DNA of 37,204 bases from Alphaproteobacteria bacterium (GTDB taxonomy: Bacteria; Pseudomonadota; Alphaproteobacteria; GCA-2731375): positions 1-37,204 of the forward strand of contig JAPKBD010000006.1 of NCBI GenBank assembly GCA_028824965.1. Direction: 5' to 3'. The notes under the pieces are model-generated. The model made no database searches, was not told where the DNA came from, and saw only the letters and a program-made list of their open reading frames with translations. Below, in pieces: positions 1-37,204 of the stretch. The position numbers were made by a program, and so were the translations under genes. Within the stretch, counting starts at the first letter, position 1; each line of letters begins with the position of its first letter.

Positions 1-794
1 CAATGGTGAATACGGGCAGGCCCCAACCGTGCCTGACCGATCAGGAAGCCGTCACCCGGCCCCCCAAGGCGGTTCTCAACCGGCACCACCACATCCTCGA
101 ACAACAATTCCGTATGCGGCGTCACCCGGTCCACATGGTGCAGCACAGGCAAGCTGCGCACAATGGTCAGGCCCGGCGTATCTTTCGGCACGATGACCAT
201 GGAATGGCCCCGGCCCCGGGCGGCATCCGGGTCTGACAGACCGACGACGATCAGAAAACTGCAATCGGGATTGGCCGCACCTGTGGCAAACCATTTGCGC
301 CCGTTGATGATCAGTTGATCCCCGCGTTCTTCTATTCGGGTGGCAATGTTGGTAGCGTCAGAGGAGGCCACATCAGGCTCCGTCATCGCAAAGGAGGATC
401 GGGTCTCCCCCATCAACAGCGGCCGGAGGTAGCGATCCTTCTGGCTCTCCGTGGCGAACATTTGCAGGATTTCCATGTTCGGCACATCAGGGGCATGACA
501 ATTAAAAACCTCCGAGGCCCAGGACAGCCGGCCCAAAATTTCCGCCACATGGGCAAAATCAAGATTGTTCAGGCGGGTTCCCGGTTCATCGTCGGCCAAA
601 CGCGGCAGAGCCATATTCCACAGCCCCTGGGCAAAGGCTTTCGCTTTGAGGTCTGCCATGAAGGCGGCTGTGTGCCCCCCCTTCACCTCAACCTCGTGAT
701 ACCAATCAGCATTCCGTGGCAAAATTTCGGCCCGGTAAAACGCTTCAACCTGATCGCCCATGGCGACCGCTAAATCGCTGGGTGTAAAATCCAT
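1..794 (-). CDS. acyl-CoA dehydrogenase family protein (C-terminus off the left edge)
   Basis: Partial gene read on the minus strand from ATG at 794-792 and open to the window edge, so about 264 N-terminal residues are visible. Enzymes of this family oxidise acyl-CoA thioesters at the alpha-beta bond using FAD and pass electrons to ETF. The visible part has the all-helical N-terminal domain, then the flavin-contacting motif SSFAMTEPDVASSDATNI followed by the middle beta-domain (NGRKWFATGAANPDC) and the start of the C-terminal helical domain (LGGPGDGFLIGQARLGP). This pattern resembles the ACAD10/11-like branch. The catalytic base lies in the missing part, so activity cannot be judged. It starts 31 bases after the SDR gene and probably shares its transcript. 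Substrate unknown. Confidence 0.9.
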   Translation of the reverse strand, partial: MDFTPSDLAVAMGDQVEAFYRAEILPRNADWYHEVEVKGGHTAAFMADLKAKAFAQGLWNMALPRLADDEPGTRLNNLDFAHVAEILGRLSWASEVFNCHAPDVPNMEILQMFATESQKDRYLRPLLMGETRSSFAMTEPDVASSDATNIATRIEERGDQLIINGRKWFATGAANPDCSFLIVVGLSDPDAARGRGHSMVIVPKDTPGLTIVRSLPVLHHVDRVTPHTELLFEDVVVPVENRLGGPGDGFLIGQARLGPARIHH

Positions 795-825
795 AGTCAA
801 ATATCCTAGTTATGCTTCACCTCAA

Positions 826-2822
<1,997 letters not shown>

Positions 2823-2879
2823 CTAAATTGCTCTTTATCTATCCGCTTTATGGGCTCTTAGCCCCTTGCTGGGAAGCTG

Positions 2880-3461
2880 TCAAAGACCGGACACCAAAGC
2901 CCAGATCAAAAGCACGGCGACCAAAACCAGGGCCACCTTATGACCACCGCCAATGCGTTGCAAAAGCGGGCCAATGAGGGAGGTTATGACAGAGTTATTG
3001 GGCCGCAATCGTTCATCCAGGCGCCCCCGCCCCAGAGACGTCATGGCACCTGCCAGACGTTCATCAAGATAACGGCTAACTTCCGCCAAAGACTCCCGGC
3101 TGGGGCGCATACCATATTCATGGGCGGGTGGTTGGTTGATGTCGTCGTAGAGATAATCTTTGATGCCTTGAAAATGCTTGGCCAAACAAATCTTAGCCTC
3201 CGCCACCAAGGTTCCCGGCTCCACCCCTTGTTCGCCTGCGTACTCCAATAGCACCATGGAGGCATCGCGGAGGCAATCGTCCCCGGCCTCCCGCACATAG
3301 TTGTATGTGTAATGATCAAAGCTGCGCATCCCGCCCATTAAGGAGGGGCCGGCATCGGAACGCGCCCTGTTATGGGCCGCACGGATCCGGAGGTCATATC
3401 GATCGAGGAGTTCTTCCAACAGGCCGTCGATTTCCGACCGTGCCTGTTCGAGATCGGACAT
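2880..3461 (-). CDS. hypothetical protein with C-terminal membrane anchor
   Basis: A 193-residue protein I do not recognise. Residues 1 to about 155 are hydrophilic and helix-rich (start MSDLEQARSEIDGLLEELL). They contain an Asp/Tyr-rich stretch (FDHYTYNYVREAGDDC, later KDYLYDDINQPPAHEYG). The last 20 residues, VALVLVAVLLIWALVSGL, form a single hydrophobic helix, so it should be a tail-anchored inner-membrane protein with its bulk in the cytoplasm. The ATG overlaps the kdsA stop by one base (TAATG at 3459-3463), which indicates coupled translation inside the pyrG-kdsA-eno cluster. Function unknown; the position suggests only co-expression with central and envelope biosynthesis genes. Confidence 0.75.
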   Translation of the reverse strand: MSDLEQARSEIDGLLEELLDRYDLRIRAAHNRARSDAGPSLMGGMRSFDHYTYNYVREAGDDCLRDASMVLLEYAGEQGVEPGTLVAEAKICLAKHFQGIKDYLYDDINQPPAHEYGMRPSRESLAEVSRYLDERLAGAMTSLGRGRLDERLRPNNSVITSLIGPLLQRIGGGHKVALVLVAVLLIWALVSGL

Positions 3462-4282
3462 TAGCTTGCCTTGGCGAGACGATCGAAGGCGAGCAGTGTT
3501 TTCATCAACGGAGCCATTTCATCCACCGGCACCATATTAGGGCCATCAGACGGCGCATTGTCCGGATCTTCATGGGTTTCCATAAAGACAGCCGCCACGC
3601 CGATGGAGACTGCCGCGCGGGCCAGAACAGGCACCATTTCCCGTTGCCCACCGGAGGTGCCCCCCTGCCCGCCCGGTTGTTGTACCGAATGGGTGGCGTC
3701 AAACACCACCGGCTGGCCGATATCTTTCAGCACCGGCAAGGCGCGCATATCACTGACCAAGGTGTTATAGCCGAATGAAGCGCCCCGCTCCGTGACCAGC
3801 ACCCGGTCATTGCCACTACCGGTTAACTTGGCCACCACATTGGCCATATCCCACGGTGCCAGAAATTGCCCCTTTTTAACATTCACAGCACAGCCCGTTG
3901 CAGCGGCTGCCAACAGCAAATCCGTCTGCCGGCAAAGAAAGGCGGGGATCTGCAACACATCGACCACAGCTGCGGCCACAGCACATTGGTCTTCCGTATG
4001 CACGTCTGTGAGGACAGGGCATTTAAAGCGGTCCTTGACCTCTGCAAAGACATCCAAAGCAGCCTTGATGCCGATACCGCGGGGGCTGTCCAGGGATGTC
4101 CGGTTGGCCTTATCGAAGGAGGATTTATAGATCAACGAGAAATCCAGGCTGTCCGCCAACGTGGTCAGGCGATCCGCCATTTCAAGCGTATGTTCCCGCG
4201 TCTCCATGGCGCAGGGCCCGGCGATCAGGGTCAAGGGTCGGTCATTGCCAACCGTGATTTTGCCGATCGATACATCCGTCAT
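3461..4282 (-). CDS. kdsA: 3-deoxy-8-phosphooctulonate synthase (Kdo-8-P synthase)
   Basis: A 273-residue KdsA that condenses arabinose-5-phosphate with phosphoenolpyruvate to Kdo-8-phosphate for lipopolysaccharide inner core. Family motifs include KSSFDKANRTS, IPAFLCRQTDLLLAAAATG, VNVKKGQFLAPWDM, ERGASFGYNTLV and FDATHSVQQPGG. Cys24 in IAGPCAMET occupies the position that is Asn in the E. coli enzyme and Cys in the Aquifex type, so this should be the metal-dependent class. I chose the ATG at 4282: it lies 4 bases beyond the pyrG stop and gives MTDVSIGKITVG. A longer reading to 4351 would add 23 residues overlapping pyrG and without family character. It sits between pyrG and the tail-anchored gene in one run. 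Confidence 0.97.
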   Translation of the reverse strand: MTDVSIGKITVGNDRPLTLIAGPCAMETREHTLEMADRLTTLADSLDFSLIYKSSFDKANRTSLDSPRGIGIKAALDVFAEVKDRFKCPVLTDVHTEDQCAVAAAVVDVLQIPAFLCRQTDLLLAAAATGCAVNVKKGQFLAPWDMANVVAKLTGSGNDRVLVTERGASFGYNTLVSDMRALPVLKDIGQPVVFDATHSVQQPGGQGGTSGGQREMVPVLARAAVSIGVAAVFMETHEDPDNAPSDGPNMVPVDEMAPLMKTLLAFDRLAKAS

Positions 4283-4286
4283 AGCG

Positions 4287-5999
<1,713 letters not shown>

Positions 6000-6030
6000 T
6001 CAATTATTTTGCATGACGCCGGAAACCACC

Positions 6031-6052
6031 AAAAATTTCCGACGATCCGTCG
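6031..6052 (-). terminator. Rho-independent terminator after secG
   Basis: On the minus strand, just past the secG stop codon (6055-6057), the arms CGACG and CGTCG flank a GAT loop (plus-strand 6040-6052). They are followed by a run of five T (plus-strand A run 6031-6035) after a short AT stretch. The stem is short but its place directly after the stop and the T run fit intrinsic termination, separating secG from pyrG. Confidence 0.6.
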
Positions 6053-6054
6053 AA

Positions 6055-6393
6055 TTATTTATCCGTGGGAACGGTCGGGCCCGCCGGTTCGGCGGGTTGA
6101 TTCGTTGAACTAGCGGGATCCGATTGTTCGAGGATTGATCTTCGCTCGCCCGAATTGGACGCCATAATCGTTAACGTCAAAGACGTGGCAAAGAAACAGG
6201 CCGCCAGCACAGCTGTGGACCGGGTCAGCAGATTTGCCGCCTCACGGCCCGTGATCAGCCCGCCACCACCGCCACCGCCGCCACCGCCACCGCCACCCAT
6301 GCCCAACGCGCCGCCTTCGCTACGCTGTAACAGCACGGTGATGACAATGGCAATCGCCAGCATCAAATGAACAACTAACAGGACTTCTTGCAT
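6055..6393 (-). CDS. secG: preprotein translocase subunit SecG with polyglycine run
   Basis: A 112-residue SecG, the small integral-membrane partner of SecYE that aids SecA-driven protein export. It has two hydrophobic helices: MQEVLLVVHLMLAIAIVITV at the start, and about residues 59-78 after the conserved LTRSTAVLAACFF. Between them lie the conserved LLQRSEGGALGMG loop and 13 consecutive glycines encoded at 6259-6297, longer than the short Gly-rich stretch usual here. The C-terminal tail is polar and Pro/Thr-rich (PAEPAGPTVPTDK). Monocistronic: its own terminator follows, and a candidate promoter lies in 6426-6453. Confidence 0.93.
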   Translation of the reverse strand: MQEVLLVVHLMLAIAIVITVLLQRSEGGALGMGGGGGGGGGGGGGLITGREAANLLTRSTAVLAACFFATSLTLTIMASNSGERRSILEQSDPASSTNQPAEPAGPTVPTDK

Positions 6394-6425
6394 AATTCAT
6401 ATCCGTTCGACGGCATCGCCGACGT

Positions 6426-6453
6426 TATATATAGGTAGCCCGACAGACAGTAA
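6426..6453 (-). promoter_or_regulatory. candidate secG promoter
   Basis: On the minus strand TTACTG (plus 6448-6453) is followed after 16 bases by TATATA (plus 6426-6431), about 33 bases before the secG ATG. The match to a sigma-70 pattern is moderate and rests on spacing and composition only. Confidence 0.35.
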
Positions 6454-6509
6454 GAAGGGAGCTATTACACTATCATTGCAAAAATCGCAATAATCCACGC
6501 TTGGTTTTG

Positions 6510-7262
6510 TTAGTTTCTATATTCCGGTTCTTCCTTGTCCAGAATGCGACGCAGGGCGGTGAAATGACGGTCCGACATCTTCACCCGTTCTGTGCTGTTT
6601 TGCTCACGCACCTGGTCGCGAACAACCTGGGAAATTGTGCGCATTTTGCCGCCCGTGGAGCGGGCCAGAATTTGAAACTGCGCCGCCCGTTCCAGGTAAT
6701 ACAGGTCGGTGAAACATTCGGCCACAGACGGCCCGACAGCCATCACCCCGTGACTGGCCATCAGCAACAGGCTGCGGTTGCCCATCTTGGCGGCCAGGCG
6801 GTCGCCCTCATCCGTGCTTAACGCCAACCCGCCGTAGTCATCGTCATAGGCGATACGTTCATCGAACATCAGGGCATTCTGTTCACACATTTCCAGGCGT
6901 CCGTCCTCCAAAAGAGTGAGCGCTGTTGTGTAGGGTTGATGGGTATGCATGGCAACAGTCGCTGCCGGACAACCAAGATGAACCCGGCTGTGAATAAAAA
7001 AGGCGGTGTCCTCAACCACATTATCGCCTTCCAGCACGTCGCCATCCGCATTGCACAGCACCAAAGAAGACGCCGTAATCTCGGACCAGTGCCAACCGTA
7101 AGGGTTGATCAAAAAACGGCTGCCACGCATGACACCATCATCATCCGCCACCGCCATGGAGAAATGATTGTCGACGCCTTCATTCAGGCCAAGACGGGCC
7201 GCCCAGCGCAACGACGCGGCCAAATCGACACGCATGTTCCAAATATCTGATGTTCTATCCAA
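6510..7262 (-). CDS. class II aldolase/adducin family protein
   Basis: About 250 residues of the class II aldolase/adducin fold, metal-dependent enzymes such as fuculose-phosphate aldolase and related decarboxylases. Visible motifs are LNEGVDNHFSM (equivalent of the GNxS phosphate loop), the metal-binding pair in AMHTHQPYTTAL and a third His in LLMASHGVMAVGPSVAE. The C-terminal tail is helical. I chose TTG at 7262 because GGGAGG lies 5 bases upstream; the first ATG (MRVDLAAS) is at 7235 and is the alternative. A longer reading to 7544 runs across the divergent promoter region and is not credible. It is divergent from the acyl-CoA synthetase gene, so the two may share control. Substrate unknown. 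Confidence 0.85.
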   Translation of the reverse strand: MDRTSDIWNMRVDLAASLRWAARLGLNEGVDNHFSMAVADDDGVMRGSRFLINPYGWHWSEITASSLVLCNADGDVLEGDNVVEDTAFFIHSRVHLGCPAATVAMHTHQPYTTALTLLEDGRLEMCEQNALMFDERIAYDDDYGGLALSTDEGDRLAAKMGNRSLLLMASHGVMAVGPSVAECFTDLYYLERAAQFQILARSTGGKMRTISQVVRDQVREQNSTERVKMSDRHFTALRRILDKEEPEYRN

Positions 7263-7315
7263 CGTAACCTCCCAACACGAATGACCATGGCATGACATCG
7301 CATGGCATGGCGTTT

Positions 7316-7370
7316 CATTTTGCGGCAAAATGCCGTCCCCGAAGGCAAACTGCAATAGGAATTTTGCAGT
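7316..7370. promoter_or_regulatory. palindromic operator candidates in divergent promoter region
   Basis: The 189-base gap between two divergent genes holds a perfect 17-base palindrome at 7316-7332: CATTTTGC, central G, GCAAAATG. A second inverted repeat, ACTGCAA (7349-7355) and TTGCAGT (7364-7370), has an 8-base spacer. Both carry TTGC/GCAA half-sites, so one regulator may bind both. No regulator gene is adjacent, so its identity is unknown. Confidence 0.5.
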
Positions 7371-7451
7371 CACTGCATTTGCGGCGATATCATTTGATAC
7401 CGACCTAACCCCTGGATATGCTGCCTTTAGGTCATTAGGAGAATACCTAAG

Positions 7452-9032
7452 ATGAAGATTTCCAGCACCATCCGCCGCAACATGCAGGTCAACGGCAAGG
7501 GTACGGCGACCATTTTTGGCGACCGCCAGCAAACCTGGGATCAATTTGGTGACCGCATCGCCAGGCTGGCATCGGGCCTTAGCAACCTTGGCCTGGCAAG
7601 CGGTGATCGGGTGGCCGTCCTGTCCCTGAACAACGACCGCTATATGGAAAGCTATTTTGGCGTGCCGTGGGGCGGCTATGTCCTGGTCCCCATCAACACC
7701 AGGCTGGCACCGCCCGAGATCGAATTCTGGCTGAATGACTCCGCTGCCACAGTATTGATGGTTGATGAAACCTTCGTCCCCATGGTGCCGAAAATTCAGG
7801 CCCAGCTAGAGGCGGTGAAGCACATAGTCTACCTGGGCGAGGGCCCCGCCCCCCAGGGCATGCTGTCATTCGAGGGTTTGCTTGAAGATATATCGGGTGC
7901 ACCACCGGCCGATACCGCCAGCGACGATCTGGCTATGTTGTATTATACGGGCGGTACCACGGGACGATCCAAAGGCGTCATGTTGAGCCAGCACAACGTG
8001 CTTTATAACGCCCTGCAGTTCGCCCCGACGGTGGGTTACAGAAATAATTCCGTCTATCTGCACGCAGCGCCCATGTTTCACATTGCGGACGGCACCTGCA
8101 CATATGCCATCGCCACATCGGCCGGCACCTCCGTGATCATCCCCGGCTTTGAGCCTGCCGCTGCCCTGAACGCCATTCAAGAGCATAAGGTATCCGTCAC
8201 CCTTTGGGTGCCGACCATGGTCAATATGGCCGTCCATTATCCGGGCGTCGAAGACTACGACCTCTCCTCCCTGGTTGATATGATGTACGGTGCCTCTCCC
8301 ATGCCCGAGGCGGTGGTCCGCCGCGCCATGGAGGTGATGCCCCATACCCGCTTTCATCACGCTTATGGGCAGACGGAATCCGCACCCATCCTGACCATGC
8401 TGGCCCCCGACCGCCATATCCCGGATACCAAGACCGGCAAATTCGGCTCCTGCGGGCAGGCGCTGTTAGGGGTGGAGCTGAAGATCGTTGACGAAGATGA
8501 CAATGAAGTACCCGCCGGCACGGTTGGTGAACTATGCGCCCGGGCCGATAATGTCATGCTGGGTTATTGGCAACAGCCGGAGATGACCGCACATGCCTTG
8601 CGCAACGGCTGGCTGCACACGGGCGATGGCGCGCGTATGGACGATGAAGGTTTCGTCTATATCGTGGACCGGGTCAAAGACATGATCATCTCAGGCGGCG
8701 AAAACGTTTACTCGGCGGAGGTGGAGGATGCGATCTATCAACACCCAAGTGTCGCTGAATGCGCCGTGATCGGCATCCCGCACGAGAAGTGGGGCGAACA
8801 GGTACATGCCATTATACGTCTGCATGATGGCGATCAAGATGGCAATTTGGGGGAGCAAGCCACCGATGAACAAACCATCATTGACCATTGTCACAAACTG
8901 ATCGCCGCTTTTAAATGTCCCAGATCCGTTGATATTAGCACCACGCCGCTGCCTCTTTCCGGTGCCGGAAAGATTTTGAAGACGACATTGCGAGAGCCGT
9001 TTTGGGCTGGTCAGGTCAAGTCAGTTAACTAA
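7452..9032 (+). CDS. AMP-dependent acyl-CoA synthetase (fatty/organic acid-CoA ligase)
   Basis: A 526-residue adenylate-forming enzyme activating a carboxylic acid to acyl-AMP and then to acyl-CoA. The ATP-binding P-loop is YYTGGTTGRSKGVMLS (about residue 165), the A5 motif is YGQTESAP, and A7/A8 read GWLHTGDGARMDDEG and YIVDRVKDMIISGGENVY. The catalytic Lys sits near the end in LPLSGAGKILKTTLRE. ATG at 7452 is preceded by TTAGGAG. The order of motifs and length are normal for fatty-acyl or medium-chain ligases; the acid cannot be named. It is divergent from the aldolase-like gene and followed by a hairpin before the kinase gene. Confidence 0.94.
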   Translation: MKISSTIRRNMQVNGKGTATIFGDRQQTWDQFGDRIARLASGLSNLGLASGDRVAVLSLNNDRYMESYFGVPWGGYVLVPINTRLAPPEIEFWLNDSAATVLMVDETFVPMVPKIQAQLEAVKHIVYLGEGPAPQGMLSFEGLLEDISGAPPADTASDDLAMLYYTGGTTGRSKGVMLSQHNVLYNALQFAPTVGYRNNSVYLHAAPMFHIADGTCTYAIATSAGTSVIIPGFEPAAALNAIQEHKVSVTLWVPTMVNMAVHYPGVEDYDLSSLVDMMYGASPMPEAVVRRAMEVMPHTRFHHAYGQTESAPILTMLAPDRHIPDTKTGKFGSCGQALLGVELKIVDEDDNEVPAGTVGELCARADNVMLGYWQQPEMTAHALRNGWLHTGDGARMDDEGFVYIVDRVKDMIISGGENVYSAEVEDAIYQHPSVAECAVIGIPHEKWGEQVHAIIRLHDGDQDGNLGEQATDEQTIIDHCHKLIAAFKCPRSVDISTTPLPLSGAGKILKTTLREPFWAGQVKSVN

Positions 9033-9093
9033 ACGTTAAATATACTCCGCTACTCTTAAAACAAATCGATTGGTGCAAGCCATCCGATGAGAA

Positions 9094-9113
9094 AACGACG
9101 AGGGTTCGTCGTT
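9094..9113 (+). repeat. perfect hairpin between acyl-CoA synthetase and kinase genes
   Basis: Eight-base arms AACGACGA and TCGTCGTT flank a GGGT loop, 61 bases after the ligase stop and 20 bases before the kinase TTG start. No T run follows, so it is either a non-canonical terminator for the ligase or an operator/leader hairpin for the kinase gene. Confidence 0.55.
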
Positions 9114-9133
9114 GTGCGAAGGGGATCTAGCAC

Positions 9134-10210
9134 TTGATTGCGGCTGGGGATAAGGACGTCAACGGCGAAACGGTGACCGACACATTATCGACGTCAGTTG
9201 ATGATGCGCCGACGCGCGTTGATACATCTGAGGCCGGGGACAACACCACGCAAACGACACGGCTATTTGGCTTGGCAACTATGATGGTTGCCGTCATCGC
9301 AACGGCGGCCGGCATTTCTCTTACCCTGTTCTATAATTCTGAAATGGACCGACAGTCAGAGCTGTTACGAGAATTGGCCCTGGGTGAGGCACGCTTGATC
9401 AAAACGGTGATCTCCTCACAAACAGACGGCGTGGACGGCAAGATTTTATCCAATACTGCTTTGGCGGAGATAACCGCCAAAATAGCCCGCGAATTGCCCA
9501 AGGCACAGTTTGGTGAAAGCGGCGAATTCATTCTGGCGCGCCGCCAGGGCGATCAAATAATCCTGACCCGGCGCGGCGCACCATTTTCGCCGGGCCCTAC
9601 CCTGGCCATTCCTATGCAATCGGATCTGGCAGCCCCGGCGCGTTTTGGTTTGCTTGGCAAATCCGGGATCGTTACCGTCCTCGACTATGCCGGCACCACT
9701 GTGCTGGCGGCCCACGAACCAGTCCCAGAGTATAAATTGGCTGTTGTTGCAAAAATCAACCTACAGGAAGTCCGAGGACCCTTTTTTCTGGCGGCCATCT
9801 GGCTGAGCGGCGGCCTTGTCGTTTTTTTGGTGCTGGTGATCGGTGGTTGGCATCGCATCAGCCTAAGTATTGCACAGCGGGAACGGACGGCTGCCAGACT
9901 GCGTCAAAGCGAAGAACGATTGGTGCGGGCACAACAGATCGCCAAACTAGGCGGGTGGCAGTATGATTTTGAGGCGAAGGAGTTTAGCGTCACAGACGAA
10001 GTGTCCGAAATTCTTGGCCTCTCCAATGGAGACGTCGACAAAGTATTCAAAGCCGGCTTCGACTATATCCACCCTGACGATATAAAAGCTGTCAAAAATA
10101 CACGGTTTTCAGCCCTAAAAAGTAATCAGAAATATGATGTCGAATACCGCATCATTCGGCCGGACGGTATAGAATGTTATATATTTGAACAGGGTGCCTT
10201 TGCACTTTGA
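9134..10210 (+). CDS. N-terminal half of a broken PAS sensor histidine kinase
   Basis: Opens with TTG at 9134 after AAGGGG at about 9 bases, and stops at TGA 10208-10210 after 358 residues. It has a polar N-terminal tail, a first membrane helix around residues 42-65, and a periplasmic region resembling a dCache sensor (FGESGEFILARRQGDQI, then VLAAHEPVPEYKLAVVAKI). A second helix lies around 218-238, followed by a PAS domain starting near RLVRAQQIAKLGGWQYDFE. The PAS fold is cut off: its last strand continues in another frame from 10203 (HFDDEGNRLRIAGTLLDVTE). So this is the amino-terminal part of one larger gene, not a free-standing receptor by design. A short stable membrane fragment could still be made. 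Confidence 0.8.
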   Translation: MIAAGDKDVNGETVTDTLSTSVDDAPTRVDTSEAGDNTTQTTRLFGLATMMVAVIATAAGISLTLFYNSEMDRQSELLRELALGEARLIKTVISSQTDGVDGKILSNTALAEITAKIARELPKAQFGESGEFILARRQGDQIILTRRGAPFSPGPTLAIPMQSDLAAPARFGLLGKSGIVTVLDYAGTTVLAAHEPVPEYKLAVVAKINLQEVRGPFFLAAIWLSGGLVVFLVLVIGGWHRISLSIAQRERTAARLRQSEERLVRAQQIAKLGGWQYDFEAKEFSVTDEVSEILGLSNGDVDKVFKAGFDYIHPDDIKAVKNTRFSALKSNQKYDVEYRIIRPDGIECYIFEQGAFAL

Positions 10211-10334
10211 TGACGAAGGCAACCGTTTACGTATAGCGGGTACATTGCTTGACGTTACAGAACGTCGCCAATCATAGGAGCATTTACGCCATCAGGCGCT
10301 TGTTTTCGATCAGGTCCATGATGCAATCGTCTAT

Positions 10335-11828
10335 GTGAATAACGACGGCGCAATATTGGGCTGGAATAAAGGTGCCGAGCGCCAAACCGGTTACAAGGCG
10401 GATGAAGCTATCGGTCGAAATATAGATTTCATGATAGCACCGGTTGACAAGGATCGGTTTTGGCAGGAATTGACCCCCGCCATCTACCGCGACGGAACGA
10501 CCGAATTTGACGTCTGGGCGCAACATCGCTCGGGCAGGCTCTACCTTGATCACAGCTCTGCCTCTGTGGTGCGTGATCCCGACGGCCGCGTCATTGGCGC
10601 TATCAGCTGCAATCTGGACGTCACAGAAAAATTTCGGGCGGAAGAAGCCTTGCGTGCCTCAGAACAACGACTTGCGGGCATTTTAAACATGGCGCCCGAA
10701 GCCGTGATCACAATTGATACGGAGCAGCGTATCACGCTGTTTTCGCAAAGCGCTGCACGCATATTTGGCTACGAGGCCGAAGAGGTCCTGGGCTGTCACC
10801 TGGATATGCTTATTCCTGAAGTATTGCGCGACATCCACCACGCCCATGTGAAAGATTTCGCCGAAAGCACGGATGAACGCAGGGAACTGAAATCAATCGA
10901 AGGCGTCTATGGCCTGCGCAAGGATGGTCGACAATTCCCTGCCGAAGCCAGCGTCTCCAAACTGCAGTTAGCGGATGAGACTGTATTTACGGTTCTGCTC
11001 CACGATATCACAGAGCGCAAATATGCCGAGAAGGCTTTGATGGAAGCCAAGCATCAGGCCGAAGTCACCAATCGCACAAAATCAGAATTCCTGGCCAATA
11101 TGAGCCACGAATTGCGCACCCCCCTAAATGCCATCCTTGGCTTTTCCCAGATGCTGATGCAGGGCATGCTGCGCGAGGGGCAACCGGAAAAGGTCAATGA
11201 ATACGCCACTGACATTTTTAACAGCGGTTCCCATCTGCTGGAAGTGATCAACGATCTACTCGATCTGGCCAAGATTGAAGCCGGCCATATGGATTTGGAA
11301 GAAGCCGAAGTCGACATCTCCGAAGTCGTTGCCACATGCCTACGCCAAGTGGAAAGCCTCGCACGGCAAGGCAGCCTGACCATCGCGAATGACGTGCCCG
11401 AAGGTTTGCCCATGTTGTGGGCGGATGAGCGCAAGTTGAAGCAAGTCGCCCTGAACCTGTTGTCGAACGCGGTAAAATTTACGCCCGCAAATGGCAAAAT
11501 CAGAATTTTCGCGGGCCTTGATGACAGCGGCCAAATGTTCTTAACCGTCTCCGACACCGGCGAGGGCATGACACCGCACGAAATAGAAATTTCCCTGCAG
11601 CCGTTTGGTCAAGCGGGCGAGGCCATGATCCGCCAGCATGAGGGTACGGGCCTGGGATTGCCGCTATCGCGTTCTCTCTGCCAACTTCATGGCGGCAATT
11701 TGGAAATCGAAAGCGCCAAGGGCGTTGGCACGACCATCCTGGTATCATTGCCGTCCGAACGCATTCTAAGTGATCAAACATGGCCGCTATCATCGAAGCA
11801 ACCTATGGCCGACGATGCAGCTGACTAG
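10335..11828 (+). CDS. C-terminal half of a broken PAS sensor histidine kinase
   Basis: A 497-residue frame. GTG at 10335 is the first possible start but has no convincing ribosome site. In the same frame, upstream codons back to the TAG at 10275-10277 read as PAS sequence (HLRHQALVFDQVHDAIVYV). It contains the rest of that PAS, a second PAS (ILNMAPEAVITIDTEQRITL) and the HisKA dimerisation helix with phospho-acceptor His in FLANMSHELRTPLNAILGFS. The HATPase domain follows, with N box NLLSNAVKFTP, G1 DTGEGM and G2 GTGLGLPLSRSL. All kinase motifs look intact. No response regulator gene is adjacent, so it was an orphan kinase. A product lacking the membrane sensor would be soluble and uncoupled from its signal. 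Confidence 0.82.
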   Translation: MNNDGAILGWNKGAERQTGYKADEAIGRNIDFMIAPVDKDRFWQELTPAIYRDGTTEFDVWAQHRSGRLYLDHSSASVVRDPDGRVIGAISCNLDVTEKFRAEEALRASEQRLAGILNMAPEAVITIDTEQRITLFSQSAARIFGYEAEEVLGCHLDMLIPEVLRDIHHAHVKDFAESTDERRELKSIEGVYGLRKDGRQFPAEASVSKLQLADETVFTVLLHDITERKYAEKALMEAKHQAEVTNRTKSEFLANMSHELRTPLNAILGFSQMLMQGMLREGQPEKVNEYATDIFNSGSHLLEVINDLLDLAKIEAGHMDLEEAEVDISEVVATCLRQVESLARQGSLTIANDVPEGLPMLWADERKLKQVALNLLSNAVKFTPANGKIRIFAGLDDSGQMFLTVSDTGEGMTPHEIEISLQPFGQAGEAMIRQHEGTGLGLPLSRSLCQLHGGNLEIESAKGVGTTILVSLPSERILSDQTWPLSSKQPMADDAAD

Positions 11829-11866
11829 AGCGACCTGCGTTCTATTGAACGCAGACAGGTTGCTCT
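11827..11866 (+). terminator. hairpin after the kinase gene
   Basis: Arms AGAGC-G-ACCTG-CGTTC and GAACG-CAGA-CAGGT-T-GCTCT pair around a TATT loop with one mismatch and a small bulge, starting within the kinase stop codon. No clear T run follows. It lies between the 3' ends of convergent genes, so it could serve the kinase and the VOC gene together. Confidence 0.5.
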
Positions 11867-11877
11867 AATAAATTGAT

Positions 11878-12264
11878 CTAGTCGTAGTTGCTGATTTCGA
11901 CCAAATTATCTTCCGGGTCACGAAAATAGATCGAGGTTAAGGTGCCGATAGCACCCGCGCGCGCGACGGGTCCTTCAATGACATCTATCCCACGGGCCTG
12001 TAATTCCGCCTTAATTTCGATGACCGGCGTTGTACTGATCAGACAAAAATCCTGAGTTCCCGCTAAATGTTGTGGCGCATGCAGGCCGCTATAGCCACCC
12101 GCCGTTTGCAGGTTGATCTTTTGCCGGCCAAAATGCAGCGCAAGACGGCCATCGCCAAACGTCACCTTCTCCATATCCAGGGCATGGACATAAAAATCCG
12201 CCATAGCCTCAACATCCCCACAAGGCATAACAAGGTGATCGAGGCGGTCTATTTCAATACGCAT
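11878..12264 (-). CDS. VOC (glyoxalase/bleomycin resistance) family protein
   Basis: A 128-residue vicinal oxygen chelate protein with two beta-alpha-beta-beta-beta modules. The start RLDHLVMPCGDVEAMADFY carries the first metal-ligand His. ALHFG lies at the end of the first module, and the end RDPEDNLVEISNY carries the Glu ligand. Such proteins include glyoxalases, dioxygenases and antibiotic-binding proteins; motifs alone do not choose between them. ATG at 12264 is preceded by GGGAGA at 7 bases, which lies at the foot of the hairpin 12275-12305. It probably follows the SDR gene on the same strand. Confidence 0.88.
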   Translation of the reverse strand: MRIEIDRLDHLVMPCGDVEAMADFYVHALDMEKVTFGDGRLALHFGRQKINLQTAGGYSGLHAPQHLAGTQDFCLISTTPVIEIKAELQARGIDVIEGPVARAGAIGTLTSIYFRDPEDNLVEISNYD

Positions 12265-12274
12265 TAAAATTCTC

Positions 12275-12305
12275 CCGAGAGCATGTCTGCTTTAAACATG
12301 CTCGG
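12275..12305 (-). repeat. hairpin between SDR and VOC genes
   Basis: GAGCATGT (12279-12286) and ACATGCTC (12296-12303) pair perfectly around a 9-base loop, with outer CC/GG extending it past a two-base bulge. On the minus strand it ends beside the ribosome site of the VOC gene. It may be an attenuating terminator or an RNA-stability hairpin between the two genes. Confidence 0.5.
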
Positions 12306-12349
12306 ATTCTTAAGAAAAAAGCAATTGAACCAATCAATTGAAAATTGCT

Positions 12350-13093
12350 TTAAAATGATTCTTTGTAAGGGCGCAGATCAATCTCGAAACTCCACGCGCT
12401 ACGCGGCTGCAGATGCATCTGCCAATAAGCCTCGGCTATATCATCTGGTTTCAACAGGCCGTCTTCACCGCGCGCTTCCACCGCATCAGGGTTACCTGTG
12501 CGCAGCTTTTCACCATCAATGCCGCCATCAATGACGAAATGCCCCACATGGATGCCTTGGGGGCCCAACTCCTTTGCCATAGATTGGGCCAGGGATCGCA
12601 ACCCAGCCTTGGCGGACGCAAAGGCTGTAAAGGGCGGTTTGCCCCGCATGGACGCCGTGGCACCGGTAAAGAACAGGCTGCCCCGGCCTCGCGGCACCAA
12701 TCGGCGGGCCGCTTCCCGGCCGCTTAAAAAACCGCCGAAACAGGCCAGACGCCAGGTTTTCTCAAACCACGACGCCGTCATCTCCAATATCGGCATGCGG
12801 CTGTTATTGCCCGCGTTATAGGCCGTCAGGATCAAACCATCGCCATACTGATCCGCCGCATCGAATAATGCGATAACCTGATCCTCTTCCGTGGTATCGC
12901 ACAAAAAGGCCGTGGCCGCCCCGCCCATCCCATGAATTTCGGCGGCGATGGCATCAATCTTTTCCCGGGTCCGCCCGGCAACAAAAACATGCAGGCCACC
13001 TTTGGCAAAGCGGCGGCAAAGTGCGGCACCCAACCCGGCGGAGGCACCCACACCCACCACGACGGCGCTGTTGTTGCTTGAACTTTCGGTCAT
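12350..13093 (-). CDS. SDR family oxidoreductase with Phe in place of catalytic Tyr
   Basis: A 247-residue SDR-fold protein, paralogous to the one at 826-1539. The nucleotide-binding loop is VVVGVGASAGLGAALCRRFA. The active-site stretch is TGATASMRGKPPFTAFASAK, so the YxxxK Tyr is Phe while the Lys remains; Ser/Thr candidates precede it. The C-terminus carries the same QPRSAWSFEIDLRPYK motif as the paralogue, a hallmark of this subgroup. It starts 59 bases from the divergent GMC oxidoreductase ATG, so a shared promoter region and a joint substrate are possible. Whether it reduces or oxidises anything with the altered tetrad is unknown. Confidence 0.88.
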   Translation of the reverse strand: MTESSSNNSAVVVGVGASAGLGAALCRRFAKGGLHVFVAGRTREKIDAIAAEIHGMGGAATAFLCDTTEEDQVIALFDAADQYGDGLILTAYNAGNNSRMPILEMTASWFEKTWRLACFGGFLSGREAARRLVPRGRGSLFFTGATASMRGKPPFTAFASAKAGLRSLAQSMAKELGPQGIHVGHFVIDGGIDGEKLRTGNPDAVEARGEDGLLKPDDIAEAYWQMHLQPRSAWSFEIDLRPYKESF

Positions 13094-13152
13094 CTCAGGC
13101 TCTCATTCAGGAAGCATAAATTTACACGGTAGGTTTGGAGTATCACGCAGCC

Positions 13153-16054
<2,902 letters not shown>

Positions 16055-16095
16055 CGAAAAACTAAAAAAATCATTTGAAACGAGGGGCGGACATC

Positions 16096-17019
16096 ATGAA
16101 AATTGCGATCATGGGTGCAGGCGGCATCGGCGGCTATTACGGCGGCCGCTTGGCCGCGTCAGGTGCAGATGTCAGCTTCATCGCGCGCGGTGCGCATCTG
16201 GCTGCTATGCAGGCAAATGGCCTGAAGATCATCTCCCCCCTCGGCGATGTGCATATCGCGGAGGTCACGGCGACGGATGATCCCGGCACCATCGGCCCCG
16301 TCGATATCGTCATGTTCTGCGTCAAGCTGTACGATTTGGACGCTGCGTGCGAGGCGTGTAAGCCATTAATTGGCCCGGACACCGCCGTCATCTCGTTCCT
16401 CAACGGTATCGATTCGGAGGATCGCATGCGCGCCATCCTGGGCGACCACGCCGTTGTGGGCGGCACCGCGCAGATCCCATCGAACATCATCGAGCCCGGC
16501 GTGATCGAACATAAAGCGCCGCTCGCGGCCCTGGAATTCGGCGAATTGGATCGCCGCGATAGCCCCCGCCTGCAGGAATTCCATGATGTCTGCATCAATG
16601 CCGGGATTGAGACCTATCTGGTTGAGAATATCGAAACGGCGATCTGGTTGAAATTTGCCATATTGGTACCCTTCGCCACCACCTGTTGTCTGACCCGTTT
16701 GCCGGGCAAAGTTCTGATCGAAGAACCGGTGGTGCAGGAAATTGCAATCGGTTCCATGCGCGAGATCATCGCCCTGGCAGCAGCAAAGGGCGTACAATTG
16801 CCCCCCGACGCCCTGGAAAGCCGCATGTCGATGTTGAGTAATTTCGCCAATGCCATGCCATCCATGCTGGTGGACCTGTTGGCCGAAAGGCGAATCGAGT
16901 TAGAGGGGCTGCAAGGCGCAGTCGTACGCCTGGCAAAGGAATTGGGCGTACCGGTGCCTGTTCACAGCATTGCCTATGCCGCGTTGAAACCGTTTGAGAA
17001 CGGCCCGCCCAAATATTAG
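16096..17019 (+). CDS. 2-dehydropantoate 2-reductase (PanE/ApbA) family protein
   Basis: A 307-residue ketopantoate-reductase-like protein: NADPH-dependent reduction of 2-dehydropantoate to pantoate in CoA synthesis, or a related 2-keto acid. The N-terminal Rossmann loop is MKIAIMGAGGIGGYYGGRLA. The central segment is AVISFLNGIDSEDRM, and the catalytic Lys is in the ENIETAIWLKFAILVPF region. The C-terminal helical domain has PPDALESRMSMLSNFAN and a Ser/Asn-type substrate site. ATG 16096 follows GAGGGG. Bacteria often have several family members with other substrates, so panE itself is not certain. It lies 41 bases after the aminotransferase gene, so co-transcription is likely. Confidence 0.9.
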   Translation: MKIAIMGAGGIGGYYGGRLAASGADVSFIARGAHLAAMQANGLKIISPLGDVHIAEVTATDDPGTIGPVDIVMFCVKLYDLDAACEACKPLIGPDTAVISFLNGIDSEDRMRAILGDHAVVGGTAQIPSNIIEPGVIEHKAPLAALEFGELDRRDSPRLQEFHDVCINAGIETYLVENIETAIWLKFAILVPFATTCCLTRLPGKVLIEEPVVQEIAIGSMREIIALAAAKGVQLPPDALESRMSMLSNFANAMPSMLVDLLAERRIELEGLQGAVVRLAKELGVPVPVHSIAYAALKPFENGPPKY

Positions 17020-17172
17020 GTCAGCATACTTTCCATAAAATAATTTGCGAATCCGCTTGCGCCCGGCCCCTGCCCGTTGATTAAATTGACATAAGGCATA
17101 TCTGCGGAGGCCGACATCCAGAATTCGGCCCCCCAAATTCTCTTGGGATTGCCTTTGGGATGGACAGCGTAG
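17016..17172 (-). pseudogene. possible antisense remnant: C-terminus of an unidentified gene
   Basis: The 166-base gap between the PanE-like and EF-G-like genes reads on the minus strand as a protein-like tail. Segments include HPKGNPKRIWGAEFWM, then PYVNLINGQGPGASGFANY, ending in MESMLT and TAA at 17016-17018. Codon choice looks coding and the composition is not that of random antisense. The upstream part would run into the EF-G gene, so only a remnant could exist. I do not recognise the family. It may be chance. Confidence 0.3.
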
Positions 17173-17185
17173 ATTGGGAAGCAAG

Positions 17186-19213
17186 ATGACAAACAGCAAA
17201 CCCGCCGGCCCCCGCAGCGTCGCAATTATCGGGCCTTACCTTTCCGGCAAGACAACCCTGTTAGAGGGTCTTTTATATACAGCTGGTGCGACGGCGCGCA
17301 GAGGTTCGGTCAACGAAGGCAACACCGTCGGCGATAGTACGCCCGAAGCCCGCAATCGACACATGAGCACAGAGGTCAATGTCGCCTCGGCCACCTTTAT
17401 GGACAGTGATTTCACCTTCCTGGATTGCCCCGGCTCAATCGAGTTGTTGCAGGAAAGCCTGTTTGCATTGTCGGGTGTCGATGCCGCCGTTGTCGTCTGT
17501 GAACCCGACAGCGACAAGGCCCAGGCCCTTGCGCCGTTGTTGCATAGTCTTGATGCGCGCGGCATTCCCCATATGCTGTTTGTAAACAAGATCGACAAGG
17601 CGACAATCACGGTTCAGGCATTACTTGATGCCCTGCAACCGATCTCCAACAAACCAATGGTCTTGCGGCATATTCCCGTACAGCAGGGCGATGATATTTC
17701 CGGCTATATCGACCTGGCATCGGAACGTGCCTATCACTATCAACCGGGCCAGGCATCGGAAGTCGTCGAACTGCCGGGCGGGGAGGAAGACGCCTTTGCC
17801 GAAGCACGCTACGGCATGTTGGAGGCTTTGGCGGATTTCGACGACGATCTGATGGAAAAGGTCCTCGAAGACATCACCCCCGAAAAGGACGAACTATACG
17901 CCAACCTGACCAAGGATTTTCAGGATGGCAAAATCATTCCTGTCCTGTTGGGTGCTGCCGAACAGGAAGGCGGGTTATTCCGCCTGTTGAAGGCTCTGCG
18001 CCATGAAGTTCCCAGCGCCGACGCCGCAGCCGCCCGCAACGGAACGGACGCAGCCACAGGTACGGTCGCACAGGTGCTGAAAACCTATAACACCCAACAT
18101 GGCGGCAAATTATCCATTGCCAGGGTCTGGGACGGTGAGATCAAGGACGGCATGACCCTGAATGGTCAACGGGTATCTGGCATGTTCCGCATGATGGGCG
18201 CTGAGCAGCAGAAAATATCCTCTGCACTTCCGGGCGAGGTGGTTGGCTTGGGGCGTATGGAGAATGTGGTCACAGGTGCAACCCTATCTGACAATGGCGT
18301 AGAAGCCCTGCCCACGGCGGACGTTCTACCCCCCGTCTATTCCCTGGCCATTTCCGCCGTGCGCCGGGATGACGAGGTGAAGCTGTCCACCGCGTTGGCC
18401 AAGGTGCGGGACGAAGACCCCTCCATCTTTGCCGGCCATGATGATACGACACATCAATTGGTCCTGCGCGGCCAGGGCGACATCCATCTGAAGATTACCA
18501 TGGATCGCCTGAACCATAAATACGGCCTTGAGGTCACCTCCAACCGGCCCAAGGTGCCGTATATGGAGGCCATTCGAAAAACCGTGGAACAGCACGGGCG
18601 ACACAAAAAGCAATCGGGGGGGCATGGTCAGTTCGGTGATGTGCATATAGAGATCAAGCCCCTGCCCCGGGGTGCCGGGTTTGAATTCGTTGACAAGATC
18701 GTCGGCGGGGCCATACCACGGCAATATATTCCTGCGGTCGAAGCCGGCGTGAAGGAATACCTCAACAAGGGGCCCTTGGGCTTTCCCGTGGTTGATGTCT
18801 CGGTCAAATTGTTCGACGGCCAGTTTCATGCGGTGGATTCCTCGGAAATCGCCTTCAAGACCGCCGCGCGCATTGCAATGAACGAAGGCATGAAACAATG
18901 CAAGCCGGTTTTGTTGGAACCGATCGTACAGGTTGATATCGCCTCGCCGACGGAACATACACCCAAAATCAACGCCATTGTGTCAGGACGTCGCGGCCAG
19001 ATCCTGGGCTTTAACAACCGGGACGGCTGGGTCGGTTGGGATGTTGTCTCTGCCCACATGCCGCAGTCGGAACTGCACGATCTGATCATCGAGCTACGCT
19101 CCGCCACCCAAGGTACGGGCAGCTATACCGCCAGTTTCGACCGTTTGCAGGAATTGACAGGGCGTTTGGCCGATGATGTTGTCGCGGCCCACAATGAAGA
19201 GGTGGCGGCATAG
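17186..19213 (+). CDS. elongation factor G-like GTPase paralogue with altered G motifs
   Basis: A 675-residue translation-GTPase-fold protein with all EF-G domains: G domain, beta-barrel II, domains III-V (GGHGQFGDVHIEI in domain IV, SGRRGQILGFNNRDG in domain V). The G motifs differ from EF-G. G1 is GPYLSGKTT at 16-24 rather than GHIDAGKTT. Switch I has RHMSTEVNV rather than RGITI. G3 is DCPGS at 80-84, so the catalytic His after DTPG is Ser. G4 NKID at 134-137 is intact. This matches a paralogue group annotated as EF-G-like in alphaproteobacteria; its role is not established to my knowledge. True fusA normally lies in the str operon and is not here. ATG 17186 follows GGGAAG. Confidence 0.88.
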   Translation: MTNSKPAGPRSVAIIGPYLSGKTTLLEGLLYTAGATARRGSVNEGNTVGDSTPEARNRHMSTEVNVASATFMDSDFTFLDCPGSIELLQESLFALSGVDAAVVVCEPDSDKAQALAPLLHSLDARGIPHMLFVNKIDKATITVQALLDALQPISNKPMVLRHIPVQQGDDISGYIDLASERAYHYQPGQASEVVELPGGEEDAFAEARYGMLEALADFDDDLMEKVLEDITPEKDELYANLTKDFQDGKIIPVLLGAAEQEGGLFRLLKALRHEVPSADAAAARNGTDAATGTVAQVLKTYNTQHGGKLSIARVWDGEIKDGMTLNGQRVSGMFRMMGAEQQKISSALPGEVVGLGRMENVVTGATLSDNGVEALPTADVLPPVYSLAISAVRRDDEVKLSTALAKVRDEDPSIFAGHDDTTHQLVLRGQGDIHLKITMDRLNHKYGLEVTSNRPKVPYMEAIRKTVEQHGRHKKQSGGHGQFGDVHIEIKPLPRGAGFEFVDKIVGGAIPRQYIPAVEAGVKEYLNKGPLGFPVVDVSVKLFDGQFHAVDSSEIAFKTAARIAMNEGMKQCKPVLLEPIVQVDIASPTEHTPKINAIVSGRRGQILGFNNRDGWVGWDVVSAHMPQSELHDLIIELRSATQGTGSYTASFDRLQELTGRLADDVVAAHNEEVAA

Positions 19214-19238
19214 CCGCAATGAAGAGGTGGCGGCATAG
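19192..19238 (+). repeat. 22-base direct repeat across the EF-G-like stop codon
   Basis: The last codons and stop of the EF-G-like gene (19192-19213) are repeated exactly at 19217-19238, a 25-base period. The second copy lies in the intergenic region 3 bases after the first. It looks like a recent tandem duplication of the 3' end that left the reading frame unharmed. Confidence 0.85.
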
Positions 19239-19298
19239 GCGCTAGGCGGTTACATTGCGGGTCGAACAGAAAAAAAACGAAATTGGGGAGACCACATC

Positions 19299-20096
19299 TT
19301 GGACACATCAGCAGCCGCCGAAGCAGCGGAAATATTGGCCCAGGCACGTCGCAGCGGCATCAACATCGATGCCCTGCCGGAGCATCTGCAACCACAAAGC
19401 ATTGACGAAGCCTATCAAATCCAGGGCCTGCTGATCCCCTTAATCGAGGAGTTATCAAACGGCAAACGCTTTGGCTATAAGGGCGGTGCAACAGCAGAAG
19501 GTCCGCAAAAGCTGCTGGGTATTGATCATCCTTTCATGGGCGTTCTGATATCTTCCTACTGCCTGAACAGCGGCGATACGGTTCCGGCCGATGCCTGCAA
19601 GGCCAAATTGCTGGAGATGGAGTTCGCCTTTCGCATGTCGGAAGACCTCCCCCCCGCCGCTGCCCCCTATGATGTGGGCGGTGTATTGGCCGCTGTCGGT
19701 AGCTTCCTAACGTCGATAGAAGTGGTTGATCTGCGCTATACGGTGGGCATGGGTGCGGGTGGTTTGCAGGTTATTGCGGATAATTCAGCGGCCGGGTTTT
19801 GGGTTCAGGGAGAGGAATTTACCGACCTGAACATGGTCGATTTCGATGACCATGCGGCCTCTCTGTCCATCAATGGTGAATTCGTCGTGGACGGTAATTG
19901 TTCCAACGTTTTGGGCAACCCGCTGAATTCCCTGACCTGGCTTGCCAATACCCTTTGCATGCGGGGGGAATACTTGAAAGCCGGTGAGATTATTACCGCC
20001 GGATCATTTATGTCCCCCACACCGGCCCAGGCAGGCGACGAGGCCGTTGCCGATTTTGGTGCTTTGGGCAAAGTTTCGGTCCGGTTTGGAACGTAA
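19299..20096 (+). CDS. 2-keto-4-pentenoate hydratase-like protein (FAH superfamily), copy 1
   Basis: A 265-residue MhpD/XylJ-type protein. Enzymes of this group add water to 2-hydroxypenta-2,4-dienoate in meta-cleavage pathways, or decarboxylate related oxo acids, with a divalent metal. The expected residues are visible: Lys61 in GYKGGATA, the metal ligands Glu106 and Glu108 in LLEMEFAFRM, and Glu141 in SIEVVDLRY. TTG at 19299 is the start, with GGGGAG 8 bases upstream; no ATG is available nearby. The next gene, 20 bases on, is a paralogue with the same residues at the same positions. No ring-cleavage dioxygenase or aldolase lies in the window, so the pathway is open. Confidence 0.88.
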   Translation: MDTSAAAEAAEILAQARRSGINIDALPEHLQPQSIDEAYQIQGLLIPLIEELSNGKRFGYKGGATAEGPQKLLGIDHPFMGVLISSYCLNSGDTVPADACKAKLLEMEFAFRMSEDLPPAAAPYDVGGVLAAVGSFLTSIEVVDLRYTVGMGAGGLQVIADNSAAGFWVQGEEFTDLNMVDFDDHAASLSINGEFVVDGNCSNVLGNPLNSLTWLANTLCMRGEYLKAGEIITAGSFMSPTPAQAGDEAVADFGALGKVSVRFGT

Positions 20097-20116
20097 GGTG
20101 GTCGGAACCTAAAACT

Positions 20117-20911
20117 ATGGACAGCCAAAGTTTTGACCGAGCCGCGGAAATGTTAATGCAGGCCCGGTTGGATCGCCGACGTCTGTCCGCTCTGCCCGAT
20201 AATTGCAGGCCGGGTGATGAGGCGGGCGCCTATGACATTCAGGACAGATACGTCCGCCTGATGCTGGATCACTACGGCGGCGATATTGTCGGCTATAAGG
20301 CAGGCTGCACTAATGTGACGGCACAACAGCAACTGGGCCTGTCATCACCCTTTGCCGGGCCGTTGCTGTCCCACTTAGTCATGACCAGCCCCGCCGTCAT
20401 ATCAGCAGAGAGCGGCTTTATGCGGATGATTGAGGCGGAGATCGGCTTTCGCCTGGGCCAAGACCTGCCCGGCCTTGCAACGCCTTATACAGCTGCAACA
20501 GTACGCCCGGCCCTGGGAACCGTATTCGGAGCCATCGAAGTGGTGGATTCCCGCTACGAAGATTGGACCACAGCAGGCGCGCCGCAGCTGATTGCGGATA
20601 ACGTCTGCACCGGCTTTTGGCTATATGGGACTGAAAGCAGCGACATCGCGGCCCTGGACCTTGCCAATCACCCTGTGCAGGTTCGCCGCAACGGCCTTGC
20701 AGCCGAACAGGGCAGCAGCGCCAATGTGTTGGATAATCCCCTCAACGTGGTGGCTTGGCTGGCCAATCATCTGATTTCCCGGGGCACCATATTGAAAGCG
20801 GGGGACCTGTTGACCACAGGCACCATGATCGCGGTCAACAATGCGGAACAAGGCGATAGGATTGAAGCCGACTTTGGTACGTTAGGCGTCGTATCCGTCT
20901 CGTTTACTTAG
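20117..20911 (+). CDS. 2-keto-4-pentenoate hydratase-like protein (FAH superfamily), copy 2
   Basis: A 264-residue paralogue of the preceding gene. The active-site set is conserved at identical positions: Lys61 in VGYKAGCTN, Glu106 and Glu108 in MIEAEIGFRL, Glu141 in AIEVVDSRY. The end ADFGTLGVVSVSFT mirrors ADFGALGKVSVRFGT of copy 1. It begins 20 bases after copy 1, so the two are co-transcribed and may form a hetero-oligomer (as 4-oxalocrotonate decarboxylase and hydratase do) or act on two related substrates. The sequences differ widely elsewhere, so the duplication is old. Cytoplasmic; substrate unknown. Confidence 0.88.
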   Translation: MDSQSFDRAAEMLMQARLDRRRLSALPDNCRPGDEAGAYDIQDRYVRLMLDHYGGDIVGYKAGCTNVTAQQQLGLSSPFAGPLLSHLVMTSPAVISAESGFMRMIEAEIGFRLGQDLPGLATPYTAATVRPALGTVFGAIEVVDSRYEDWTTAGAPQLIADNVCTGFWLYGTESSDIAALDLANHPVQVRRNGLAAEQGSSANVLDNPLNVVAWLANHLISRGTILKAGDLLTTGTMIAVNNAEQGDRIEADFGTLGVVSVSFT

Positions 20912-21033
20912 GGCGGCACCTAAACCTTGATCACGAGAGTTTGAGGTAACAAAGTCTTGTTATATTTTCTATATATCCGACATTAGACCATATGCGGGCG
21001 CTATGTGCCGGAAGCAACATTAGGGAAACGACA

Positions 21034-21999
21034 ATGCTGATCAAAAACCCACCGTCCTGGCAGATCCCCGAGCGTGAGGCGACGCCTGAGCATGTGTTTC
21101 TCAACCGACGTCATTTTATGGGCGCCTTGGCGGGCGGTGCAGCCTCCCTCATCGGCGGCAGCGCCTTTGCCGCGCGCAAGAAAAAGATGCCCGATCCGAC
21201 GGCGGATCTGTATCCCGCCAAACGTAACGAGGGGTTTCAGCTCGACCGGCCGTTGACCAAGGAAGCTGATGCATCCTCGTACAACAACTTCTATGAATTC
21301 GGCTCCCACAAACGTATTGCGATGGAGGCACGGAGCCTGAAAATACGGCCCTGGACGGTTTCCTTTGAAGGTATGGTGGAACAGGAACGTCAGGTTGATA
21401 TCGATACCCTGATCCGCGCCATGCCCCTGGAAGAGCGGCTGTACCGCATGCGCTGTGTCGAGGCATGGTCCATGGCTGTGCCCTGGACTGGTTTCTCCCT
21501 TGCCAGTTTGGTGAAATATGCCAGGCCGCTTTCGAGTGCGAAATATCTGGTCATGCAGACATTCCAAAACCCGGACATGGCGTCGGGACAAAAACAGGTC
21601 TGGTACCCTTGGCCCTATACCGAAGGTTTGACCATGGCGGAGGCCACGAATGACTTGGCCTTTATGGTCACGGGCGTTTACGGCAAGCCGCTGCCGAAAC
21701 AGTTCGGTGCGCCCCTACGCCTCGCCGTTCCATGGAAGTACGGCTTCAAATCCGTTAAATCCATCGTCCGTTTCAAGTTTACGGACAAACGTCCCGTGAC
21801 GTTTTGGGAGCAGATCCAGTCGTCTGAATACGGCTTTTGGGCTAACGTCAATCCGGAGGTGAACCACGCTAGATGGAGCCAGGCCAGCGAACGCGTTCTG
21901 GGCACCACCAAACGGGTGCCGACCTTGATGTACAACGGCTATGGCGCGCAGGTCGCCGATATGTACAAAGGCATGCAGGGCGAAAAGCTGTTCATGTAG
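21034..21999 (+). CDS. msrP: protein-methionine-sulfoxide reductase catalytic subunit (Tat-exported molybdoenzyme)
   Basis: A 321-residue MsrP (YedY) protein, a periplasmic molybdopterin enzyme of the sulfite-oxidase fold that repairs oxidised methionines in envelope proteins. The Tat signal is LNRRHFMGALAGGAASLIGG, cleaved near SAFAA. The molybdenum-ligating Cys is in RMRCVEAWSMAVPWTGFSL. Other family blocks are YNNFYEFGSHK, GQKQVWYPWPYTEGLTMAEA and APLRLAVPWKYGFKSVKSIV. ATG 21034 follows AGGGAAA; the reading from 20992 would add 14 residues before the signal and is less likely. The usual partner, the haem membrane subunit MsrQ, is not next to it: a HAD phosphatase gene follows at 13 bases. 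It may get electrons from an MsrQ encoded elsewhere. Confidence 0.95.
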   Translation: MLIKNPPSWQIPEREATPEHVFLNRRHFMGALAGGAASLIGGSAFAARKKKMPDPTADLYPAKRNEGFQLDRPLTKEADASSYNNFYEFGSHKRIAMEARSLKIRPWTVSFEGMVEQERQVDIDTLIRAMPLEERLYRMRCVEAWSMAVPWTGFSLASLVKYARPLSSAKYLVMQTFQNPDMASGQKQVWYPWPYTEGLTMAEATNDLAFMVTGVYGKPLPKQFGAPLRLAVPWKYGFKSVKSIVRFKFTDKRPVTFWEQIQSSEYGFWANVNPEVNHARWSQASERVLGTTKRVPTLMYNGYGAQVADMYKGMQGEKLFM

Positions 22000-22012
22000 C
22001 TGCCCGCAACTA

Positions 22013-22666
22013 ATGTCTTATGAGTTGGTAATTTTCGATTGCGACGGTGTTCTGGTCGATAGCGAGCCCTTGGCCAACCGTGTGCTGTCGGACTGTCTTC
22101 AGTCGGCCGGATTTCCCATTTCTTACGAGATTTGCGTCGCCGAAATGATCGGGCTGCCCCTGGCCCGCTGTTTCGAGTTGGCTGCTGAGTGGCATGGCCG
22201 GTCCGTACCGGATGATTTTTTCGAGACGGTGCAAAGCCAAACCTATCAGGCCATTGAAAACAGCCTCCAACCCATTCCCGGCATAGCCGACGCAATGCGC
22301 GCAATCCCCTTACCACGGTGTGTCGCCTCATCATCCGAGACAGCGAAGATCCATTTGTCATTGGCAACAACCGACCTGGCGGCATTCTTTGGCGACGACG
22401 TCTATTCCGCCCAACAGGTTGAGCGGGGCAAACCCTTTCCTGATCTTTTCCTCTTTGCCGCCCGACAAATGGGCGTCGCTCCCAAGGACTGCATCGTGAT
22501 TGAAGACAGCTTCTACGGCGCCCGCGCAGGCCGGGCCGCAGGCATGGATGTCCTGGGCTATAGCGGTAGTGGCTTCGCCCGCCAGCTACGGCAGGAAGGC
22601 GCACAGGTATTTGATGACATGGCGGCCCTTCCCCAGCTGCTCGGTTTCGGGGATACTAAAGCCTGA
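22013..22666 (+). CDS. HAD superfamily phosphatase (beta-phosphoglucomutase/phosphoglycolate phosphatase-like)
   Basis: A 217-residue HAD hydrolase with an alpha-helical cap (subfamily IA). Motif I is VIFDCDGVLVDSEPLANRV with the nucleophile and acid Asp pair. Motif II is the Ser of VASSSETAKI, motif III the Lys in VERGKPFPDLFLFAA, and motif IV the acidic pair in CIVIEDSFYGARAGRAAGM. Such enzymes hydrolyse small sugar phosphates or phosphoglycolate; substrate cannot be read from sequence. ATG 22013 gives the family start MSYELVIFDCDG, although its ribosome site is weak. The longer frame from 21941 overlaps msrP. It probably shares the msrP transcript and leads to the CoA-transferase gene 21 bases downstream. 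Confidence 0.9.
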   Translation: MSYELVIFDCDGVLVDSEPLANRVLSDCLQSAGFPISYEICVAEMIGLPLARCFELAAEWHGRSVPDDFFETVQSQTYQAIENSLQPIPGIADAMRAIPLPRCVASSSETAKIHLSLATTDLAAFFGDDVYSAQQVERGKPFPDLFLFAARQMGVAPKDCIVIEDSFYGARAGRAAGMDVLGYSGSGFARQLRQEGAQVFDDMAALPQLLGFGDTKA

Positions 22667-22687
22667 CGGTAATAAAAGGGATTTCCC

Positions 22688-23881
22688 ATGAGCGAGAGTA
22701 AACTGCCCCTAGACGGCATCCGCGTACTTGATCTGACCCACGCCCGTGCCGGACCCACCGCCGTGCGTCAGTTGGCGGATTGGGGGGCGGACGCGATTAA
22801 GATCGAGATCCCAGTCGATAAAGACTCCGGTCAGGGATTGGGTGGCGCGCGCCACGGCCCTGATTTCTTAAACCTGCACCGCAACAAGCGGGCCATCAGC
22901 CTGAACCTGAAGACAACCGAGGGGCTGGAGATTTTCATGGCCCTGGCCAAGGACGCCGACATCATCGTCGAAAATTTCCGCATGGAAGTGAAACATCGTC
23001 TTGGCATCGACTATGAAAGCGTCAAGGCGATCAACCCGCGCATCATCTATGGCTCCATCTCCGGCTTCGGGCAGACCGGACCAATCTCGAAACGCGCTGG
23101 CGTGGACCAGATCGCCCAGGGCATGGGTGGCTTAATGTCCATCACCGGCCTGCCGGGACAAGGCCCCGTGCGCGTCGGCATTCCCATCGCGGATCTGACG
23201 GCGGGGATGTATCTAGCCCAGGGTATCTTACTGGCCCTGATCGAACGAGGCCAATCGGGGATGGGCCAATGGGTCCACACCTCGTTATTAGAGGCGCAGA
23301 TTTCCATGCTGGATTTCCAGGCAGCGCGCTGGTTGATCGACGGGGATGTGCCCGGCCAGGCCGGCAACGATCACCCTACAAACATACCCATGGGTGCTTT
23401 CAAAACCCTGGACGGCGCGGTCAATATCGCCGCCTCGGGCGGTCGGTTATGGATACGGTTTCTGGAAGTCGCAGGCGCGGAAGAGCTGGCCGAACATCCC
23501 GATTTTGAAACCGCACAATTACGCTCCGCCAACCGGGCGCAATTGAATAAAATCGTCGGCGAAATCATGGCCAAACGCACCAGCCAGGATTGGATTGAGT
23601 CCCTAAGTGACGCCGGCGTTCCCTGCGGCCCCATTAACGCCATCGATCAAACCTTCGCCGAACCCCAGGTCCAACATCTGGGCATTGCCACGCCCATGCA
23701 GCATCCCATCAAGGGTGAAGTCATGGTCGTCGGCCAACCGGTAAACCTCGAACGCACCCCACAACCAGAGGAAATCCGCCTTCCCACACCGGAAGCGGGC
23801 GGCAATACGGATGAGGTGCTGGCGGATCTTGGTTATGATCAGGCGCAAATTGACGCGCTACGCAGTAAAGGCGTGATTTAG
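22688..23881 (+). CDS. family III CoA-transferase (CaiB/BaiF)
   Basis: A 397-residue CaiB/BaiF-type CoA-transferase that moves CoA between organic acids through a covalent aspartyl-CoA intermediate, working as interlocked dimers. Family blocks are GIRVLDLTHARAGPTAVRQL, ADAIKIEIP, FLNLHRNKRAISLNLK, ADIIVENFR and IIYGSISGFGQTGP. The catalytic Asp is expected in VGIPIADLTAGMYLAQG. The C-terminal lobe ends with the typical GGNTDEVLADLGYDQAQIDALRS arrangement. A Shine-Dalgarno-like AAAAGGG precedes ATG 22688. Substrate unknown; with the acyl-CoA synthetase and acyl-CoA dehydrogenase in the window it suggests catabolism of CoA-activated acids. Confidence 0.94.
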   Translation: MSESKLPLDGIRVLDLTHARAGPTAVRQLADWGADAIKIEIPVDKDSGQGLGGARHGPDFLNLHRNKRAISLNLKTTEGLEIFMALAKDADIIVENFRMEVKHRLGIDYESVKAINPRIIYGSISGFGQTGPISKRAGVDQIAQGMGGLMSITGLPGQGPVRVGIPIADLTAGMYLAQGILLALIERGQSGMGQWVHTSLLEAQISMLDFQAARWLIDGDVPGQAGNDHPTNIPMGAFKTLDGAVNIAASGGRLWIRFLEVAGAEELAEHPDFETAQLRSANRAQLNKIVGEIMAKRTSQDWIESLSDAGVPCGPINAIDQTFAEPQVQHLGIATPMQHPIKGEVMVVGQPVNLERTPQPEEIRLPTPEAGGNTDEVLADLGYDQAQIDALRSKGVI

Positions 23882-24174
23882 GAAGCGACTGCAATACGCG
23901 ACTACGTGCCACGCGGCGTTATGCCGGCACTGCCGGACTTTCAGCTGGCACAAATTAGTCCTGGCTCTCAATAGTTTTCCGGACTTTAGCCTCTGCGGCA
24001 ATCGTTCGTATAAATCTGGTATTTTTATGCCCTGCGCGCCGAATGCCGCCGATTGCAAATCCATCAATCATCTATCCCATGGTTGTCGATAAGCGTCGGC
24101 CAACTATATTATAAAAAACTGAAAGATCATTGTGCCAGTCATTACATGGACCAATTCTTGGGGGAGCAACAATC
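23882..24174. other. gene-poor gap with a possible promoter at its right end
   Basis: 293 bases between the CoA-transferase and lipoprotein genes. Near the left end CCGGCA and TGCCGG (23924-23936) form a compact palindrome that may aid termination. Near the right end TTGTCG (24083-24088) and TATTAT (24107-24112), 18 bases apart, could be the lipoprotein promoter. A 69-codon minus-strand frame at 23858-24067 has no recognisable character. I see nothing else. Confidence 0.4.
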
Positions 24175-24639
24175 ATGTATCCAGTGCTTAGAAAATTCAG
24201 TCTCCTGGCGGCCGCCCTGATCATGATTACGGCTTGTGCCGAGACCCGAACTTTGATGCCGACGCCAAACCTCTATGTCGAAGAAAAATCAAAGCTTTTC
24301 GGTGAATTGCCGAAAGAATTTACATCAACCCACGTCGAAATGATTTATGTCACCGACCGCGCGCCTGAAAAGGACAAAAACGGCAACCTTCATTATGGCT
24401 ACAAACGCTCTAATTCAGTGGCAATTGGGACAACGGTCATTGATCTTGGCCAGAATACAAGCTGGGGCGATTTGCTCAAAGCCAGCCGAACACATTCCCG
24501 GTTTGGCAAGTTCGCACTGCGGACAGTTTCGACAGAGGAGTTTTTGCGCCTGCCCGATACGCCAACAGCTTATGAGGTAATCGATGGCAAGGTTGTAGAA
24601 GACGCTGAAACCGTAAAAAAGATATTCAGTGCAACATAG
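24175..24639 (+). pseudogene. lipoprotein with truncated DUF900-type hydrolase N-terminus
   Basis: 154 residues from ATG 24175, preceded by GGGGGAG at 8 bases. A lipoprotein signal reads LLAAALIMITAC, with the lipid-bearing Cys21. The segment EMIYVTDRAPEKDKNGN, then YGYKRSNSVAIGTTVIDLG, and the later LRTVSTEEFLRLPDTP resemble the N-terminal region of DUF900/COG4782 alpha/beta hydrolases. In those proteins the hydrolase core with its GxSxG nucleophile follows, but here the frame ends at TAG 24637-24639 without it. Immediately beyond lies the 3'-truncated end of an opposite-strand AMP-binding gene. So this is most likely a gene cut by a deletion or rearrangement. A small intact lipoprotein is the alternative. 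Confidence 0.6.
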
Positions 24640-24959
24640 CCAAGGCCGGCCTTCAAGACGCCAATCGTAGCCATCACTTTTTCCGGCGTGTGCGCCATCA
24701 GTATCGGGACAAGTCCCGGTTCTAATCTGCCAAGGCTGAGCAGAGAGTGGGCAACACGATTAGCCTGTTCGTTGAGAGAGCGGTAGCTGATCGCCCGCGT
24801 CCCGGCCTTTATCGCGGTATGATCCGGAGTCCGTTTAACGCGCCGCTCTACAAGACCAATGATAGACCCTAAAGCCGGCGATATTTCGAGGCGTGAGAAA
24901 CCAGGCGCTGGCTTAACTTGACCTTCCAACCAAGCAGCCTGGCTTTGCAGCCTATTCAT
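24570..24959 (-). pseudogene. N-terminal fragment of an AMP-binding (adenylation) enzyme
   Basis: A 129-residue minus-strand frame from ATG 24959. After a helical lead it reads VERRVKRTPDHTAIKAG, then ISYRSLNEQANRVAHSLLSLG and MATIGVLKAGLGYVALN. This is the beginning of an adenylate-forming domain of the NRPS or acyl-CoA ligase type (typical core A1: GVLKAGxAYVPLDP). Homology-like sequence stops at about 24625, where the next residues (IFFTVSASS) are simply the antisense of the lipoprotein fragment. The rest of the enzyme, including the P-loop and catalytic Lys, is absent. So it is a decayed or truncated gene fused tail to tail with the lipoprotein remnant. It cannot encode an active ligase. 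Confidence 0.75.
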
Positions 24960-25007
24960 CGGCGCTCCTCCATATCGTCAAGCAATCAATATCATGCCCT
25001 CAGCGCG

Positions 25008-25427
25008 TTATCCCAATTCCGCCATGATCTTTTTATAGATCGCTTCGATCTGTCCCATATCACCTGGAGCGTGGCCCCAGTTCAACAGGGCACCGTCGTT
25101 CAGGCGACGGGGGAATATGTGGCTGTGATAGTGATAGACGGTCTGCCCGGCTGCCGGGCCATTGGCCTGAATGATGTTGATGCCTTCGGGTTCCAACGCC
25201 GCCTCAATCGCGCGGGCGACAATTTGGGCGGCAGGTAGCACGGCTGCCAGGTCGGCAGGGTCTGCGTCCAACAGGTTGGAGGAATGCGCCTTTGTGATGA
25301 CCAGGCAATGGCCGTCGTTGAACGGATTGATATCCATCATAACATAGGTACGTTCGTCCTCGTACAGCTTGAACGAAGGGATATCGCCGGCAATTATTTT
25401 GCAGAATATGCAATCCGTATCCGCCAT
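25008..25427 (-). CDS. HIT family nucleotide-binding hydrolase
   Basis: A 139-residue histidine-triad protein, a small cytoplasmic hydrolase of nucleoside phosphoramidates or dinucleotides. It starts CIFCKIIAGDIPSFKLYED, with the CxxC typical of bacterial HIT proteins, and has DINPFNDGHCLVITKAH. The triad is HYHSHIFPRR, with the usual HxHxH pattern although the intervening residues are Tyr and Ser rather than hydrophobic. The C-terminus IEAIYKKIMAELG is helical. ATG 25427 is preceded by AGGAG at 7 bases. It is divergent from the zinc-ribbon membrane protein gene at 25536. Physiological substrate unknown, as for most bacterial HIT proteins. Confidence 0.94.
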   Translation of the reverse strand: MADTDCIFCKIIAGDIPSFKLYEDERTYVMMDINPFNDGHCLVITKAHSSNLLDADPADLAAVLPAAQIVARAIEAALEPEGINIIQANGPAAGQTVYHYHSHIFPRRLNDGALLNWGHAPGDMGQIEAIYKKIMAELG

Positions 25428-25535
25428 GGGATTACTCCTATTGTAACGATCAATTGTTATCCAGGTTCCATTCCAATATTGCCAAATTCGCGCTAATATC
25501 TGAGTTCCTGCAGTTCAGGAAACAAGGATACGCCG

Positions 25536-25970
25536 ATGTCCAGAGACAGCATATTGGTAATGTTGCTCGCCGCGCAATTCTTCGCGCCATTTCTGTTGGC
25601 CTTGTTATTCAGCCGCCGCTCCAGAACCTCGCCGGCAGAAAGCAGCGGTCACATGGCCCCAAAAGGTGTGACAGGAAAAAATATGGCGAAAAAAAGCATG
25701 GCCCCGCCACAACATGGTGACTGGCCACTGATCACGGAATTCGCCTATCGCCGGGACTATTTCAGACGCTGGGTCATCGCCGGAGCTTTTGGATCGGTGG
25801 TTCTGGGATTGGCGGGGATGTATCTGTCCGTCATTGGGGTGCTGTTTCTATGCCCCCTTTATGGTGCATTGATGCACCTACGCTGCCCCGGTTGCGACGC
25901 CACCACGACAGTAAAGGGCGTCACGGATGGCAATTATTGTCGTCGCTGTGGTCAGTTGTTGCGACTATAG
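25536..25970 (+). CDS. small membrane protein with C-terminal zinc ribbon
   Basis: A 144-residue protein I do not recognise as a named family. Residues 5-25 (ILVMLLAAQFFAPFLLALLF) form one membrane helix. A basic, Ser/Pro-rich linker of about 45 residues follows. Residues 80-115 (WVIAGAFGSVVLGLAGMYL, then VIGVLFLCPLYGALMHL) make two more. The C-terminus has two CxxC pairs, LRCPGCDATTT and NYCRRCGQLL, 18 residues apart, as in a treble-clef or zinc-ribbon module. ATG 25536 has CAAGGA upstream. Divergent from the HIT gene; convergent with the FemAB-like gene, with a 22-base gap. Function unknown; a membrane-anchored zinc ribbon suggests a structural or assembly role, but that is only inference. 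Confidence 0.8.
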   Translation: MSRDSILVMLLAAQFFAPFLLALLFSRRSRTSPAESSGHMAPKGVTGKNMAKKSMAPPQHGDWPLITEFAYRRDYFRRWVIAGAFGSVVLGLAGMYLSVIGVLFLCPLYGALMHLRCPGCDATTTVKGVTDGNYCRRCGQLLRL

Positions 25971-25992
25971 AGCCATCTAGAGCATGTCGCGG

Positions 25993-27174
25993 CTATTCCA
26001 AGGACTGCCGCTCACCTTTGCGGAAGGGGCCCCGTTCGGCCAGGTATTCAATGTGGTCGACAACCTCTGCCCGCTCATGCTCCAGATAATTGGCGACGGC
26101 CTCACGAAACCCAGGGTCACGGATATAGTGGGCGCTGTGGGTTTCGGTGGGGCGATAGCCACGGGCAATTTTGTGGGGGCCCTGGGCGCCGGCCTCTACG
26201 CGGGCCAATCCGTGCTGGATGGCATAATCAATGGCTTGGTAGTAACAAACCTCAAAATGTAGAAACGGATGATCTTCGATACAGCCCCAATAGCGCCCAA
26301 ATAGCGCCTCTTCCCCGATTAGGTTCAGAGCACCAGCGACATAGTGGCCTTCGCGTTTGCACATGACCAACAAAATTCTGTCCGCCATGCTTTGTGTGAT
26401 CAACGTGAAAAAGCGCCGGTTCAAATAGGGCTCCCCCCATTTGCGGCTGCCGGTGTCCGTGTAGAATTGATAGAAGGCGTCCCAATGCGCTTCGGTCAAA
26501 TCGCTGCCCGTGATCCATTCGATCTCTATCCCGGATTCCAAGGCACCGCGACGTTCCCGGCGAATGGCCTTGCGTTTGCGTGATGATAAATCACCGAGGA
26601 AATCATCAAAGCTGCCATAATTTTGATTGTACCAATGGAATTGCTGATCTGCGCGTTTCAGATAGTCCGCATCTTCCAACAGATCCCATTCATCCTCAGG
26701 CAAAAAATTGACCGAGATGGTCGCAATGTTCAAATGTTCCGCTGCACCGATCAGGCCTGCCGCCAACTGCCGTTGAACAGTGACTTTGTCCTCGCCCTCC
26801 CGCACCAACAAACGTGGGCCGGTGGCAGGTGTGAACGGTACCGCCGCCAGCAATTTCGGGTAATAGCGCCCGCCCGCACGCTCATATGCATCAGCCCAGC
26901 CATGATCGAATATGAACTCCCCCCGGCTATGACTTTTCACATAAAGGGGCACACAGCCCAAGGGACCACCACCTTCTGGGTCATCCAACAGTAGGTGCAC
27001 CGGCCCCCAACCATTACGGCCATGGACGCTTTCACTTTCTTCCAACGCCAGCAAAAATGCGTGGGAAAGAAACGGGTCGGATGTTCCCGCACAGGCATCC
27101 CAATGGGCCGCGGGTATCTCGGCAATCGATTGCACAATACGTGCCACCACGCCCTCTTCTTCCTGTTCCGCCAT
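25993..27174 (-). CDS. FemAB-like GNAT protein (peptidogalycan biosynthesis/recognition, DUF482)
   Basis: A 393-residue protein of the PF04339-type family, two tandem GNAT-like domains related to Fem aminoacyl transferases. Typical blocks are WDACAGTSDPFLSHAFLLAL at the start and the VPLYVKSHSRGEFIFDHGWA strand. Later blocks are YYPKLLAAVPFTPATGPRLL, RKRKAIRRERRGALESGIEI and CYYQAIDYAIQHGLARVEAG, followed by QGPHKIARGYRPTETHSAHY. I chose ATG 27174; a GTG four codons upstream (27186) is also possible. The family is common in proteobacteria and thought to act on envelope components or amine groups, but no reaction is settled. Downstream of the GDPD gene on the same strand, with a 28-base gap. 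Confidence 0.9.
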   Translation of the reverse strand: MAEQEEEGVVARIVQSIAEIPAAHWDACAGTSDPFLSHAFLLALEESESVHGRNGWGPVHLLLDDPEGGGPLGCVPLYVKSHSRGEFIFDHGWADAYERAGGRYYPKLLAAVPFTPATGPRLLVREGEDKVTVQRQLAAGLIGAAEHLNIATISVNFLPEDEWDLLEDADYLKRADQQFHWYNQNYGSFDDFLGDLSSRKRKAIRRERRGALESGIEIEWITGSDLTEAHWDAFYQFYTDTGSRKWGEPYLNRRFFTLITQSMADRILLVMCKREGHYVAGALNLIGEEALFGRYWGCIEDHPFLHFEVCYYQAIDYAIQHGLARVEAGAQGPHKIARGYRPTETHSAHYIRDPGFREAVANYLEHERAEVVDHIEYLAERGPFRKGERQSLE

Positions 27175-27202
27175 ACTTAATCCCACTCAAACCCCTAAAA
27201 TT

Positions 27203-27952
27203 TTAGGGGCGAAACCCTTCAAAAATTATATTGTCCGTACAGCTGTCCAGGCGTCGCATCTCAGTCAAATCACGCACCGTATAGGTCAACACCGGAAGCC
27301 CCGCCGACCGTACGCGCGAAGCTGCGAAACAGGGCAACGCCGTCCTATCGTAGACCACAAAGTCCGGCCGCGCATCGTCCACATCGTACAAATATTGCAG
27401 GGCCAGACGACGCCACTGGGGATCGCTGGCCAGGGCATGCTGCGGCCCGCCGCTGTTTTGGCCCCGGTGCCAGTTCGGTGCCTGCTGGCGAAACCAAGCC
27501 AGGGCCCTGGGCTCAAACGATGTCACGGCAAAGGGCCCGGTGTAAACCTGCAGATCCTGGTATGCCGCCGCCTCAACCACGCCGATCTCGCCAAAGGCCC
27601 CGGCTCTGCTTTTGATCTCTACAATGACGGGGCAGCGACCATCAATCAGATCGAGAACCTGTGCCAGGCTTGGAATGGCATGCCCGCTTTGCCCCAGACG
27701 AAGTGCCTCCAAATACGCCGCATCATAGTCACCAATAGCCCCTTCGGCCCCGGTCATGCGTGACAGGCTCCAATCGTGAAAGACCATAGCCCGCCCGTCC
27801 GAAGACGCCTGGACATCGAGCTCCACCGCGTAGCCATCGGCCATCGCAGCGGCAAACGCCGGCAAGGAATTTTCCGGTATCCCGGCCGCCTCATCGTGCA
27901 AACCGCGGTGGGCAATGGGCTTTGCGTACAGCCAGTCCAGCGACGGTGTCAT
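27203..27952 (-). CDS. glycerophosphodiester phosphodiesterase
   Basis: A 249-residue cytoplasmic GDPD (UgpQ-like) that hydrolyses glycerophosphodiesters to glycerol-3-phosphate and an alcohol with a metal ion. The TIM-barrel motifs are all present: PIAHRGLHDEAAGIPENSLPA (catalytic His, Arg and Glu-Asn), AVELDVQASSDGRAMVFHDW (metal-binding Glu-Asp and the second His) and PVIVEIKSR. No signal peptide, so it should act on internalised or recycled headgroups. Its ATG overlaps the RidA stop in an ATGA (27949-27952), so the pair are coupled. Downstream is the FemAB-like gene at 28 bases. ugpQ is plausible as a symbol but no ugp transporter genes are present. Confidence 0.93.
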   Translation of the reverse strand: MTPSLDWLYAKPIAHRGLHDEAAGIPENSLPAFAAAMADGYAVELDVQASSDGRAMVFHDWSLSRMTGAEGAIGDYDAAYLEALRLGQSGHAIPSLAQVLDLIDGRCPVIVEIKSRAGAFGEIGVVEAAAYQDLQVYTGPFAVTSFEPRALAWFRQQAPNWHRGQNSGGPQHALASDPQWRRLALQYLYDVDDARPDFVVYDRTALPCFAASRVRSAGLPVLTYTVRDLTEMRRLDSCTDNIIFEGFRP

Positions 27953-28416
27953 TTCACCTCGAACACCGCATCGATTTCCACTGCCACATTGAACGGCAAC
28001 GCAGGCGCGCCAACAGCAAAACGTGCATGCCGCCCGGCATCACCAAATATCTCCACCATCAGATCGGAGGCACCATTGATGACCTGGGGGTGATTGTGGA
28101 AATCGCCTGGGCAATTGACGAAACCACCCAGCTTTACACAGCGCACAACCCGGTCCAGATCACCGTCGCAGGCAGCCTTGATCTGGGCGATGATGTTCAG
28201 ACAACACACGCGGGCAGCGGCCTGCCCCTCTTCGATAGAGAAATCTTCACCAACCTTGCCGACGAAATTGCGTTCGCCGCCCACCCACGGCACCTGGCCT
28301 GAGACAAACACCTGATTGCCCGTCTTCACAAAAGGCACATAATTCGCCGCTGGTGCGGGGGCATCCGGTAGGGTGATCTCCAGTGCCGCCAATCGTGCTT
28401 CTACGTCTCCAGCCAT
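27949..28416 (-). CDS. RidA family protein (reactive enamine/imine deaminase-like)
   Basis: A 155-residue YjgF/YER057c/UK114-fold protein. Canonical RidA hydrolyses enamine/imine intermediates from PLP enzymes as a trimer. Visible family sequence includes NYVPFVKTGNQVFVSGQVPW, the central DLDRVVRCVKLGGFVNCPGD and the end GRHARFAVGAPALPFNVAVE, where the substrate-carboxylate Arg is conserved in HARFAVG. The length, longer than the 128 of RidA, fits the YjgH/Rid-type subgroups whose activity varies. ATG 28416 has a strong AGGAGG at 5 bases. It is the first gene of a coupled RidA-GDPD-FemAB run and is divergent from the cyclase gene. Confidence 0.92.
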   Translation of the reverse strand: MAGDVEARLAALEITLPDAPAPAANYVPFVKTGNQVFVSGQVPWVGGERNFVGKVGEDFSIEEGQAAARVCCLNIIAQIKAACDGDLDRVVRCVKLGGFVNCPGDFHNHPQVINGASDLMVEIFGDAGRHARFAVGAPALPFNVAVEIDAVFEVK

Positions 28417-28518
28417 TTCGGCCTCCTGTACTTAAAAAAGAATCTTTTTGCAGATAAGTTCAGTTTGCACCTCGCAACGGCGAACGGGAATACCTATTCT
28501 TAGTTTGTGGGAGAACAG

Positions 28519-29730
28519 ATGATTGATTCAGGAAAAAGATCCGAACTCACCGATTGGCTGGTCAAACGCGGCTTGGCCGGTGACACGGTCGAACAATTGG
28601 TGGCCGGCCTTTTACAGCGCCTGGAAGTGGGCGGCCTGCCCTTGCTGCGCGCCTTTATTGGCTTGCAGACCCTGCATCCGTTAAACGGCGGTTCCGCCTA
28701 TATCTGGCGTCGTGGCATTGACGGTTTGACATCGGAATCTTATCTGCGCGGTAAGCGCAGCAACGTGGATTACCTCTCCAGCCCGTTCCATTATATGCAG
28801 CAACAGAAACTGCACCGCTATCAACAGAATTTGGAAGGCCCGGCGGAGCCTGAATTCGGGGTCTACCAAACCCTGCGGGCAGAAGGCGGCACAGACTATT
28901 TCGTCCGCCGGTTCCCCTTTCCCCGCGCCGATGCGCCGGACCGGGAGGACGGCGTGCTTATATCCATGCTTTGTGATCGACCGGGCGGCTTCCAAAAAGA
29001 CGAATTGGTGGAGCTGGAGGCTATATTAGAGGTTTTCGCCCTGGCCGCGCGCAGTGCGGCAACCTACGCCACGGCGTTGAGTGTCGTTAGCACATATCTG
29101 GGCCAGGATGCAGGCCAACGGGTCATGGATGGCGACATTGACCGGGGCACATCGTCCAGCATGCGGGCCGTGATCTATTTTGCCGATCTGCGCGGCTTCA
29201 CCCCCTTGTCGGAGCAATTGGCAGGGCCTGAACTAATATCCATGTTGGATGATTACCTCGACGCCATATCCCGTGGCGTGCTGCAACGGGGTGGTGAAGT
29301 TTTGAAGTTCCTGGGCGATGGGGTTTTGGCGGTGTTCGAAATTGCCGATGACGATACGGAATGTCAGGTCGCCTGCGGCATGGGTATCGCTGCGGGGCGG
29401 GACGCTTTCGCTGCTATTAAGGCCCTAAACCACGACCGGGCGGTAGCAGGGCTGGCGACGATGGAACTGGATCTGGCGATGCATATTGGCGATGTCCTGT
29501 ATGGCAATGTGGGGGCCGAGGGGCGTTTGGATTTCACGGTCATTGGCCCGGCCGTGAATGAGGCCAGCCGGATAGAGTCCATGTGTGGAGAGCTGGATCG
29601 AAATTGGCTGGTATCGCAGACATTCTATGATTTTGCCCAGCCTTGCAGCGATAAAATGGAAGCCATGGGCCAATATCAATTACGTGGACTGACAGGGCAA
29701 CGGGCATTGTATAGTGTGCCGCAGAACTAG
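28519..29730 (+). CDS. class III adenylate/guanylate cyclase
   Basis: A 403-residue protein with an uncharacterised N-terminal half of about 200 residues (HPLNGGSAYIWRRGIDG and SPFHYMQQQKLHRYQQN, soluble, possibly sensory). A class III nucleotide cyclase domain follows. Catalytic features are the metal-binding Asp in VIYFADLRGFTPLSEQL and the second in EVLKFLGDGVLAVFEI. The ribose/transition-state stretch is DFTVIGPAVNEASRIESM, with Asn and Arg. No membrane helices, so cytoplasmic. ATG 28519 has GGGAGA at 5 bases; GTG 28507 is an in-frame alternative. cAMP is the likelier product but cGMP cannot be excluded. A CpdA-type phosphodiesterase gene lies 1.7 kb downstream. Confidence 0.92.
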   Translation: MIDSGKRSELTDWLVKRGLAGDTVEQLVAGLLQRLEVGGLPLLRAFIGLQTLHPLNGGSAYIWRRGIDGLTSESYLRGKRSNVDYLSSPFHYMQQQKLHRYQQNLEGPAEPEFGVYQTLRAEGGTDYFVRRFPFPRADAPDREDGVLISMLCDRPGGFQKDELVELEAILEVFALAARSAATYATALSVVSTYLGQDAGQRVMDGDIDRGTSSSMRAVIYFADLRGFTPLSEQLAGPELISMLDDYLDAISRGVLQRGGEVLKFLGDGVLAVFEIADDDTECQVACGMGIAAGRDAFAAIKALNHDRAVAGLATMELDLAMHIGDVLYGNVGAEGRLDFTVIGPAVNEASRIESMCGELDRNWLVSQTFYDFAQPCSDKMEAMGQYQLRGLTGQRALYSVPQN

Positions 29731-29751
29731 CATGAATAACGAGGCGGCTTA

Positions 29752-30771
29752 ATGAACAGCACACCGGCTGATAATGGATTTTATATGCCCGCCGATTGGG
29801 GGCCGCACGAACGATGCTGGATGGTATGGCCCAGCCGGGTCGGTGCCTGGCGTGATGCATTGGATCACGCCTGCCTGGCCACAGCCGCCGTGGCCCGTGC
29901 CATTGCCAAGTACGAGCCGGTGAACATGCTGGTGCCCACCGATCTGATCCCCGTCGCCCGCCTGCAATTGGGCAGCCTGATCACCATTTACGAGGCGGAG
30001 ATTGATGATAATTGGAGCCGGGACACAGCGCCGAATTTTCTGATCAACGGCGAAGGCGGCCTGGCCGGTGCAGTCTTTGACTTTAACGCCTGGGGCAACA
30101 AATATCGCGACTATGACAAGGATGCCAAGCTGGGTGCATGGGTGTTGCGGGAATTGAGCCTGCCATGCTATCACGTGCCCATGACGTTGGAGGGCGGGTC
30201 GATCCATGTCGATGGTTCGGGCACCTTGATCACCACGGAATCCGTTATTCTTAATTCCGACCGAAATCCCACCCTTGATCGCCGCCAGATCGAAGAACGC
30301 CTGGCAATGTATTTTGGCGTCCACAAAATCATCTGGCTGCCCGAAGGCCTGATCGGCGATAGGGCGGATGGACAGGTCAACAAAGTCGCACGCTTTGTCG
30401 CACCAGGCCGGATTATGTGTGCCGTCGCCTCCGAGAAAAAGGATCCCAATGGGGCGAACTTAGCCGACAACGTCGCGCAGTTGAGTGCGGAGCGTGACGC
30501 CCTGGGCCGCACGTTGGAGGTGGTGGAAATTCCCTTGCCCTCGCCCCTGCAGCACGACGACGGCCATTTGTTGACGCGGTCATATCTGGATTTCTACCTT
30601 GGCACTGGTGCGGTCTATGTCCCCACCTTCGATGATGCCATGGATGAGACCGCCGCCGATCTGATCGGGGCCGCCTTCCCCAAACGAGAGGTGGTGCAGA
30701 TCGATATGGCGGAGATTGCCCAGCGCGGCGGGGCAATCCATTGCATGACCCAACAGCAGCCCAAGGTTTGA
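29752..30771 (+). CDS. agmatine deiminase family protein lacking catalytic His and Asp
   Basis: A 339-residue PPAD/agmatine-deiminase-fold protein. Family blocks: YMPADWGPHERCWMVWPSR, DDNWSRDTAPNFLING with Asp91, TLEGGSIHVDG with Glu147, and the nucleophile Cys331 in GGAIHCMTQQQP. However the GHVD motif, holding the catalytic His and guanidinium-binding Asp, reads RADGQVNKVARF: Gln208 and Asn210. From family knowledge (His218 and Asp220 in the enterococcal enzyme), this should stop ordinary agmatine hydrolysis. Either the substrate differs or the protein is non-catalytic. The stop overlaps the tenA ATG (TGATG at 30769-30773), so the two are translationally coupled, a clue to thiamine-pyrimidine chemistry. 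I would not call it aguA on this evidence. Confidence 0.85.
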   Translation: MNSTPADNGFYMPADWGPHERCWMVWPSRVGAWRDALDHACLATAAVARAIAKYEPVNMLVPTDLIPVARLQLGSLITIYEAEIDDNWSRDTAPNFLINGEGGLAGAVFDFNAWGNKYRDYDKDAKLGAWVLRELSLPCYHVPMTLEGGSIHVDGSGTLITTESVILNSDRNPTLDRRQIEERLAMYFGVHKIIWLPEGLIGDRADGQVNKVARFVAPGRIMCAVASEKKDPNGANLADNVAQLSAERDALGRTLEVVEIPLPSPLQHDDGHLLTRSYLDFYLGTGAVYVPTFDDAMDETAADLIGAAFPKREVVQIDMAEIAQRGGAIHCMTQQQPKV

Positions 30772-31439
30772 TGGATAATCTATTTCAGCGTCTGAAGACA
30801 TCCTGCGCCGATGACTGGCAGGCCTATACGGGCCATGATTTTGTCCGCCAGCTGGCCAGCGGCACCCTGCCTGAAGCCGCCTTCCGCCATTATCTAGGCC
30901 AGGACTATTTGTTTTTGATCCATTTTGCCCGGGCCTATGCCCTTGCTGCCTACAAAACCGCTGACCTGGACGAGATGCGGGAGGCAATCGCCGCCGTCGA
31001 TAATATTCTCAATACGGAAATGGCCCTGCATATTGAATATTGCCAAGGCTGGGGCCTGGATGAAGCGGCAATGGCAGCGTTGCCAGAGGCGAAGGCGACC
31101 ATGGCCTATACCAGATATGTGCTGGAGGCGGGCATGGCAGGCGACAGCCTGGATTTATATGTGGCCCTGTCCCCCTGCGTCATCGGCTATGGCGAAATTG
31201 GTGCCGCCCTGGCCGCCGACCCAAATACAAAAATGTCCGGTAATCCTTACGCGACCTGGATAGAGATGTACGCCAGCGCGGACTACCTCGACGTGGTCGC
31301 GGGGGCCAAGGCAAAGCTGGACCGCCTGGCCGCACAACGCCTGACCCCGGCACGCTTTGATGCCCTGGCACGTACTTTCCGCCAAGCCACGCTATTGGAA
31401 GCCGATTTCTGGCAAATGGGGCTCAGCCAGGCTTCATAG
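30771..31439 (+). CDS. tenA: TenA family protein (aminopyrimidine aminohydrolase/thiaminase II)
   Basis: A 222-residue haem-oxygenase-like helical protein of the TenA group, which hydrolyses 4-amino-5-aminomethyl-2-methylpyrimidine to HMP in thiamine salvage, or thiamine itself. Expected residues are visible: Asp45 and Tyr46 in YLGQDYLFLIHFARAYA, the nucleophile Cys136 in VALSPCVIGYGEIG, and Glu in LLEADFWQMG near the end. The Cys shows the TenA_C type rather than TenA_E. ATG 30771 overlaps the deiminase-like stop; the reading from 30741 would add 10 residues inside that gene. The 3' end overlaps the converging phosphodiesterase gene by 6 bases (31434-31439). No other thi genes or TPP riboswitch were seen in the window. 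Confidence 0.92.
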   Translation: MDNLFQRLKTSCADDWQAYTGHDFVRQLASGTLPEAAFRHYLGQDYLFLIHFARAYALAAYKTADLDEMREAIAAVDNILNTEMALHIEYCQGWGLDEAAMAALPEAKATMAYTRYVLEAGMAGDSLDLYVALSPCVIGYGEIGAALAADPNTKMSGNPYATWIEMYASADYLDVVAGAKAKLDRLAAQRLTPARFDALARTFRQATLLEADFWQMGLSQAS

Positions 31440-32300
31440 GGGAATGGCGGGCGCAGGCGGTGTGCCCCTTTGATGATATTCCCCGTCCGAAAACACCACA
31501 TGATCGCCATAGCTGTCGCCTGTATAGAACTGATGGCTGACCAGGCCATCCTCCCCGCCGAACCATAGATGCAACAAACCTCCCGGTGGTTCCATAATCA
31601 GGCGCAAATGATCCGGCATGCCGATATCCAGGGCAATCTGATGCGCCGTTGCAGGCGATGTGAGCGCGATTGTGCCGGCAAATCGGTGGCTGATATAGCG
31701 GTGCAAATGGCCTGCCAACACAGCCTCCACATGATCATGACGCCCGATAACATCGGCCAGATCAGCGCTGCCTTCCAGACCTATTTCATCCATACGCGCC
31801 ATACCGGTGCGAAAGGGCGGATGATGCATAAAGACAATCGTCGGCCGATCAGGTTGCTCCCCCAGACGATCCGCCAACCAATCCAACCGGGTCCGGCACA
31901 ACCGCCCGCCTGTCTCGCCAGGGATAAGGGTGTCCAGCGCGATCAGGCGCGGTGCCCAATCCTCAATCGTGTACTGCATGAAACCGTCCGGGCAAACGTC
32001 CCTGGCCAAACAGTCATGCCCAGGGAAAGCGTCGCGCATGGCATCCCGGTCATCATGATTGCCGGGGATCAAATAAAATGGCATCTCAAGCGCGCGCAAG
32101 ATCTCAGCCAGAATACCATACTGCTCCGCCCCGCCGCCATCCACCAGATCCCCCGTACAAAGAACAATATCAGGCCGATGCGCCAAACCGTTCAAATGCC
32201 CCACCGCAACCTCGAGATGCCGCGCGGTCTGATACATCCTATCAGCTGCGCCGTCCGGCGCAGAGATATGGAAGTCGGAAATCTGTGCGAAAGTGAACAT
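31434..32300 (-). CDS. CpdA-type cyclic nucleotide/metallophosphoesterase
   Basis: A 288-residue calcineurin-like metallophosphoesterase resembling the cAMP phosphodiesterase CpdA. Metal-binding motifs in order are FAQISDFHISAPDG (DxH), VLCTGDLVDGGG (GDxxD), YLIPGNHDDRDAM (GNHD), VFMHHPPFRTGM (HH) and EAVLAGHLHRYISHRF (GHxH). Together they make a two-metal centre. I chose ATG 32300, which starts MFTFAQISDFH; the frame extends to 32324 without added motifs. Cytoplasmic. The product of the class III cyclase at 28519 is a possible substrate, but the family also acts on other phosphodiesters. Divergent from the toxin-antitoxin promoter. Not cpdA with certainty. Confidence 0.9.
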   Translation of the reverse strand: MFTFAQISDFHISAPDGAADRMYQTARHLEVAVGHLNGLAHRPDIVLCTGDLVDGGGAEQYGILAEILRALEMPFYLIPGNHDDRDAMRDAFPGHDCLARDVCPDGFMQYTIEDWAPRLIALDTLIPGETGGRLCRTRLDWLADRLGEQPDRPTIVFMHHPPFRTGMARMDEIGLEGSADLADVIGRHDHVEAVLAGHLHRYISHRFAGTIALTSPATAHQIALDIGMPDHLRLIMEPPGGLLHLWFGGEDGLVSHQFYTGDSYGDHVVFSDGEYHQRGTPPAPAIPL

Positions 32301-32416
32301 GGCAGGCCCCGTGATCATTCCCAAATTTGATAAGAATTATTTTGAAGTGGAAAAAATTAGGGTCAAGGTATGGGTCACCATCAGCACATGTTACTGACAC
32401 TTTTATAGTGGGTTTC

Positions 32417-32446
32417 TTGACAAAATACGGGTAACCCGTATATTAT
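32417..32446 (+). promoter_or_regulatory. palindromic operator and promoter-like elements before brnT
   Basis: ATACGGGT-A-ACCCGTAT (32425-32441) is a perfect palindrome with 8-base arms, four bases before the brnT ATG. TTGACA at 32417-32422 and TATTAT at 32441-32446 flank it with 18-base spacing, the usual place for autorepression. The ATG (32445) would overlap that -10, so the true -10 may lie elsewhere, for example TATAGT at 32404-32409. Confidence 0.6.
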
Positions 32447-32711
32447 GATAGATAATGAATTTGAATGGGACGATGAAAAAGCTGCGTCGAATGCTGAAAA
32501 GCATGGCATCACTTTTGAACAGGCCCGTCTTGTATTCCGCGATCCCTTTGCCGTCGAACTCTTGGACGATCGGGCGGACTACAACGAAGATCGCTACATT
32601 CTTATTGGCATGTCGGCTACTCGTTTGCTCGTCATTGTCCATGTGGAACGTCATGACAGAAACCGAATAATTTCAGCGCGCAGGGCAGAACCTAACGAAC
32701 GGCGATTTTAA
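32445..32711 (+). CDS. brnT: BrnT family type II toxin
   Basis: An 88-residue BrnT-type toxin, a RelE-like ribonuclease that stalls growth when free of its antitoxin. Family signature: EFEWDDEKAASNAEKHGITF, FRDPFAVELLDDRADYNEDR, YILIGMSATRLLVIVHVER and the end NRIISARRAEPNERRF, where the basic and Arg residues form the catalytic face. The length is typical. ATG 32445 is the only in-frame start near the conserved block, and no ribosome site is clear. The antitoxin gene starts 1 base after the stop (TAACATG), so the two are coupled. A palindromic operator directly upstream suggests autoregulation by the complex. Confidence 0.93.
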   Translation: MIDNEFEWDDEKAASNAEKHGITFEQARLVFRDPFAVELLDDRADYNEDRYILIGMSATRLLVIVHVERHDRNRIISARRAEPNERRF

Positions 32712-32712
32712 C

Positions 32713-32976
32713 ATGAACAAAACCAATGATCTTGATAACAAACCGTTGAGCGACAGCGATCTTAAACGGATGAAGAAAACGCCTCAGGCAAAAATCATTC
32801 GCAGAGCCCTGAACCTCAGCCAACAGGAATTTTCCGCTCAATTTCAGATCGCAATCGGCACATTACGGGACTGGGAACAAGACCGTGCGGAACCGGACGG
32901 CGCAGCAAAGGCCTATCTTCGCGTCATTGCCCGCGAACCCGATGTCGTCCGTAGAGCCTTGGGAAATCCACAATGA
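32713..32976 (+). CDS. helix-turn-helix antitoxin paired with BrnT
   Basis: An 87-residue protein with a polar N-terminal part (residues 1-30) that could wrap the toxin. A helix-turn-helix domain of the XRE type follows: LNLSQQEFSAQFQIAIGTLR, then DWEQDRAEPDGAAKAYLRVI, as in HigA-2/MqsA-like antitoxins. BrnA, the usual partner of BrnT, has a ribbon-helix-helix-like domain instead, so the pair is a toxin with a non-standard antitoxin fold, a swap seen in other type II systems. One base after brnT, so cotranscribed. It probably binds the palindrome 32425-32441 and represses the operon. I leave the symbol blank because it is not standard BrnA. Confidence 0.88.
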   Translation: MNKTNDLDNKPLSDSDLKRMKKTPQAKIIRRALNLSQQEFSAQFQIAIGTLRDWEQDRAEPDGAAKAYLRVIAREPDVVRRALGNPQ

Positions 32977-33062
32977 CCCTTACCAGATAGTCGCCCCGGT
33001 TTCCCGCCAAAAATTTTCGTTGGTAATTCGCACTACTCTACAGACAACAGTTAACTTTTCTA

Positions 33063-33518
33063 TTAGTCCAACGGCACATCCGTCGCAAACACGCGCTCCC
33101 TTGGCTGGGATTTGAACTCGACGATGTTGCCGCAGCCGTCGGGCAGCATCATGATGTGTTGTTCGGCTGGCTTTCCTGCGAAGGACAGGCGGGGGGATAG
33201 GGTGAAGTTTATGTCATGGTCTTTCAGGCGGGTTTCCATTCGCCGCCAATCTTCCAACGCGAGGATGACGCCGAAATGGCGCAGGGGGGCGACGTCGCCG
33301 TCGGAGTCGATAGATCCTGGGCCCTTCCCTGCTTCGCGGAGTGATAGGTGGGCGACGACGTGGTGGCCGAAGAAATTTATGTCGAAACGGCCTTTCTTTT
33401 CACGCCCCACGGTGCAGCCCAGGGCATCGACGTAGAAAGCCTTGGCGCGGTCCAGATCATCAACGGGGATGGAGAGGTGGAAAAGCGTTTCGCTTTGGGT
33501 TTCCCTATTCGTCGTCAT
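33063..33518 (-). CDS. VOC family protein (glyoxalase-like)
   Basis: A 151-residue vicinal oxygen chelate protein. The first module is LFHLSIPVDDLDRAKAFYVD, with a His ligand and FYxxxLG-type helix. Next come HHVVAHLSLR and the second module, RHFGVILALEDWRRMETRLK, with PAEQHIMMLPDGCGNIVEFK at the end carrying the Glu ligand. This layout matches the VOC proteins often labelled glyoxalase/dioxygenase or extradiol-like. I chose ATG 33518, with GGAAG 8 bases upstream; a TTG at 33533 lies 5 codons further out. It is divergent from the DAHP synthase gene and convergent with the antitoxin gene. Substrate unknown. Confidence 0.88.
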   Translation of the reverse strand: MTTNRETQSETLFHLSIPVDDLDRAKAFYVDALGCTVGREKKGRFDINFFGHHVVAHLSLREAGKGPGSIDSDGDVAPLRHFGVILALEDWRRMETRLKDHDINFTLSPRLSFAGKPAEQHIMMLPDGCGNIVEFKSQPRERVFATDVPLD

Positions 33519-33587
33519 GGTTTTAACTTCCAAATTGTTGCCGCGTTCATACTAGCATCGAATCGCTGCTGAAAGCAGTCTGAAAGC

Positions 33588-33616
33588 TTGGAAAGCGTAA
33601 CAGGTTAACGTATATA
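33588..33616 (+). promoter_or_regulatory. candidate promoter of DAHP synthase
   Basis: TTGGAA (33588-33593) and TATATA (33611-33616) are separated by exactly 17 bases, 43 bases before the DAHP synthase ATG. This is a good sigma-70 match. No trp or tyr operator was recognised beside it. Confidence 0.5.
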
Positions 33617-33658
33617 GGGGCCTTCTTTTTAGTTGGGATGTAGGTTAGGACCACGCAA

Positions 33659-35065
33659 ATGACGTCGCAATGGACACCGAACGGCTGGCGGCAACGCCCG
33701 GCCCTGCAAATGCCGGAATATGCCGATGCCGCTGTTTTGGACGGCGTGTTGGACAAGCTGCGTAGCTTCCCGCCCCTGGTATTTGCCGGTGAGGTTAAAG
33801 CCTTGCGCAAACGTCTGGGTCAGGTGGCGGAGGGCAATGGCTTTTTGTTGCAGGGCGGTGATTGCGCGGAAAGCTTCGCCGAATTCCATCCCGACAATAT
33901 TCGCGATACATTCCGGGTTCTGATGCAAATGGCCGTGGTTCTGACATTCGGCGGCGCTGTGCCCGTGGTCAAGGTGGGGCGCATGGCCGGGCAATTCGCC
34001 AAGCCGCGATCCAGCCCGACGGAAACCATCGACGGTATTGAGTTGCCCATCTATCGCGGCGACATCGTCAACGGCATCGAATTTGATGATGCCACCCGCC
34101 AACCGGACCCCAATCGTTTGCTGACCGCCTACTCGCAAGCGGCCGCGACCCTGAACCTGTTGCGCGCCTTTGCCCAGGGCGGCTATGCGGATCTGTACAA
34201 GATCCATCGCTGGAACCTTGGTTTCGTCGACGGTACCGAAGCGGCTGCCAAATACGGCGAATTGTGCGGGCGCATCACAGAGGCCCTGGATTTCATGGCA
34301 GCCTGCGGCATCAACGGCGACAGCGTGCCGGAAATGCGTCAGACGGATTTCTATACCTCCCACGAGGCATTGTTGCTGAACTACGAAGAAGCCATGACCC
34401 GGGAGGATACCATCACGCGGACGGGCGGTTGGTATGATACCTCCGCCCATATGGTTTGGATCGGAGATCGCACCCGCCAGGCGGACGGCGCGCATATTGA
34501 ATACTGCCGGGGCATCCACAATCCCCTGGGCCTGAAAGCCGGACCGACGATGGAGACGGATGACCTGATCCGCCTGATCGATACCCTGAACCCGGAGAAT
34601 GAGGCCGGACGCCTGACGTTGATCTGTCGTATGGGTGACAATCAGGTGATGGAAAAGCTGCCCGCCCTGGTCCGCAGGATTGAACGCGAAGGGCGTAAGG
34701 TCGTTTGGTCCTGCGATCCCATGCATGGCAACACCATCAAGTCATCGACCGGCTACAAGACCCGGCCGTTCGATCGCATTCTGGCCGAAGTAAAAGGTTT
34801 CTTCGCCGTGCATCAGGCCGAGGGCACCCATGCAGGCGGCGTCCATGTTGAAATGACCGGCCAGGACGTGACCGAATGTCTGGGCGGGGCGCAGTTAATC
34901 GATGAAGAGCAATTGGCATCCCGCTATCACACCCATTGTGATCCGCGCCTGAATGCCTCGCAAAGTCTGGAGCTTTCCTTCCTGATTGCCGAGATGCTAA
35001 AACAACAGCGAACAGAGCGACAGACGCCGGAGGCCCCCGAGGCAACGGTTGAGGCCGCACAATAA
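33659..35065 (+). CDS. class II 3-deoxy-7-phosphoheptulonate synthase
   Basis: A 468-residue class II (plant/Mycobacterium type) DAHP synthase, catalysing the first shikimate step: PEP plus erythrose-4-phosphate to DAHP with a divalent metal. Motifs include the N-terminal [37 protein letters not shown] with the metal-binding Cys, [40 protein letters not shown] and the His/Glu metal site in [18 protein letters not shown]. It closes with the conserved [21 protein letters not shown] 33659 follows AGGA at about 10 bases; a TTGGAA/TATATA promoter lies upstream. The feedback regulation of class II enzymes comes from an N-terminal extension and partner mutases, which cannot be judged here. Confidence 0.97.
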
Positions 35066-35073
35066 AAAAAGGA

Positions 35074-35097
35074 CGCTCCCCATAATTTGGGGGGGCG
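35074..35097 (+). promoter_or_regulatory. hairpin overlapping the NAPRTase-like gene's G-rich ribosome site
   Basis: CGCTCCCC (35074-35081) can pair with GGGGGGCG (35090-35097), around an 8-base loop. The G run is the main Shine-Dalgarno-like feature before ATG 35108. No T run follows, so translation control or mRNA stability is likelier than termination. Confidence 0.35.
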
Positions 35098-35107
35098 GCA
35101 GCCTCAT

Positions 35108-36262
35108 ATGACAGGCAGTAAAAGCGATAGCCCATCAACGGGCGCGGACCTCGAAGGCGATGTAGATCGCTGGACGGATCAGTATTTCAAAAAGACCCGC
35201 GCCATTGTGCAACGCAACGGTGACGTAGAGGTAACCTATGCGGTCTTCATGCGCCGGCCGGTCTGTTTCGCGCCCCGCATTATGGTGGAATGGATCCAAC
35301 GGATCGCCGCTGAACGGGGCGTCGCGGTTAAGATCGACAAATGTTTTGAAGAAGGTGATTGGGTTGGGGCGGGTGAGCCGCTGTTATATATCTCCGGCCC
35401 CATGTCTCAATTGGTGGATCTGGAGACGTTGTATCTGCAAAAACTTGGTGCCTGTTGCGTCTCCGCCTATAACGCTTATCTGATGTGTTCCGCCCTGCCC
35501 GACAGCCAGTTCCTGGCCATGGACGCCCGCCATTGCGCCGGCCACGAAATGGCCGAGATGATGGCCTACGCTGCCTCTGTCGGCAGTGAGGCAGCGCGGC
35601 GGGAACGTGACGCGGTGGGTTTCATCGGCAATGCCACGGATGCCACGGCGCACTTTTTTGGTAACGAAAACGGCCTGGGCACCATGCCCCACGCATTGAT
35701 CGGCTATGCCGGCAGCACCCTGCGTGCCGCTGAAATGTATGCCGAAACGTTCCCAGGCGAACCCTTAACAGTTTTGGTCGACTATTTCGGCATGGAGGTT
35801 ACGGACGCCCTTGCCGTCTGTAACCGCTTCCCCGAACAGGCGGAGGCAGGACAATTATCCGTGCGTCTGGACACCCATGGCGGGCGTTTCGTTGAGGGGC
35901 TGGACACCCAATCATCCTATGAGGTTTTGGAACGTCATGTCCCCCGCGCCGTGCGCCAATACCGAAATGAGGAGGAGCTGCGCTGGCTGGTCGGCACCGG
36001 GGTCTCGGCTGCGGCGATATTTCATATGCGCGACACGCTGGACAATGCAGGCTTCCCCAACGCGCGGATCGTCGCCTCATCCGGCTTCAACTTTTTCAAA
36101 TGCCAGGTCATGGGCAGCGTCAAAGCTCCCATCGATGTGGTTGGCACGGGTTCCTACCTGCCTGATGATTGGCGGGAAACCTATGCCACCGCTGACATCG
36201 TCTCATACAACGGCGAGGCAAAGGTCAAGGTCGGACGCGAATTCCTCCTCCGGCAGCGATAG
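35108..36262 (+). CDS. nicotinate phosphoribosyltransferase family protein
   Basis: A 384-residue NAPRTase-type protein. These condense nicotinate with PRPP to nicotinate mononucleotide in NAD salvage. Family blocks: TDQYFKKTRAIVQRNGDVEV at the N-terminus, FEEGDWVGAGEPLLYISGPM, METLYLQKLG-like ETLYLQKLGACCVSAYNAYL, FLAMDARHCAGHEMAEMMAY, and GNENGLGTMPHALIGYAGST, where the phosphorylatable His is expected. Further on are LDTHGGRFVEGLDTQSSYEV and a phosphate-binding ARIVASSGFNFFKCQ. ATG 35108 gives MTGSKSDSPSTG; TTG 35087 is an alternative. Between DAHP synthase (43 bases) and the EamA gene (13 bases). pncB is a fair guess, but this branch also includes alphaproteobacterial forms of uncertain substrate. 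Confidence 0.88.
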   Translation: MTGSKSDSPSTGADLEGDVDRWTDQYFKKTRAIVQRNGDVEVTYAVFMRRPVCFAPRIMVEWIQRIAAERGVAVKIDKCFEEGDWVGAGEPLLYISGPMSQLVDLETLYLQKLGACCVSAYNAYLMCSALPDSQFLAMDARHCAGHEMAEMMAYAASVGSEAARRERDAVGFIGNATDATAHFFGNENGLGTMPHALIGYAGSTLRAAEMYAETFPGEPLTVLVDYFGMEVTDALAVCNRFPEQAEAGQLSVRLDTHGGRFVEGLDTQSSYEVLERHVPRAVRQYRNEEELRWLVGTGVSAAAIFHMRDTLDNAGFPNARIVASSGFNFFKCQVMGSVKAPIDVVGTGSYLPDDWRETYATADIVSYNGEAKVKVGREFLLRQR

Positions 36263-36274
36263 ATAACACCTTAC

Positions 36275-37144
36275 ATGTTCAATAATTTGTCGGACGGTGC
36301 CAAAGGTACCTGGTGCATGATCATCGGCTCGTTTCTGCTGACCACCCAGGACGGCATTACGAAGTGGCTGACGACTGATTTTCATCCAGGTGAGATCCTG
36401 TTTTTTCGTGGGTTTTTCACCTTCATCCCGATATTTTTCATCGTCATGCACGCCAGCGATTTGCGCAGCCTGAAATCACGCAATCTTAAAGGCACCATGA
36501 CCCGGGCTGTGTTAGGCACGGCAACGTCCATATTCGTGGTGATATCGTTCATCTATCTGCCCCTGGCGACGGCCCTTGCAATTATCTTCCTCAACCCGGT
36601 CATATTAACCGCGCTGTCCGTCCCATTGTTGGGTGAGAAGGTGGGTTGGCGGCGCTGGGTTGCTGTCCTTGTTGGCTTCGCAGGCGTCGTCATTATCGTG
36701 CGCCCGAGTGGTGAGGGCGTGCCGTATTATTATATTTTTCCGGTGATCACAGCCCTGTTGTCATCCATGCGGGACATCGCGACGCGGCGCCTAGCAGGTG
36801 GCGACAGTTCCAACTCCATCCTGTTTTATTCCATGCTGGTGGCCTTCTTCGCCGGTGCGGTCAGCCTGCCCATATTCGGCGTACATTGGCCCACGCCGAC
36901 ACAATGGGGCCTGTTCGCCATCGCCGGGGTATTGGTCGGCCTATCCCATCTGTTGACGATCCAGGCGTTCCTTTTGGCACCAAGCGCCACAGTCGCACCG
37001 TTCAAATATTTCTCCCTGATTTGGGCGACATTGATCGGCTATGGCGTCTGGGGCGATGTCCCCGATACCTGGAAGTTGGCTGGTTCCGCTCTGGTAGTAG
37101 GTGCGGGCCTGTTCATTTTGCATCGTGAGATGAAGCAAAGTTAG
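36275..37144 (+). CDS. EamA/DMT superfamily permease
   Basis: A 289-residue inner-membrane protein with about ten hydrophobic helices in two EamA repeats. The first repeat begins MIIGSFLLTTQDGITKWLTT and includes AVLGTATSIFVVISFIYLPL and ALAIIFLNPVILTALSVPLL, with the conserved GEKVGWRRWVAVLVGFAGVV loop. The second starts near YYYIFPVITALLSSMRDIAT and ends with KYFSLIWATLIGYGVWGDVP and LAGSALVVGAGLFILHREM. Such permeases export amino acids, nucleobases or other metabolites; the substrate cannot be told. ATG 36275 lacks a clear ribosome site but lies 13 bases after the NAPRTase-like gene, so coupling is likely. Possibly linked to pyridine or NAD intermediates by context, unproven. Confidence 0.93.
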   Translation: MFNNLSDGAKGTWCMIIGSFLLTTQDGITKWLTTDFHPGEILFFRGFFTFIPIFFIVMHASDLRSLKSRNLKGTMTRAVLGTATSIFVVISFIYLPLATALAIIFLNPVILTALSVPLLGEKVGWRRWVAVLVGFAGVVIIVRPSGEGVPYYYIFPVITALLSSMRDIATRRLAGGDSSNSILFYSMLVAFFAGAVSLPIFGVHWPTPTQWGLFAIAGVLVGLSHLLTIQAFLLAPSATVAPFKYFSLIWATLIGYGVWGDVPDTWKLAGSALVVGAGLFILHREMKQS

Positions 37145-37204
37145 GCGTTATACCAAAACACTTAGATCGAGACTCATTTTGATGTTTCCATGTCGAGCAA
37201 TCTC

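Follow-up and report, generated by a model that had tools for sequence, protein, structure and literature searches.

Two convergent genes in this stretch are both truncated at one sharp join, a plus-strand gene for a DUF900-type alpha/beta-hydrolase lipoprotein and a minus-strand gene for what is likely an NRPS-like adenylating enzyme. Both are held in a short insert between two conserved genes, at a site that is empty or carries different cargo in related genomes. There is a strong probability that two convergent genes were gained at this insertion spot and that one illegitimate deletion then left both 5' stubs. The features of the site are given here in coordinates of the window, which is the whole 37,204-nucleotide stretch of DNA analysed.

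22688 to 23881, plus strand: CoA-transferase family III gene, the left conserved flank (Pfam CoA_transf_3, 5.9e-111; 74–94% identical and syntenic in relatives).
23882 to 25007, no strand: insert that separates the CoA-transferase gene from the HIT gene convergent with it (GC 0.507, against 0.562 for the window).
24175 to 24639, plus strand: 5' stub of the DUF900-type alpha/beta-hydrolase lipoprotein gene (70% identical to a 428-aa relative over its first ~150 aa; hydrolase domain absent).
24621 to 24624, no strand: point where the stubs meet, leaving no more than 2 bases unassigned (24622–24623), from the alignments of both stubs and the sequence.
24570 to 24959, minus strand: 5' stub of a likely NRPS-like adenylation-domain gene (Pfam AMP-binding, positions 2–81 of 384, 1.9e-14; PDB NRPS chains matched to residue 111).
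25008 to 25427, minus strand: HIT-family protein gene, the right conserved flank (Pfam HIT, 5.1e-26).

The lipoprotein open reading frame starts with the ATG at 24175 and encodes 154 aa, starting M-YPVLRKFSLLAAALIMITAC, with a signal peptide and the lipobox ITAC. The N-terminal lipoprotein region of a DUF900 hydrolase subfamily is present, and three relatives match it at 70%, 63% and 44% identity. The first of these, in G006, is an intact frame of 428 residues (L043:10610–11893) aligned with the stub over about residues 9–150, and its DUF900 domain lies at residues 157–390 (1.2e-48). Among the 15 family genomes searched, this one included, G006 is the only congener with a homologue of the lipoprotein. 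The relative in G021 is open for at least 260 residues up to the contig end, and that in a Lysobacterales MAG has 433 residues and includes DUF900. PF05990 is matched at 1e-46 to 1e-48 in the intact relatives and not at all in the stub; a Pfam search with the 154-aa protein returned nothing significant. Homology covers 24175–24621, where the last matching residues are VKK, and the IFSAT-stop that follows is read from the antisense of the neighbouring gene. The more distal placement of IFSAT by the aligner is a forced match. That the relatives can be followed to VKK and are then replaced by IFSAT-stop shows that this is a 5' stub from which the entire hydrolase domain is missing. The stub resembles the DUF900 alpha/beta-hydrolase (PF05990) lipoproteins in its N-terminal 149 aa, 70% identical to an intact member, but differs from them in that the PF05990 domain is missing. 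The homologues run well past the break point, which is the mark of a truncation pseudogene. A conserved family of 154-aa lipoproteins was considered and rejected, since all three relatives extend beyond the break.

The minus-strand open reading frame runs from 24959 to 24570 and encodes 129 residues, in which the AMP-binding domain is incomplete, reduced to profile positions 2–81 of 384. Homology is confined to 24624–24959, the last family codon being N at 24624–24626, while 24570–24623 is the antisense of the lipoprotein gene and provides the last 17 codons. The first 111–112 residues match NRPS adenylation regions as far as YVAL. The PDB matches are essentially all NRPS, with linear gramicidin synthase subunit A the best (about 1e-18). 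Identity is 38–39% to annotated NRPS genes carried on plasmids and 39%, as far as YV-L, to an 880-residue adenylation-carrier-thioesterase protein of G021. The best NCBIfam match is also an NRPS, with acyl-CoA synthetase models close behind and only a short stretch matched in either case. The stub is likely to be NRPS-like, and is not more firmly assigned because acyl-CoA ligase profiles match the short stretch as well. Like the NRPS adenylation domains (PF00501) it has the first ~80 domain positions, but it has neither the rest of the domain nor a carrier or thioesterase domain.

The two stubs abut directly, lipoprotein homology ending at 24621 and adenylation homology beginning at 24624, and the matches on both sides are far beyond chance. 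An earlier sequence-only reading had described two truncated genes meeting at an abrupt join, and the comparisons bear this out. It placed the loss of the hydrolase core of a DUF900-like lipoprotein at 24605–24637 and the end of an AMP-binding frame after YVALN at about 24625, each frame ending in the antisense of the other, and these break points are right; the NRPS-like enzyme that it proposed fits the likely nature of the adenylation stub. Its suggestion that a deletion or an inversion was responsible is probably right for the deletion. An inversion is unneeded, as one deletion between convergent genes suffices, and no inverted partner was found. As in other bacterial truncation pseudogenes, the stubs keep the 5' part, are without the catalytic core and end abruptly against unrelated sequence; the difference is that here one join cuts two convergent genes, each running into the antisense of the other.

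The genome is a draft of 505 contigs, about 94% complete, with a contamination estimate of 4%. In so fragmented an assembly, and with most congeners lacking a close homologue of either gene, the join could be a chimera that brings distant parts of the genome together at 24621–24624. Such an error is unlikely because assemblers merge sequences through an overlap and none is visible, the join having neither a shared word nor an N run, and because the missing half of the lipoprotein gene is nowhere else in the assembly, where a search with the intact protein found only the stub. The window contains no N, and no repeat or transposon is present at the join. Words of more than 9 bases across the join do not recur elsewhere in the window, the 131 bases around it find nothing beyond 22-base imperfect matches in the rest of the genome, and the join sequence is absent from the viral contigs searched. 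When the genome was searched with the rest of the G021 enzyme, 38 AMP-binding places were listed. The only one of these that was read, an open reading frame cut by the start of contig C48, starts deeper in the domain than the break point and resembles an ordinary acyl-CoA ligase. With C48 alone read among the 38 places, no convincing missing half of the adenylation gene was found in the genome. Both flanks are also syntenic with the sister genomes, which again speaks against a chimera.

In genomic variable spots, one pair of core genes flanks differing cargo, or none, among related species. The CoA-transferase/HIT boundary behaves in this way. The HIT gene is found at 1e-30 in 12 of the 15 family genomes searched (own included). 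The insert between it and the CoA-transferase gene, which holds both stubs, is 1126 bp here, and the gap is only 3–17 bp in the congeners G005, G009 and G010 and in G012, which belongs to another genus. In the closest congener, G003, the site has about 4.2 kb (L044:10310–14487), including genes named by eye from their sequence as an aldo/keto reductase, a dihydrofolate-reductase-like protein and a histidine kinase. In G002 and G007 it has about 3.5 kb (L048:6617–10214 and L050:7026–10502), with two acyl-CoA dehydrogenases and a glucosaminidase-like protein, likewise named by eye. The same flanks are thus empty in four relatives and enclose two other cargo types in three congeners, and no DNA is common to the insert and the cargo in G003, G002 or G007. 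The empty site is likely to be ancestral, because it is empty in another genus as well as in three congeners. By these comparisons the site is one of cargo exchange, flanked by convergent core genes, and the cargo that it has in this genome is eroded. Its likeness to other variable spots is in the differing or absent cargo between one pair of flanks; it differs in its small size (1–4 kb) and in showing no integrase or transposase gene among its listed ORFs. Two further genomes are suggestive only. G004 has a different gene pair after HIT, on a contig that ends before the CoA-transferase gene, and in G008 a stretch of N after HIT, a scaffold gap at the site, is followed by an acyl-CoA dehydrogenase gene (L097:5511–5670).

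The low GC of the insert, together with a GC3 of 0.52 in the lipoprotein stub, against about 0.60–0.69 in eight neighbouring genes, is consistent with a foreign origin. This lower GC, and the lack of either gene at the site in the closest sister species, would also be expected if the stubs had arrived already broken, as separate transferred fragments that met on insertion rather than by deletion in place. That history has a slim chance, somewhat below that of the assembly error, as it needs two truncations that face each other and end at the same base, for which a single deletion is simpler.

In the history preferred here, of gain followed by deletion, the boundary would tolerate insertions between its two convergent core genes, and the lineage would have gained at least two convergent genes, among them one for a DUF900 hydrolase lipoprotein and one for an NRPS-like adenylating enzyme. 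A single illegitimate deletion, with no detectable homology, would then have removed both 3' ends and whatever lay between, leaving the two 5' stubs tail to tail. Judged against its relative, the lipoprotein gene would have lost ~280 codons of its 3' end, while the A domain of the NRPS-like gene would be shorter by at least about 300 codons. At a minimum, the loss comprises the 3' ends of both genes; that a larger cargo or biosynthetic cluster filled the missing interval is speculation. The comparison with sister genomes that the sequence-only reading proposed yielded full-length lipoprotein relatives, while the deleted content was not recovered from the genomes searched. No locus with both genes was found in the 15 family genomes, in 385 genomes of the class or in a lipoprotein scan of wider genome contigs, and on plasmids the lipoprotein had no match and the NRPS matches were all distant. 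A sister genome with the intact pair, and with it the state before the deletion, was therefore not seen in the genomes searched. A broader possibility, held only tentatively, is that the boundary is an integrase-free spot where small metabolic cargo is captured time and again in the genus, with the stubs as the remnant of a lost NRPS-like biosynthetic cargo.

The retained lipoprotein codons have a dN/dS of ~0.1 relative to G006, a weak estimate as dS is near saturation, and the G006–G021 pair is similar. The deletion probably looks recent on this weak estimate, because dN/dS gives no sign of long decay. Both stubs are probably non-functional, although a low dN/dS is also what a stub retained for its function would show. 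It is very improbable that the 154-aa lipoprotein functions as a short form after losing its hydrolase domain: the frame is open and has a signal peptide and a lipobox, which together with the low dN/dS of the retained part would favour this, but the domain is present in both relatives of known full length, the third runs well past the break, and the last 5 residues are read from the antisense of an unrelated gene.

The stubs are ordinary gene remnants (pseudogenes) at a variable spot, and no new mechanism is indicated; a literature search found nothing specific. They provide a small and clearly bounded example of genes gained and then lost between two core genes, and their recognition guards against annotating one remnant as a short lipoprotein and the other as an AMP-binding enzyme. 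Differences between relatives are also seen beyond the HIT gene. At the next boundary, between a zinc-ribbon membrane protein gene (25536–25970 of the window) and a FemAB-like gene (25993–27186), G012 has a 2.4-kb insertion (L051:10400–12800). The window also has a GDPD-like gene at 27203–27952, flanked by the FemAB-like gene and a Rid-like gene, and G005 and G010 lack it at that position.
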